A stretch of DNA of 55,223 bases from Flavobacteriia bacterium. Its GTDB lineage: Bacteria > Bacteroidota > Bacteroidia > Flavobacteriales_D > Crocinitomicaceae. Both the position numbers and the translations under genes were made by a program. Positions 1 to 55,223 of this stretch are shown piece by piece. The notes beneath the pieces were generated by a model. That model was given only the letters and a program-made list of their open reading frames with translations. It had not been told where the DNA came from and made no database searches. The DNA lies in NCBI GenBank assembly GCA_016183815.1, contig JACPDW010000027.1:1-55223 (forward strand). Direction: 5' to 3'. The first letter of the stretch is position 1; the number at the start of each line of letters is the position of its first letter.

Positions 1-1557
1 ATAAACGGTATAGGAGTATTTTACTTTAGCTTCCGTAAATTCTAAACCTGAAGCGGTGTACATGACTGGTTTTTGACGTTCAATCCAAAACAAATCTACC
101 ATTTCCCAAAGGGTAATTTCTGGCGTTTTTGGATTAACAGAATTGAAATACATTTCTAATCTTGGAATGCCTGTTTTGGGATGTGGTGCAGTGTTCCATT
201 TTTCACGCATAGCAACATAACGTTGGATAACTTCATCTTTTGTTGGAAGTTCTTTTTTATTTAGCAAAACAAATTCTGAATTGCCTTTTGCTTTGAGTGT
301 TTTGGTAGTAATGTTTTGACCTGTTGAAATCCAATCTTGGTTCATGAACTGCATTTGAAAACGCCCAAAAATTGATTCAATGGTTTTTGATTTACCGTTG
401 TATGGTTTTGTGCTTACAGAAATATGTGCAATTTTGGAAAGGAAACCAACATTTTCTAGTTTTTTATTACCTGCTTGATTATCGTATTTTATTTCATAAG
501 GTTTATGACCGCTCATTTTTATAGCCATTTTATAAGCATTGTATTGAGCCACAAAATCTTCTGTATCTGAAACGTGATAACCCAGCAACACTTCTGAATA
601 GGTGTCTATGACTTCATACACTTTTGTTGTGCCTATTTTCATTTTACCATCTTTATCTAGATATTGATAAAACAAATTCAGTTTTGTACCATCGGAATAC
701 CATAAAGAATCTCGCATAGATGGAAGCACGGTTTTGTTGGAATAGCCAAATTTTTCTTTTGCCACTGCATCGCCATAACGTTTTCCCCACCAAAGTGGTT
801 TCACATCACCACGGTCTAAATAATTTCGTAAAGTTTCTTCAGCTTCTAATTTTGACCAGTTTTTTTCATCTGCAATATGGTTGTATTCGATTAGCATTTG
901 GCTTAAAGAAGTGCATCTATTCACCTGGTCCATCCAACGAGCTAAAATCCATAATTTTGAAGCTTCAGTCAATTTTTCGGAGTTGGTGTTGCAGAAATTG
1001 CTGTGTATTAATGAAACGTAGCCATCAAGCATGAATTTTTCGTATTTCTCTTGCAATCTTCTTGGGTTTTTAGGCAAATTGTGTGGGTAGATATGAGAAG
1101 GAAGCGTATTGACAATTTCTGAGATTTTCTCCCATTGGTTTTCTTTTCTTCTCTTAGTGATTTTGAATTTTGATATTTGAATGGTTGTGTCTATGGCTTT
1201 GAGAATGCTCGCTTCTAATAGGTATTTCTTTTTTGCTGGTTCTGGAAGTGTTTCTCCATTTCCAAAACGATGAATATTATAAAAATCGATTGCCGCTTGA
1301 TCAAACAAAATTCGATCAATAAATTTTTGATGTTTTGCTTGCTCATACGGATCTCCTACCAGTTTTTTGATTTTCTCTTTTACTTCTGGTCTTAAACTTT
1401 CATATTCTACCAAGGCAAGTCTGCCATTGCCTCCAATTCTAATTGGTTTTGCATAACCACGCTTTCTGTCTGATTTATAGTTAGCATTTGAAATTATGCC
1501 ATTTTCAATAATCCAGTTGCTTTGTACGCAGAGTGTGTTTTGAAAAAATTCGAACAT
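1..1557 (-). CDS. Mu-like DDE transposase, C-terminus cut by window edge
   Basis: The reading frame is open for 519 codons from an ATG at 1557 to base 1, where it leaves the window. It carries a plausible DDE triad: D289 in SDGTKLN, D359 in YDNQAGN and E394 in ESIFGRFQ; the last two are 35 residues apart, as in rve-fold transposases. An N-terminal region of about 280 residues rich in basic and helical segments would bind the element ends. The protein would cut and join the ends of the element during replicative transposition. It lies 17 bases downstream of the HTH gene on the same strand, so the two are probably cotranscribed. Seen: frame and acidic motifs. Inferred: Mu-type mechanism, from the neighbouring repressor and Ner-like gene. 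Confidence 0.8.
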   Translation of the reverse strand, partial: MFEFFQNTLCVQSNWIIENGIISNANYKSDRKRGYAKPIRIGGNGRLALVEYESLRPEVKEKIKKLVGDPYEQAKHQKFIDRILFDQAAIDFYNIHRFGNGETLPEPAKKKYLLEASILKAIDTTIQISKFKITKRRKENQWEKISEIVNTLPSHIYPHNLPKNPRRLQEKYEKFMLDGYVSLIHSNFCNTNSEKLTEASKLWILARWMDQVNRCTSLSQMLIEYNHIADEKNWSKLEAEETLRNYLDRGDVKPLWWGKRYGDAVAKEKFGYSNKTVLPSMRDSLWYSDGTKLNLFYQYLDKDGKMKIGTTKVYEVIDTYSEVLLGYHVSDTEDFVAQYNAYKMAIKMSGHKPYEIKYDNQAGNKKLENVGFLSKIAHISVSTKPYNGKSKTIESIFGRFQMQFMNQDWISTGQNITTKTLKAKGNSEFVLLNKKELPTKDEVIQRYVAMREKWNTAPHPKTGIPRLEMYFNSVNPKTPEITLWEMVDLFWIERQKPVMYTASGLEFTEAKVKYSYTVY

Positions 1558-1574
1558 TTTTGTTAGATTTGTTT

Positions 1575-1781
1575 TTAAATTATTTCTTCCATTGCTGATT
1601 CCATTTCCGCCTTGCGGATTTTAACCAATTCCTCAAAATAAACCTTACACACACTTGTTTCTACTCTGCCATTTACCCAGTTAGAAACCGAACCAATCGT
1701 GATTTTGGCTTTGCGTGCCAAAAGGCGCATGTCTCCATGTCGTAAATACTTTGCCTGTTTTTTTCTTTCTGCTATTAACAT
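1575..1781 (-). CDS. Small HTH DNA-binding protein in the Ner position
   Basis: A 68-residue basic protein with a helix-turn-helix-like segment (LLARKAKITIGSVSNWVNGR) and an acidic helical tail. An upstream in-frame TTG at 1823 lies inside the promoter motif TATATTTG (1828-1821 on this strand), so the ATG at 1781 (MLIAERKK) is preferred. It faces the repressor gene and precedes the transposase, the arrangement of Ner/Cro-type early regulators in Mu-like phages. Its likely role is to limit early transcription from the shared control region; that is inferred from position and the HTH, not from a recognised family signature. Confidence 0.6.
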   Translation of the reverse strand: MLIAERKKQAKYLRHGDMRLLARKAKITIGSVSNWVNGRVETSVCKVYFEELVKIRKAEMESAMEEII

Positions 1782-1820
1782 ATATTTTGTATGTTTGTGT
1801 AAATAATTATATTGTTTCTG

Positions 1821-1879
1821 CAAATATATAAACTTAGTTTCTATTTATGCAAATAAAATATAAACTTATTTTAGATTTA
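1821..1879. promoter_or_regulatory. Divergent promoter region with repeated operator-like sites
   Basis: Two identical 10-mers TATAAACTTA lie at 1827-1836 and 1859-1868, 32 bases apart (about three helical turns). The first sits in a palindrome-like AAACTTAGTTT and abuts the leftward promoter motif TATATTTG (1828-1821). The second precedes a weaker rightward motif TAGATTTA (1872-1879) upstream of the repressor. This fits a lysogeny switch with repressor and Ner-like protein competing for shared sites. The repeats are seen directly; their use as operators is inferred. Confidence 0.45.
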
Positions 1880-1897
1880 TTTTAATTTTTATTGTAT

Positions 1898-2563
1898 ATG
1901 TCTGAATTAGAGAGAATTAAAAAAGTTGTAAATTACTTGATTTATATGGAATTTGCTTCAAATGAAACTGATTTAGCTAATAAATTAGGCTATAAAAAGT
2001 CTTCTTTTTCTCAAATTATGAATGGAAAAGTACCTGTTTCTGATAAATTTATTGATAATTTATTGAAATCAAATTTAAATATAAACAAAGTTTGGATTAA
2101 AACAGGCAAAGGTTCCATGTTCCTGGATCAGCAAGAGGATAAAAAGCCAGAAATTTTACTTCCGAATAAAATAATTCCTTTGTATGATATTGAGGCGGTT
2201 GCAGGCTTATACAATACACCAGTTAGCATAATGGAAGATGATATTATGGCAAAATACATCGTTCCAGACTTTACTATGGCTGAATTTATGGTTAGGGTAA
2301 AAGGTTCTTCAATGTATCCAAAATATAACAGTGGAGACATCATTGCTTGCAAAATGATAAAAGATATTAGTTTGATTCAATGGGGCAAAGTGTATCTTAT
2401 TCATCATTTTGAACAAGGTGCGATGGTTAAACGCTTATTTTCTTCTGAAAAAGAAGCCCATTTCTCTTGTCATTCAGACAATACTAAATATCCTCCATTT
2501 GATGTTAAAATAAATGACCTTACGAATATTGCATTGGTGGTTGGTGTGATAAGGTTGGAGTGA
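1898..2563 (+). CDS. Phage-type repressor with HTH and S24 peptidase domain
   Basis: A 221-residue protein with an N-terminal XRE-type HTH (about residues 5-60, KLGYKKSSFSQIMNG) and a C-terminal LexA/CI-like S24 domain. The serine of the S24 dyad is in GSSMYPKY (S138) and the lysine in MVKRLF (K178); an Ala-Gly pair in EAVAGLY (about 102-103) sits where LexA-family repressors self-cleave. ATG at 1898 is chosen over an in-frame TTG two codons upstream. It is divergent from the HTH/transposase genes and would hold the element silent until DNA damage. Domain assignment is strong; SOS-inducible cleavage is inferred from the retained residues. Confidence 0.85.
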   Translation: MSELERIKKVVNYLIYMEFASNETDLANKLGYKKSSFSQIMNGKVPVSDKFIDNLLKSNLNINKVWIKTGKGSMFLDQQEDKKPEILLPNKIIPLYDIEAVAGLYNTPVSIMEDDIMAKYIVPDFTMAEFMVRVKGSSMYPKYNSGDIIACKMIKDISLIQWGKVYLIHHFEQGAMVKRLFSSEKEAHFSCHSDNTKYPPFDVKINDLTNIALVVGVIRLE

Positions 2564-2603
2564 TGGATTGATGATTGTTGGATATAAATTAAAAAAGTAG
2601 ATT

Positions 2604-2858
2604 ATGCTAAAGGTTAAATTTTTGAAATTAGATGTTTCAAATAATTCACTTAGTGAAGGGTTACTGGTGAAGACAATTAATATTTCTGTAGAAAAAATTG
2701 CAAATGAATTGGAGAAAAAACTAACAAATGAAAGGTGTGATAGTCATCCCGATTTTTTTCAAACAATCATTGTAAAAGCTGATCGAGAAAAAACTGTAAT
2801 AATAGATAAATCAACTTTGTGCTGTGATGATTTCAGGAATAAAAAAACAATTACTTAA
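2604..2858 (+). CDS. Small protein of unknown function, element-encoded
   Basis: An 84-residue soluble protein starting at an ATG 40 bases after the repressor stop, probably cotranscribed with it. It is rich in Lys, Asn, Asp and Ser, with one likely amphipathic helix (VEKIANELEKKLTNE), two adjacent cysteines near the end and no signal peptide. No family is recognised. Its stop codon lies inside an inverted repeat (2854-2877) that may help end transcription. Position between the repressor and the element end suggests a lysogeny accessory gene, without further support. Confidence 0.5.
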   Translation: MLKVKFLKLDVSNNSLSEGLLVKTINISVEKIANELEKKLTNERCDSHPDFFQTIIVKADREKTVIIDKSTLCCDDFRNKKTIT

Positions 2859-2877
2859 TATTGACATCAATATTAAG
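2854..2877. repeat. Perfect 11-bp inverted repeat at convergent gene ends
   Basis: Arms CTTAATATTGA and TCAATATTAAG are separated by two bases and overlap the stop codons of the 84-residue gene (forward) and the broken reverse frame at 2851-3049. There is no T-run, so it is a poor intrinsic terminator as written; it could be a bidirectional transcription block or a protein site. Confidence 0.45.
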
Positions 2878-3010
2878 CTTAAATTCATTGATTCTATTTA
2901 TAACGTCTTCTAATTCAATTATTATTTTTTTTAATTGATCTATATTCGTTTTTATTTCAATGTTTATGTCATTATTATTGGGTTTTCTTTCCTTAATTGA
3001 TGATTTATTG

Positions 3011-3042
3011 ATTGTACGCTTTTTACATTGTACGCTTTTTAC
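3011..3042. repeat. Perfect 16-bp tandem duplication
   Basis: ATTGTACGCTTTTTAC is present twice without interruption (3011-3026 and 3027-3042). A related third copy, ATTGTACGTTA, lies at 3064-3074. The motif may be a transposase-binding site near the element end, a phase-variable tract within the reverse-strand frame, or both. Confidence 0.8.
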
Positions 3043-3161
3043 TATCCATCTTATTGCAATTAAATTGTACGTTATATTTCTTTATTTAAAGTATAAAGGT
3101 AGGTTTTTTTTTTAATAAGGGGTTTAAGGACTTATTAATTAACTGTTTATGTGCCTTTTTC

Positions 3162-3177
3162 GGGGGTAGTTTCCCCC
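3162..3177. repeat. G5/C5 hairpin in AT-rich DNA
   Basis: Five G (3162-3166), a six-base loop and five C (3173-3177) form a strong small hairpin, conspicuous in such AT-rich DNA. No T-run follows on either strand, so terminator function is doubtful. It lies in the terminal region of the Mu-like element, 80 bases from the 12-bp iterons. Confidence 0.55.
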
Positions 3178-3256
3178 TCTCTATTCATCATTTTTTGACA
3201 CGTAACGCCATTTTAAAAACTACTAAACCGTTTTTTGTGGTCAGTTCAAACCATTC

Positions 3257-3292
3257 AAGTGAACGCCCAACTGAACGCCCAACTGTACGCCC
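3257..3292 (+). repeat. Three 12-bp iterons ending in AACGCCC/TACGCCC
   Basis: Units AAGTGAACGCCC, AACTGAACGCCC and AACTGTACGCCC follow one another exactly, one near-helical turn each. The third carries TGTACG, shared with the 16-bp repeat at 3011 and with 3066 and 3499. Tandem short sites near the end of a transposable element fit transposase or accessory-protein binding; an iteron-type origin is an alternative. Bases 3293-3537 hold further short repeats (two AAAATGATAC copies at 3473 and 3484, several GGTA) but no gene. Confidence 0.6.
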
Positions 3293-3537
3293 AACACAAA
3301 AAAAAGCACAAAATAAGATTATTCAAACAAACGTTTAAATGTTGTTATTTTCATTAAAAAAAGGGTAAATTTGTTAAATAAACAAGCACTAAAAGGCTTA
3401 TTTAATGGGGTTTTAGAGAAAAGAGGTAGTAAAGTGGTAATTTAGGTAAAAAAGAGGGTAAAAAGTGGTAGTAAAATGATACCAAAATGATACTTTTTGT
3501 ACGTTTTGTTTTTGGAGAGGTTTATTGGAGGTGTGGG

Positions 3538-3855
3538 TTAAAGGTAGATAAATAGGGGTTTGTAGAGGTTTTTGAGGATTGTTTTTGACTTCCCTAAATT
3601 TGCTTTGTTTTCATAGATTCTTCCTATGTTTTCACTTGCACTGTGCATATTGTCAAACTCCAATAATATTGCTTTACTTGACCAAACTCCTTTCACAATA
3701 TTTTGATTATAAAACTTAGTCAATAATGGTAATGCTTTATCATCCTGGTTGGAAGATAAAAGAGTCTTAATATCACTAAATTTAACTTTTTGTCCGAAAG
3801 AAGTGAAATTAAATAATAGGAGAAATGTAAAAAGAATTACTTTTGTTTGTTTCAT
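3538..3855 (-). CDS. Small secreted protein of unknown function, possibly truncated
   Basis: A 105-residue protein with a clear signal peptide (MKQTKVILFTFLLLFNFTSFGQ). The mature part has a helical, TPR-like feel (KALPLLTKFYNQN, ENIGRIYENKANLGKSKTILKNLY). The C-terminus ends abruptly at the presumed border of the Mu-like element, so the original gene may have been longer and cut by the insertion. It is the last of a leftward series of secreted genes and has a TTGTCACTTAC motif 5' of its start. Function unknown. Confidence 0.5.
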   Translation of the reverse strand: MKQTKVILFTFLLLFNFTSFGQKVKFSDIKTLLSSNQDDKALPLLTKFYNQNIVKGVWSSKAILLEFDNMHSASENIGRIYENKANLGKSKTILKNLYKPLFIYL

Positions 3856-3901
3856 AATCGAAATGTATTTGTTATTTATTATACAGTCTTAATCACTCCA
3901 A

Positions 3902-3919
3902 AAAGAGAAAGGTAAGTGA
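3902..3919 (-). promoter_or_regulatory. Conserved TTGTCACTTACCTTT motif upstream of secreted gene
   Basis: On the reverse strand this motif lies 47-64 bases before the start at 3855. A near-identical copy lies just before the gene starting at 7458, and a shorter relative (CACTTACCTTT) at 4988-5010 before the gene at 4946. All three precede genes for exported proteins in the same cluster, so it may be a shared control or promoter element. Only the repetition is seen; function is inferred. Confidence 0.3.
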
Positions 3920-3942
3920 CAATTTATTTTTTTAAAAAAAAA

Positions 3943-4212
3943 TTATTTCCAATTGGAAGGTTGCGAATTATATGCGCAATTTTTTGAACAACACACATTA
4001 TATCCGGGGTCTTTTTCATATTGAAATTGTTCTCCTCCAACTGTTGACCAACCATTTCCAGAATAATTAGCTCCGCATTCCGTGCAAGTTCTAGTTTCGT
4101 TTGAGGTTGAACTAGAACCACTTGGAGAAGAAGGTGTCCATCCACACTTCTTCAGGCATTGACCAACTAAGGCAAGTATAATAAGTATAGCTATAATATT
4201 TTTAAATTTCAT
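3943..4212 (-). CDS. Small exported cysteine-rich protein
   Basis: An 89-residue protein with an N-terminal hydrophobic segment (KFKNIIAILIILALVG) that is a signal peptide or membrane anchor; QC follows it, but the lipobox is not canonical. The rest is a Ser/Thr-rich linker and a cysteine-rich part with CTEC and NVCCSKNC, resembling a small metal-binding or disulfide fold. No known family is recognised. It is on the same strand as its neighbours, 71 bases after the 220-residue gene. A longer overlapping frame (3924-4145) is judged a shadow because it lacks a signal peptide. Confidence 0.6.
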   Translation of the reverse strand: MKFKNIIAILIILALVGQCLKKCGWTPSSPSGSSSTSNETRTCTECGANYSGNGWSTVGGEQFQYEKDPGYNVCCSKNCAYNSQPSNWK

Positions 4213-4283
4213 TTGATAATATTAGGTTTATTTTTTTAATTTTAATGATTTATAATTGTACTTATGCTAACTTGTCAAATCTC

Positions 4284-4946
4284 TTAAAGAATTGAATTTA
4301 ATTGGTACTTATTTACAACAGATGACCAAGTTGGCTTTACAGGCAACTCTTTTTCTAGAATTTCACTTTTCACCTCCTTTCCTGTTTCTTCATCAAAATA
4401 TTGACTTTTAGCACTAATTACTTTACCAAGCTCGCTATAAAGAATTGTTTGAAATCTAGAAGTATAAATTCTGATATTATTTTTTAAGTCATAAACATAC
4501 ATTTCCCTTTCCTCCGCTTCTGGGCCATCATTTGAATTTTTATAAATTGAAATGATCTTAAATTCGCCCTTTTCTACATATTTTATTTCAGTAAATAAGA
4601 TTTGACCTTTTTCAGAATATTCATCAAATGAAATTGAAGGATTATTATTAATAAAATTTAGTTTATGATTATCGACTCTTTTATTTGTAATTTCATAATC
4701 TTCATTAGCAGGTAAATGGAAAGTGTCTATGTAAGATTTGAATTTATTAATCCAACATAGAGAACCTAAATTATCTATTTCTTTAGTAAGTCTATCAATT
4801 TCTTCCTTATTGGGATTTTGTGGTTTTGTCGTTGTAGGTTTCTTTGTCGTTGTTGTAGGTTTCTTTGTCGTTGTTGGTTTTTTCGTTTGCCCAAAAGAAA
4901 AGCCAGTTATTAGTACTATAAGAATTGCTGTGGTTATTTTTTTCAT
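4284..4946 (-). CDS. Secreted protein with TKKPTTT repeats
   Basis: A 220-residue protein with a signal peptide (MKKITTAILIVLITGFSFGQ) followed at once by a low-complexity linker of repeated KKPTTT units (about residues 21-44), then a globular part of about 170 residues rich in beta-strand patterns. The linker probably spaces the domain from the membrane and is encoded by a near-repeating DNA tract (4806-4890) that could vary in length. No enzymatic motif is seen. It belongs to the leftward group of exported proteins of unknown function. Confidence 0.65.
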   Translation of the reverse strand: MKKITTAILIVLITGFSFGQTKKPTTTKKPTTTTKKPTTTKPQNPNKEEIDRLTKEIDNLGSLCWINKFKSYIDTFHLPANEDYEITNKRVDNHKLNFINNNPSISFDEYSEKGQILFTEIKYVEKGEFKIISIYKNSNDGPEAEEREMYVYDLKNNIRIYTSRFQTILYSELGKVISAKSQYFDEETGKEVKSEILEKELPVKPTWSSVVNKYQLNSIL

Positions 4947-5017
4947 TTTTAGAATTTTAAGTTTATATTTTGTTTAATCAATTAAGAAATTAAAAGGTAA
5001 GTGTTAAACGTTACACT

Positions 5018-7458
5018 TTATTCAATACCATTTGATGAAATAACATTCAATCTACTATCCAATTCTAAAGAATAATGATCTATATAATTGCCATTGTTTC
5101 CTCTTTGTCCTTCACAATAAATTTTTTTATTCATATAAAAACATTTATCAATAACCCTTGGTTCTTCTGATTTAATTATTTTTTGGGTAAGCAATTCTGC
5201 ATTATTTGAGAACAATAAAAACATAGAATTTGGTAAAATGCAATTTGTGCAACTATTGTTAATTGCTCTACCAAGTGAGTTTACAACTAGGCCTTTATTG
5301 TCTTTGTATTGAAGATAGTTGATAACGATTAGAAATCTGTCATCTATTTGTAAAACACCAGCTAATGTTCCTGTTACTTCATTTTCAATTTGTTTAAATT
5401 CTTTTTCAATTTTACCAGTTTGAAAATTAATTAGTTTAAAAGAAATCGAACCATTTTTGTAGTTAGAATGCTCAACAAATATTAAATTACCATCAGTCAA
5501 ACTTATCATAGTTGAATTGTTTTCTCCTAGTTTTTTTTTGCAGACAACATTCTCCCAAATGAAATTACCAAAATCGTCTACATTTACTATTTTAGTTTCA
5601 CTTTTAGAATTTAAGCATTTAACAATAAAACCGTTTGTTTTTTTGTTTCGAACTATTTCATTTGTCCATTCATTTAAGTTTGCTTCATCATTGTCTTTAG
5701 TTGAAATAGTTTTTAACCACAATACTTTTTTTGATAAATCATTTTGATATGGGTCAATTTTTGCAATGAAAATATCAAAATCCTTTGTATAGTGATTTTT
5801 ATTGACAAAAAAACCAGTAATAAACATCATACTATCTTCGCTATTAGTATAAGTTGCAGTTGTAATATAATTATTGATTAATGCTTCCCCTTCATCATCT
5901 GGATACAATGCATATTCAACATCCAAATCATCTTTTGAATTAATTAATTTGTTAATATTGACACCATAATCACTTAAAATTAAGAGCTTTATTTTTGATA
6001 GAGTATCATTTTTTAACCCTGAATAATATTTATGTTGATTTTCATTATTTCTTTCTACTTTTTCCCACAAACTTTCTACTGATCCAATTTCAATTGTTGA
6101 ATTTGATTTTTGAGAATCTAATTTTCGATTATCAGGGACAAAGCTATATTCTTCGTAATAAATGTAATCATTAACGAAGAGTCTCACTACCTTTCCATCA
6201 TGTAAAGCATATCTTTGAAGGAATAACTTTTCTGAATCATTAATATTTTTTTGAACTTCTTGCAACTTATTTATTTGTACTTGAGCGTCATCTGCATATT
6301 TTGAGTTTGGATAGAACTGAATATACTTTGAATACATTTCCTTGCTATTATGTTTCAAAACATCCAGATACATTAGACTATCTCGAAAATGAATTGCTTC
6401 ATTCAATTGTGGAGAGTTTGGAAATACTTTAATGTATTCATCCCAAGCATTATAATTATTGTCAAATTTTAAAACAATTTTGAAACTATAATTTTGAATA
6501 ACACTGTCTAACTTTTGTTTGTCAAATTCTAAATCCTCTATTTCTTTCAACTTGTATAAATTTTTCAATATATCTTGATGACCATGTTCAAATTGAATTT
6601 TTACTTCTAGAAATATTTTTTCAATTGCTTCATTTGTAAAATTAGACTTAGGGTATTTTTTTAAAAACTCAATTAAACATAAACCATCTTTACATTTTTC
6701 AAAGCTAGATGTTATTTCTTTTTGTTTTAATATTTCGATATTTTCTAAAATTTGAATTTTGTAAATGGAATTCGGATACTTAATTAAATAGTTCTCAAAA
6801 TCAACCCTATTGGTACTCCTTGACAAAACATTATAATCAATTGCTCAATTTTCGCATTTAGTGAATCAGAATATTTAGAATTAGGAAATTCAATGAAAAA
6901 TTTTGAGTACAAGTTCAAATCATTACTTTGTAATATTTCCCTGAAGCGCAATTTCTCATAAATTTGAAGTGCAATATTATAAGATTCAATTCCTTGTGGG
7001 TATTTATTAAGAAATTTTTTCACTTCATCACTTCGTTGATTACTACAATAATTAGCTAGAGAAATTACGGATAAAGAATCTAAATTATTTGTAAAAGTTT
7101 CTTTGCATAAATTGAACTTATCACACAATTTTTGTTGATTTTTTTCATCTAATTTATTGAATTGATCATTTGCAATTTTCATTTGAAAAAATGCACTATC
7201 CACATTGATATTTGTCCTTTCAAAATAAAAAGAGCTTGCATAATATCCTAAGGGTGACTCAGGATAATTTCCTTTTAAATCTTGGCTTAATGTAAAGATT
7301 TTACGAATTGTTATTATAAAATCATTTGTGTTGACCGTTTCTTTTAAATTCTTATCAATCAATTCTTTGACTTTCTTGAATTCTTTTTCCTGACCGATTG
7401 CAATAGTAGGTAATACAAAAATCATCAATATAACTGCTGTTTTTTTAAATTTATGCAT
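5018..7458 (-). pseudogene. Large secreted repeat protein split by a frameshift
   Basis: Two overlapping frames read as one protein: 7458-6784 (signal peptide MHKFKKTAVILMIFVLPTIAIGQ, then helical repeats) and, one base out of phase, 6826-5018. The second lacks an ATG; its first possible start is TTG. Repeats with the phrase FPNS/YPNS (FIEFPNSKYSDS, LIKYPNSIYKIQ, IKVFPNSPQLNE, IQFYPNSKYADD) run across the junction, so the frame was once continuous. Restoring a single missing base near 6830 gives about 813 residues: TPR/Sel1-like repeats in the first 330, then a beta-rich, propeller-like C-terminal half. Either a true mutation, a sequence error or, least likely, programmed frameshifting. Function unknown. 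Confidence 0.65.
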
Positions 7459-7591
7459 TTCAAAATTCATTAAAGATTCTGATTTTGTCAACTAAGAATA
7501 AAAAAAGTAAGTGACAAATTATTTTTTTTCAAAAACAATAATAAATTTGTAACAAACAACCTATTGTAAACAATCAGTTAAAATAAAGTTG

Positions 7592-7848
7592 TTGCAAGTA
7601 AATTTCGGGCATGAAAAAAGAGTTCGAAAAACAGCAATACCAAAAGAAGTAATCGACTTGGGATTGAAGATTGAGAGATTATGATTGAAAAAGAATTCAA
7701 AACAAGAGATATTGCCTATGAATGTGATATAGATGTCGAGAATTTAAGAAAATATTTGAAAGGCAGGCAAGAAATGAAAATTACCACGATGTTGCGGATA
7801 GCAAGAGCATTAGATGTTGAAGTTGGAGAATTATTTGAAAAGAAATAG
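7592..7848 (+). pseudogene. Broken XRE-family HTH regulator
   Basis: Translating 7592-7669 gives NFGHEKRVRKTAIPKEVIDLGLKIERL, then a stop. Shifting one base continues directly into IEKEFKTRDIAYECDIDVENL and KYLKGRQEMKITTMLRIARALDVEVGELFEKK, ending at 7848. Together these read as a typical Bacteroidota XRE regulator (GLKI..LR.EK.FT...), so one base has been lost near 7670. No ATG is present at the 5' end; a TTG at 7592 is the nearest start. It sits next to the VapD module and may have been an old regulator of the accessory region. Bases 7497-7591 hold only the TTGTCACTTAC motif. Confidence 0.6.
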
Positions 7849-7907
7849 AATAAACATTTTAATTCCTAAATTTTAAAAAATTAACCATAAGCAATCAAAA
7901 CTTTATG

Positions 7908-7915
7908 TAACTTTG
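7908..7915 (+). promoter_or_regulatory. Promoter motif TAACTTTG of the VapD module
   Basis: Matches the Bacteroidota -7 consensus TAnnTTTG and lies 21 bases before the first ATG of the two-gene module. No clear TTG is seen at the -33 position. Confidence 0.45.
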
Positions 7916-7936
7916 TTTAAATAAATTGTATTAATC

Positions 7937-8125
7937 ATGGAGAATGAAATTTTTCTTCCTAAACAAAAAGCTAAGGTAAGTCCTACATTAACTGGTTTAA
8001 GCGAGTGGATTGAGGGTGTTATCATCAAAATAATTAAAAATCCATTTCTTGGTGATGAAATTGCTATTCAAGATGAGCAGGGTAGAATTTATTTTGGTGA
8101 AAAAAAATATTTCAAAAAGTGCTAA
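7937..8125 (+). CDS. Putative antitoxin upstream of VapD
   Basis: A 62-residue protein (MENEIFLPKQKAKV...GEKKYFKKC) with a beta-strand pattern resembling a small SH3-like barrel. Its stop codon is followed immediately by the ATG of the VapD gene with no gap, so translation is coupled. In Haemophilus the VapD toxin is preceded by a small antitoxin gene, vapX; by position this protein would be its counterpart and hold VapD in check. The family itself is not recognised from sequence, so the antitoxin role is an inference. Confidence 0.5.
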   Translation: MENEIFLPKQKAKVSPTLTGLSEWIEGVIIKIIKNPFLGDEIAIQDEQGRIYFGEKKYFKKC

Positions 8126-8407
8126 ATGTTTGCAATTAGTTTTGACATGCTTATTTCAGATTTGAAAGAAAATTATGGTGACCCTTATAATAACGCATAT
8201 TTTGAAATTGCGACTACATTAGAAAAATTTGAATTTTACAGAGGACAAGGAAGTGTTTACCTATCAGTAAATAATGATATGTCGGTTCTTTTACGTGCTG
8301 TAAATGCCCTTAAAGGCACTCCTTGGTTTAAAAAATCTGTTAGAGATATTAGAGTTTTTCGAGTGGAAGATTGGTCTGATTTTACTTCATTTATCAAAGA
8401 AGATTGA
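8126..8407 (+). CDS. vapD: VapD-family endoribonuclease toxin
   Basis: A 93-residue protein closely matching VapD: MFAISFDMLISDLKENYG at the start, the QGSVYLS strand, and a C-terminal RDIRVFRVEDWSDFTSFIK. VapD proteins have a Cas2-like ferredoxin fold and act as mRNA-cutting ribonucleases in toxin-antitoxin pairs; an acidic residue in the first strand (here D7 in SFDML) is conserved. Full family length. It is the second gene of a two-gene operon with a putative antitoxin, next to remnants of other genes, consistent with horizontal transfer. Confidence 0.85.
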   Translation: MFAISFDMLISDLKENYGDPYNNAYFEIATTLEKFEFYRGQGSVYLSVNNDMSVLLRAVNALKGTPWFKKSVRDIRVFRVEDWSDFTSFIKED

Positions 8408-8459
8408 TATTCTCAAATACAATCAGATTGTCTCCGATGAAATCATTTAATGAACTTAA

Positions 8460-8612
8460 CTAGAAAAATTTCCAGTTGTGAGAATTGATAATTCTTTGGA
8501 GAAGTATAAAAATATGCCAATTTTTGCGGATAAAGCGGCATATACTAATGAAGTTCATAGATCCGTTGGTCTTCCAAAAATTCCTGCTAAAAATAGTTTA
8601 CAATTTTTCTAA
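8460..8612 (+). pseudogene. 3' remnant of an unidentified gene
   Basis: An open frame without a start codon reads EKFPVVRIDNSLEKYKNMPIF, ADKAAYTNEVHRSVGLPKIP and AKNSLQFF, then stops. The composition looks coding but no family is recognised and nothing upstream in any frame continues it. It may be the tail of a gene lost by deletion next to the VapD module. Bases 8613-8723 show nothing else. Confidence 0.3.
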
Positions 8613-8723
8613 CAAAGTTTTAGATACATTTTTAATTCTAAATTTGTACATGTAGAAATTTCTTTCTAAATTTCTATCCGTTTGTTCAAATATAAACAAT
8701 AAACAAACATATACTGAACAAAT

Positions 8724-8807
8724 TTGAACGAAAAACACTTTTTCGCTCAAAATATTATTTTATTTAACTCAAAATAATGCAAAATTGAACGAAAAATATT
8801 ATATTTG
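8724..8807. promoter_or_regulatory. Promoter and inverted-repeat operator of the Fic gene
   Basis: A 12-bp inverted repeat, TTGAACGAAAAA / TTTTTCGCTCAA with spacer CAC (8724-8750; one mismatch), lies upstream. The half-site TTGAACGAAAAA recurs exactly at 8785-8796, just before the promoter motif TATATTTG (8800-8807). The gene product has an N-terminal winged-helix-like region, so autoregulation through these sites is likely. The repeats are seen; binding is inferred. Confidence 0.55.
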
Positions 8808-8826
8808 TGAGCGAAGTTGATAAACT

Positions 8827-9888
8827 ATGAAACAAGAAGAATTAATTATTGATTGGATAAAGAATCATCCAAACCTTTCTGCACAAAAGATATACGATGG
8901 TTTGCTGGCTAATAATCTTTTATTGGATGTAAAATTTTCTCTATCGACACTAAAAAGAAGATTATCTAAACTAAAAGAGAATAATTTAGTTAGCTCAACT
9001 GGAAAGGGAAGTGGTTTAAAATATTCCATTAGTCCTGAATATCAATTTATTTACGAGATAGATTCAAAAACTTACTTTGAAAAAAACGATAGAGAAGGAA
9101 AAGAAAGATTCAATTTTGATTTAATTGAAAGCTTAAAGACTATACGAATTTTTACAGATGAAGAACTAACAAAATTAGCAAATCTTCAACTAGAATATGA
9201 GCAGAATATTGCACAATTATCTGATGAAGGATACAAGCTAGAACTTGAACGTTTATCCATTGACTTAACGTGGAAATCTTCAGAAATTGAAGGAAATACC
9301 TATTCCTTATTAGATACTGAAAGACTTATAAAGGAAAAGAAAACTGCTGATGGTAAAACCTTGGCGGAAGCAAGTATGCTATTGAATCATAAAGTGGCTA
9401 TTGACTACCTCATTTTAAATCCTGACATTTTTGAAATTCTTACTGTTCGAGAAATTGAAAATATACATTTTCTTTTGATGAAAGATTTGAATGTTAAACC
9501 TAATATCAGAACAGAACTTATCAGTGTTTTGGGAACGAATTATTCTCCACTTGATAACGAATACCAAATTAGAGAGGCGTTGACGAATATGTGTAAGTTG
9601 GTTAATCTGCGAGAAAATGCTTTTGAAAAAGCACTACTAATTCTGATTTTAGTTTCTTACATTCAAGCATTTATGGATGGAAATAAACGATTGGCTAGAA
9701 TCGTTGCAAATGGTATTTTGATTCAACATAAGTTTTGCCCAATTTCATTTAGAACAGTTGAACCTTCAGATTATAAAAAAGCAATGTTAATTTTTTATGA
9801 GCAGAATAATATAAGTGCTTTTAAACGAATTTTTATTACACAATTCGAATTTGCCGTTTCTTCTTATTTTAGGGTTTCAAATTCTTAA
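8827..9888 (+). CDS. Fic-domain protein with N-terminal HTH and altered active site
   Basis: A 353-residue protein. Residues 1-70 form a winged-helix-like DNA-binding part (SLSTLKRRLSKLKENNLVSSTGKGSGLKY). The Fic part follows, with the inhibitory-helix motif SSEIEGN at 151-157 (E155 would block ATP placement, class II arrangement). The catalytic loop reads QAFMDGNKRLAR (280-291) where active Fic AMP-transferases have HxFx(D/E)GNGRxxR: the histidine is Gln280 and the second Gly is Lys287. DGNKR also resembles Doc-type loops, but loss of the His predicts no AMPylation. It may act chiefly as an autoregulated DNA-binding protein. It converges with the anti-sigma gene, ends overlapping by four bases. 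Confidence 0.8.
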   Translation: MKQEELIIDWIKNHPNLSAQKIYDGLLANNLLLDVKFSLSTLKRRLSKLKENNLVSSTGKGSGLKYSISPEYQFIYEIDSKTYFEKNDREGKERFNFDLIESLKTIRIFTDEELTKLANLQLEYEQNIAQLSDEGYKLELERLSIDLTWKSSEIEGNTYSLLDTERLIKEKKTADGKTLAEASMLLNHKVAIDYLILNPDIFEILTVREIENIHFLLMKDLNVKPNIRTELISVLGTNYSPLDNEYQIREALTNMCKLVNLRENAFEKALLILILVSYIQAFMDGNKRLARIVANGILIQHKFCPISFRTVEPSDYKKAMLIFYEQNNISAFKRIFITQFEFAVSSYFRVSNS

Positions 9889-10604
9889 GTTTTTAACTTC
9901 TCTAAAATTTCTTTTGCAGAATGAGAGTGTATTGAATTATTCTTGATCTGCTTTTGAAGGATTTCTCTAGCAAATGAAATTTTATTTTCTATTAAATACA
10001 ACAATGCAAGGCGGAATTGAGCTTCATCAAAATATGTTGAATTTGGTTTAATTTTCTTTAACAACTTGATTGAAACTTGATATTCTCTATTCTCGAAGTT
10101 AATCAAGGCAATATAATATGATGCTGTATCTGATTTTATTTTGTTTAATTCTGTTAAAGCCAAATCCCATTTCTGCAACTTGTACGCATTCATTGCATTA
10201 TCGTATTTTCCTTTGTTGCTCATTTTGACAGGGATTCCTTCATCTTGTATCCAGTTTTCTTGAGCAAGTTGCGGCAATGAAATTTGATTTGAAAAATATT
10301 CATAGATAAAAACTCCTAAAATAATTGAAGCAGCAACAGCAGTTGATAACCAAATTACTTTATTCTTATTTGGTTTTATTGAAAGTTTCTTATCTAATTC
10401 AACATCTATTTCAGAAAACTTATTTTTTAATTCAGTTTTATAATGTTCTTTTATCCCTCGTTCGATTGATTTAAATGATTCAAATTGATTTTTAAAATCG
10501 GAATCGTAAATCAACTGTGCTTCAAATTCTTGCATAGATTTTACATCCATCTCATTCGATAGATAATTTTCAAAAAGGGTGATATTTTTTTCTTCGATAT
10601 TCAT
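9885..10604 (-). CDS. Anti-sigma-like membrane protein with TPR-type C-terminus
   Basis: A 239-residue protein: an N-terminal cytoplasmic part (about 1-80) with the short acidic FENYLSNEMD start seen in Bacteroidota anti-sigma factors, one membrane span (83-103, VIWLSTAVAASIILGVFIYEYF), and a periplasmic part with TPR-like repeats (NAMNAYKLQKWDLALTELNK, AQFRLALLYLIENKISFA). No zinc-binding HxxxCxxC motif is present. Its ATG overlaps the stop of the sigma gene as TAATG, so the two are translated together. It probably holds the partner sigma factor at the membrane and releases it upon a cell-envelope signal; role inferred from pairing. Confidence 0.7.
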   Translation of the reverse strand: MNIEEKNITLFENYLSNEMDVKSMQEFEAQLIYDSDFKNQFESFKSIERGIKEHYKTELKNKFSEIDVELDKKLSIKPNKNKVIWLSTAVAASIILGVFIYEYFSNQISLPQLAQENWIQDEGIPVKMSNKGKYDNAMNAYKLQKWDLALTELNKIKSDTASYYIALINFENREYQVSIKLLKKIKPNSTYFDEAQFRLALLYLIENKISFAREILQKQIKNNSIHSHSAKEILEKLKT

Positions 10605-11173
10605 TAGAAAATAAAAATCATTGAAAGTTTTTTGAGTTCTTCAATCAATCTTTTCATGCAAATTGATTTTTTACTTTTAGCTGTATCTGCATTTTTATAA
10701 TTAAGTTCACGAGCAATACTCTCCATATCAAATTCATCGAAATAATATAGTTTAAGTACTTTTTGACAATCTTCTGGTAACTTGGCAATTGCTTTACTTA
10801 TTTGTTCCTTGTTGTATATTTTATCTTCTTCTTCCATGTAATCATTTAGTTCATTGCCTTTTATCACTTGAACTAAATCATTGTAAGTGACAACCCTTGA
10901 TTCTTTTTTTTGAAGATTGAGTACTTTGAATTTTCCTATTTGAAAAAGATATGTTTTTAAGGATGTATCTAATTCTGTTAATTGTCCTGAAATAATATTT
11001 TGGTGAAAAATAATCATTGCTTCCTGAAATGAGTCTTTCGCTTGTTCTTCAGATGCTTTATAATTTTTGATGCTCCATTTTATGAATTCGTTCCGATATA
11101 ATTTATATATCTCAAGCAGAGGATTTTCATTACCTTGTTTAATTTGAGATATAATATTTTTTTCATTTATCAT
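10604..11173 (-). CDS. ECF-family RNA polymerase sigma factor
   Basis: A 189-residue sigma-70-like protein. Region 2 spans about residues 20-95 (DSFQEAMIIFHQNI...SLKTYLFQIGKFKVLNLQKK), region 4 about 125-180 (IAKLPEDCQKVLKLYYFDEFDMESIARELNYKNADTAKSKKSICMKRL) with the expected helix-turn-helix. The ATG at 11173 (MINEKN) is chosen over a TTG four codons upstream. It precedes and overlaps the putative anti-sigma gene. No downstream target operon is visible nearby on this strand, so its regulon probably lies elsewhere. Confidence 0.85.
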   Translation of the reverse strand: MINEKNIISQIKQGNENPLLEIYKLYRNEFIKWSIKNYKASEEQAKDSFQEAMIIFHQNIISGQLTELDTSLKTYLFQIGKFKVLNLQKKESRVVTYNDLVQVIKGNELNDYMEEEDKIYNKEQISKAIAKLPEDCQKVLKLYYFDEFDMESIARELNYKNADTAKSKKSICMKRLIEELKKLSMIFIF

Positions 11174-11380
11174 TTGAGAGTGCAATTATAGTAAAAATTT
11201 ATAGAAGTTTATAGGTTTGGGGTTTACTAAATTAACAAATGAATAATTAAAAAATTAATTTGAATATATCTAAAAACAGCACTATTTATTGTTATTTACA
11301 ACTAAATCAATAATTAGCATGATTTTAATCATTTTTTAACTCGATTGATGTGAATACTTTTACACTTGAGAATATTTGTT

Positions 11381-11995
11381 ATGCTTGATTTGTCATTTTC
11401 ACAGGAATTCGTTAAAAAAAATTTTCTTCATTCAGAAATTGAATTGGAGAAAAACGCCTTTGTTTTCACAGAAAATGAAAAAAATGAATACGTCTATTTT
11501 ATTGAAAATGGAATAGTTGATATTTTTAAAAATAACATCTTAATTGGAATCACTAAAGATGGTGAATTTATAGGAATTACCTCTTGTCTGAGTGATGGAG
11601 AGGAATATTCTTTTACTGCTAAATGTAAGAAAAAAAGCAAAATTATAAGAATTTCAAAAGACAATTTCAAAAAAGTAATTGAAAAAGACAAAAAGTTTTG
11701 TGATTACATGATGAAAACTTTATGTGAAAGAATTAAAATTACTGATTTAAAAACAAAAAGTTTTCTTGAAAAAACTTATGAAAAAAGACTAGTTTTTGAA
11801 ATTATTACCCATTCAATTTTTGATGGGACTATTAGAAAAGTTAGCATAAGTATTGACGAGTTAAATAAATTGACCGGTATTCCAAAAAAAATTATTCAAA
11901 CCATCATAAGTAATTTTGTTTCAGACAAAGTGTTATTGAAAAAAAGAAGCGAGATTATTATCATTAATATGGATAAGTTGCAAAGTTCATTGTAA
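11381..11995 (+). CDS. Crp/Fnr-family transcription regulator
   Basis: A 204-residue protein with an N-terminal cyclic-nucleotide-binding-like beta-roll (about 20-110; YVYFIENGIVDIFKNNILIGI...GEFIGITSCLSDGEEYSFTA) and a C-terminal winged helix (about 140-200; ISIDELNKLTGIPKKIIQTIISNF). The canonical phosphate-binding RxA signature of cAMP receptors is not present (SFTAKCKK), so the ligand is uncertain, and no Fnr-type cysteine cluster is seen. The ATG at 11381 is preferred to the TTG at 11366. Lysine-rich composition and isolated position; targets unknown. Confidence 0.75.
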   Translation: MLDLSFSQEFVKKNFLHSEIELEKNAFVFTENEKNEYVYFIENGIVDIFKNNILIGITKDGEFIGITSCLSDGEEYSFTAKCKKKSKIIRISKDNFKKVIEKDKKFCDYMMKTLCERIKITDLKTKSFLEKTYEKRLVFEIITHSIFDGTIRKVSISIDELNKLTGIPKKIIQTIISNFVSDKVLLKKRSEIIIINMDKLQSSL

Positions 11996-12078
11996 ATCTG
12001 CGATTTTTTCAGCGTAAATCTGCAGGAAAACACTCATTGATTTCTCAAATTTCAAAAACAATATAAATACTGTTTTTT

Positions 12079-13317
12079 TTACTCTTTTAAAAAAGCTGTT
12101 CTTAGTAGATTCAGAGCTGCCAAAGAAGTCATTTGTCTGTTTCTTTCTCGATTGTCACCAAAAATAAATTTTTTAGCTAACACACGTTCATTTGAAGCTA
12201 TTGCAATCCAAACTAAACCAACAGGTTTGTCTGGTGTTCCACCGTCTGGACCAGCAATTCCAGTGGTAGCTATACAATAATCTGTATTCATTTTTTTTAA
12301 GCCACCAAGTGCCATTTCTATAGCCGTTTCTTCACTAACAGCTCCTTTAGTTATTATTGTTTCTGGATTTACTTCTACCAATAAAGACTTTAATTCGTAG
12401 CTGTATGCAACAATTGAACCCATGTAATATCTCGAAGACCCAGGAGTATCGACAATTGTAGAAGCAATACCTCCACCAGTACAACTTTCAACTGTGGACA
12501 AAGTTTTGTTTTGTGTAATCAATTTTTTTCCAATAACAGTAGATAAAGAATCATCTTCATAAGAAAAAAAGTTGTCAGGTATTCTATGCTCTAAGTCTAA
12601 AAAATATTGTTGAATTTTAATTTTATCAATCTCGCCATTTGGAGAGGTAATTCTTAATTTAACCATGCCTGGAGAAGGCAAATAAGCCAAAGAAAATCCG
12701 TCTTTTCTTATATTGTCTTCCCAATCTTTTATCAATTCAGCTAAATAAGATTCTCCAATTCCTGTTGTATTGGCAGTTAGATGGTAAATTGATTTTAATT
12801 GATATTTTTTAGTCAGCAATGGAAGTACTTCTTTCGTAAATATTTCTTTCATTTCATAAGGTACTCCAGGTAAGCTGATGAAAATAGTTTTGTTTTTTTC
12901 TAGTAACATTCCTGGGGCTGTTCCAATAGTATTGGGTAAAACAATACTTTTTATAGGTACAGCAGCTTGTTGAACATTTACTTCTAAAAGAGGTTTCTTT
13001 CTTTTTATAAAAAATGATTCAACTTGTTTGAGCACATCTAGATTGATTTCCAGTTTGGTATCAAAATAATTACATAAAACTTGTTTTGTAATGTCGTCTT
13101 TTGTTGGACCTAATCCTCCAGTTATTATGACAATATCACTTCTTTTTTCAGCTATTGAAAGAGCATCAGTAATAGCATAAGATTCGTCTGAAACGGTTTG
13201 AACATTTTTAACAGATACTCCAATCAAGGAAAGTTGCATTCCAATCCATGAAGCATTGGTATTGAGGGTTTTCCCAATTAATAATTCGTCTCCAATGGAA
13301 ATAATTTCTGCAATCAT
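12079..13317 (-). CDS. cinA: CinA-family nicotinamide-nucleotide amidohydrolase
   Basis: A 412-residue protein of full family length. The N-terminal molybdopterin-binding-like (COG1058) domain carries ISIGDELLIGKTLNTN and the GGLGPTKDDIT motif. The C-terminal PncC domain (from about residue 255) has TVESCTGGGIAS, the PGSSRYYMGSIVAYS segment and TGIAGPDGGTPDKPVG. It deamidates nicotinamide mononucleotide to nicotinate mononucleotide in pyridine-nucleotide recycling; the N-terminal domain acts as an ADP-ribose pyrophosphatase in studied homologues. Single gene, divergent from the PhoH gene. Confidence 0.95.
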   Translation of the reverse strand: MIAEIISIGDELLIGKTLNTNASWIGMQLSLIGVSVKNVQTVSDESYAITDALSIAEKRSDIVIITGGLGPTKDDITKQVLCNYFDTKLEINLDVLKQVESFFIKRKKPLLEVNVQQAAVPIKSIVLPNTIGTAPGMLLEKNKTIFISLPGVPYEMKEIFTKEVLPLLTKKYQLKSIYHLTANTTGIGESYLAELIKDWEDNIRKDGFSLAYLPSPGMVKLRITSPNGEIDKIKIQQYFLDLEHRIPDNFFSYEDDSLSTVIGKKLITQNKTLSTVESCTGGGIASTIVDTPGSSRYYMGSIVAYSYELKSLLVEVNPETIITKGAVSEETAIEMALGGLKKMNTDYCIATTGIAGPDGGTPDKPVGLVWIAIASNERVLAKKFIFGDNRERNRQMTSLAALNLLRTAFLKE

Positions 13318-13481
13318 AAGTTTTTTTTGTAAATTTAATCTTTTTATATCGATTATGTATTCAATTTAGACCTTTTTAAAAGTATTTGAAAATGAACAAA
13401 GCTATTCACAATGAAAATTTAATAAAGTTTGTAAATATATAGTTTGTATAAATTATTTCATACTAATTTAGAAAAAAAAAT

Positions 13482-14807
13482 ATGTCAAAAAAAGTAAAAA
13501 CATATCTTCTCGACACTTCTGTACTTCTGCATGATCATCATTCTTTAATGAGCTTTAAGGAAAATAATGTGGCTATTCCTATTACTGTTTTAGAAGAGTT
13601 AGATAAATTTAAAATAGGCAACGATACTAAAAATTTTGCTGCAAGAGAAGTTATTCGTTTTATCGATCGTCTCATTCAAAATGAAAATCTGAATGAATGG
13701 AAAAGTCTAGGTCACGATTTAGGGAAATTTAAAATAATATTAGACCATTCACCTGTTGAGTTAAATGCAGAGTATATTTTTTCAGTAGGTAAAAATGATC
13801 ATAAAATCATCAACGCAGGTTTGTCCCTTAAAGAATCCAATCCGAAAAATGAGATAATTTTAGTTACTAAAGATATTAATTTACGAATAAAAGCAAAAGC
13901 TCTTGGTCTTAAAGCTGAAGATTTTGAAACAGGAAAAGTTGAAACAGACAAAATAGAAAAAAGTAGTTACTATGTAATAGATGGAGTTGATTCTGATGTG
14001 ATTAGAGAATTATTTACAAAAGATGTGATAGAAGAACAAGGAATTTTAGGCAAATCGAAAGTAATTAATGGGTATTATATTATAAAAAACGGAAAGGCTT
14101 CCACTTTAGCATATTACAATCACAATAAAAACACTATTGAACGTGTAGATAAATCCTTTGTTTATGGTATCAAAGCAAAAAATGCTGAACAAGCATTTGC
14201 AACGCACGCTTTATTAAACAATGATATTAAACTTGTTGCTTTACAGGGAGTTGCAGGAACCGGAAAAACACTTTTGGCATTAGCGAGTGCCTTAGAACAA
14301 CACCAACTTTTTCAACAAATTATTTTAGCTCGACCGATAATTCCTCTTTCAAATAAAGAAATAGGATTTTTGCCGGGTGATGCCAATGACAAAATTGGTC
14401 CATACATGGAACCCTTATGGGATAATTTGAAATTTATCAAATCACATTTTGGAGAAAACGAAAAAAAGCATAAAGCTCTTGTTGAAATGGAGCAAAATGG
14501 TAAATTAATTATAACTCCTTTAGCTTTTATTCGTGGAAGAAGTTTATCCAATATTTTGTTTATTGTTGATGAAGCACAAAATCTCACACCTCATGAAGTG
14601 AAAACAATTATTACAAGAGCGGGGGAAAATACAAAAATTATTTTTACAGGTGATGTTCGACAAATCGATACGCCTTATCTTGATGAACACAGCTGTGGTT
14701 TAGCTTATTTAATCGATCGTTTGAAAAATCAGGAATTATTTGCTCAAATAAAGTTAGAAAAAGGTGAAAGATCGGAATTGGCTAACTTAGCAAATGAATT
14801 ACTTTGA
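13482..14807 (+). CDS. PIN-PhoH ATPase (PhoH2/YlaK type)
   Basis: A 441-residue fusion. Residues 1-150 form a PIN nuclease domain (TYLLDTSVLLHD, PITVLEELDKFK, HKIINAGL, LVTKDINLRIKAK). Residues 230-441 form the PhoH ATPase with Walker A GVAGTGKT (256-263), PIIPLSNKEIGFLPGD, Walker B ILFIVDEAQNLTPHEVKTII and the TGDVRQID motif. Homologous PhoH2 proteins unwind and cut RNA in an ATP-driven way. Monocistronic; in some bacteria it has a small antitoxin partner upstream, but none is seen in the 164 bases before it. Confidence 0.92.
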   Translation: MSKKVKTYLLDTSVLLHDHHSLMSFKENNVAIPITVLEELDKFKIGNDTKNFAAREVIRFIDRLIQNENLNEWKSLGHDLGKFKIILDHSPVELNAEYIFSVGKNDHKIINAGLSLKESNPKNEIILVTKDINLRIKAKALGLKAEDFETGKVETDKIEKSSYYVIDGVDSDVIRELFTKDVIEEQGILGKSKVINGYYIIKNGKASTLAYYNHNKNTIERVDKSFVYGIKAKNAEQAFATHALLNNDIKLVALQGVAGTGKTLLALASALEQHQLFQQIILARPIIPLSNKEIGFLPGDANDKIGPYMEPLWDNLKFIKSHFGENEKKHKALVEMEQNGKLIITPLAFIRGRSLSNILFIVDEAQNLTPHEVKTIITRAGENTKIIFTGDVRQIDTPYLDEHSCGLAYLIDRLKNQELFAQIKLEKGERSELANLANELL

Positions 14808-14947
14808 TTAGTATTTATTTTTTTGATTTTAGTTTATTTGTTCATTTCGCCTTAGTTTCTTTTCATTATGAGTTAAATTTCTATTCGAATTAGCATTCTT
14901 ATCAGCGTATATCAGTGGGAAAAAATCAGGTAATTTTGTAAAGTGGG

Positions 14948-15074
14948 ATTAAAAAAGGTTTCATTGCAGATACTTGTAGATTCTTTTCGCAGGTGTTACA
15001 GAAAGATCAACAAATTTTTACTTTTTTTTCAAATCAAATCCGTGTAAATCTGTGAATTTCGTGGCGAAATTTTA
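14948..15074 (+). repeat. Interspersed intergenic repeat, copy 1
   Basis: The gap between PhoH and the DUF1569 gene (14808-15255) has no gene. It holds one copy of a repeat whose core (15041-15074) contains CGTGTAAATCTGTGAA and TTCGTGGCGAAATTTTA. The same layout, an ATTAAAAAA start, a GCAGAT box, AT-rich spacer and this core, occurs at 19318-19423, and part of the core recurs near 22920. The flanks here also carry four ATCAGTG phrases (around 14909, 15079 and 15111), a second degenerate repeat. Role unknown: a nonmobile MITE-like or REP-like element is possible. Confidence 0.65.
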
Positions 15075-15255
15075 ATAATTTGCTTTTATCAGTGGATTTT
15101 TCTGAGTTAATCAGTGGGAAAAATTGTCCTGATTTTGTAAATATTTCTATTATTCCTAATGTAATTGAAATCAATTAGTTAATATTAATAAAATTGAATC
15201 AACTTTCATTTTTTGATAGGTTTATAAACTATTGGTAAAAATCTTTGTTAGACTT

Positions 15256-15714
15256 TTACACTCCAAATTGTGCTAAATGATGGTCTAAATGTTTATAAAA
15301 CATATTATTCCACTCGTTTTTATTTAACACACCAAATGAATGAGATTCTTTACCATCAAAATGATTTTCACCTAAATCTTTTACCTTAATTATATTTTCA
15401 ATTAAGAGATTTTTTTCTTTTTCAAAAACTCTCTGATCAGAAATTTTAAATGGAGGAGCCGTTGGATTATTTTTTTTATATTTTTTATCACCGACAACAG
15501 TATTTTTAACAAATAATTTCAGCATTAATTTAGTAAAAAAATTAGGTTTAGGATGTTTATCAGTAAAAATATATTCATAGCTTACATTACAATGTGCAAA
15601 CATCTGTGCAACATTCATTTTCCCCCATAAAGTAGGACTTTCATTTGATAATTTATTTATTCTATCAATGATTTGATTTGACACTTCAGAAGTAAAAATA
15701 TTTGGATTTGTCAT
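15256..15714 (-). CDS. DUF1569 (DinB-like) family protein
   Basis: A 152-residue soluble protein with the DUF1569 pattern: LSNESPTLWGKMNVAQMFAHCNVSYEY near the start and a C-terminal HLDHHLAQFGV. These proteins adopt a DinB-like four-helix bundle; the histidines (H in FAHC and the HLDHH cluster) could bind a metal. Some relatives have been linked to thiol or metal chemistry, but no substrate can be given here. Monocistronic and divergent from ispG. Confidence 0.8.
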   Translation of the reverse strand: MTNPNIFTSEVSNQIIDRINKLSNESPTLWGKMNVAQMFAHCNVSYEYIFTDKHPKPNFFTKLMLKLFVKNTVVGDKKYKKNNPTAPPFKISDQRVFEKEKNLLIENIIKVKDLGENHFDGKESHSFGVLNKNEWNNMFYKHLDHHLAQFGV

Positions 15715-15865
15715 AATTTATTAGTTTATTTAATACGATTATTAATCAAAAATACTTTTTTTTAAAAAAACAAATAGTTTTTTAATAAAAAAATATCAAA
15801 ATATATTAATCCTTGCCTTCTATTTTCTCTAAAATTTAAACCAAGTTTAAAAGTATAATTTTCTT

Positions 15866-15873
15866 TACTTTTG
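15866..15873 (+). promoter_or_regulatory. ispG promoter motif TACTTTTG
   Basis: Matches TAnnTTTG and lies 15 bases before the ispG ATG, fitting a short 5' leader. It also rules out the in-frame TTG at 15871, which falls within the motif, as the start codon. Confidence 0.55.
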
Positions 15874-15888
15874 CATAAAATTTCAATA

Positions 15889-17811
15889 ATGATTACCTCA
15901 TCTATTCCTTTTTATATACCTGATGCATTTAATAAAAATAGAATTAACAGCGTTGAAGTTTCTGTTGGGAAAGTTAAGATAGGTGGGGAAAATGAGATTG
16001 TCATTCAATCAATGACAACTACCGATACAATGGACACCATTTCGTCTGTTGAGCAAAGTATTAGAATGATAGAAGCTGGTTGTGAATTGGTTCGATTAAC
16101 TGCCCCAAGCATAAAAGAAGCCGAAAATTTAAAGTCAATAAAACAGGAATTAAACAAAAGAAATTATTTTACTCCATTAGTAGCCGACATACATTTTACC
16201 CCTAATGCTGCTGAAATTGCTGCTAAATATGTCGAAAAAGTAAGAATTAACCCTGGGAATTTTGTTGATAAAAAGAAATTTGAAACATTAGATTATACCG
16301 AAAGTACTTACAATGAGGAAATTAAAAGAATTGAACAAAAACTTATTCCATTAATTGAAATTTGTAAAAAAAATCAAACAAGTATTAGAATTGGCACCAA
16401 TCATGGCTCTTTGTCGGATAGAATTTTAAGTAAATACGGAGATACACCCAGAGGAATGGTTGAATCGGCGATGGAATTTATACGTATTTGTGTAAAAAAT
16501 TCTTTTTATAACATTGTGGTTTCTATGAAAGCCAGTAATACAATAGTAATGGTTCATGCCTATCGTCTTTTAATTACTCAAATGCAGAAAGAAGGTCAAA
16601 TTTTTCCACTACACCTTGGTGTTACTGAAGCTGGTGATGGTGAAGATGGAAGAATCAAATCTGCTGTAGGAATTGGTGCTTTGTTAGAGGACGGAATAGG
16701 AGATACAATAAGGGTTTCATTAACCGAAGAACCTGAATTTGAAATTCCAGTCGCAAAAAAGATAATTGAAAAGACAAAGCTAAAAAACCATTTAAAAATA
16801 CAATCCCATTTATTTAAAATTTCATATAATCCTTACGAATATTTTAGAAGAAATACAATCAATATTTACAATGTTGGTATGAACAATGTTCCTGTTGTAT
16901 TCAGTGATTTATCTTCAGTAAACAATATAAAGCCAGCATCAATTTTTCCTTTTGGTCACACTTATTCCATCCCCAATGACAAATGGAATTCCTCAGATTT
17001 AGCAGTAGATTATATCTATGTTGGCAACAATACTGTGGATTTTGAATTACCAGGAACTTTTTCTGTTGTTTTTAATTATGAAATTTGGAAAAAGTATTAT
17101 TCAAATAAAAAGCATACAATTCCTCTACTCACACAAGACGAATGGAGGACTAATAAACCTAATTTTCCACATTTTTTATGCGTCTCTTTAGACAATATCA
17201 ATGAATTAGATTTAGAATGCAATGAATTTAGCATTTTTTTGGCTGAAACAAGTTTTGACAATAAAACTCAAATATTTCGAGCATTTAGAACTTATTTAGA
17301 CCAACATTCCTTTTCAAATCCTGTTGTATTAAAAGCTTCTTATGATACAGATGAAATAGAAAAACTTCAATTATTTTCATCAATTGATTTTGGTGCTTCT
17401 TTTATTGATGGTTTTGGTGATGGATTGTTTATAAAATCTACTCTTGCAAAAAAAGAGATAAATTCCCTTTCTTTTGGTATTTTGCAAGCAACTAGAACAA
17501 GGATTTCAAAAACAGAATACATTTCTTGTCCCTCGTGTGGAAGAACACTCTTTGATTTACAAGAAACAACCGCAAAAATTCGTAAAGCAACCTCACATTT
17601 AAAAGGAGTGAAAATTGGTATTATGGGTTGCATTGTTAATGGTCCTGGAGAAATGGCTGATGCTGATTATGGATATGTTGGAACAGGTAAAGGAAAAATC
17701 ACTTTGTACAAAGAAAAAAATGTTATTAAAAGAAATATAGAAGAAGACAATGCCTTGTCAGAATTAATTGAATTAATTAAAGAACATGGTGATTGGATAG
17801 ATCCAATATAA
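15889..17811 (+). CDS. ispG: 4-hydroxy-3-methylbut-2-enyl diphosphate synthase, long form
   Basis: A 640-residue protein. It converts 2-C-methylerythritol 2,4-cyclodiphosphate to HMBPP in the MEP pathway of isoprenoid synthesis, using a [4Fe-4S] cluster. The N-terminal TIM barrel (about 15-290; IQSMTTTDTMD, VADIHFTP, GVTEAGDGEDGR) is separated from the C-terminal cluster domain by an insertion of about 240 residues, as known in Bacteroidota and plants. Cluster ligands are C547 and C550 (SCPSCGR), C581 and E588 (GCIVNGPGE). It is followed after one base by the gene at 17813, so the two are cotranscribed. Confidence 0.95.
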   Translation: MITSSIPFYIPDAFNKNRINSVEVSVGKVKIGGENEIVIQSMTTTDTMDTISSVEQSIRMIEAGCELVRLTAPSIKEAENLKSIKQELNKRNYFTPLVADIHFTPNAAEIAAKYVEKVRINPGNFVDKKKFETLDYTESTYNEEIKRIEQKLIPLIEICKKNQTSIRIGTNHGSLSDRILSKYGDTPRGMVESAMEFIRICVKNSFYNIVVSMKASNTIVMVHAYRLLITQMQKEGQIFPLHLGVTEAGDGEDGRIKSAVGIGALLEDGIGDTIRVSLTEEPEFEIPVAKKIIEKTKLKNHLKIQSHLFKISYNPYEYFRRNTINIYNVGMNNVPVVFSDLSSVNNIKPASIFPFGHTYSIPNDKWNSSDLAVDYIYVGNNTVDFELPGTFSVVFNYEIWKKYYSNKKHTIPLLTQDEWRTNKPNFPHFLCVSLDNINELDLECNEFSIFLAETSFDNKTQIFRAFRTYLDQHSFSNPVVLKASYDTDEIEKLQLFSSIDFGASFIDGFGDGLFIKSTLAKKEINSLSFGILQATRTRISKTEYISCPSCGRTLFDLQETTAKIRKATSHLKGVKIGIMGCIVNGPGEMADADYGYVGTGKGKITLYKEKNVIKRNIEEDNALSELIELIKEHGDWIDPI

Positions 17812-17812
17812 T

Positions 17813-18970
17813 ATGGAAACACTACAAATAAAAAAGTGTTTAGACTCGGTTCGTTTTTACCTTGAAAAAAATGATTTTAAAGGATACGACCCTTATGACG
17901 GCTTAGAAAGTCCTTTATTTAAAATTTTTCCATTTAAAAATTGGAGAAATTTTCGATTTTTATTTCAACAATTTATCAAACGATTTCCAATAAATTTAAG
18001 GTCATTGTTAGGAATAAAAAAGACATTAAATCCAGTCACTTTAGCCCTTTCTTTGGAGGGCTATCTTAATTTGCAAGAAGCCAATAAGGAGGAAAATTAT
18101 CAGGATAAAATACAATTTATCGTTAAAAAATTGATAAATTTATCTTCCTCAAATTTTTCGGGTTATTGCTGGGCTTATCCCTTCGATTGGCAAGCGAGAT
18201 ATGCTTATATTCCATCAAAGCAACCTAACATTGTTGCTACAGGTATTGTTTCCAATGCTTTATTTCAATATTGGCAAAAAACCAAGGACAAATCAGTTGA
18301 AGAAGTTTTAATCTCAGTTAAAAATTTTGTATTAAAAGACTTAAATCAAAGCTTTGAAAAAGATGGACTTTGTTTTTCCTATTCACCATTTGACCAACAA
18401 AAAGTGCTTAATGCCTCAATGAAAGCAACTAGAATTTTAGCTCAAATTTATTACATTTCTAAAGATTCAACTTTGTTGCCAATAATACAAAATTCAGTTC
18501 ATTATGTTCTTTCAAAACAAGAAGCAAATGGAGCATTTCCTTATTCAAACAACAGATCAAAAGTTGATTCTTATCACAGTGCTTATGTGATTGATTGTCT
18601 CACACATATCAACAAAATTATAACTGATAAAAAATTAGAAAAAGCCATTGAATTGGCTTATGGATATTATAAATCAACGTTTTTTAATGAAAACGGAGAA
18701 GCATATTTTTACAACAATATTAAATTTCCTTTAGATTGTACGTCAGTTGGGCAAGCATTAAAAACATTAACAGAACATAATGACAGCCAATTAGCAAAAA
18801 AAGTTGCGGAAAACACAGTAAAACAAATGCAAAAAAAAGATGGTTCATTTCGTTTTAGAAAGTATGCTTTTTATACTCAAAATACTTCTTTTCCACGTTG
18901 GTCTGAAAGTTGGATGTTTTCTGGATTGTCATATTTATTAAAGTTTGAATTTAAAAAGACTTTGAAATAG
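17813..18970 (+). CDS. Alpha/alpha-toroid protein of unknown function
   Basis: A 385-residue soluble protein with no signal peptide. Repeated helical pairs with aromatic-rich loops (GYCWAYPFDWQARYAYIPSK, DGLCFSYSPFDQ, GAFPYSNNRSKVDSYHSAYV, DGSFRFRKYAFYTQNTSFPRW) indicate a six-hairpin or prenyltransferase-like toroid. Similar proteins are found near surface polysaccharide genes in Bacteroidota, suggesting a glycan substrate, but no catalytic residues can be assigned. It starts one base after ispG, so it is probably translated from the same message. The pairing with ispG may be incidental. Confidence 0.6.
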   Translation: METLQIKKCLDSVRFYLEKNDFKGYDPYDGLESPLFKIFPFKNWRNFRFLFQQFIKRFPINLRSLLGIKKTLNPVTLALSLEGYLNLQEANKEENYQDKIQFIVKKLINLSSSNFSGYCWAYPFDWQARYAYIPSKQPNIVATGIVSNALFQYWQKTKDKSVEEVLISVKNFVLKDLNQSFEKDGLCFSYSPFDQQKVLNASMKATRILAQIYYISKDSTLLPIIQNSVHYVLSKQEANGAFPYSNNRSKVDSYHSAYVIDCLTHINKIITDKKLEKAIELAYGYYKSTFFNENGEAYFYNNIKFPLDCTSVGQALKTLTEHNDSQLAKKVAENTVKQMQKKDGSFRFRKYAFYTQNTSFPRWSESWMFSGLSYLLKFEFKKTLK

Positions 18971-19317
18971 AAATTAATTGTAATACCAAAGCAAGAAGTC
19001 AAAATGCTGATTTAGTATATTCTGCAAACTCAAAAGCAGTTTTTATTGAAGTAAGCGTGTAATCATTTAAGCATAACTTACTACATAGATAAACAAAAAG
19101 GTTGTAAATTGAAACTTTAACTTTCAAAATACAAGGTTTTTATTTGTTTAGAAAGTTTGAAATAAACACCAATTTATGTTTCCTTTTTTCATGGCAATTC
19201 CCTTAACACAGCAAAAGCATTTTTTTTACTCAAAGTATTTAATTTGCTTCAAGCGTAGTCATAATAAGCTTTGCAGAATATTTTAGCATAAAAAATGTCC
19301 ATTAAGCCTAAATTTGG
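18971..19317. other. Gene-free stretch with a possible coding remnant
   Basis: No intact gene. Bases 18977-19062 translate to a plausible fragment (NTKARSQNADLVYSANSKAV, then FIEVSV) ending in a stop, without start or recognised family. The rest shows no structure beyond AT-rich DNA and leads into the second copy of the intergenic repeat. Confidence 0.3.
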
Positions 19318-19423
19318 ATTAAAAAAAAGATTTCACTCGCAGATGTTCAAAAAAAAATCAAATTTTATTTTTTTAACACCAAACTAATTCGTGTAAATCC
19401 GTGAAATTCGTGGCAAAATTTTA
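19318..19423 (+). repeat. Interspersed intergenic repeat, copy 2
   Basis: Shares its overall order with 14948-15074: an ATTAAAAAA start, TTTCA..GCAGAT, an AT-rich spacer, and a 34-base core at 19390-19423 that differs from 15041-15074 at only a few positions (CGTGTAAATCCGTGAAATTC then GTGGCAAAATTTTA). It ends ten bases from the stop codon of the SPOR gene on the opposite strand, so it is in that gene's 3' flank. Confidence 0.65.
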
Positions 19424-19433
19424 TTTGGTGATT

Positions 19434-20720
19434 TCAATAAAAAAACACCCAAGAACTCAATTCCATTGTTTTCATGAACGAAACGGCTTCTTCTTTACTG
19501 TTAAAATAATTGTAACTAACCAAATATTTATCGTCAAATTGACCTAAAAGTAAAGCTTTTCCATTCTCCTTATGAAGTTTGTCAGCAAATCGTTTGGCAT
19601 TGTCTTCAGATAAAAATCCTCCTACAATAAGATGAAATTTGTTTCTGTACTCCGTATTAGAGGATGGTGTTTTTGTTTCCGACACATTTTCCTTTACTGT
19701 TACTTTTTCTTGTTTGTTAATGTCTTCTTTTACATCATTTTCAACATCTTCTTGATTTTCGTCTATTTCGTTGTTAATATTATTATTGAGTTGAGAAACT
19801 TGGTTTTCTAATGAATCAAGTTCTTTTTCAGAAATTATATTTCTTTCATTCTGTGCTAAACTATCAACGGATTGTTTTTTGTCTTCCCACCAAATTAACA
19901 AAGGTTCTTTAAAGATATAAATGGTTGAAGATCCAGCAATTAAAAATAATATTAAGAATAAAAGTAAATAAAAACCTGCAGATTTTTTCTTTTTGATTCT
20001 AATTTTATACTCTTCAGGAATATCAGAATTTTTCGACAAGTCCTTTTCAATCTCTTCTTCAGTTTTGTTTTTTGCTTTGTTTGAAGATTTTTCAAAAATT
20101 AAATTTTCTTCTTTAGGAGATGGAATTACTTGTGGTATGACATTTTCTTTACCTTCTTGTATTTCACTTTTTTGTTGAATTTTTTCTGTAAAATCTTCAA
20201 CAGGATTTAAAATTATTTCTGGTGTACTATTTTCTTTATTTTCAACTTCATCCTTAAAATCTTTTTCTTCTTTTTCACTATTCTCAAGTAATGAATCAAG
20301 ATTAGTTAAAGGGGTGTTGGCTGAGGTCGTTTCGTTTATTTCTTCTTTCTTTTCATCAGGAATAATTACAAAATTTTCATCTTTGTCTGTACTTGTATTT
20401 TTGTTGTATTCCTTCCAATTTTGGAATTTAACTTCTCCATTTATTTTATAAAACTTACCAAAAAGATACATATCGTAACTTTCCCCTTTGTCCAATTGAT
20501 TCTGAACATCACGTACGTATTTTGCAATAAGATTTTTCGCATCGTTTTCAGAAATATTTTCTTTTTGGGCAATGATTTTGCTCAAATTACCATCATCGTG
20601 TTTAAGAAAAGGCATGAAAAGAAGCTCCATTGTATCCTTTTTAGTAACTGTTAAAGCTCCTAAATCTGGAATAATGATTGTATTTACTTCATGTAATATT
20701 TGTTGTAAATATTTATCCAT
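19434..20720 (-). CDS. HU-CCDC81 and SPOR domain protein
   Basis: A 428-residue membrane protein. Residues 1-115 match the tandem bacterial HU-CCDC81 region (MDKYLQQILHEVNTIIIPDLGAL, YDMYLFGKFYKI). An acidic, low-complexity linker rich in Glu, Lys and Asn follows, then one membrane span (about 250-271, FYLLLFLILFLIAGSSTIYIF), a second acidic linker and a C-terminal SPOR domain (about 355-428, KFHLIVGGFLSEDNAKRFADKL). SPOR domains bind denuded peptidoglycan at the division site; the cytoplasmic HU-like part may bind DNA or protein. A common Bacteroidota envelope protein. Confidence 0.88.
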   Translation of the reverse strand: MDKYLQQILHEVNTIIIPDLGALTVTKKDTMELLFMPFLKHDDGNLSKIIAQKENISENDAKNLIAKYVRDVQNQLDKGESYDMYLFGKFYKINGEVKFQNWKEYNKNTSTDKDENFVIIPDEKKEEINETTSANTPLTNLDSLLENSEKEEKDFKDEVENKENSTPEIILNPVEDFTEKIQQKSEIQEGKENVIPQVIPSPKEENLIFEKSSNKAKNKTEEEIEKDLSKNSDIPEEYKIRIKKKKSAGFYLLLFLILFLIAGSSTIYIFKEPLLIWWEDKKQSVDSLAQNERNIISEKELDSLENQVSQLNNNINNEIDENQEDVENDVKEDINKQEKVTVKENVSETKTPSSNTEYRNKFHLIVGGFLSEDNAKRFADKLHKENGKALLLGQFDDKYLVSYNYFNSKEEAVSFMKTMELSSWVFFY

Positions 20721-20863
20721 TTCATCGTATTTTAATCAAGCAAACATACATAAAGTTTTTAAAATGAACAAATAATACGGCTTGTATTTGTTTCTTTTAA
20801 CTTATTTTTAATTGTTAAAACACTTAACTTTTTTTTCAAATATATAAAAATATGTTTAAAAAA

Positions 20864-21892
20864 TCAATAAAATTTCGTTCTAATCCACTTGGAAACGTTG
20901 ACCAATAATAATAAAACGGGAACTTCAACTAGTGGACCAACTACCCCCGCTAAGGCTTCTCCAGAGTGAATCCCAAATAAACCAATAGAAACAGCAATTG
21001 CCAATTCAAAATTGTTTCCAGAAGCTGTAAACGAATAGCTTGCAGAATCGGGGTAATTGGCTTTACTCATTTTTGCAACAAAAAACATTAAAAAAAATTG
21101 AATGATAAAAAATAAAATCAAAACAGAGGAAATTCGTAAAACATCAAAAGGTAATTGTACTATCACATCTCCTTTTAAGCTAAACATAAGTAAAATTGTA
21201 AATAAAAGAGCAATCAACGTAATAGGAGAAAGACGAGGTATTAACACCTGATTGTGCCATTGTTTGCCTTTTGTTTGTATCGCAATTTGTCGTGTTATTA
21301 CTGCTAAAATAAAAGGAATTCCCAAATAAATAAAAACTGTTTTTGCGACATCAACAAATGAGATGTTTATGAGAACAGCCGTTTTTCCAAAATGAGGCAA
21401 CATGAATCCAAGGAAAAAGTATGCGTAAGAACTAAAGAAAAACACTTGTAAAACACTGTTTATACCGACCATAGCTGCACACAATTCTCTGTTCCCTTCG
21501 GCAAGTTCATTCCATACAATAACCATTGCAATACAAGGTGCTATCCCGATGATAATTAATCCAGTTAAATATTCAGGATAAGCAGATAAAATCCAATTTG
21601 CCAAAAAAAACATTAAAAATGGTCCGATAATCCAGGTGATAAATAAGGCAATGACAATCTGTTTTCCTTTTTTAAAGAGTATTGGAATGGCTGAAAAATC
21701 TACTTTTAAAAGTGGAGGGAACATCATTAATATCAAACCTATTGCCAATAAATAATTCGTTGTTCCATCTGAAAATGCATCAATTATTTTTTTTGAAGAC
21801 GGAAAATAATAACCAATTCCTACACCTAAAACCATTGCAATTAAAATCCAATAACTTAGGAATCTATCAATCCATTTTAATTTTTTTTTCAT
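20864..21892 (-). CDS. acr3: ACR3-family arsenite efflux permease
   Basis: A 342-residue integral membrane protein with about ten spans. The conserved ACR3 segment GIAPCIAMVIVWNELAEGN carries the essential cysteine, and the C-terminal part FTASGNNFELAIAVSIGLFG is characteristic. It exports arsenite using the proton gradient. Its start overlaps the end of arsC by 26 bases, so the operon is tightly coupled. Annotation as arsB is common for this family but ACR3 is the correct class. Confidence 0.93.
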   Translation of the reverse strand: MKKKLKWIDRFLSYWILIAMVLGVGIGYYFPSSKKIIDAFSDGTTNYLLAIGLILMMFPPLLKVDFSAIPILFKKGKQIVIALFITWIIGPFLMFFLANWILSAYPEYLTGLIIIGIAPCIAMVIVWNELAEGNRELCAAMVGINSVLQVFFFSSYAYFFLGFMLPHFGKTAVLINISFVDVAKTVFIYLGIPFILAVITRQIAIQTKGKQWHNQVLIPRLSPITLIALLFTILLMFSLKGDVIVQLPFDVLRISSVLILFFIIQFFLMFFVAKMSKANYPDSASYSFTASGNNFELAIAVSIGLFGIHSGEALAGVVGPLVEVPVLLLLVNVSKWIRTKFY

Positions 21893-22496
21893 TATTAATT
21901 TTTGAAAAAAGGTACATCATTTCTGTTAATATATTATCCGAAGTTTTTTTATATGCCCTTTCTACTTGAGGAGTATTGTCGAATGCTTTTGGATCCTCAT
22001 AAGGTAATGAAAAACGAAAATCTGCTTCAGGTATAAAAGGACAATTTTTTTCCGCATCAGTGCAAGTCATCACACATGAAAAATTTGATTTGGGCAAACT
22101 AACGTCGTTTATTGTTTTAGAAAAGGAGATTATTTTTTGTTGACCACCGTAATCAATTTCGACTTTAGGATTTTTTTTTTGAAATTCAATGCTGATTTTA
22201 AAATGCTCATTTTCAAGTAATTTTATTACGTTGAGATGAAGTGCTGTTACTTCAGTTCCTGCTGAAAAAGAATACACATTTTGAATAGAAAAATATTCAG
22301 CCACAATTTGAAACCAAATTTGAGACAAATGACTTCTTCTTGAATTGTGAGTACAGACAAAAATTAGCTGTGAAGGAAGAGGTTGTTGCTGATTTTTTAT
22401 TATAAAATCTGTTATGGTGTCAAGTTTAACTTTCCGATCATCGTTGAGAGAATGAAAAGTACAATTTTTTAGTTTATTTTTTATTTCTTCAAACAT
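21867..22496 (-). CDS. arsC: Arsenate reductase, low-molecular-weight phosphatase type
   Basis: A 209-residue protein with the CX5R phosphatase loop CTHNSRRS (C48 to R54) after an N-terminal extension of about 40 residues. The C-terminal region has CVMTCTDAEKNCPFIPEADF, whose cysteines could form the thiol relay of thioredoxin-linked arsenate reductases. It reduces arsenate to arsenite for export by the neighbouring permease. The ATG at 22496 overlaps the arsR stop as TAATG; a TTG two codons upstream is less likely. Confidence 0.9.
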   Translation of the reverse strand: MFEEIKNKLKNCTFHSLNDDRKVKLDTITDFIIKNQQQPLPSQLIFVCTHNSRRSHLSQIWFQIVAEYFSIQNVYSFSAGTEVTALHLNVIKLLENEHFKISIEFQKKNPKVEIDYGGQQKIISFSKTINDVSLPKSNFSCVMTCTDAEKNCPFIPEADFRFSLPYEDPKAFDNTPQVERAYKKTSDNILTEMMYLFSKINNEKKIKMD

Positions 22497-22816
22497 TAGC
22501 AAGCACAGTTTTTAATTTCTTCGAATGAAAAAAGTAATTCTTTAGCAAATTTCTCTAAAAACAAAAAGTTTTTTTTATCCAAACAATAACAAATGTTTTT
22601 TCCTTTTATCTCCCCTTTTAACCAGCCAGATTCTTTTAAAACTTTTAGATGTTGAGATACGGTTGACTGAGCCAAAGGAAGTTCATTGACAATTTGATTA
22701 CAAACACACTGTTTGTGTTGCAAAAGAAAAAATACAATACTTAAACGAGCAGGGTGAGCTAAAGCATTGATTTTGTTTGCTTCTTCAATTTGTTTTTTGC
22801 TGTATTTCGTTTTCAT
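22496..22816 (-). CDS. arsR: ArsR-family arsenic-responsive repressor
   Basis: A 106-residue winged-helix protein: PARLSIVFFLLQHKQCVCNQIVNEL, recognition helix QSTVSQHLKVLKESGWL, and a beta wing KGKNICYCLD. The CVC motif (residues 37-39) in the helix preceding the recognition region is the usual As(III)/Sb(III) sensing site; a further CAC ends the protein. It should repress its own operon (arsR-arsC-acr3) until arsenite binds. Confidence 0.93.
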   Translation of the reverse strand: MKTKYSKKQIEEANKINALAHPARLSIVFFLLQHKQCVCNQIVNELPLAQSTVSQHLKVLKESGWLKGEIKGKNICYCLDKKNFLFLEKFAKELLFSFEEIKNCAC

Positions 22817-22826
22817 TTATTCATCG

Positions 22827-22834
22827 CAAAATTA
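22827..22834 (-). promoter_or_regulatory. ars operon promoter motif TAATTTTG
   Basis: On the reverse strand this matches TAnnTTTG and lies ten bases before the arsR ATG. It is flanked by the short inverted repeat ATCG/CGAT (22823-22838), a possible ArsR contact site. Confidence 0.5.
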
Positions 22835-22904
22835 CGATTATAAATATTATAGTACATGAAGAAATTATTAAATTTTATATATTGCTTGATTTTGAATCAT
22901 TGCA

Positions 22905-22934
22905 ATAAAATAGTGCCACAGATTTCACGAATAA
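22905..22934 (-). repeat. Partial third copy of the intergenic repeat core
   Basis: Read on the reverse strand, TTATTCGTGAAATCTGTGGC and ACTATTTT resembles the TTCGTGAAATTCGTGGCAAAATTTT core of the copies at 15041 and 19390. It lies in the gap between arsR and the gene at 23113 (22817-23112), which has no gene. Confidence 0.4.
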
Positions 22935-23112
22935 GCACAATGAATTATTTTGATTATTAATGTTGGTTTTACTGTAAAGAGTTTCTTTACTATAATATTT
23001 CATCTTTTTATTTGCATTTTCAATCCGTTAATAACTATTTTTTAATTGTTCATAACTTTATTTGCAAAAATCGTTTTTTTTTTTGCTTTGTGTAAATTTA
23101 TACACGATAAAG

Positions 23113-24228
23113 ATGAAAAAAATTACGTTAATCTTAGCTATTTTATTGTTTAGTTTAAAAATCTATGCACAGCAAAATGTGTTTCCAAACAATGGAAATG
23201 TAGGTATTGGAACCACTTCGCCGAGTGTGAAATTAGATGTGAATGGAAAACTCAAAGTAAACAACTCATCCGAATTTAATGGCGAAGTAAAAATGACAAA
23301 TATTCCATTAATCAATGATTCACTTTTGTTTCTAAATGGTAACGGAAATGAGAACGGAAATGGGAATGGAAACGGAAACGGAAATGGGAATGGAAACGGT
23401 ATTGGAAACAACAACAATACTTTATTTCTTGGGAGCTATAAAATGTTACTACTTGACGAAGAAGGGAATTTAAACACTAAAATAATAACTGATGAATGGA
23501 ATCCATATCGAGGATGTAGAGAGCACAATGGTCACTCTTTTGGAAATTGGGTATCAGGTCCTGATAAATTGTATTCAAATTGTCCAAATGTAGATGTAGG
23601 AATAAATACTGACGAACCAAGGGTTGCTTTGGATGTGAGAGGAACAATATATTCTAATAAAATAGCGTTAGGTAACGTATCTCCAACAGGTTTAGGCAAT
23701 ACTTTACTTCATTTAAAATCTCTGGGAAATTTTTTACCTGATGATAAAATTCTAAAAATCGAAAATGAATACTACGAACTTTTTTCTTTGAGAAATAGTG
23801 GAGAAATAACTCACAAAGGGCAATATAATTTACAAGGTAAACAATTTATAAATACTGAGTTGCCTAATTCCGACGCAACAACGGTATTTTATATCAAAAA
23901 CAATGATCGCAAGATCTTTCAAGTGGAAAACAATGGTCTAACGAGAGCAAGAGAAATAAAAGTGGATTTGTTACCCGATTGGCCTGATTTTGTTTTTGAG
24001 AAAGATTATAAGTTAATGCCCTTAAAAGAAGTGGAAAAATTTTATCAAACCAACAAACATTTACCTGATGTACCCGACGCTAAAACACTTGAAAAAGAGG
24101 GTTTGAACTTAGGTGAAATGGATAAAATATTATTACAAAAAATAGAAGAATTGACTTTGTATATTGTAGAACAAAACAAATTATTGCAACTACAACAAAA
24201 GGAAATCGAATACTTAAAATCTAAATAA
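23113..24228 (+). CDS. Secreted tail-fibre-like protein with Gly-Asn repeats
   Basis: A 371-residue protein with signal peptide MKKITLILAILLFSLKIYAQ. It has the phrase GNVGIGTTSPSVKLDVNGKL common to tail-fibre-like surface proteins, a Gly-Asn tract of alternating NG pairs (about residues 76-100), a second GIGT-like repeat (VDVGINTDEPRVALDVRGT) and the typical C-terminal HLPDVPDAKTLEKEGLNLGEMDKILL followed by a coiled coil. Such proteins are probably trimeric surface adhesins; no autoprotease motif of peptidase S74 is evident. The ATG at 23113 is chosen since it gives the signal peptide directly. Confidence 0.75.
   Translation: MKKITLILAILLFSLKIYAQQNVFPNNGNVGIGTTSPSVKLDVNGKLKVNNSSEFNGEVKMTNIPLINDSLLFLNGNGNENGNGNGNGNGNGNGNGIGNNNNTLFLGSYKMLLLDEEGNLNTKIITDEWNPYRGCREHNGHSFGNWVSGPDKLYSNCPNVDVGINTDEPRVALDVRGTIYSNKIALGNVSPTGLGNTLLHLKSLGNFLPDDKILKIENEYYELFSLRNSGEITHKGQYNLQGKQFINTELPNSDATTVFYIKNNDRKIFQVENNGLTRAREIKVDLLPDWPDFVFEKDYKLMPLKEVEKFYQTNKHLPDVPDAKTLEKEGLNLGEMDKILLQKIEELTLYIVEQNKLLQLQQKEIEYLKSK
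23338..23409 (+). repeat. Hexanucleotide tract encoding Gly-Asn
   Basis: About a dozen six-base units of the type GGAAAC, GGAAAT, GGGAAT encode alternating Gly-Asn. Six-base units keep the frame, so slippage would change only the length of the flexible tract in this surface protein. Confidence 0.7.
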
Positions 24229-24239
24229 AACATTTAGTT

Positions 24240-24800
24240 ATGAAAGCTTTTATCTTTTTAACATTTTTATTTTTTGTATATATTGTTTTTTCTCAAAATG
24301 ATACATTTCAACCTTCAAAAAACAGTATGTTTGTCGAATATGCTGGTACTGGAGGGTACTACTTTTCTCTATACTACGATAGGATATTAATTGTCAAAGA
24401 AATGTACCGCTTATCTGTCAGTAGTGGGATTGGTTATTTTACTGCAATATATGGGCATCCATACCTATCAACTCCAGTTGAAACTTCTTTGTTATTAGGG
24501 CACAAGAACTATTTTGAATTTGGTTTTGCTTGTTCATATATTTATGGTCTTATTGCTATCTCCTGTATGGATGAAAGTTTTGGAAGTCGATGCGCTTCAT
24601 CATCTATATATTTTATTCCTCGCATAGGATATAGATTTCAAGCTATAAAACGAGGTTTGTTCGTTAAAGTTGGTTTAACTCCATTTGTGCGAATTGTTGA
24701 ATTTAATAAAAATCCAATGTCAAGTATTCAAAAAGACTTTGATAATATGAGATTTTTCCTATCATTATGACTTGGAGTTGGTTTCACTTTATATATCTAA
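24240..24800 (+). pseudogene. Outer-membrane barrel-like protein with late in-frame TGA
   Basis: A signal peptide (MKAFIFLTFLFFVYIVFSQ) is followed by strands of alternating pattern with GGYYFSLYYDR, ETSLLLGHKNYFEFGF and YFIPRIGYRFQ, typical of small outer-membrane barrels. A TGA at 24768-24770 stops it after 176 residues, but the same frame continues as LGVGFTLYI before a TAA at 24798. If the TGA were TGG, the end SLWLGVGFTLYI would form the expected last strand. One base change thus removes the terminal strand needed for barrel assembly. It follows the Gly-Asn protein gene by 11 bases, so it is in the same operon. Confidence 0.6.
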
Positions 24801-24804
24801 AGTT

Positions 24805-25587
24805 TTGAAAAAATATTACATAATTGCATTTTTACTAATAATACAGTTAGTTGCTAACGCTCAAATTGACACAGTAAAGAGTGAAAAGAATGATTTTTCG
24901 GACAATTTTAAAAAATTTGGTATCGGTTTAACGTTCTCTACTATCTATTTGTATAATGAATCTTTATGGAGTTATGATGTTGAAAAAACTGATGCTTTCT
25001 ATGACTTATATGACGAAGTGTCATACCCTATGCCTCCAGGAATAGAGTTTCTTATACAACCAACTTGCATCTTTACCCACGTAATAGGGCTAAAATATAA
25101 GGAGTTTAAGAACTATACTCCTCAGAATGTACCAACTAATATTTATAATTTCAACAATTTGACATCTTATTATCAGCTGATTTATTCTCCCTTTAAAATG
25201 AAGCATAGTCCTTATATAGGAATGAAGTTGATTTATGAATATAAACATTTCAAATCTGCACCAAAATTCTCAAATAACTATGATCGACAAAATAAATCAC
25301 ATCTTGTTTCGCTACAAATTCCAGTTGGGTTTTCATTTAATATTAAAACTCGTATTAATATTAGTATTGAAACAACTTTCAATTTATTATCCTATTCCTC
25401 TGTTAATTTTGAAACAAATGATATGATTATTTATCCTCCATCTACAACCCCAATTCCTGTTAAAAATTCAAGTACTATAGCTAAGATCTGGACACCAGTT
25501 GAATTGGTAAAGAAAAAACATTTAATGCATGCTTTGTTATTTAAGATAAATTATCGATTTAACCTAAAAACTAAAAATGTAAGATAA
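24805..25587 (+). CDS. Outer-membrane beta-barrel-like protein
   Basis: A 260-residue protein starting at TTG (24805), which gives a good signal peptide (KKYYIIAFLLIIQLVANAQ). Alternating strands (KFGIGLTFSTIYLYN, LTSYYQLIYSPFKMKHSPYIGM, LVSLQIPVGFSFNI, LLFKINYRFNL) indicate an outer-membrane barrel of about ten strands. Family not recognised. Its TAA overlaps the ATG of the next gene as TAATG, so the two are translated together. It is the only undisturbed gene between 24240 and 27882. Confidence 0.6.
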   Translation: MKKYYIIAFLLIIQLVANAQIDTVKSEKNDFSDNFKKFGIGLTFSTIYLYNESLWSYDVEKTDAFYDLYDEVSYPMPPGIEFLIQPTCIFTHVIGLKYKEFKNYTPQNVPTNIYNFNNLTSYYQLIYSPFKMKHSPYIGMKLIYEYKHFKSAPKFSNNYDRQNKSHLVSLQIPVGFSFNIKTRINISIETTFNLLSYSSVNFETNDMIIYPPSTTPIPVKNSSTIAKIWTPVELVKKKHLMHALLFKINYRFNLKTKNVR

Positions 25588-27452
25588 TGAAAAAACTATT
25601 CACAATTTCCACATTTTTGTTGATAACAATGAATATTTTATGTCAACAATTATATTCGATTAAAGAATCTTACGATCAAATTCTTGAGCCACAATATTCC
25701 GCTATTGACTACAATAATAACAGCACTAATTGGTGGCAATCATGGGGTTGGACTTTGTTGTCCTATTTGAGAATGTATCAATCAACACAAGACAAATCGT
25801 ATTTGAATAAATTCATAAAACACGCATACGGAATTCAGGTACATCGTGGAAGTTCACCTGCTGATTGGTCTAGTGCAATTAATCCTGATAACCAAGAAAT
25901 GCTTTATACTGGGCAACTACTTAGGCCAATGGCAGAATTTGTTTTTATCATAAAAAGTAACAATATCCTATATAATACAAACTTAATGTCTGGATTAGTC
26001 CCATCAGCTATCGGCACTCAAACAATTCTTGGGTACGGATATTTTGCTAATTGGCTTCAAGGTAGGGTTGTTGAAACTTTAGATTATTATAATAGTGAAT
26101 TCTGGATTAATGATGATAAATGTTATAATGAATCTCTTTTGACAAATTGCGAAAAAAGTTGTGCAGACTCAGAATGCTCTGGAATCCCATGTACTTTTTG
26201 TAGTTGTCCTGAACCATCAGTTATTAATTTTCAATCTAGTTTTGCTGCAGCACTTTTTTTTATTGGGTATATTGATCCAATAAATTTTTCTAATTATACT
26301 CATAAAGCTGAGCAAATTGTTGTGTTTTTCAGAAATAGAGTTACAGAATTTCCTTTTAACCACTCATATACATGGTTTCATGATGATACTTATAGAGAGG
26401 ATGTTGCTCATGGGGGAATAGACATTCATATTCCTTTTGTAGCGTTTATTCTTTATGGTAATGGTTTATATCAACCAAGTGAAATGAATAAATTCGCTCA
26501 TACTTTTACTTATAACATTTGGGATAGGAACAATCAAGTATTTCACAACAATGTTTTTGGAACAGATTATGGTATTGACCCAGCCCAAAGTATTTGTGGA
26601 GGAACAATACCAGCAAATGGAACTCAAAATTTCTACGCACCTGGGGAGGTGTTATCGTGGATGCCTTTATATCATTTTGATGACCTTAATGCAACGCCAA
26701 ATGACATATACACTATACTTGTTACACAAACAGTAAAACTTCTGACCGATGACCCAACTGCTTTTCTTCCATCAGGATATTGTTCTAGCTCAACTCAAAA
26801 TCTTTCAGGTTCTCAAAGTTTTTACGGATTATCTGAAGTAGTTGCTGCTCAATGGGATAAAGAATGTGTAAATTTAACTCTCTATAATAGAGATGTAGTT
26901 TACGACCAAGATTTTTTTGCTAAAGCATGTTTAATCATTGCCCCAGAAAAAGAAGATAATTTCCATCAAAGTGGAGGGCAGTCTTATGCAGACCCAATAA
27001 TTACTGAAGATGTATTTAGTGTTGAATCGGATGTTACGGTGAACATGAAAGGAGGTAAATCTGTAGTTTTATAACCAGGAGTTCATATTAAAAATGGAAG
27101 CGATTTTCATGCTTTTATTGAACCTACATTGTGTGATAATAATAACACCAATTGTAAGATAATCAATCCTAACGGCAATTTACAAAAGTTAAATGAAAAC
27201 GATTATCCTAAACTTAAAGAAACTTTCAATCTTTACCCTAATCCAACAAAAGATAAAATTACTATTGAGATTGAAAACTTTAATAAAATTGAAAAACTAA
27301 GTTTAAAAAATACTCAAGGAGCTGAATTGATAAAAATTGAAAACCCAGTTTCAAAGTTTTCATTAGATTTGTCTAACATAAAAAGTGGTGTATATTATTT
27401 CGAGTTTATTAGTAATGATACAATTGAAATTAAAAAAGTTATAAAACATTAA
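25587..27452 (+). pseudogene. T9SS-exported toroid protein interrupted by one TAA
   Basis: The frame has a signal peptide (MKKLFTISTFLLITMNILCQ), a large alpha/alpha-toroid-like domain (NNSTNWWQSWGWTLLSYLRMY, HSYTWFHDDTYREDVAHGG), then a 3-coathanger-stack-like segment and a type IX secretion sorting domain (FNLYPNPTKDKITIEIENF ... SGVYYFEFISNDTIEIKKVI). A TAA at 27072-27074 splits it after 495 residues, in phase with the rest: KSVVL-stop-PGVHIKNGSDFHAFIE. Related proteins read LKPGxHIKxGS, so AAA (Lys) has become TAA. Without its sorting domain the protein would not reach the cell surface. The toroid may act on a glycan, but no catalytic residues are assigned. Confidence 0.7.
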
Positions 27453-27454
27453 AT

Positions 27455-27882
27455 ATGAAGATTTTACTTTTAAATTTCTTTTTTTTGACAACGGTTTTTA
27501 CTTTTGGACAAAACAAAGATAGTATTAGTCAACTAAAAAAACATTCAATTTATTTTGTTCCCACATCAATTATTAGTGAACCCTTTGATTTATATAATTA
27601 TTGGCTTAGTTTTGGTTTCCACCAAGTGTTAATGAATATTCAGTTAACAGGATAGTATTGGGCGTATTACCAAAAATAGGAGTAAAAGTAAACGAAGGAA
27701 AAATCATTTTTTATGAATTGATACTCGGATATGCTTTACGTTATATAACAAGTAAATCTCAAGGAAAAAATAATCAATCTAATAATTTAGAAAAGGAGTA
27801 TTTTACAAAAAAAATCTTCGATGATGGAGATAAACTAACCCATCGTTTCGCTTTTCAAGTCAAAGTTGGATTTAATTTTTAA
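27455..27882 (+). pseudogene. Small outer-membrane protein split by a frameshift
   Basis: The first frame (27455-27655) has a signal peptide (MKILLLNFFFLTTVFTFGQ) and the strand YNYWLSFGFHQ, then shifts phase. The continuation in another frame reads PSVNEYSVNRIVLGVLPKIG, VKVNEGKIIFYELILGYALR and ends FAFQVKVGFNF, a typical C-terminal barrel strand. Restoring one base near 27630 gives about 142 residues. It is the last gene of the damaged surface-protein operon, two bases after the preceding stop codon. Confidence 0.55.
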
Positions 27883-28021
27883 AAAATCCATATTTTTTCT
27901 TTTCTTCAATAAATTTCCTATTAATTCAAATGAGATTAATTTTTATTAACATTTAACATACTTTACAAAAAAAAACGAAATTGATTTCATAAAAATAATC
28001 ATATAAATTTACTTTATTTCT

Positions 28022-28029
28022 TAATTTTG
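28022..28029 (+). promoter_or_regulatory. Aconitase promoter motif TAATTTTG
   Basis: Fits TAnnTTTG. It lies 81 bases before the aconitase ATG, leaving a leader long enough for post-transcriptional control. The gap 27883-28021 shows nothing else. Confidence 0.5.
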
Positions 28030-28110
28030 CAAAGCGAAAAAAATAAAAAGGTCATTTAGTAATAATGATTTTTTTGATAATTTGAATTTAATAACTTAAT
28101 AGACAACAAA

Positions 28111-30375
28111 ATGGTTTTCGATTTAGACATGATAAAAAAGGTGTACTCTACTTTTCCAGAAAGAGTTGCAAGAGCGAGAAAAATCACCAATCAGCCCCTT
28201 ACATTAGCAGAAAAAATTTTATATACCCACCTTTGGGAAGGTAATGTCGAAAATTCTTATGAAAGAGGTAAATCTTATGTTGATTTTGCACCTGATAGAG
28301 TGGCTATGCAAGACGCTACTGCTCAAATGGCTTTGTTGCAATTTATGCAAGCTGGGAAGAAAAAAGTGGCTGTGCCTTCCACAGTTCATGCCGACCATTT
28401 GATTCAAGCAAAAATTGGAGCCAACAAAGATTTACAAGAAGCCATCAATCAAAATAATGAAGTGTATAATTTTTTAAGCAGTATTTCGGACAAATACGGT
28501 ATTGGTTTTTGGAAACCAGGAGCTGGAATTATTCATCAAGTTGTACTAGAAAACTATGCTTTTCCAGGTGGTATGATGATTGGAACAGATTCTCACACAG
28601 TAAATGCTGGTGGCTTAGGTATGATAGCTGTTGGTGTAGGTGGAGCAGACGCAGTTGACGTAATGGCGGGCATGGCTTGGGAATTAAAGTTTCCTAAGTT
28701 AATTGGTGTTAAACTTACTGGAAAATTAAACGGTTGGACATCAGCTAAAGATGTTATCTTAAAAGTGGCAGATATCTTAACGGTTAAAGGAGGTACAGGA
28801 GCTATTGTGGAATATTTCGGTGAAGGTGCATTGTCCTTGTCATGTACTGGTAAAGGTACTATTTGTAATATGGGTGCAGAAATTGGAGCAACTACTTCTA
28901 CTTTTGGTTATGACGATTCAATGAGAAGATATTTGATAGCAACAGGCAGACAAGAAGTCGTTGATGCAGCAGACAAAATTGCAGAACACTTAACTGGAGA
29001 TCCAGAAGTTTATGCAAATCCAGAAAAGTATTTTGATCAAGTGATAGAAATTAATTTATCTGAACTTGAACCACACATCAATGGGCCTTTTACTCCAGAT
29101 AGAGGTACTCCAGTGTCTAAAATGAAAGCAGAAGCAGAAGCTAATAATTGGCCAACAAAAGTTGAATGGGGTTTGATTGGTTCTTGTACGAATTCTTCGT
29201 ATGAAGATATGGCTAGAGCTGTTTCAATTGTTGAACAAGCACTTGAACATGGAATCAAACCAAAAGCAGAATTTGGAATAAATCCTGGTTCTGAACAAGT
29301 TAGATATACTATTGAAAGAGATGGAATCATAGAAAAATTTGAAAAATTAGGTACTAAAGTGTTTACCAATGCTTGTGGACCTTGTATTGGTCAATGGGAC
29401 AGAGAAGGTGCAGAAAAACAAGAGAAAAACACTATTGTACATTCTTTTAACAGAAATTTTTCTAAAAGAGCTGATGGAAATCCAAATACTCATGCTTTTG
29501 TTACCTCTCCTGAAATGGTTGCTGCTTTAGCCATCGCTGGAGATTTAGGGTTTAACCCATTAACTGATACCTTAACTAATGATAAAGGTGAACAAATAAA
29601 ACTGAACCCTCCAAAAGGCGATGAACTCCCGAAAAAGGGTTTTGATGTCGAAGATTTAGGGTATCAAGCACCTCAAGAAGATGGTAGTCACGTAGTTGTA
29701 GCTGTCTCTCCAGAGTCTTCACGTTTACAATTATTAGATAATTTCCCAGCTTGGGATGGGAAAAATGTTCTCAATGCTAAATTATTGATTAAGGCAAAAG
29801 GAAAATGTACCACGGATCATATTTCTATGGCTGGTCCATGGCTAAAATATCGTGGGCACCTTGATAATATTTCTAACAATATGTTGATTGGAGCAGAAAA
29901 TGCTTTTAACGGTAAAACGAATAACGTTAAAAATCAATTGACAGGACAATACAGTGAAGTGCCAGCAACTCAAAGAGAGTATAAAAAAGCAGGGATTCCT
30001 TCTATTGTGGTAGGAGATCACAATTACGGTGAAGGTTCTTCTAGAGAGCATGCGGCAATGGAACCAAGACATCTTGGAGTTAGAGCAGTTATTGTAAAAT
30101 CTTTTGCAAGAATTCATGAGACAAACCTTAAAAAACAAGGAATGTTAGCTTTGACTTTTACAAATGAAACGGATTATGATAAAATTCAGGAAGACGATAC
30201 CTTTAATTTTATTGATTTAGACTCTTTTTCACCAGGTAAAACTTTGACTTTAGAGCTTGTTCATTTAAATGGAAGTAAAGAATTGATTGTTTTGAATCAT
30301 TCGTATAACCTATCACAAATTGAGTGGTTTAAGTTTGGATCGGCTTTAAATTTGATTAAAATGATGGAGAAATAA
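28111..30375 (+). CDS. Aconitate hydratase
   Basis: A 754-residue enzyme interconverting citrate and isocitrate in the citric acid cycle. The [4Fe-4S] ligands are C359 (IGSCTNSS), C422 and C425 (ACGPCIG). Substrate-binding motifs include [14 protein letters not shown], and the C-terminal swivel domain has [27 protein letters not shown] (in pieces) and [15 protein letters not shown]. Length and order match the mitochondrial-type aconitase found in Bacteroidota rather than E. coli AcnA or AcnB. Monocistronic. Confidence 0.95.
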
Positions 30376-30485
30376 TTTTTAATTTATCTTTATTTTTGTC
30401 AAAAAATAATAAATAAATCGAATTCAGGGTAGTATGAATTTATAGTTTTTTTTCACTTTGCTTTAAATATTTAATTTTATTGGTA

Positions 30486-30932
30486 TTATCTTTTATTTCT
30501 CAAACATTTTTTTACTTTTTTCTCATGAAGAGCACGTTCTTCTGGTGTAGTGTTTGGTTGAGTTAAGAATTCTTTACATTTTATCTCAACGTACTCCCAT
30601 CTAGCCATCAATTTTTCAGCATTTTTATCTGAAACATTTTTACTAAATGCTTTATTGATTGAATCATTTGCGATTACACATGTACAAAAATCCCATTGTT
30701 CTCCATATTTTTTTTCAATTTTTTTTAGATTTTCAACTTGCTCTACCGATTTTTTCTCTACTTTACTCTCAGAAATACTCTGTTCTAAACTATTATTCGT
30801 TTCAATGCTATCTGCGTTGTTGACATTAACCTCCTGATTACAAGAAGTACAAGACTTATCTTCATTTTTACATGAGAATAACACCCCAAACAATAAGAGG
30901 TAAAATAAAGGAGGAAATTGAATTATTTTCAT
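30486..30932 (-). CDS. Lipoprotein of unknown function
   Basis: A 148-residue lipoprotein: signal peptide MKIIQFPPLFYLLLFGVLFSC with Cys21 as the lipidation site, then an acidic linker containing CTSC and a C-terminal helical part (GEQWDFCTCVIANDSINKAF, MARWEYVEIKCKEFL). The paired cysteines suggest disulfides. The ATG at 30932 is preferred to an upstream ATG at 31004 because only it gives a proper lipoprotein signal and because the upstream one overlaps the divergent neighbour. Bacteroidota genomes carry many such proteins; function unknown. Confidence 0.65.
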   Translation of the reverse strand: MKIIQFPPLFYLLLFGVLFSCKNEDKSCTSCNQEVNVNNADSIETNNSLEQSISESKVEKKSVEQVENLKKIEKKYGEQWDFCTCVIANDSINKAFSKNVSDKNAEKLMARWEYVEIKCKEFLTQPNTTPEERALHEKKVKKCLRNKR

Positions 30933-30993
30933 TTTTGGCAAACTTTTTGTAATTTTATGAAATGACTGTATGAAGTTATAAAAAATTATTAAA

Positions 30994-31647
30994 ATGAAAC
31001 GCAAATTTATAATATTTTTATTTACTTACTTCCATGTTATATTTTTTTATGCTCAAAAAAATGACACATTAATTGCACGTTACCAAGAATTAGATGATGT
31101 TTATACAAGCAAAAGTTATTGGAATCAATACAATTATTGGTTAAAAAAGTGTAGAAAAGTCTATCCTTTGGCTGTTTATGCTGCTGAAAAACTTCATGAA
31201 ATAGACAAAGCAATGTCTGAAGTGGAAAGTAAAAGAAAAAAGAAAAAAGTAGGGAAGGAAGCTAACAAAGAATTGCGTTCAGAATTCACTTATGTAGTAA
31301 GGGATTTATATACTTCAGAAGGTCGATTATTGATGCAACTTATTCATAGGGAAACGGGCATGACAGTAGCCGAAATTATTACAAAATACAGAGGGAGATT
31401 CAAAGCAGATATTCAAGATAATTTAGGTAAAATTTGGGATCAAGATTTGGATATAAAACATGACCCAAAAAAAGATTGGATTCTAGAAAATGTGATAAAA
31501 GACATCAAAAAGAACAAAATTAAAGACTTTGATTATCAACATAAAATTGTTACAAAAGAAGAATACAAAGAAAGCATGAAACAATATCGTTTGGATTGTA
31601 AAGAAGCAAAAAAAGCCATGAAAGAAAAACGCAAAGCATCTCGTTAA
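30994..31647 (+). CDS. DUF4294 family exported protein
   Basis: A 217-residue protein with signal peptide MKRKFIIFLFTYFHVIFFYAQ and the DUF4294 body (YWNQYNYWLKKCRKVYPLAVYAA, GRLLMQLIHRETGMTVAEII, GRFKADIQDNLGKIWDQDL), ending in a basic tail. The family is restricted largely to Bacteroidota and has no known function; it is often near core genes. Its stop overlaps the stop of the convergent ABC exporter by four bases. Confidence 0.85.
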   Translation: MKRKFIIFLFTYFHVIFFYAQKNDTLIARYQELDDVYTSKSYWNQYNYWLKKCRKVYPLAVYAAEKLHEIDKAMSEVESKRKKKKVGKEANKELRSEFTYVVRDLYTSEGRLLMQLIHRETGMTVAEIITKYRGRFKADIQDNLGKIWDQDLDIKHDPKKDWILENVIKDIKKNKIKDFDYQHKIVTKEEYKESMKQYRLDCKEAKKAMKEKRKASR

Positions 31648-33398
31648 TCGTTTTCAACTAACTGACTTTGATACATTTTGTAGTACACTCCACCTTCATT
31701 GATTAAACTTTCGTGCGAACCTTCCTCAATTTTTTTTCCTTTATCAATCACGATAATATTGTCTGCATTTCTCAAAGAGGATATCCTATGGCTTACAATT
31801 ACATGAATTGAATCTTTTCTGATTTCATTCAAAGACTTTAAAATTGCTTCTTCTGTTTCGGTATCCACCGCAGAAAGACAATCGTCGAGTAAAAGTAATT
31901 TTGGTTTTCTTAGTAATGCACGAGCAATACTTATTCTTTGTTTTTGACCACCACTTAAGTTTACACCTCTTTCACCCAAAAGTGTCTTCATTTGTTCAGG
32001 AAAATCGAGAATATTGTGATAGACTTGAGCAGATTGACAAACTTTTACTAAATCATCATCAGTGACTGTTGTTTCGTCAACTCCAAATTTTAAATTATTG
32101 GCTATTGTGTCTGAAAACAAAAAAACGTCTTGAGGTACAGCTCCAGTGATGTTTCTATATTCATCTAAATTGATTTCTTTTAAATTTTGATTATCAACAA
32201 ATATTGTTCCTTCAACAGGATCTAATAGGCGGCAAATTAAATTTAAAATTGTACTCTTTCCACTACCCGTTCTTCCAACAATTCCAAGTGTTTGACCTTT
32301 TTTTACTTTAAAAGAAAGCTGATCTATTGCATTAATGCCAGAGTTTTCATAGGTGAAGCTAACCTTATCAAATACCAATTCATTAAGATCTTTAAAAGGA
32401 TTGGTGGTGGGATTTTTTATTTCAGGTTCGCTGTTTAAAAACTCATTAATTCGGCTTTGTGAAGCTGCGGCTCTTTGATTAATTGAAGTAACCCAACCTA
32501 CACTAGCAAAAGGCCAAGTCATCATATTGACATAAAAAATAAAAGCAACAATGTCTCCTGGAGTAATTTTGTTATCATAACTCAAAACCCCACCATAATA
32601 TACAGTCAGCAAGACACTTAAGCCGATAAGAAAAACAATTGTAGGCATAAATAATGCATTTACCATCACTAAATTCATGCTTTTCTTTTTATATTCATCA
32701 GCTGAATTGAAAAATTTTTGATTATTTTCTTTTTCTCTTAAATATGCTTTAATTACTCTTATTCCTGAAAAAGATTCTTGAACTATATTGGTTAAATGAG
32801 ATAATTCCTCTTGCTTTTTTTTACTCAAATTATTCATTTTTGAGGAAACTTTGTAAATCAAATAAGACATTATCGGTAAGGGAGCTAAAACAATTAAAGT
32901 CATTGAAACATGAATTCTCATCATAGCATATATAGCCATAATGCTTAAAACTACCAAATTAATGGTGTACATAAGTCCAGGCCCAAGATACATTCTAACT
33001 TGAGTAACGTCTTCAGAGATTCGATTCATAAGGTCTCCAGTTTTATTTTTTTTGTAAAATAGATAACCTAAACGTTGGTATTGAAGATAAATTTCATTTT
33101 TTAAATCAAATTCAATATATCTCGAAACGATAATTATCATTTGTCTAGTTAAAAAAAGAAAAAATCCTTTCAATATTGAAAAAATAATATATATACCTGC
33201 AATTTTTAAACTTAATAGTAATATTGGATAAAACTCATTTTCGGCTTTAACAGTAAGAAGGAAATCATTTACTGCATTTTTTACAATTTTAGGCATCTCA
33301 ACACCAAAATAGTTTGAAATAATAATAAAAATTACTCCTAATATCAACCTCCATTTATAACGGAACAAATATTTATTTAAATATCTTAAAGACTTCAT
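31644..33398 (-). CDS. ABC exporter, fused membrane and ATPase domains
   Basis: A 584-residue half-transporter of MsbA/LmrA type. Six membrane spans lie in residues 1-310; the ATPase follows with Walker A GIVGRTGSGKST (about 371-382), signature LSGGQKQR (about 483-490), Walker B LLLLDDCLSAVD and the H-loop IHVIVSHR. The acidic residue after Walker B is Asp followed by Cys (DDC) instead of the usual catalytic DE, as in degenerate half-sites of heterodimeric exporters; a partner may exist elsewhere. Substrate unknown; lipid or drug export is typical of the class. Confidence 0.88.
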   Translation of the reverse strand: MKSLRYLNKYLFRYKWRLILGVIFIIISNYFGVEMPKIVKNAVNDFLLTVKAENEFYPILLLSLKIAGIYIIFSILKGFFLFLTRQMIIIVSRYIEFDLKNEIYLQYQRLGYLFYKKNKTGDLMNRISEDVTQVRMYLGPGLMYTINLVVLSIMAIYAMMRIHVSMTLIVLAPLPIMSYLIYKVSSKMNNLSKKKQEELSHLTNIVQESFSGIRVIKAYLREKENNQKFFNSADEYKKKSMNLVMVNALFMPTIVFLIGLSVLLTVYYGGVLSYDNKITPGDIVAFIFYVNMMTWPFASVGWVTSINQRAAASQSRINEFLNSEPEIKNPTTNPFKDLNELVFDKVSFTYENSGINAIDQLSFKVKKGQTLGIVGRTGSGKSTILNLICRLLDPVEGTIFVDNQNLKEINLDEYRNITGAVPQDVFLFSDTIANNLKFGVDETTVTDDDLVKVCQSAQVYHNILDFPEQMKTLLGERGVNLSGGQKQRISIARALLRKPKLLLLDDCLSAVDTETEEAILKSLNEIRKDSIHVIVSHRISSLRNADNIIVIDKGKKIEEGSHESLINEGGVYYKMYQSQLVEND

Positions 33399-33410
33399 CT
33401 GTTTTTTTTG

Positions 33411-33447
33411 TAAATTTGCTTCCTCATTTTTAGATGGAGCAAAATTA
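33411..33447. promoter_or_regulatory. Back-to-back promoters for ABC exporter and leucine dehydrogenase
   Basis: TAAATTTG at 33411-33418 (forward) and TAATTTTG at 33447-33440 (reverse) both fit TAnnTTTG. They face away across a 22-base gap, each serving the gene on its own side. Confidence 0.5.
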
Positions 33448-33471
33448 GTGAAAGTCCCTTAGTAAAACAAG

Positions 33472-34578
33472 ATGAAAAATTCCTTTGAAATTCAAGACAT
33501 TACTGCAAATGAAAAACAAAACAATCCTGTGATTGCTGAAATGTCAAAATACAACCATGAACAATTGTTATTTTGTAACGACAACGAAACGGGTTTAAAA
33601 GCAATTATTGCTGTTCATAACACTGTTTTAGGTCCAGCCTTAGGTGGTACTCGCATGTGGGCTTATAATAACGAACTTGAAGCTCTTAACGATGTAATGA
33701 GATTATCACGTGGGATGTCATACAAAAACTCAATTTCTGGATTGAATTTAGGTGGGGGTAAAGCCGTAATTATTGGTGATGCACGTAAAATGAAATCCGA
33801 AGCTCTTTTCAGACGTTTTGGGAAATTTGTTAATAGTTTAGGTGGTAAATATATTACTGCTGAAGATGTTGGCATTTCACCTTCAGATATGAGTTGGGTA
33901 AGTATGGAAACTGCTCATGTTGTTGGATTACCTGGAAAAAGTGGCGACCCTTCGCCTGTAACAGCACAAGGTGTGTATGCAGGAATGAAAGCCTGTGCTA
34001 ATATTCAATTTGGGAACGATTCTTTAAAAGGAAAAAAAGTGTTAGTTCAAGGTGTTGGACATGTCGGTGAATACCTAGTTTCTTATTTAACTAAAGAAGG
34101 AGCTACTGTTTATATTTCCGATATTCATGAAGATACACTCAAAAGAGTATCCAATACTTATGGTGCAAAAGTTGTTCCAATCAATGAAGTTTACGATGTT
34201 GATATGGACATTTACGCTCCTTGTGCTTTAGGTGCTACGGTAAATGACGAAAATTTACTTAAACTAAAATGCAGTATCATTTCTGGAGCAGCAAACAATC
34301 AACTTGCCAATGAGAGTGTACACGGAGTTGAAGTTATGAAAAAAGGAATTATTTACGCTCCTGATTTTGCACTAAATGCTGGAGGTGTAATTAATTGCTA
34401 TTCTGAAGTAGCTGGATTATCTAATACTTGGGCATTATCGAAAGCTGACGATATCTATCAAACAATCTACCATATTGTGAAAAGATCACAAAATGAAAAC
34501 ATTCCTACGTACCAAATTGCCAATAAAATGGCTGAAGAAAGAATCGAAGCGATAGGAAAAGTAAAACTACCATTATAA
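33472..34578 (+). CDS. ldh: Leucine/Glu/Val-type amino-acid dehydrogenase
   Basis: A 368-residue NAD-dependent dehydrogenase that deaminates branched-chain amino acids oxidatively. Diagnostic segments: LGPALGGTRMW, the catalytic LGGGKAVIIGD with the lysine, KYITAEDVGIS, and the Rossmann motif VQGVGHVGEYL (about residues 184-194), then ANNQLA and ALNAGGVINCYSE. Length is typical of leucine dehydrogenase. It is followed after two bases by the NusB gene, so both share a message. Confidence 0.9.
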   Translation: MKNSFEIQDITANEKQNNPVIAEMSKYNHEQLLFCNDNETGLKAIIAVHNTVLGPALGGTRMWAYNNELEALNDVMRLSRGMSYKNSISGLNLGGGKAVIIGDARKMKSEALFRRFGKFVNSLGGKYITAEDVGISPSDMSWVSMETAHVVGLPGKSGDPSPVTAQGVYAGMKACANIQFGNDSLKGKKVLVQGVGHVGEYLVSYLTKEGATVYISDIHEDTLKRVSNTYGAKVVPINEVYDVDMDIYAPCALGATVNDENLLKLKCSIISGAANNQLANESVHGVEVMKKGIIYAPDFALNAGGVINCYSEVAGLSNTWALSKADDIYQTIYHIVKRSQNENIPTYQIANKMAEERIEAIGKVKLPL

Positions 34579-34580
34579 AT

Positions 34581-35528
34581 ATGCTCAATAGAAGGCATTT
34601 ACGCATTAAAATTCTTCAAAGTTTATACGCTTATTTTCAATCAAACGAAGAAAATTATGCTATAGCAGAAAAAAGATTGTTTGATCATATTGAAAAAATT
34701 TATGATTTATACCTATATCTTTTATTGTCTTTTGGTGAAATTAAAAAAATTGCTGAACAAAAATTAGAAGAAAACAAAGGAAAACTTCGTCCTTCAAAAG
34801 AAGATTTGAATCCCAATAGAACTTTTATAGACAATAGTTTTTTAACTGCACTTCAAGAATCAGAAAAACTTAAAAAAATAGCAAATACAAACAAAGTATC
34901 TTGGGTCGGCGTGGAAAACCATGAAATGTTTAAAAAGATTTTTTCACAAATTCAAGAAAACGAATCGTATTTGTTTTACATGGAAAAAGAGTCTCACACT
35001 ATAGACGAAGAATTACATTTTATTATTCAAACTTTTAAAGAGGACATAGCCAATTCGCCTTATATTTTCCATTTTTTTGAGGAAAAAAGTATTCATTGGA
35101 TGGACGATATTGATTTGGCCTGTTCAATGGTCATTAAAACCATTAAAAGTATTGATGAAAAAGGCAAATGGGACATTTTACCTTTGTATAAAGACGAGGA
35201 AGACGAAAAAGCATTTGTCAAAATATTGTTTAGAAACTGTATTTTATTAAATTCTGAAAACGAACTAATTATTGACGAATTAACTATGCATTGGGAATTA
35301 GACAGAATAGCAAAAATGGATGTTATCTTAATGAAAATGGCTATTACTGAATTAATTCAGTTTCCTGAAATACCTATCAATGTAAGTTTAAATGAATACA
35401 TCGAAATATCCAAATTTTATAGTACCCCAAAAAGTAATGCCTTTATAAACGGTATTTTAGATAAAGCTATTGACAAATTAAAAAAAGAAGGTAAGATTAA
35501 AAAAATTGGAAAAGGTTTATTGAAATAA
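34581..35528 (+). CDS. nusB: Transcription antitermination factor NusB, extended form
   Basis: A 315-residue protein. The N-terminus starts RRHLRIKILQSLYAYFQSN; the NusB domain is completed at the C-terminus by ELTMHWELDRIAKMDVILMKMAITELI and NVSLNEYIEISKFYSTPKSN AFINGILD-like text. An insertion makes it about twice the length of E. coli NusB, as usual in Bacteroidota. NusB binds boxA RNA with S10 and aids rRNA antitermination. Lies two bases after ldh. Confidence 0.93.
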   Translation: MLNRRHLRIKILQSLYAYFQSNEENYAIAEKRLFDHIEKIYDLYLYLLLSFGEIKKIAEQKLEENKGKLRPSKEDLNPNRTFIDNSFLTALQESEKLKKIANTNKVSWVGVENHEMFKKIFSQIQENESYLFYMEKESHTIDEELHFIIQTFKEDIANSPYIFHFFEEKSIHWMDDIDLACSMVIKTIKSIDEKGKWDILPLYKDEEDEKAFVKILFRNCILLNSENELIIDELTMHWELDRIAKMDVILMKMAITELIQFPEIPINVSLNEYIEISKFYSTPKSNAFINGILDKAIDKLKKEGKIKKIGKGLLK

Positions 35529-35918
35529 TTTTGTTATGATATAAGTTATAATTTAAATCTTTTAATACGTTGATAAGATAAGTTTATAGATTAGAATAAT
35601 TTAGTATTATTAAATTAAACTTTTATAATTTGAAAATAGTCAATTTTTAAATGGCCTATCTTGAAAATGTTATCAGTATTAGAATCTAATAAAATTGTCA
35701 CGTTTATAAAAATTGTCACTTAGATTATTCTTGAAAATTTTTGCATTCATTAGAATAAAAGCAAATATTTTCCAACTTTTCACTTCGTCTATAATCAGGA
35801 AAAATTTCAGAAATTCATTAAACTTTTTTTAAAAATACCATAAAAAAGGTATTGCAGAGCGAAAGTTTACAATCTAATTTTGCGTCGTTATTTATTATTA
35901 ATCTAAATAAAAATAAAA
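35529..35918 (+). promoter_or_regulatory. Control region upstream of the imelysin locus
   Basis: A 390-base gap without a gene. It contains two direct copies of AAAATTGTCAC (35691-35701 and 35709-35719; 18 bases apart), several TTAGAAT phrases (around 35592, 35680, 35750) and a promoter motif TAATTTTG at 35875-35882, 36 bases before the first ATG. The direct repeats are candidate regulator sites. An iron regulator would be expected from the genes downstream, but no clear Fur-type palindrome was found. Confidence 0.45.
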
Positions 35919-37136
35919 ATGAAGGCAAGAATATTTCTATTTACAATTTTACTCTCTTTAGGAACTTTTCAATTAAGTTGTAAGAAAAAAGGATGTACCG
36001 ATTCCACAGCAACAAATTACGATAAAAATGCTAAAAAAAATGATGGTTCTTGCGTCTATGAAAAAGACGATTCATATACCGTTCCAAGTACCTATGTTTT
36101 TACAGATGCAAACGGAAACAATACGGTAGATTTTAGTGGTCAAACTATTCGACTTGAAATGCTTTCAGAATTAAGTACTTATATGAAGACATCGAACACT
36201 GCTGGTACAAGTGTTTCTTCATTATTACTTAAATCTATGTATGCAAACAGTTCTTATACTTGGAGTGATGTTTTAGGTTTAGGAATGACAGGTTCATCAA
36301 AACAATTGAAAGACAAAACCGCAAATGGTGATATAGGTGTTCAAGCACTTTTTGAATCGTATATGGATTCACTTGCTTTTTTAAGTTCAAACACAGTAAC
36401 TGGTGTTGAAAGTGGTACCCCTGGAATTGCTGGTGTTTACCCAAATGATGGAGTGAAAGGTCCCTATTTAATGTCTGCAAAGGGGTTTGAATACACACAA
36501 TTAATCGAAAAAGGTTTAATGTGTGCCGTTTCCATGTATCAAATGACTGAAAATTATTTAGGAGAAGTTACCTCCGACGACAACACTACACAAGTTGATC
36601 CAACAAATGGAAAATATTATACTGAAATGGAACACCATTGGGACGAAGCTTATGGTTATTTCACTTCAGCTGTCGATTATCCCACAAGTGGAATAGATCG
36701 TTTTTGGGGAAAATATGCAAAAGACAGAGAGGTACTTTTAGGAAGCTCAACAAAAATCATTAATGCGTTCAGAAAAGGAAGAGCAGCTATTTCAAATAAA
36801 GATTATACAACGAGAGATGAACAAATCAATATTATTAGAAACGAAATGGAAAAAGTTTGTGCTGGAACAGCCATTCATTATTTGAATGAAGCAAAAGCCA
36901 TTATTTCAAAAAATACAGCTCGAAATCACTCATTGTCAGAAGCTATTTCCTTTCTTTCAGGTTTAAAATACGGTTATAATGCCATTCATTCTGTAGGTAT
37001 GACCAACGCACAAATCGATTTGGCTCTTTCATATATTGGAACAAATTTTAATACGGTAACCATTTCTAATTTACAATCAGCTATTGATGAAATTGCATTA
37101 AGAACAGGATTAACAGCATATAAAACAGAATTATAA
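35919..37136 (+). CDS. DUF4856 lipoprotein of the imelysin locus
   Basis: A 405-residue lipoprotein: signal MKARIFLFTILLSLGTFQLSC with Cys21 as the anchor, then the short CTDSTATNYDKNAKKNDGSC motif found in many Bacteroidota surface proteins, followed by the DUF4856 domain (SGQTIRLEMLSELSTYMKT, EHHWDEAYGYFTSAVDYP, RFWGKYAKDRE). DUF4856 proteins resemble imelysins and regularly sit beside an imelysin and a TonB-dependent receptor, as here. They probably take part in metal, most likely iron, capture at the outer membrane. Confidence 0.85.
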   Translation: MKARIFLFTILLSLGTFQLSCKKKGCTDSTATNYDKNAKKNDGSCVYEKDDSYTVPSTYVFTDANGNNTVDFSGQTIRLEMLSELSTYMKTSNTAGTSVSSLLLKSMYANSSYTWSDVLGLGMTGSSKQLKDKTANGDIGVQALFESYMDSLAFLSSNTVTGVESGTPGIAGVYPNDGVKGPYLMSAKGFEYTQLIEKGLMCAVSMYQMTENYLGEVTSDDNTTQVDPTNGKYYTEMEHHWDEAYGYFTSAVDYPTSGIDRFWGKYAKDREVLLGSSTKIINAFRKGRAAISNKDYTTRDEQINIIRNEMEKVCAGTAIHYLNEAKAIISKNTARNHSLSEAISFLSGLKYGYNAIHSVGMTNAQIDLALSYIGTNFNTVTISNLQSAIDEIALRTGLTAYKTEL

Positions 37137-37198
37137 ATTGAAGGAATCTTCTATTATGGAACAATTAGTAATTTTATTGGATATTAATTGAAAAAAAA

Positions 37199-38326
37199 AT
37201 GAAAAAATTTCTAAAACATTATTCTTTAATCATTATTTTGGCTATAAGTTTTGGACTTATCAAAGCATGTAAAAAGAAAAAACCTGAAGAAGATTCACCA
37301 GAAAATTACAATAGAAAAGAGTTGTTAACTAATATGGCAAATAACTATATTGTTCCTGCTTACACAACGTATTTTACACAAGTTGAGGATCTAAAAAACA
37401 AAACACAACTTTTTGTAAATTCACCGTCAATAAGCACATTAGATGAGCTTAGAAATCAATGGAAAAATGCTTTGTTAGATTGGCAATCTGTTGCCTTTTT
37501 TGAATTTGGTCCAGCAGAAAGTTTAAGTTTAAGAGATCAAACTAATTTATTCCCTTTGGATACAAATATAATTCTAAATAACATTGTTTCTGGTAATTAC
37601 GACTTACAGTTACCTGCAAATTTTGTTGCAAAAGGTTTTCAATCATTGGATTATCTACTATATAGACCTGGTTTTACAGATCAAAATTTGATTGATTTTT
37701 ATACTGATAATACAAATGCAAAAAATTATCTGTTAGCTGTAGTTGAAGAATTGGTTCAAAATGCAAATACAGTAAAAAACGAATGGCAATCGTATTCAAC
37801 AACATTTATTAATAACAATAGCAGTAATGCACAAGGAACATCAGTTAATTACCTTTTAAATGCTTTTAGCTTCCATTATGAAACTCATGTTAGAAAAGGA
37901 AAAATTGGACTACCCGCTGGGGTGTTTAACGGAATTTCTCAGTTACCCATGCCAAATCATGTGGAATGTTTTTACAGTAAAGAATCTCTTCCTTATGTAA
38001 TACAGTCTATGAATGCACTTTTAAATATTTTTAAAGGAACAAATATTTCAACAGGAGCTGATGGAGAAGGATTTGATAACTATCTAAATTTTGTAGGAGC
38101 GAAGTACAATAGTGAAAATTTATCCTCAGCTATAATAAACCAAATCAACACTATAATTAATGATTTAAATCAATTAAATGACCCTCTAAGTGATGAAGTT
38201 GTTAATAATCAAACGGCTGTTTTAAATGTTTATCAAAATATGCAGAAACTTGTTCCTTTAATAAAAGTTGAAATGACCTCTGCATTAGGAGTTTTAATCA
38301 CTTATCAAGATACCGATGGCGATTAA
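37199..38326 (+). CDS. Imelysin family lipoprotein
   Basis: A 375-residue exported protein with signal and lipid anchor at MKKFLKHYSLIIILAISFG..KAC. The imelysin fold is indicated by NYIVPAYTTYFTQVEDL, LRNQWKNALLDWQSVAFFEFGP, AKGFQSLDYLLY and the late TALGVLITYQDTDGD. A GxHxxE-like metal motif is not evident, but FAKGFQSLDYLLYRPG fits the family. Imelysins (IrpA-like) are iron-regulated peptidase-like proteins without proven peptidase activity. The 3' end overlaps the TonB receptor gene by 11 bases. Confidence 0.85.
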   Translation: MKKFLKHYSLIIILAISFGLIKACKKKKPEEDSPENYNRKELLTNMANNYIVPAYTTYFTQVEDLKNKTQLFVNSPSISTLDELRNQWKNALLDWQSVAFFEFGPAESLSLRDQTNLFPLDTNIILNNIVSGNYDLQLPANFVAKGFQSLDYLLYRPGFTDQNLIDFYTDNTNAKNYLLAVVEELVQNANTVKNEWQSYSTTFINNNSSNAQGTSVNYLLNAFSFHYETHVRKGKIGLPAGVFNGISQLPMPNHVECFYSKESLPYVIQSMNALLNIFKGTNISTGADGEGFDNYLNFVGAKYNSENLSSAIINQINTIINDLNQLNDPLSDEVVNNQTAVLNVYQNMQKLVPLIKVEMTSALGVLITYQDTDGD

Positions 38327-40808
38327 AATTGAATTTAATAAATCAAAAATATTGAACATTACAAAACATATAGTTTGTAATCTATTGAAATACAATAGTA
38401 TAATGATTTTTATTTTTATTCTTTCCTCTGTTTTTTCTCAAGAAGGAATTATTTCAGGAAAAATTTTAGATAATAAAAATAAATTAATTCCTAATTGCAA
38501 AATTATCATCAAAGAGACAAATAAAATCTATTTTTCTGATGAAAAAGGAAATTTTAAAACCGATAGTATTCCTTATGGTGATTATACAATTCAATTTTAC
38601 GCAGAATTGTATGTCGTTAAAAATGAAAAGTTTCAGCTTAATCAAAAAAAATTATCCCTAGAGATTAAATTGGAGTTAGAGTCGATGACACTTAAAGAAA
38701 TAGAAGAAGTAAAAGTCGTTAAATCTCTTAATACAAAGGGTTTTACTCTCAGAATGCGATCTATAGATGGCGTAATGTTGAGTCAGGGAAAAAAAAATGA
38801 GGTAATTGTTTTAGATGATGTTTTGGCTAACAAGGCCACCAATTCTAGCCGTCAAATTTATTCAAAGATACCTGGTTTGAATATTTGGGAAAGTGATGGT
38901 GCTGGTATGCAATTGGGGATCGGTGGAAGAGGTTTAAGTCCAAGTCGTACTTCAAACTTTAATACAAGACAAAATGGTTACGACATTAGTGCTGATGCGT
39001 TGGGTTATCCAGAAAGTTATTATACTCCTCCAAGTGAAGCAATTCAAGAGATTCAGTTGATAAGAGGAGCGGCATCTTTACAATTCGGTTCACAATTTGG
39101 TGGTTTACTCAATTTTGTTACAAAAACAGGAAATAAAGAAAAAACAGTAGAGTTAACAACACGGCAAAGTATTGGTTCATTCAATTTGTGGAACAATTTT
39201 ATCAGTTTGGGTGGAAGTCATAAAACATGGAATTATTATACGTATTATCAATATAAAAAAGGTGACGATTGGAGACCTAATTCTCAATTTAATATGCATG
39301 TCGGTGGAATAAATCTAATTAAATATTTAAATGAAAATAATTTAATAAGAATAGAATTTACTAAAATGTATAGTCTTTCTAAACAACCTGGAGGACTAAC
39401 AGATGTACATTTTAAACAAGATGCAAGTGTTTCGTTAAGAAATAGAAATTGGTTTGAAGTGGATTGGAATCTAGCTTCTTTAAGTTTTGACCATGAATTT
39501 TCCAAAAATTCTATGATAAATACTCGATTTTTTGGTTTGCTAGCTTCAAGAAAAGCTTTGGGATTTTTGGGTGAAATCAATCGAGTTGACCCTTTAAAAG
39601 AACGAGATTTAATTTGGGGCGATTTTAAAAATTTTGGAAACGAAACAAGATACTTACTAAAGTATAAATTGTTTAATAAATCATCGGTTTTGTTGGTGGG
39701 AGCAAGATATTATCAGGGAAACAATCAAAGTCGTCAAGGTTGGTCAAACGATGGTGATGGACCTGATTTCTCCTATATTAATCCAGATAATTTAGAAGGT
39801 TCTTCTTACAAATTTCCTAGTAAAAATATTGCTTTTTTTGCTGAACATATTTTTTATATTACAAATAAATTGGCTATAACACCAGGATTTAGGTATGAAT
39901 ATATTTCAACAAAAGCAAATGGTTCGTATAGAGAGACTATTGAAAACCTTGCAGGAACTATCATTTTTGATACCAATTATACTGATAATAGAGTAAATAA
40001 TAGAGATTTTTTATTAGGCGGAATTGGAATTAACTATCATTTTAAAAAATGGCTCGAATTGTATTCAAATTTTTCTCAAAATTATAGAAGTATTAATTTT
40101 ACTGATATGCAAATTCAAAATGCAAACTTTAAAATCGATCCAAATTTAAAAGATGAAAGAGGTTATAATTTTGATTTTGGTTTTAGAGGAGGTGTTTTAA
40201 ACAAATTAAATTTCGATGTTTCTGTGTTTATATTGTCTTATGCAAATAGAATTGGAACGTGTATAAAAGTTGATGAGAAATTATATAACACTTACCAATA
40301 CAGAACAAACATCTCTGAATCATTGACGAAAGGAGTGGAAGCGTTGGTGGAAACAGATTTGTGGAAAGTGCTAATAAACGACACTTCTGACTTTTCATTT
40401 AAAACTTTTATCAATGTGTCTTTGATTGATGCAAAATATATTAGATCAAAAGAAAAAGCTTTTGAAAATAAAAACGTAGAGTTGGTGCCACCAATTTCAT
40501 ACAAATGTGGAGTAAGTTTTTCTTATAAAACATTTTCTTTAGCTTTTCAATATTCATTTACGCAGGAACATTTTTCAGATGCTACAAATTCAGAACATCA
40601 AGCAAATGCGGTGAATGGATTAATACCTGCTTATTCTGTTATGGATTTATCCTGTAAATGGAAAATAAAATGGTTACAATTGGAAACTGGAATCAATAAT
40701 TTAATGAACGAAAAATATTTTACAAGAAGGGCAACAGGATACCCTGGTCCTGGAATAATGCCCTCACTTCCAAGAAATTTTTATTTAACACTTCAAATAC
40801 AAATATGA
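38316..40808 (+). CDS. TonB-dependent receptor, FecA-like
   Basis: An 830-residue outer-membrane receptor. After a signal segment (SIMIFIFILSSVFSQ, residues 29-43) comes a carboxypeptidase-regulatory-like domain (SGKILDNKNKLIPNCKIIIKE), a plug domain (KIPGLNIWESDGAGMQLGIG, EIQLIRGAASLQFGSQFGGL) and a 22-strand barrel ending RNFYLTLQIQI. FecA-type features and the imelysin neighbours suggest ferric citrate or another iron chelate as cargo. The start at 38316 overlaps the imelysin gene and suggests coupling; the ATG at 38403 would also give a signal peptide. Confidence 0.88.
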   Translation: MAIKIEFNKSKILNITKHIVCNLLKYNSIMIFIFILSSVFSQEGIISGKILDNKNKLIPNCKIIIKETNKIYFSDEKGNFKTDSIPYGDYTIQFYAELYVVKNEKFQLNQKKLSLEIKLELESMTLKEIEEVKVVKSLNTKGFTLRMRSIDGVMLSQGKKNEVIVLDDVLANKATNSSRQIYSKIPGLNIWESDGAGMQLGIGGRGLSPSRTSNFNTRQNGYDISADALGYPESYYTPPSEAIQEIQLIRGAASLQFGSQFGGLLNFVTKTGNKEKTVELTTRQSIGSFNLWNNFISLGGSHKTWNYYTYYQYKKGDDWRPNSQFNMHVGGINLIKYLNENNLIRIEFTKMYSLSKQPGGLTDVHFKQDASVSLRNRNWFEVDWNLASLSFDHEFSKNSMINTRFFGLLASRKALGFLGEINRVDPLKERDLIWGDFKNFGNETRYLLKYKLFNKSSVLLVGARYYQGNNQSRQGWSNDGDGPDFSYINPDNLEGSSYKFPSKNIAFFAEHIFYITNKLAITPGFRYEYISTKANGSYRETIENLAGTIIFDTNYTDNRVNNRDFLLGGIGINYHFKKWLELYSNFSQNYRSINFTDMQIQNANFKIDPNLKDERGYNFDFGFRGGVLNKLNFDVSVFILSYANRIGTCIKVDEKLYNTYQYRTNISESLTKGVEALVETDLWKVLINDTSDFSFKTFINVSLIDAKYIRSKEKAFENKNVELVPPISYKCGVSFSYKTFSLAFQYSFTQEHFSDATNSEHQANAVNGLIPAYSVMDLSCKWKIKWLQLETGINNLMNEKYFTRRATGYPGPGIMPSLPRNFYLTLQIQI

Positions 40809-40809
40809 T

Positions 40810-41766
40810 ATGGAAATAATTGAAAAGATTTTAGAACAAATTTTCTCTTACTTATTTGATATAAACAAAAGAACACATTGGATGTTTTTTCTTTCTTCAA
40901 TATTGATAGCCTATTTTGTATTTAAATACCAAAAACGTTCTGGTTCATTTTTTGCCTATTTTTTTGACAAAAAGATTTGGCTTGGGAAGTCTTCAATGAT
41001 AGATTTTAATTTGTTAATAATTAATTCCATTATTAAAGTGATTTTGTTAGGTTCTTTCGCTGTAATTGGATTAAGAATTGCTTTTTTTGTCAATAATAAT
41101 CTTGAATCAATTTTTGGTCAACCTATTCAATTTAGTACAACTGAAACGGTGGTCTATTTTTCTATTACATTGGCTTTAATGAGGGATTTTTTCTTTTTTT
41201 TCATCCATTTATTAGCACATAAAATCCCTTTTTTATGGGAGTTTCATAAGGTGCATCATTCAGCAACCCAGATGAATCCCTTCACACAATATCGTTTACA
41301 TCCAGTTGAAATGATAATCAATAATTTTGTAGCGGTATTTGTATTGGGATTTTGTACAGGTTTATTTGATTTCATGTCAAACGATACATTTGGTGAATAT
41401 TCAATTTTTGGCTTAGGTGTTTTAAATCTAATGTTTTATAGTTTTGGAGCAAATCTTCGTCATTCTCACATACAACTAAAATATCCTAAGTTTTTAGAAA
41501 GATTTTTTATAAGTCCATATCAACATCAAATTCACCACAGTAACAAGCCAGAACATTATTCCAAAAACTTAGGAGGAAAACTCGCTATTTGGGATTGGAT
41601 GTTCGGTACTTTAATTTATTCTAAACAAGTCAAATCAGTTGAATTTGGTTTAGGTAAAGAAGATTATGAATACGATACATTTGCAAAAAATCTAATTTTT
41701 TCACCTGCTAGAAACTTAATCCAAATGTTCAATCCATTCAAAAAAAGAAAGGTAGTGAACAATTAG
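40810..41766 (+). CDS. Fatty-acid hydroxylase / sterol desaturase family membrane enzyme
   Basis: A 318-residue integral membrane protein starting one base after the receptor stop. The three histidine clusters of the di-iron family are present: HLLAH (HxxxH), HKVHH (HxxHH) and HQIHH (HxxHH), plus HSATQMNPFTQYRLHP and RHSHIQLKYP. The enzyme would use two irons and oxygen to hydroxylate or desaturate a lipid. Its place at the end of an imelysin/TonB-receptor operon recurs in Bacteroidota; why a lipid hydroxylase belongs to an iron locus is not known. Confidence 0.87.
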   Translation: MEIIEKILEQIFSYLFDINKRTHWMFFLSSILIAYFVFKYQKRSGSFFAYFFDKKIWLGKSSMIDFNLLIINSIIKVILLGSFAVIGLRIAFFVNNNLESIFGQPIQFSTTETVVYFSITLALMRDFFFFFIHLLAHKIPFLWEFHKVHHSATQMNPFTQYRLHPVEMIINNFVAVFVLGFCTGLFDFMSNDTFGEYSIFGLGVLNLMFYSFGANLRHSHIQLKYPKFLERFFISPYQHQIHHSNKPEHYSKNLGGKLAIWDWMFGTLIYSKQVKSVEFGLGKEDYEYDTFAKNLIFSPARNLIQMFNPFKKRKVVNN

Positions 41767-41890
41767 TTGATTCACAAATGATTTATTTCAATTGTATCGC
41801 CAAAACTTTAAATGTAAACCTAACTTTGTTAAATATACCAAATTTTTTCCTGTAACTATCCTATTAGAATTTATTTCAATATTAAAAAAA

Positions 41891-41924
41891 TGTTTGTTTA
41901 AACAAACAAAATGTTGTAAATTTG
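41891..41924 (+). promoter_or_regulatory. 18-bp perfect palindrome overlapping a promoter
   Basis: TGTTTGTTTAAACAAACA (41891-41908) is a perfect palindrome. It covers the TTG at 41894-41896, 23 bases before the -7 motif TAAATTTG (41917-41924). The ATG follows only four bases later, so the mRNA may be almost leaderless. A dimeric repressor binding here would block the -33 region. Confidence 0.6.
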
Positions 41925-41928
41925 TTCT

Positions 41929-43137
41929 ATGAAAGCAACAATTGAACAAATACAGGAACAATATAAGAGGTTAATTAAAACAGTACCCTTATCTTTAGAG
42001 CGGTCATTGATGAATGAAATTAATTGGGATGCAAAACTCATTGGAATTAAAGGTGCAAGAGGCGTAGGAAAAACCACATTACTCCTTCAATATATAAAAA
42101 AAAATCATTCAAAAAACCTTCATAAAACATTATATCTATCTTTAGATTCTATTTGGTTCGCAGAAAATTCCTTACTGGATTTGGCAGATGATTTCTCGAA
42201 TCAAGGTGGAAAATATCTTTTTTTAGATGAAGTACATAAATACAAAAATTGGTCGCAGGAATTAAAAAACATTTACGATTCTTACCCTGATCTAAAAGTA
42301 GTTTTCACAGGATCTTCTTTATTAGACATACTTAACGCAAGAGCTGATTTAAGTCGAAGAGCACTAGTTTATACGATGCAGGGTTTGTCTTTCAGAGAAT
42401 ATATGCAACTTAAAACTTCTATTGCACTTCCCTTTTATTCCCTTAACGATATCCTAAATCATCATGAAGAAATTTCAATTGAAATAACGGAAAATGTAAA
42501 ACCTTTGGTCTATTTTTCTGAATATTTAAAACACGGTTATTATCCGTACTATTTTGAACTTCCCGATTTGTATTATCTTAGGATTAATGAAATTACTAAC
42601 ATGATTTTGGAGATTGAGTTGCCATTATTGAGAGGAGTAGAAATAAATTATATTCATCGTATTAAACAATTGTTGTTTATTATTTCACAATCTGTACCAT
42701 TTGTCCCAAACGTTACAAAATTAAGTGAAAAGATTGGTATTCAAAGAGGCACCTTACTTGCCTATTTCCATTATTTAGATGAAGTCAAATTAACTAAAAA
42801 CCTCTTTAAAGAAGCTGGAGGAATTAGTAAACTACAGAAACCTTTAAAAGTTTATCTTGAAAACACAAATTTAATGTATGCAATTTCATACGAAAATATC
42901 AATTGGGGGACATTGAGAGAAACATTTTTTGCTAATCAACTTTCATTTCATCATCAAGTTCAATATTCTGTAAAGGGTGATTTTTTAGTTGACGAAAAAT
43001 ATATCTTTGAGATTGGAGGTAAAACTAAAAATATGAATCAAATTGAAGGACTAAAAAATGTATATATCGCAGCTGATGAAATTGAATATGGATGGAAATC
43101 TAAAATACCATTGTGGCTTTTTGGATTTATGTATTAA
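41929..43137 (+). CDS. DUF4143-type AAA ATPase
   Basis: A 402-residue protein: AAA domain with Walker A GARGVGKTT (about 44-52), Walker B YLFLDEVHKYKNW and sensor-like VVFTGSS, a middle helical region, then a DUF4143-type C-terminal part with a winged helix (VTKLSEKIGIQRGTLLAYFHYLDEV) and a restriction-nuclease-like end (FLVDEKYIFEIGGKTKNMNQIEG). Such ATPases are common, mobile and of unsolved function. The gene stands alone under a palindrome-covered promoter. The C-terminal Asp/Glu-Lys spacing hints at a PD-(D/E)XK-like fold, not proven. Confidence 0.82.
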   Translation: MKATIEQIQEQYKRLIKTVPLSLERSLMNEINWDAKLIGIKGARGVGKTTLLLQYIKKNHSKNLHKTLYLSLDSIWFAENSLLDLADDFSNQGGKYLFLDEVHKYKNWSQELKNIYDSYPDLKVVFTGSSLLDILNARADLSRRALVYTMQGLSFREYMQLKTSIALPFYSLNDILNHHEEISIEITENVKPLVYFSEYLKHGYYPYYFELPDLYYLRINEITNMILEIELPLLRGVEINYIHRIKQLLFIISQSVPFVPNVTKLSEKIGIQRGTLLAYFHYLDEVKLTKNLFKEAGGISKLQKPLKVYLENTNLMYAISYENINWGTLRETFFANQLSFHHQVQYSVKGDFLVDEKYIFEIGGKTKNMNQIEGLKNVYIAADEIEYGWKSKIPLWLFGFMY

Positions 43138-43179
43138 AATATTACTTTTTTGTTTACCAAAGTTAAATCACACAACTCC

Positions 43180-44199
43180 TCAACTCACTTTTTTTAGTGG
43201 TGTTTCTAATGCACCTTTGATTTTTTCTTCAATTTCTTCCATTAATTCAGGGTTATCAATAAGAAGAGATTTAACAGCATCGCGACCTTGACCAAGTTTA
43301 CTTTCGCCATAGGAAAACCAAGAACCACTTTTTTTAACGATGTTTAATTCTACTCCTAAATCTATTATTTCTCCAACTTTAGAAATACCTTCACCATACA
43401 TGATGTCAAATTCTGCTTTTCTGAATGGAGGTGCAACTTTGTTTTTTACAACTTTCACTTTCACTCGATTACCTAAAACGTCTTCACCTTCTTTAATTTG
43501 AGAAGCTTTTCTGATGTCAACGCGAACGGAAGCATAAAATTTAAGAGCATTACCTCCAGTTGTTGTTTCTGGGTTTCCGAACATTACGCCAATTTTATCT
43601 CTTAATTGGTTAATAAAAATACAACAACATTTCGCTTTCGAGATAGATCCCGTTAATTTACGTAATGCTTTTGACATCAAACGAGCTTGAAGACCCATTT
43701 GAGAATCACCCATTTCTCCTTCTATTTCTGCTTTTGGAGTAAGAGCAGCAACAGAATCTATTACTAATAAGTCAACAGCTCCTGAACGGATTAAGTTGTC
43801 AGCAATTTCTAATGCTTGTTCGCCATTATCGGGCTGAGAAATAAGAAGATTGTCCACATCGACACCTAATTTTTGTGCATAAAATTGATCGAAAGCGTGT
43901 TCTGCGTCAATAAATGCAGCAATACCCCCTTGTTTTTGCACTTCAGCGATAGCATGAATGGCTAACGTTGTTTTACCAGAGGATTCAGGTCCGTATATTT
44001 CAACAATTCTACCTTTAGGATATCCGTTGACACCGAGTGCAAGATCTAAAGTTAATGAGCCAGATGGAATTACTTCGACTTGTTCAATTGGTTCATCACC
44101 AAGTTTCATGACCGTTCCTTTTCCATAAGTTTTGTCTAATTTTTCCATTGTAAGCTGTAAAGCTTTTAATTTTTCTACGTTGATTTCTTTAGTTGCCAT
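43180..44199 (-). CDS. recA: Recombinase RecA
   Basis: A 339-residue RecA with Walker [10 protein letters not shown], the MAW-type [39 protein letters not shown], loop L2 [23 protein letters not shown] and the C-terminal domain. It forms filaments on single-stranded DNA for recombination and SOS signalling. The start [10 protein letters not shown] at 44199 is preferred to an ATG eight codons upstream, which lies in the leader after the promoter. Confidence 0.98.
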
Positions 44200-44220
44200 T
44201 TTTTTATTTAATTTATTGTA

Positions 44221-44240
44221 CAAAATTATACTGTGTATAA
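44221..44240 (-). promoter_or_regulatory. recA promoter with 15-bp palindrome
   Basis: Reverse-strand -7 motif TAATTTTG (44228-44221) lies 21 bases before the recA ATG. It overlaps the perfect inverted repeat TTATAC-TGT-GTATAA (44226-44240). A repressor at this place would shut the promoter, so it is a candidate SOS operator; the phylum's LexA site is not known to me with certainty. Confidence 0.55.
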
Positions 44241-44259
44241 CGTAATCTATTTACGTTCT

Positions 44260-44721
44260 TTATGAATTTATTCCAAAATGAGTTAAAATTTCTTGGACAT
44301 GGTCTTTAACTTTCGGTTTTTCAATGATATAATGAATTTTATTTTCTTCATTAATTAAAAATGTTTTTCTTAAAATACCGTTAAAAACTTTTCCTAAAAA
44401 ACTTTTTTCGCCCCAAGTGACAAAAAGATCAATTAATTTTTTGTCGGTATCCACAATTAAAGGAAAGGGAAGGGTGTATTTTTCAATAAATTTTTGATGT
44501 TTTTCTGCTGTATCCATACTGACACCAAATATTTCTATACCATGTTTTTTAAGTAATGAATAATTGTCTCGAATATTACAAGCTTGCTGAGTGCAACCTG
44601 GGGTCATGTCTTTTGGATAAAAATAGAGCACCCATTTTTTACCCATTAAATTTTCACTGTTGATTTCATTTCCATTTTGGTCTTTTACACAAAATTTAGT
44701 TACTGTTTCGTTTATTTTCAT
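44260..44721 (-). CDS. bcp: Thioredoxin-dependent thiol peroxidase (BCP/PrxQ)
   Basis: A 153-residue peroxiredoxin that reduces hydroperoxides using thioredoxin. The peroxidatic cysteine is C43 in FYPKDMTPGCTQQAC and C48 is the resolving cysteine, as in the atypical two-Cys PrxQ class. FGVSMDTAEKHQKFIEKYTLPF is the usual central segment. Lies 61 bases before recA start on the same strand, but recA has its own promoter. Confidence 0.95.
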   Translation of the reverse strand: MKINETVTKFCVKDQNGNEINSENLMGKKWVLYFYPKDMTPGCTQQACNIRDNYSLLKKHGIEIFGVSMDTAEKHQKFIEKYTLPFPLIVDTDKKLIDLFVTWGEKSFLGKVFNGILRKTFLINEENKIHYIIEKPKVKDHVQEILTHFGINS

Positions 44722-44851
44722 TGTTTTAAATGTTTATTATGATTAATAAATAGTCAAATAAATGACAAAATAATAATCAAATATAATCATTAAAAATTAA
44801 ATTGCAACTTTTTTTTTAATTTTTTTTAATTTTTATGAAAAAGTGATGAGA

Positions 44852-44877
44852 TTGGCAAACTAAAATATCTAACTTTG
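44852..44877 (+). promoter_or_regulatory. nosD promoter, close to the start codon
   Basis: TTG at 44852-44854 and TAACTTTG at 44870-44877 form a good -33/-7 pair with 18 bases between first bases. The GTG start is only four bases beyond the -7 motif, so the message is likely leaderless or nearly so. Confidence 0.55.
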
Positions 44878-44881
44878 AAGA

Positions 44882-46138
44882 GTGAAATTCTTTAAAAATT
44901 CATATTATCTTTTAGCATGCTGTTTTTTATTCCCTTTTTATTATTTTTCAAAATCTATACCAGTTTGTAAGGATTGTACTGTAAAAAAGATTGAAACAGC
45001 ACTTTCATTAGCCAAAAATGGTGATGTGCTTGAATTATTTAACGAAAAATACTCTGAATTTAACCTTAAAATTGATAAAAAAATAACTCTAAAAGGTAAA
45101 AAAAATTCCATTATTGATGTAAAAGGCAAAGGAAATGGAATTTTAATTTATTCCGATGATGTACAGATTAATACCTTACAAATCAACAATGTAAAAACAA
45201 GTTATACCGACGATTTGGCGGGTATAAAACTGAAAAATGTAAACAATTGCACTGTAAAAAATGTTACTCTAAACAACACTTTTTTTGGAATTTATTTGTC
45301 CAAATCAAACAATTGTAAATTGATAAACAATGTCTTAAAAGCTGTTGCAAAAAAAGAATCTTCTTCAGGAAACGGAATACATTTGTGGTATTGTAATCAA
45401 ATGATTATCAAGGGAAATAAAATTTCAGGTCACCGTGATGGCATTTATTTGGAATTTGTGAAAAACAGCAAAATATTCAATAATCTTAGCAAAAAACAAA
45501 TACGTTACGGCTTACATTTTATGTTTTCAAGTAATAATCATTATCAAAACAATCGATTTATCAACAACGGAGCGGGTGTGGCGGTAATGTATTCTAAAAA
45601 CATACGAATGAACAACAATGTTTTTTCAGAAAATTGGAGTAAAATTTCCAATGGATTATTGTTGAAAGACATTACAGACAGTAAAATCTATAAAAACTAT
45701 TTCAAAAAAAACACGATGGGTATTTTAGCCGAAGGTTGTAATCGAATGTTGATTAAAAACAATGATTTTATTGAAAATGGATGGGCAATTAAAATCCTTG
45801 GAAATTGCTATAATAATAGGATTATTTATAATAATTTTATGTCGAATACTTTTGAGATTGTAACAAATTCAAGTACAAACAATAATCTTTTTGAATATAA
45901 TTTTTGGAATCAATACAGTGGTTACGATATTAATAAAGATGGGATTGGAGATGTGCCCCATAGTCCAATCACTTTATTTTGTTTTTTGAATGAAAAAATT
46001 CCCGAAAGCATGGTGTTGTTGAGAAGTAATTTTGTCGATTTACTCAATTTAACGGAAAAAATCACTCCCGTTTTAACTCCTGAATCATTCAAAGATTTTA
46101 AACCCCGCATGAAAAAAATTCAATGGTACAATTCGTAG
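44882..46138 (+). CDS. nosD: NosD-like periplasmic beta-helix protein
   Basis: A 418-residue protein starting at GTG, with a signal peptide (KFFKNSYYLLACCFLFPFYYFSKS) and a right-handed parallel beta-helix of about twelve turns (NNCTVKNVTLNNTFFGIYLSK, NQMIIKGNKISGHRDGIYLEF, NNHYQNNRFINNGAGVAVMYSK). NosD works with the NosFY ABC complex to deliver copper to nitrous oxide reductase NosZ in the periplasm. Its end overlaps nosF by 16 bases, so the operon is tightly coupled. Confidence 0.88.
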   Translation: MKFFKNSYYLLACCFLFPFYYFSKSIPVCKDCTVKKIETALSLAKNGDVLELFNEKYSEFNLKIDKKITLKGKKNSIIDVKGKGNGILIYSDDVQINTLQINNVKTSYTDDLAGIKLKNVNNCTVKNVTLNNTFFGIYLSKSNNCKLINNVLKAVAKKESSSGNGIHLWYCNQMIIKGNKISGHRDGIYLEFVKNSKIFNNLSKKQIRYGLHFMFSSNNHYQNNRFINNGAGVAVMYSKNIRMNNNVFSENWSKISNGLLLKDITDSKIYKNYFKKNTMGILAEGCNRMLIKNNDFIENGWAIKILGNCYNNRIIYNNFMSNTFEIVTNSSTNNNLFEYNFWNQYSGYDINKDGIGDVPHSPITLFCFLNEKIPESMVLLRSNFVDLLNLTEKITPVLTPESFKDFKPRMKKIQWYNS

Positions 46139-46845
46139 ATTTACAGAAGAAATTTGGAAAATTAGAAGTTTTAAAAGGAATTTCTGAAGAAATAATGGAA
46201 GGAGAATGTGTAGCTGTTTTAGGTCCAAATGGCAGTGGAAAATCAACCTTGATAAAAACTTTATTGGGTTTGGTTTTACCCGACAAAGGCGATATTCTCA
46301 TTGAAGGTAAAAGCATTTTAAAACAACATCTTTATAGAAATGAAATTGGTTATCTTCCTCAAATTGCTCAGTTTCCTGAAAACATGAAGGTTAAAGAATT
46401 AATTCGTATGATTACATTAATGCGTGAAAAACCTTCCAATGAAAACGATTTAATTGATTATTTTGGTGTGTCTTCCTTTTTAGATAACACGTTGAGAAGT
46501 TTATCGGGAGGTACGAAACAAAAAATTAATGCCATTTTAGCTTTGATGTTTGATTGCAAAATATATGTTTATGATGAACCAACAGTTGGTTTGGATCCAA
46601 TTTCGAGAGTATTGTTTAAAAATTACGTTCAGCAGCAAAAAAAAGATAAAAAAACAATTCTTTTAACCACACATTTAATTAATGAAGTGGAAGAATTGGC
46701 AGATAGAATTTTATTTATTTTAGATGGTAAAATTTATTATAATCGTTCTGTAAAAGAATTAATTTCAGAACACAACGAAACATCTCTTGAAAATGCAATG
46801 GTAAAAATGTTGGAAAATCATTCAAAAAATAAAGCACATGTTTAA
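46123..46845 (+). CDS. nosF: NosF-like ABC transporter ATPase
   Basis: A 240-residue ATPase with Walker A GPNGSGKST (about 33-41), Q-loop, signature LSGGTKQK (about 126-133), Walker B IYVYDEPTVGLDP and H-loop LLTTHL. It would power NosY to move the NosD-bound copper cargo, as shown for Pseudomonas NosDFY. Overlaps nosD by 16 bases and nosY by 8. Confidence 0.9.
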   Translation: MVQFVDLQKKFGKLEVLKGISEEIMEGECVAVLGPNGSGKSTLIKTLLGLVLPDKGDILIEGKSILKQHLYRNEIGYLPQIAQFPENMKVKELIRMITLMREKPSNENDLIDYFGVSSFLDNTLRSLSGGTKQKINAILALMFDCKIYVYDEPTVGLDPISRVLFKNYVQQQKKDKKTILLTTHLINEVEELADRILFILDGKIYYNRSVKELISEHNETSLENAMVKMLENHSKNKAHV

Positions 46846-47620
46846 AATAATTCGTTATAGTTTTCTCGATATCTTGAAAAGTAAATTAATGCTTATTTAT
46901 ACAGCATTTTTTCTTTTAATTGGTTTTGGTTTATTGAATTTTTCTAGTGATTTACATAAAGCAATCATCAGTATGATGAACATACTTTTACTATTAGTGC
47001 CTTTAATCAGTACTGTTTTTGGAGTAATGTATTTTTATAATAGTAGAGAGTTTGTTGAGTTGTTAATGTGTCAACCTATTGAAAGAAAAGATGTCTTTTT
47101 AGGACTATATTTTGGTGTAAGTTTATCTTTATCAATCAGTTTGTTTGTAGGCACATTGATTCCATTTATGTTTTACGGTCTAAGTGTTTCTGGACAAATA
47201 TTCCAATTTTTCAATTTAATGTTAATAGGTGTTTTACTTACATTTATTTTCAGTATTTTATCATTTTTAATTTCAGTGTATAACAAAGATAAGATCAAAG
47301 GATTTGGCTATGCTATTTTGCTATTACTTTATTTATCTGTTATTTATGATGGAATGATGTTGATGGTTTTTGTCAGTTTTAGTGATTATCCTTTGGAAAA
47401 TGTTGCTTTGGCTTTAAGCATTTTGAATCCTATTGATTTAGGAAGAATTGCTATTGTCCTTAAATTAGATGTTGCGGCCTTAATGGGATATACAGGTGCT
47501 GTTTTTAATGCCTTTTTAGGATCAATGAATGGGATTTTACTTTCCATTGGATCTATGGCCTTATGGTTTTTTGTGCCATTGTTTTTTTATGTAAAGAAAA
47601 TCAATAAAAGAGATTTTTAG
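46838..47620 (+). CDS. nosY: NosY-like ABC transporter permease
   Basis: A 260-residue membrane protein with six spans (for example IYTAFFLLIGFGLLNF, LLLLVPLISTVFGVMYFYNS, YAILLLLYLSVIYDGMMLMVF) and the conserved REFVELLMCQPIERKDVFLG region. It forms the channel half of NosDFY. Neither nosZ nor nosL follows; the next gene is a secreted protein of unknown family 106 bases on. Confidence 0.88.
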   Translation: MFKIIRYSFLDILKSKLMLIYTAFFLLIGFGLLNFSSDLHKAIISMMNILLLLVPLISTVFGVMYFYNSREFVELLMCQPIERKDVFLGLYFGVSLSLSISLFVGTLIPFMFYGLSVSGQIFQFFNLMLIGVLLTFIFSILSFLISVYNKDKIKGFGYAILLLLYLSVIYDGMMLMVFVSFSDYPLENVALALSILNPIDLGRIAIVLKLDVAALMGYTGAVFNAFLGSMNGILLSIGSMALWFFVPLFFYVKKINKRDF

Positions 47621-47726
47621 ATCGCATTTTGTGAGTTGAGATTTGTGTACTTCAGATTTTCGTTTTAAAAAGATTTAATTTTGGCATAACTTTTGTTTAA
47701 TTTTGTATAGTCTAAAAAATAAAATT

Positions 47727-48542
47727 ATGAAAAAAACAAGTTTACTAATATCTTTATTTATTTTGTTTATCACCTCATTTGTGTATTCTCAAAATTATAA
47801 GAAAGTCTTTTTTAAAGATTTAAATAAATCAACAGACGAATATGATTTAAGTATTGTTGATCAGCTTGCAAATGATAAAGAATTAAAATTTAAAATAAAA
47901 ATAACCAATAAAACAAAAGATATTTTATTGATTAAACCAAGTCAAATTTCCATAATAATAAATGATAAAGAGTATAAAAATTCAGAAAAAGATTTTTTTA
48001 TTGACCCTTTTGAGTCTAAATCTAGGGTTATAAATTATGTTGGAATGGGATTTTTATCAACGCGAGAATTTAGTATAAAAGTAGAAGGCATTTACGTTTT
48101 ACCTATATTTGAAAAAACAATTTCAGTAAATGAACTTGCTTTACCTCCTGCACAAAACGAATTTAAAGCGGGTGATTTTTTGTGTACCATTATTCAAATT
48201 AAAAAACAATCTGACGAAACAAACATTAAATTTAAATGTAGATATGAAGGATCTGATTATGGAGTGATTAGTATCAATAAACCTTCTGTTTTAATGCCAG
48301 ATGGAAATAAATATGCAACGGCAAAAACTAAAGAAAACAATTTAGTACTTAAAAAAGGAGAAGAAGAAAATTTTTCTGTTGTTTGGAAAAAAATGCCTGG
48401 TGGTTCAAAAATGGATATGCAAAAAGTACCAATGACTATTTTTTGGAATGAAACCTTTTCTATAAGTAAAGCCAAAAAGATATCAAATTTTGAAGAAAAA
48501 AGTTCATGGGATGAACAGTTGACTTTCGAAAAAGGAAGATAA
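47727..48542 (+). CDS. Secreted protein of unknown function
   Basis: A 271-residue exported protein with signal peptide MKKTSLLISLFILFITSFVYSQ and beta-rich body (LKFKIKITNKTKDILLIKPSQ, REFSIKVEGIYVLPIFEKT, GEEENFSVVWKKMPGGSKMDM). The two immunoglobulin-like halves suggest a binding or structural role. The ATG at 47727 is chosen because it begins the signal peptide. It has its own gap after nosY and is closed by a strong terminator, so it is probably a separate unit. Confidence 0.65.
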   Translation: MKKTSLLISLFILFITSFVYSQNYKKVFFKDLNKSTDEYDLSIVDQLANDKELKFKIKITNKTKDILLIKPSQISIIINDKEYKNSEKDFFIDPFESKSRVINYVGMGFLSTREFSIKVEGIYVLPIFEKTISVNELALPPAQNEFKAGDFLCTIIQIKKQSDETNIKFKCRYEGSDYGVISINKPSVLMPDGNKYATAKTKENNLVLKKGEEENFSVVWKKMPGGSKMDMQKVPMTIFWNETFSISKAKKISNFEEKSSWDEQLTFEKGR

Positions 48543-48550
48543 ATTGATAA

Positions 48551-48580
48551 AAAATCCTGCTTTCGAGCAGGATTTTTTTT
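48551..48580 (+). terminator. Strong intrinsic terminator with TTCG tetraloop
   Basis: An 11-bp perfect stem (AAAATCCTGCT / AGCAGGATTTT) closed by TTCG at 48562-48565 and followed by a run of eight T. It ends the transcription unit of the gene at 47727; the next gene starts 85 bases on with its own promoter. Confidence 0.92.
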
Positions 48581-48641
48581 GCAAATATTTTTTTCATTGT
48601 TAATACTATTCTTAGATGTAGGATAAATCATTAAATGATAT

Positions 48642-48649
48642 TAAATTTG
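48642..48649 (+). promoter_or_regulatory. Ferritin promoter motif TAAATTTG
   Basis: A full TAnnTTTG match 15 bases before the ferritin ATG; it likely also drives the cyclase gene that follows. Confidence 0.55.
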
Positions 48650-48664
48650 TAAAAAAATATCCAT

Positions 48665-49177
48665 ATGAATAAGAAAATAGAAAAAGCAATCAATGAACAA
48701 ATATTAAAAGAAAATTTTTCATCACAATTTTATTTGTCAATGGCCTCGTGGGCAGAAAATCAAGGACTTTCAGGTACAGCAAAATTTTTATATGCTCATT
48801 CAGATGAAGAGAGAATGCACATGTTGAAATTTGTAAAATTTGTAAATGAAAGGGGAGGAGTGGCACAAATTTCTGGGATTGAACAACCGCCACATAAATT
48901 CAAAAGTTTAAATCATGTTTTTGAATCTTTATTAGAACATGAATTAATGGTTACTCAAAGCATAAACGAAATTGTTGATATTTGTTTAAAAGAAAAGGAT
49001 TTTTCAACCCATAATTTTTTACAATGGTTTGTAAATGAACAATTAGAGGAAGAAGCTTTAGCAAGAAATATTTTAGATAAATTAAAATTAATTGGAGAAG
49101 ATAAAAGTGGTTTATATATGTTTGATAAAGACATTGAAACTCTAATTTCTGCTCCAAAAACTACAGAAAATGTGTAG
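48665..49177 (+). CDS. ftnA: Bacterial non-haem ferritin
   Basis: A 170-residue ferritin of full length. Ferroxidase ligands are in place: the first Glu in ILKENFSSQFYLSMASW (E16), ExxH in HSDEERMHMLKF, and the Glu residues of NEQLEEEALARNIL. It stores iron in a 24-mer cage. Only 13 bases separate its stop from the cyclase gene, so both are probably on one message. Confidence 0.95.
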   Translation: MNKKIEKAINEQILKENFSSQFYLSMASWAENQGLSGTAKFLYAHSDEERMHMLKFVKFVNERGGVAQISGIEQPPHKFKSLNHVFESLLEHELMVTQSINEIVDICLKEKDFSTHNFLQWFVNEQLEEEALARNILDKLKLIGEDKSGLYMFDKDIETLISAPKTTENV

Positions 49178-49190
49178 TGTTCAATAGAAT

Positions 49191-52100
49191 ATGAATATAT
49201 TTAATTTATTAATATATATTTTGTTAAAACGAAGCATTTTTTTACTTCTACTGTTTTTTTCTTTTTTTTCTTTTTCACAAAGCTCGTATCGATTTAGAAA
49301 TTATTCTATTTCAGATGGACTCTCACAAAGTTATGTATCTACGATCATTCAAGATAAATATGGTCAATTGTGGTTTGGGACACAAGATGGTTTAAATAAG
49401 TTTGACGGTTCAAGTTTTGAAAATTTTTCTTCAGATAATACTATAGGAATTGATAATTCTTATATTAGAACCTCAATCAAAGCTAAAAATGAAAATTTAT
49501 GGTTTGGGACAGCCGATGGTTTGTTGTGTTATCAACCTAAAATAGAAAAATTTGAATCATATCATCTAAAACAAAATATAGCTCTTCAAATTGAAAGCAT
49601 AAGCATTGAAAATAATGACATACTTTGGGTTGGTACTAGTTCAAATGGAATCTTTCAATTTTATATTAAAGAAAAAAAATTTAAAAAATTACAAACCAAA
49701 CTTCCTTCAGAAAAAATTGTCTTTTTGCGTTACGTTTCAAATAAAAAACTTTTAGTTAGTACCGAAGATAAAGGTATGTTTTTATTGCATTTAGAATCAG
49801 GCAAAGCTGAAGAAATTGCAGTAATTGGGAAAAAAAAATCTTTTGTTAGAGTTAATACACTGATTGAAATCAAACAAAATAATTATATTTTAGGAACTAA
49901 TCAGGGTTTATATGAATTTAGTCTAAACACAAAAAAATCTATTCCATTATATCAAAAACTCGATAACGAATACGGTGAAGTAGATGTCAGTGATTTATTT
50001 TTAGAGGACAATAAAAATCTTTTTGTGGCTAGCAAATCTCATGGGTTGTTTTCTATTCAAAAAGAGGAAAATGTGCTAAAGATTGAACAAAATACACACG
50101 ATATTTTTCAAAAAAATGCTTTATTATATAATTCACTAAATAAAATCTATAAAGATAAAAACAACACTTTTTGGCTTGCGAGTCAAAGAGGAATAAGTTC
50201 TTTTGACCCTCACAGTAAAGGATTTTTAAGTGTATCACCTAGTGGTAATTTAAGCAAAGGTATTCCTTCGCCCAATGTTTGGTGTTTTGCTGAAGATAAA
50301 TCAGCTCAATTTTTATATGTCGGAACGGACAACGCGATTTCTAGAATGAATAGAAAAAATGGAAAATTTGAAGCTTTTTTTAGGAACAAATTAAATACTA
50401 CAGAAAATTCTGAATCGTCTATTTTATGCCTTTATGTAATTCATTCTAACTATTTATTAGTTGGCACCACAGAAGGGTTATATGAGTTGGAAATTCAATC
50501 AGCAAATCAATATAGTTATAACAAATTGAATTATAAAGGAATTATTGATCCTTCCAATTTTGATAGAACTTATAAAATCTTCCATTGGAAAAATAATCTT
50601 TATTTTATTGCAACAAAAGGAGGAGTTTTACTATACGATTTCAATAAAAAACAGTTTAGGGCTTTTGAACACGACAGAAAAAATCCTAATAACACGATAT
50701 CACCTGGGTTATGCAAGTTTATTTTTAAAGACATTAAAGGTAAAATATGGTTCACTACAACAACAGGTGGTTTGAATTATCTTGTTGAAAATGAAGAAGA
50801 ACTAAAAATTGTCCCTTCTCAATACAATTCTATTATTGGAAAATATTCTAAAGATTATATTACAAGTATATTGCAACAAGAAAAAAATATTTTTTGGATG
50901 GGAACGATTGGTTCTGGGTTTTTAAAACTCAACTTGAATACTAGCGAGGTTAATTCTTTCACAAAAAAAGATGGATTACCAAATAATGTTGTTTACTCTA
51001 TTTTAAAAGACAAAAACAATAAATTATGGATGAGTACAAATAAAGGGATATCTCTTTTTGATCCCTCCTTTAATAAGTTTACCAATTTTTCTGAAATAGA
51101 TGGATTAGTTTCTACTGAATTTAATTTAGGTGCATCACTTCAATCTAAGAATGGTCAATTATTTTTTGGTTCAATTAATGGGTTTAATTATTTTTTCCCA
51201 CAACATTTAAACGTTCAAAAGAATAAAACTAAAGTGGTTTTTTCAAAAATAAAATTAGATGGAGACTGGATAAAACCCAATAATAAGAATTCTATTTTAA
51301 CAAGAAATATATCAGAAACCAATAGAATAGAACTTAATTACAAACAAAGAAGTTTTACGATAAAATTTATGACTATTGACATGAGTAACCCTGGGTTAAT
51401 TCAATATAAATATGAATTAGAGGGTTCTGATGAAGGAGAAATATTGTTAGGAACATCGAATTTAATTCACTTCAATTCATTACAATCAGGTGAATATGTA
51501 TTAAAAGTTTACGCTAAAGTAGGAAATGGTGATTGGAACGATGTCCCTGCTGAAATACAAATTTCTGTGGCTGCTCCATATTGGAAAACTGGTTGGTTTT
51601 GGACAATTATTCTTGTTGTAGGAGGTATTGTATTAATAATTGTAACAAGAAAAAGAATCGATGAAGAAAGAAGAGAGCAAGTTCGTCTTGAAATGAAAAT
51701 TGCTGAAAGAACAAAAGAAATTCGAGAACAAAATATCAAAATAGAAAAACAAAAACAATTGATTGAAGAGAAAAAAAATCACTTGGAGGAACAAAAACAT
51801 TTATTAGAAGTAGAAAAAGAAAAAACAGAAAAACTCTTAAGAAATATTATTCCTGAAAGCACCATGCAGGAGTTAAAAACAAAAGGAAAAGCTAGTGCAC
51901 GTGCTTATAAAACGGTATCCGTAATGTTCACCGATTTTGTAGGTTTTACAAAAATTGCGGAACGGATGAGTCCGTCAGAATTAGTAAATGAATTAGACAT
52001 CTATTTTAGAAAATTTGATGAAATTGTTGTACGAAATAATTTAGAAAAAATTAAAACAATAGGCGATGCCTATATGTGTGCAGGTGGAGTTCCTGTTCGA

Positions 52101-53132
52101 AACAATACCAATCCAGTGGATGCTTGTTTGGCAGCAATTCAGATTCAAGAAGCACTTCGAGAAATGAGAAAAGAAGCTGAAGTAACAGGTAAAGAAATTT
52201 GGGACTTACGCCTTGGAATCAATACTGGTGAGGTTACAGCAGGAGTCATCGGCTCAGAAAAACTGGCTTACGACATTTGGGGTGCTACTGTAAACCAAGC
52301 TCAAAGAATGGAGATGATGGGTGCTCCCAATTCTGTTACTATTTCTGGTCAGACTTTTTCCTATATAGAGCCCTATTTTGTTTGTATTTATAAAGGAAAA
52401 GTAAAAACAAAAAGTAAAGGTTTGATGGATATGTACACTGTTGAAGGTATCAAACCAGAACTTTCAATAGATGGAAAAGGTATTTATCCTAATGATAAAT
52501 TTGTTCAAATTTTTAATTTACATCATTTTAGTAGTATCAATTACTACAAAGCTGAACGTTATATTATGAAAATTTTGGAAAAAAAATTATCTCCAAAATT
52601 ACATTACCACTGTATTGAACATACAAAAGAAGTTTGTAAAGCAGTTGAACGTATTGCATTAATGGAAGGTGTAACCGATGAAGGTTTATTCTTATTAAAA
52701 TCTGCTGCTACATATCATGACGCTGGATTCATTGAAAGTTATGATAAAAATGAACCAGTTGGAGCTCGACTTGCAGAAGAAATTCTTCCTAAATTTGGTT
52801 ATAATCAAGAACATATTCAGCAAATTATTAAACTTATTTATGTAACACAAGTGCCTCATAATCCTACAAATAAACTTGAAGAAATTATTTGTGATGCAGA
52901 TTTAGACTACTTAGGTACCGATAATTTTCATAGCATTTCAGACAAATTAAGATTGGAATTAAGAGAACATGGTAAGATTGATAGTGACAAAAAGTGGGAT
53001 GAAATTCAAATTGACTTTTTGACAAAACACAAATATTTTACTCAAACAGCCATTAAACTTCGACAAGCTAAGAAGGAAAAACACATGGATGAAATTCGTT
53101 CTCGTTTAAATCAAAATGAATACAAAGATTAA
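49191..53132 (+). CDS. Membrane sensor: propeller, Y_Y_Y, adenylate cyclase and HD domain
   Basis: A 1313-residue protein. After a signal peptide (about 1-29) come some dozen reg_prop repeats (GQLWFGTQDGLNKFDG, ENLWFGTADGLLCY, KLWMSTNKGISLFD) forming a periplasmic double propeller to about residue 690, a Y_Y_Y domain, one membrane span (800-822) and a coiled coil to about 885. A class III cyclase follows: metal ligands D915 (FTDFVGF) and D959 (TIGDAYM), adenine-selecting K955 and D1028, transition-state N1035 and R1039, all as expected for adenylate cyclase. The C-terminus (about 1120-1313) is an HD domain with H1138-H1144 cluster and H1176-D1177 (YHDAGF). So one chain may both make and hydrolyse a nucleotide signal in reply to an external cue. 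Other reg_prop sensors end in histidine kinases or regulators. Confidence 0.88.
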   Translation: MNIFNLLIYILLKRSIFLLLLFFSFFSFSQSSYRFRNYSISDGLSQSYVSTIIQDKYGQLWFGTQDGLNKFDGSSFENFSSDNTIGIDNSYIRTSIKAKNENLWFGTADGLLCYQPKIEKFESYHLKQNIALQIESISIENNDILWVGTSSNGIFQFYIKEKKFKKLQTKLPSEKIVFLRYVSNKKLLVSTEDKGMFLLHLESGKAEEIAVIGKKKSFVRVNTLIEIKQNNYILGTNQGLYEFSLNTKKSIPLYQKLDNEYGEVDVSDLFLEDNKNLFVASKSHGLFSIQKEENVLKIEQNTHDIFQKNALLYNSLNKIYKDKNNTFWLASQRGISSFDPHSKGFLSVSPSGNLSKGIPSPNVWCFAEDKSAQFLYVGTDNAISRMNRKNGKFEAFFRNKLNTTENSESSILCLYVIHSNYLLVGTTEGLYELEIQSANQYSYNKLNYKGIIDPSNFDRTYKIFHWKNNLYFIATKGGVLLYDFNKKQFRAFEHDRKNPNNTISPGLCKFIFKDIKGKIWFTTTTGGLNYLVENEEELKIVPSQYNSIIGKYSKDYITSILQQEKNIFWMGTIGSGFLKLNLNTSEVNSFTKKDGLPNNVVYSILKDKNNKLWMSTNKGISLFDPSFNKFTNFSEIDGLVSTEFNLGASLQSKNGQLFFGSINGFNYFFPQHLNVQKNKTKVVFSKIKLDGDWIKPNNKNSILTRNISETNRIELNYKQRSFTIKFMTIDMSNPGLIQYKYELEGSDEGEILLGTSNLIHFNSLQSGEYVLKVYAKVGNGDWNDVPAEIQISVAAPYWKTGWFWTIILVVGGIVLIIVTRKRIDEERREQVRLEMKIAERTKEIREQNIKIEKQKQLIEEKKNHLEEQKHLLEVEKEKTEKLLRNIIPESTMQELKTKGKASARAYKTVSVMFTDFVGFTKIAERMSPSELVNELDIYFRKFDEIVVRNNLEKIKTIGDAYMCAGGVPVRNNTNPVDACLAAIQIQEALREMRKEAEVTGKEIWDLRLGINTGEVTAGVIGSEKLAYDIWGATVNQAQRMEMMGAPNSVTISGQTFSYIEPYFVCIYKGKVKTKSKGLMDMYTVEGIKPELSIDGKGIYPNDKFVQIFNLHHFSSINYYKAERYIMKILEKKLSPKLHYHCIEHTKEVCKAVERIALMEGVTDEGLFLLKSAATYHDAGFIESYDKNEPVGARLAEEILPKFGYNQEHIQQIIKLIYVTQVPHNPTNKLEEIICDADLDYLGTDNFHSISDKLRLELREHGKIDSDKKWDEIQIDFLTKHKYFTQTAIKLRQAKKEKHMDEIRSRLNQNEYKD

Positions 53133-53292
53133 TTTTCAAAACATTGTTGTTCGATAAAAAAAGTAGTTAGAAAAATACATTTATACTAGCTTCTTAATTA
53201 ATCGATATTTTAAAAAGAAAATGTAAATATTTTAGTTTTTTATTGCGATTAATACAAATATTTTATACTTTTCGCATTCAAAAACTAAAAAA

Positions 53293-53502
53293 ATGCAAAT
53301 CGCAGAATACATAAGATCACTTCAAAGCTATGAAATTTATGGCTTTTCGTACGATGATGTACTTGCAAATTGCGTTGCTCCTGAAACTGAGAGAATATTT
53401 AAAACTCTCTACAAAAAATATGACAAAGACAAAGTTTTAGAGAGAATTGAAAAGGGGCATTTATTGGTCTGCTCTTATAAGTTGATATTCAATAATTTTT
53501 GA
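53293..53502 (+). CDS. Small protein of unknown function
   Basis: A 69-residue protein (MQIAEYIRSLQSYEIYGFSYDDV ..., mostly helical) with no signal peptide. A TATACTTTTC stretch 18 bases before the ATG is one base off the promoter consensus. The start IRSLQSYEIYGFSYDDVLAN resembles the first part of nucleotidyltransferase- or antitoxin-linked proteins, without firm match; it could be a 5' remnant of a longer gene. Located next to an interrupted regulator. Confidence 0.4.
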   Translation: MQIAEYIRSLQSYEIYGFSYDDVLANCVAPETERIFKTLYKKYDKDKVLERIEKGHLLVCSYKLIFNNF

Positions 53503-53566
53503 TTATGCCAATAAGTTTTCCTTAAAAACCGAATAATGTTATTTACAACATAAAAAAAATTAATTC

Positions 53567-55024
53567 ATGACCCAACAAGAACTCATACACAAACTCTCCG
53601 ACCTTGAATGGGAAGATTTTGAGGTAAAAGAAGCCAAAGGAGAAATCCCAAAATCTGCTTGGGAAACCGTTAGTGCATTTTCCAACTCTGCTGGTGGGTG
53701 GCTTGTTTTTGGCGTGAAACAAGTAGCACAAAATTTTGAGGTAGTTGCAATCTCCAACCCTGAAAAAATTGAACAAGATTTCTTGGCTACACTTCGTAGT
53801 GCACAAAAGTTCAATGTGGTAATCAATCCAACTTGTGTAAAACATAACATAGACGGAAAAGTAGTTTTGGCTTTTTACATTCCAATTTCTAAAAACAAAC
53901 CTGTTTATTTCAATTCACAAGCAAACACTTACATTCGTAGAGGTACTGCCGACCAAAAAGCAAGTAAAGAAGAAATAGATTCACTCTACCGCGATCAAAC
54001 TTTTGGTACCAAAACTTCCGAAATTGCTGCTGGAACCTCCCTTTCCGATTTGCGAGATAAATCCATTCGAGAATATAGAGATTACATGTCGCGTTTCAAT
54101 TCGAGTGTAAGTTACAACCGCATGGAACTAGATGACTTTTTGGTTAAGATGCGTATTTTGGATAAAGAAACGAAGCAATGTACTTTTTCAGGCTTGCTCT
54201 TTTTCGGAAATCGTAATTCAATCGAAAGCTTTTTTCCTGATTTTCGGGTTGATTTGTTTGAGATTCCAGGAACAAGTAATCAAGATTCAACTTCTCGTTA
54301 TACCTTTCGCCTTTCCGAAGATGATTATGAAAACTTGTGGGAAGTTTATTTTGAATGTTTCAAACGTTTACGAAAAGAAGTGGACGTTGACTTTAAACTT
54401 TAAGCAGAAGGATTTGGGGAAGAACTTTCGCCAGGTTTAAAAGCAATTCGTGAAGCTCTTGTCAATATGTTGATGCATGCTGATTATTTTTCGCCAGCGC
54501 ATCCACGCATTCGCATTTTTAACAATCATATTGAATATTACAATCCGGGAGGTTTACCAAAACCTTTAGAAGAATTAAAAGGTAAAGACCTATCAATTCC
54601 CAGAAATCCTATACTTGCTAAATTGTTCCGTATGGTAAAACTAGCTGAAAATGCGGGTTATGGTTTGGATAACATCGAACACCATTGGAAAGAATACAAC
54701 GGTACTTCGGTAGATTATGTAATTGATTTTGATTCAACAATTGTGAAGTTGAGGACAAGTGATATAATAAGTGAGGGTGTAAACGAGGGTGTAAATGAGG
54801 GTGTAAATCTGAAAATTGAGGGTGTAAATGAGGGTGTATTATTAGAACTGCAATATTTATACGATACAATAGCTACTCAAGAAGGTAAAAAAGCTGTAGA
54901 GTTAAACACTATGATAAACAAAAGCTTAGCAACAACTGAGCGTTATATAAAAATACTAAAAGAACAGGGATATATTGAATTCAGAGGTGCTTCTAAAACG
55001 GGCGGTTATTTCACAAAGAAATAA
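53567..55024 (+). pseudogene. AlbA_2 / ATP-binding transcription regulator with in-frame TAA
   Basis: The frame encodes an AlbA-like DNA-binding domain (WEDFEVKEAKGEIPKSAWETV, SNSAGGWLVFGVK, YIRRGTADQKASKEEI), then a GHKL-like ATP-binding part (IREALVNMLMHADY, NPGGLPKPL, RNPILAKLFRMVKLAENAGYG), a linker with repeated EGVN and a C-terminal winged helix (TTERYIKILKEQGYIEFRG). A TAA at 54401-54403 between VDVDFKL and AEGFGEELSPGLK cuts it, in phase on both sides, so one base change broke a protein of about 485 residues. Such COG2865 regulators are common accessory genes. Confidence 0.75.
54773..54838 (+). repeat. 12-bp repeats encoding EGVN
   Basis: GAGGGTGTAAAC/T occurs three times in tandem and twice more after a nine-base gap, encoding EGVNEGVNEGVN and EGVNEGV. 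The unit keeps the frame, so copy number can vary as a linker between the ATP-binding part and the winged helix. Confidence 0.8.
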
Positions 55025-55059
55025 AAAATTGTATTTTAAAGAGGGTTAATCTTTAATAG

Positions 55060-55223
55060 ATTTATTTATGGGGTCCTGCCGGTTTTTTTGAGGTCATTCG
55101 TAAAAGATATGAGAAAGGTTCTATTATTATTACAACAAATAGAAATTTTGAAGATTGGGGAGCTATTTTTGGGGATTACACTATGGCATCGGCAATTATT
55201 GATCGAATTATTCATCATGCACA
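55060..55223 (+). pseudogene. istB: Truncated IS21-family IstB ATPase, runs off the edge
   Basis: From about 55084 the frame reads FFEVIRKRYEKGSIIITTNR, NFEDWGAIFGDYTMASAIID, RIIHHA and continues past the window end. This is the C-terminal half of the IstB helper ATPase of IS21 (sensor TTNR, arginine-rich DRIIHHA). The 5' half including Walker A is absent; the preceding 40 bases contain stops. It is thus a 3' remnant of an insertion sequence next to the broken regulator. Confidence 0.75.

Follow-up and report, generated by a model that had tools for sequence, protein, structure and literature searches.

A propeller sensor joined in one chain to a class III cyclase and an HD domain that may degrade the cyclase product

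The window, the whole 55,223-nucleotide stretch of Flavobacteriia DNA analysed here, carries on its + strand a gene (49191-53132) whose open reading frame runs uninterrupted from an ATG start and translates into a protein of 1313 amino acids. Its parts, all on the same strand, follow in the order signal peptide, Reg_prop propeller, Y_Y_Y domain, one membrane helix, coiled coil, class III cyclase and HD domain. The N-terminal hydrophobic signal segment (residues 1-29, 49191-49277, by hydropathy scan and sequence) is followed by a Gln, which would fit the Bacteroidetes Q-rule. The beta-propeller sensor, predicted to be non-cytoplasmic, occupies residues ~31-725 (49281-51365) and matches Pfam Reg_prop with 80.2 bits (cut-off 20.4, E 1.5e-23) as well as PDB 4a2l and 3v9f, and the Y_Y_Y domain (PF07495, residues 731-793, 51381-51569) scores 49.0 bits against a cut-off of 26.6 (E 5.8e-13). 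There follow a single membrane helix, placed by the hydropathy scan within residues 798-824 (51582-51662), and a coiled coil and transducer region ahead of the cyclase (residues ~825-902, 51663-51896), which in the structure model is a long helix and then a short one and which matches HNOBA at E 0.01, under the cut-off. The class III cyclase catalytic domain (residues 903-1085, 51897-52445) and the HD phosphohydrolase domain (residues ~1113-1300, 52527-53090) complete the chain.

The same propeller and Y_Y_Y sensor is present in the hybrid two-component sensors represented by PDB 4a2l and 3v9f, which we take to be Bacteroides proteins, but there the output is a kinase with a regulator, whereas here it is a cyclase with an HD domain. 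The earlier note had read sensor, cyclase and HD domain as one chain; Pfam profiles match all three parts, and the domain order, when sought in other genomes, recurred in 35 full-length orthologs, so that the combination is more than chance. A literature search, with most subscription journals outside its reach, found nothing on this propeller-cyclase-HD architecture, and the available part of a census of bacterial signalling proteins (PMC1183210) holds nothing on a cyclase-HD fusion.

The cyclase domain matches Guanylate_cyc (PF00211) with 150.4 bits against a cut-off of 21.9 (Pfam, E 5.6e-44), and its best PDB matches are adenylate cyclases. The six residues claimed for it in advance all stand at their positions: D915 and D959, presumably the metal Asp residues, K955 and D1028, which we take to be the adenine-type pair, and N1035 and R1039, presumably the transition-state residues. 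All six are intact in 80 of 87 cyclase-HD rows, and among the 35 full-length orthologs K955 and D1028 are present throughout and R1039 is replaced by Q in three. By analogy with known families, the product would be cAMP, made from ATP.

Alternatively, the cyclase product could be cGMP or, on the pattern of Pycsar, a pyrimidine cNMP, and the HD domain would then act on it. Weak PADLOC matches to PycC (best 48.4 bits), the fusion of more distant HD relatives to PycTM and the lack, by eye, of a canonical cAMP receptor all point this way; the adenine-type pair K955/D1028, present in 35/35 full-length orthologs, and the adenylate cyclases that are the best PDB matches argue against it, and the PycC matches may be general to any class III cyclase. 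We consider this alternative very improbable. The search of the genome for Pycsar, which covered PycC and PycTM, gave no PF18967 (PycTM) match beside the weak PycC ones. In the literature on Pycsar and HD proteins, no paper was found that treats an HD-PycTM fusion in its title or opening; PMC12265719 contains both sets of terms but, in its accessible part, concerns another system.

As to a receptor, we take the phosphate-binding-cassette Arg motif to be the cAMP-binding signature of PF00027 proteins, and by eye all six such proteins of the genome lack the Arg at its usual place. The earlier note had set the cyclase beside a Crp/Fnr-like gene (PF00027, 11366-11995, + strand, with an internal ATG at 11381) while observing that its product had no evident cAMP-binding signature. 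The observation agrees with ours, as the cassette Arg is missing by eye; the link finds no support, and we rejected this gene, 37 kb away, as a partner.

In the HD domain PF01966 matches residues 1142-1237, with 20.4 bits in the whole protein, under the 22-bit cut-off, and with 24.6 bits, over it, in a scan limited to the C-terminal part; the model of the domain has a pLDDT of 96.1. H1140, H1144, H1176 and D1177 are in place, the earlier note having claimed intact H and HD residues, and E1188, D1237, Q1273, F1276 and H1280 complete the list of residues followed here. Together with the profile match, the set H...HD...D (H1144, H1176, D1177 and D1237) places the domain in the PF01966 superfamily.

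Across the 35 full-length orthologs identity is 0.68 for the HD domain, 0.65 for the cyclase and 0.36 for the propeller, and both active sites are retained, the three R1039 changes aside. H1144, H1176, D1177, D1237 and E1188 are present in 35/35, and the four ligands are all found in 76 of the 87 cyclase-HD rows. New here is that cyclase and HD domain recur together as a module with differing N-terminal parts. Ten of 89 aligned rows (an alignment without L040, a duplicate of L017, and without repeat copies of the window protein and its paralogue) lack one or more of H1144, H1176 and D1177, yet in them the domain itself is retained and the cyclase site is intact. HD-site loss, as a label, needs three changes on the cyclase tree, so it may have happened more than once. 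Such losses would suit an HD domain that catalyses little and mainly dimerises or regulates, for example as a feedback sensor that binds a nucleotide, leaving the cyclase as the sole output. Against this stand the invariance of the four ligands and E1188 in the full-length orthologs and the fact that in the ten lost-site rows D1237 (10/10) and F1276 (9/10) have gone as well, as expected if these residues serve catalysis elsewhere. On this evidence a mainly non-catalytic role is unlikely. The same rows bear on the fourth metal ligand: we rejected D1235 and prefer D1237 because D1235 stays, and D1237 goes, in all ten. A weak alignment to PDE4D also favours D1237, and one row that is otherwise intact (L065) has N at this position.

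The HD alignments A1 (49 rows) and A2 (46 rows) each had near-copies and eight lost-site rows removed, so that what is said of the HD domain from its profile, its models and the fold searches holds for domains with an intact site. Against solved structures the profile search placed 2pq7 (2.9e-9), YedJ (5.9e-6) and BH2835 (3.3e-5) nearest, followed lower down by the YqeK-like BH1327 (0.004) and YpgQ (0.0068); Foldseek of the HD model put 2pq7 first and YpgQ third. The best matches are thus YpgQ/YedJ-type phosphohydrolases (PDB 5dqv, 3gw7, 3dto and 2pq7), with the same single HD domain and H...HD...D set, although in the window's HD subfamily fusion with, or frequent linkage to, class III cyclases is the rule. 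According to the accessible portion of PMC8177086, YpgQ is a (d)NTP pyrophosphohydrolase, mononuclear HD phosphatases have the set H...HD...D, and an additional His is present in all known polynuclear phosphodiesterases; in the window protein the HD domain shows only the H...HD...D set, without that His.

These likenesses raise the possibility that the HD domain actively hydrolyses some other nucleotide, as an NTP/dNTP pyrophosphohydrolase or as a hydrolase of alarmones or dinucleotides, in which case synthesis of cAMP and a separate nucleotide pool would be coupled through one chain. Besides the YedJ/YpgQ-type neighbours, the cleavage of NTPs and dNTPs by YpgQ and the mononuclear ligand set, the spacing of H1140 and H1144 equals that of H25 and H29 in YpgQ (published numbering; spacings compared apart from any structural alignment), and 29 of 104 HD-positive genomes, with more distant HD relatives, have no class III cyclase match. 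The genome's two class III cyclases both carry this HD domain, which is found nowhere else in it, and across 296 genomes of the phylum a class III cyclase is present in 22/22 genomes with an HD relative of at least 185 bits and in 137/274 of the remainder, a threshold set after the scores had been seen, with relatedness uncorrected. Separate HD genes lie 3' of cyclase genes on the same strand, with gaps of 10 bp (L193), 39 bp (L196) and 112 bp (L105), the last pair standing beside a convergent gene for a cNMP-binding protein, and where propeller-cyclases lack an HD domain, in L125 and L090, an HD gene of its own lies at most 2 kb away. L125, L194, L195 and L196 were chosen once the HD gene was known to contain a cyclase or to lie near one, while the cyclase-HD search was the source of L105 and L090, so these six are not independent tests of adjacency. 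With this linkage to cyclases at several loci, and with the class I phosphodiesterase fold match over the whole domain described below, we regard the hydrolysis of another nucleotide as doubtful, if a more serious contender than a mainly non-catalytic role.

In the VIA-align search with the HD model, all 50 matches listed are class I cyclic-nucleotide phosphodiesterases (47 by title, three as implied by residue numbering), at Z 16.6-17.6 over 195-203 of 217 residues; a shared HD superfamily fold could lie behind much of this match. PDEase_I (PF00233) has no match in the window's HD domain. Among 49 HD relatives 10 give weak matches, with E no higher than 5 and 2.3e-4 as the best, and the scores seen singly for HD relatives are 17.4-18.4 bits, with 22.1 in one genome hit, against a cut-off of 24.8. 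In 148 genomes of the phylum PF00233 gave a single match, E 1.9e-4 and under the cut-off, inside an HD-family hit (G109), and no class I enzyme above the cut-off. Moreover, the HDxxHPG motif with a second His, as in PDE4D, is absent, the window's HD domain reading HDAGF. Because PF00233 is unmatched and the second active-site His is missing, we rejected membership of class I for a domain whose model aligns to class I enzymes over nearly its whole length.

The HD profile aligns only weakly to PDE4D, at E 0.005 and a probability of 7%, with the YHxxxH and HD motifs aligned and E1188 opposite a Ser. Q1273 and F1276 align to the Gln and Phe of PDE4D, which we take to be its purine-clamp residues; this also occurs in 35 of 400 shuffles, and in 5 of 400 when H1280 is included, so such a clamp in the HD domain is suggestive only; against it, too, Q1273 stays in 8 of the ten lost-site rows. 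Neither PF00233 nor PF02112 has a match in the genome; the HD domain need not be its sole phosphodiesterase candidate, as CpdA-type enzymes fall outside a search with these two profiles. Cyclic-nucleotide hydrolysis by HD proteins of the YpgQ type has been described in plants: BDPDE1, for which 3dto served as the modelling template, cleaves both cAMP and cGMP in vitro, and ATCN-PDE1 is likewise an HD phosphodiesterase (PMC8431786, in part). By eye, the window's HD domain does not match the phosphodiesterase motif printed in that paper, whose accessible text mentions no cyclase domain for the two plant proteins.

A chain that unites a class III cyclase with a phosphodiesterase has a precedent in CAPE of Marchantia, an adenylyl cyclase plus phosphodiesterase (PMC5159850, available in part) whose phosphodiesterase is of class I (PMC8115329, likewise). 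CAPE is eukaryotic (streptophyte), with the phosphodiesterase N-terminal and the cyclase C-terminal, whereas here the protein is bacterial, the HD domain is C-terminal and unmatched by PF00233, and the cyclase comes after a propeller sensor and a membrane helix. We favour the reading in which the HD domain is, as in CAPE, a phosphodiesterase for the product of its own cyclase, a one-chain make-and-break module, and judge it about evenly poised between right and wrong. The periplasmic propeller and Y_Y_Y domain would sense a ligand, and the signal would pass through the one membrane helix and the coiled coil to the adenylate-type cyclase, which, with topology and dimer modelled on known families, would work as a dimer and make cAMP. 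The HD domain, as a metal-dependent phosphohydrolase, would most likely turn this cAMP into AMP by hydrolysis; the local signal might then be brief, or its level might be the balance of cyclase and HD activities; ligand, HD substrate and coupling of the two sites are the more uncertain parts of this scheme. This membrane one-component sensor would set a cyclic nucleotide level by two opposed enzymes in one chain.

The sequence thus seems to join a cyclic-nucleotide maker to a metal-dependent enzyme that may destroy the signal. The claim of the earlier note, that a single protein with a sensor could both make and break down a nucleotide, gains from the conservation of both active sites, from the co-occurrence and some adjacency with cyclases and from the class I fold match, and is weakened by the lost-site rows and by the want of a canonical cAMP receptor, by eye, among the six PF00027 proteins, so that the breaking step stays the tentative part. 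If the HD domain degrades the cyclase product, this would be a bacterial sensor in which a single chain writes and erases a mononucleotide signal, much as GGDEF-EAL proteins can both make and degrade c-di-GMP, and a candidate phosphodiesterase family would make cAMP signalling in Bacteroidota directly testable. More speculatively, the small-HD subfamily might be the missing 3',5'-cyclic nucleotide phosphodiesterase of Bacteroidota and an independently arisen counterpart of CAPE: an off-switch fused to sensor cyclases, encoded beside cyclases elsewhere, and a PycTM-fused timer in distant relatives. We put this forward as possible, though less likely than not.

Directly upstream, across a gap of 13 bp, lies a ferritin gene (48665-49177, + strand; PF00210, E 1.1e-39). 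The same neighbour stands immediately ahead of the sensor-cyclase-HD gene in 15 of 36 relatives too, and this arrangement is new here. Ferritin was rejected as a fixed partner: 10 other relatives have a gene for a SpoIIE-type phosphatase upstream, and two a Band_7 gene. The ferritin neighbour nevertheless offers a physiological lead.

The reading frame at 49191-53132 (+) is uninterrupted and encodes a 1313-aa protein with Pfam matches to Reg_prop, Y_Y_Y (residues 731-793), Guanylate_cyc (903-1085, E 5.6e-44) and HD (1142-1237), the last scoring 24.6 bits (cut-off 22) in a scan of the C-terminal part alone and 20.4 bits when the full-length protein was searched. Since the hydropathy scan revealed hydrophobic stretches at 1-29 (N-terminal signal) and 798-824 (one membrane helix), the propeller is expected outside the cell and the cyclase and HD domains inside. 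In PDB searches the sensor part matched 4a2l, which is a two-component sensor (4.4e-84); the matches of the cyclase part were adenylate cyclases 9, 5 and 8, along with further class III cyclases. The active-site residues named in the earlier note were all found in the translated frame, and its proposal to look for this domain order elsewhere yielded 35 full-length orthologs, the cyclase-HD part being matched in 58 of the 59 genomes searched (own genome counted). The six cyclase residues are invariant in these orthologs, save R1039, which is Q in 3/35, and H1140, H1144, H1176, D1177, E1188 and D1237 are unchanged in all 35. Mean identity to the protein encoded here is 0.68 for HD and 0.65 for the cyclase, and falls to 0.45 in Y_Y_Y and 0.36 in the propeller. 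Constraint on the HD domain is therefore no weaker than on the cyclase, and the sensor is the part that drifts. The sensor-cyclase-HD protein is thus a real, conserved family.

What does the HD domain resemble? A profile built from 49 intact-site HD domains matched the solved structures 2pq7 (2.9e-9), YedJ (5.9e-6) and BH2835 (3.3e-5), with weaker matches that include BH1327 (0.004), PDE9A (0.006) and YpgQ (0.007). With the structural model (mean pLDDT 96.1), Foldseek placed 2pq7 first (3.9e-4) and YpgQ third. When Foldseek's candidates were re-examined with VIA-align, 47 of the 50 entries displayed had titles naming cyclic nucleotide phosphodiesterases (PDE10A, 7A, 2A, 6C and others), and the residue ranges of the remaining three (4ys7, 5vp0, 5vp1) are those of PDE10A or PDE2A; the 50 gave Z 16.6-17.6 and rmsd 2.7-3.4 over 195-203 residues. 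Pfam PDEase_I matched 10 of the 49 HD members weakly (best E 2.3e-4) and did not match the window's HD domain. The hhalign comparison of the HD profile with PDE4D was also weak (E 0.005, probability 7%); at a relaxed cut-off its path aligned YH...H, HD, ADL (D1237), Q1273/F1276 and H1280, and placed E1188 opposite Ser. In the control with a shuffled PDE tail, Q and F were aligned in 35/400 trials, and Q, F and H in 5/400. Taken together, the profile, fold and alignment data allow, and do not prove, a putative cyclic nucleotide phosphodiesterase. That the domain acts on another substrate is a live alternative: YpgQ cleaves NTPs and dNTPs, with a single Mn bound by H29, H58, D59 and D124, according to PMC8177086. 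Because the same text links H...HD...D with mononuclear phosphatases and an extra His with polynuclear phosphodiesterases, a class I-like site in the window's HD domain is disfavoured. In PMC8431786, BDPDE1, a plant YpgQ-like protein, hydrolysed cAMP and cGMP in vitro.

The alignment comprised 89 non-identical rows, 87 of which carry both domains. Among these 87, the six cyclase residues are complete in 80, the four HD ligands in 76 and both sets in 69. A regulatory role of the HD domain is also a live explanation: in 10 of the 89 rows at least one of H1144, H1176 and D1177 is missing, yet all six cyclase residues remain. Except for one labelled Chitinophaga, these lost-site rows come from Bacteroidales or unplaced Bacteroidota records. 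In them D1237 is gone in 10/10, F1276 in 9/10, E1188 in 6/10 and H1280 in 5/10; D1235 and H1140 are retained, as is Q1273 in 8/10. Across the remaining 79 rows, position 1237 is D in 78, position 1280 is H in all, position 1273 is Q in 76, and position 1276 is F in 74, with Y in another 4. The loss of D1237 together with the site, its retention elsewhere and the persistence of D1235 throughout the lost-site rows point to D1237 as the putative fourth metal ligand. The lost-site label needs three changes on the cyclase tree, a number still compatible with a single origin. At four loci (L067, L074, L076 and L088) the lost-site gene lies about 3 kb from a gene with an intact HD site; the L074 pair (5884-7284 and 10255-12132) comprises one intact HD site and one degenerate HD site with intact cyclase residues.

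The source genome has two class III cyclase genes, and its two HD domains of this type lie in those same genes; the second (G000:C31) encodes a 563-aa receiver-cyclase-HD protein whose neighbours resemble, by eye, a histidine kinase and a LytTR-type regulator. Among 80 named loci are cyclase-HD proteins with varied N-termini, from records labelled Flavobacteriales, Bacteroidales and others. A kinase-AAA-GAF-cyclase-HD protein of 1865 aa is encoded in L194. In an even sample of the phylum the query matched 183/296 genomes, and among the matches listed four span cyclase and HD: two in the source genome and a single one each in G025 and G075, the G075 match having two internal stops and being resolved in locus L196 as two adjacent genes. 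Fusions of this kind are therefore frequent close to the family as well as in some Bacteroidales, and seem rare in other groups.

Of these 296 genomes, 104 gave a match to the HD profile (E <= 1e-10) and 159 to PF00211 (E <= 1e-5). Genomes with an HD match of at least 200 bits have a cyclase in 18/18 cases, and at least 185 bits in 22/22, against 137/274 of the others (Fisher P = 1e-6, with the threshold picked after seeing the scores and genome relatedness ignored). The proportion is 33/36 at >=175 bits, 49/56 at >=165, 73/101 at >=100 and 51/79 in the 100-185 band; over all HD-positive genomes it is 75/104, leaving 29/104 without a cyclase match. Many weaker matches sit in frames of about 400 aa, and the three scanned (L186:1953-3140, L188:1957-3129 and L190:1372-2592) are fusions of HD to PycTM, the effector domain of Pycsar (PF18967, 115-126 bits). 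Among genomes noted with HD-PycTM, G083 and G140 gave no class III cyclase match and G270 gave three.

By profile count, the loci analysed contain 28 HD frames without a cyclase. For three of them (L193, L196, L105) a cyclase gene lies on the same strand no more than 200 bp away, and at L191, L195, L197, L125 and L090 there is one within 2 kb; L125, L195 and L196 had been selected after their neighbourhood was seen, and L105 and L090 came from the cyclase-HD search. At L105 a cNMP-binding protein gene is convergent with the HD gene, and at L125 and L090 the cyclase itself is a propeller protein without HD. HD is fused to YitT_membrane and DUF2179 in L193:1153-2610, directly 3' of a receiver-cyclase gene, and in L195:10686-12146. 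Large TPR-HD proteins at L191:2099-4741 and L192:1387-3966 have an N-terminus that looks TIR-like by eye (at E 0.01 Pfam gave no TIR match); in L191, 13 bp separate the gene from a receiver-cyclase-like gene convergent with it.

The earlier note had also described a Crp/Fnr regulator lacking an evident cAMP-binding signature. This agrees with our inspection by eye of the six PF00027 proteins in the source genome, none of which shows, at its usual place, the phosphate-binding-cassette Arg that marks cAMP binding. Profile searches of this genome gave no match to PF00233 or PF02112. Our best reading, at roughly even odds, is a single chain that both makes cAMP and breaks it down. A precedent for both activities in one chain is CAPE of Marchantia, with an N-terminal phosphodiesterase and a C-terminal class III cyclase (PMC5159850); in a literature search with most subscription journals outside its reach, no publication describing a propeller-cyclase-HD chain from bacteria was found.

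A ferritin gene (48665-49177) lies 13 bp upstream of the sensor cyclase, and we surveyed 40 relatives for this arrangement. Four were too short; among the 36 counted, ferritin lies within 140 bp upstream in 15, making shared transcription and an iron link possible. In 10 of the 21 non-ferritin relatives, which belong to other genera, the upstream genes (L157:1363-3192 and nine more) form one family, within 5 bp in 9/10; the two scanned are phosphatases of the SpoIIE type, in which HAMP scored below cut-off. A second conserved gene precedes the SpoIIE-type gene, with a TPR match below cut-off in L157. Band_7 genes lie upstream in two further relatives. L126, which comes from another family, encodes a HAMP-SpoIIE protein (4521-6290) 39-44% identical to the ten; here the same kind of gene pair, with the HAMP-SpoIIE gene as its second member, stands before a separate HD gene in place of the sensor cyclase, and L127 has the same order. 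Downstream in the window, Schlafen AlbA_2 and HATPase_c_4 pieces are split over consecutive frames (53567-54403 and 54467-55024), which may be one interrupted gene.
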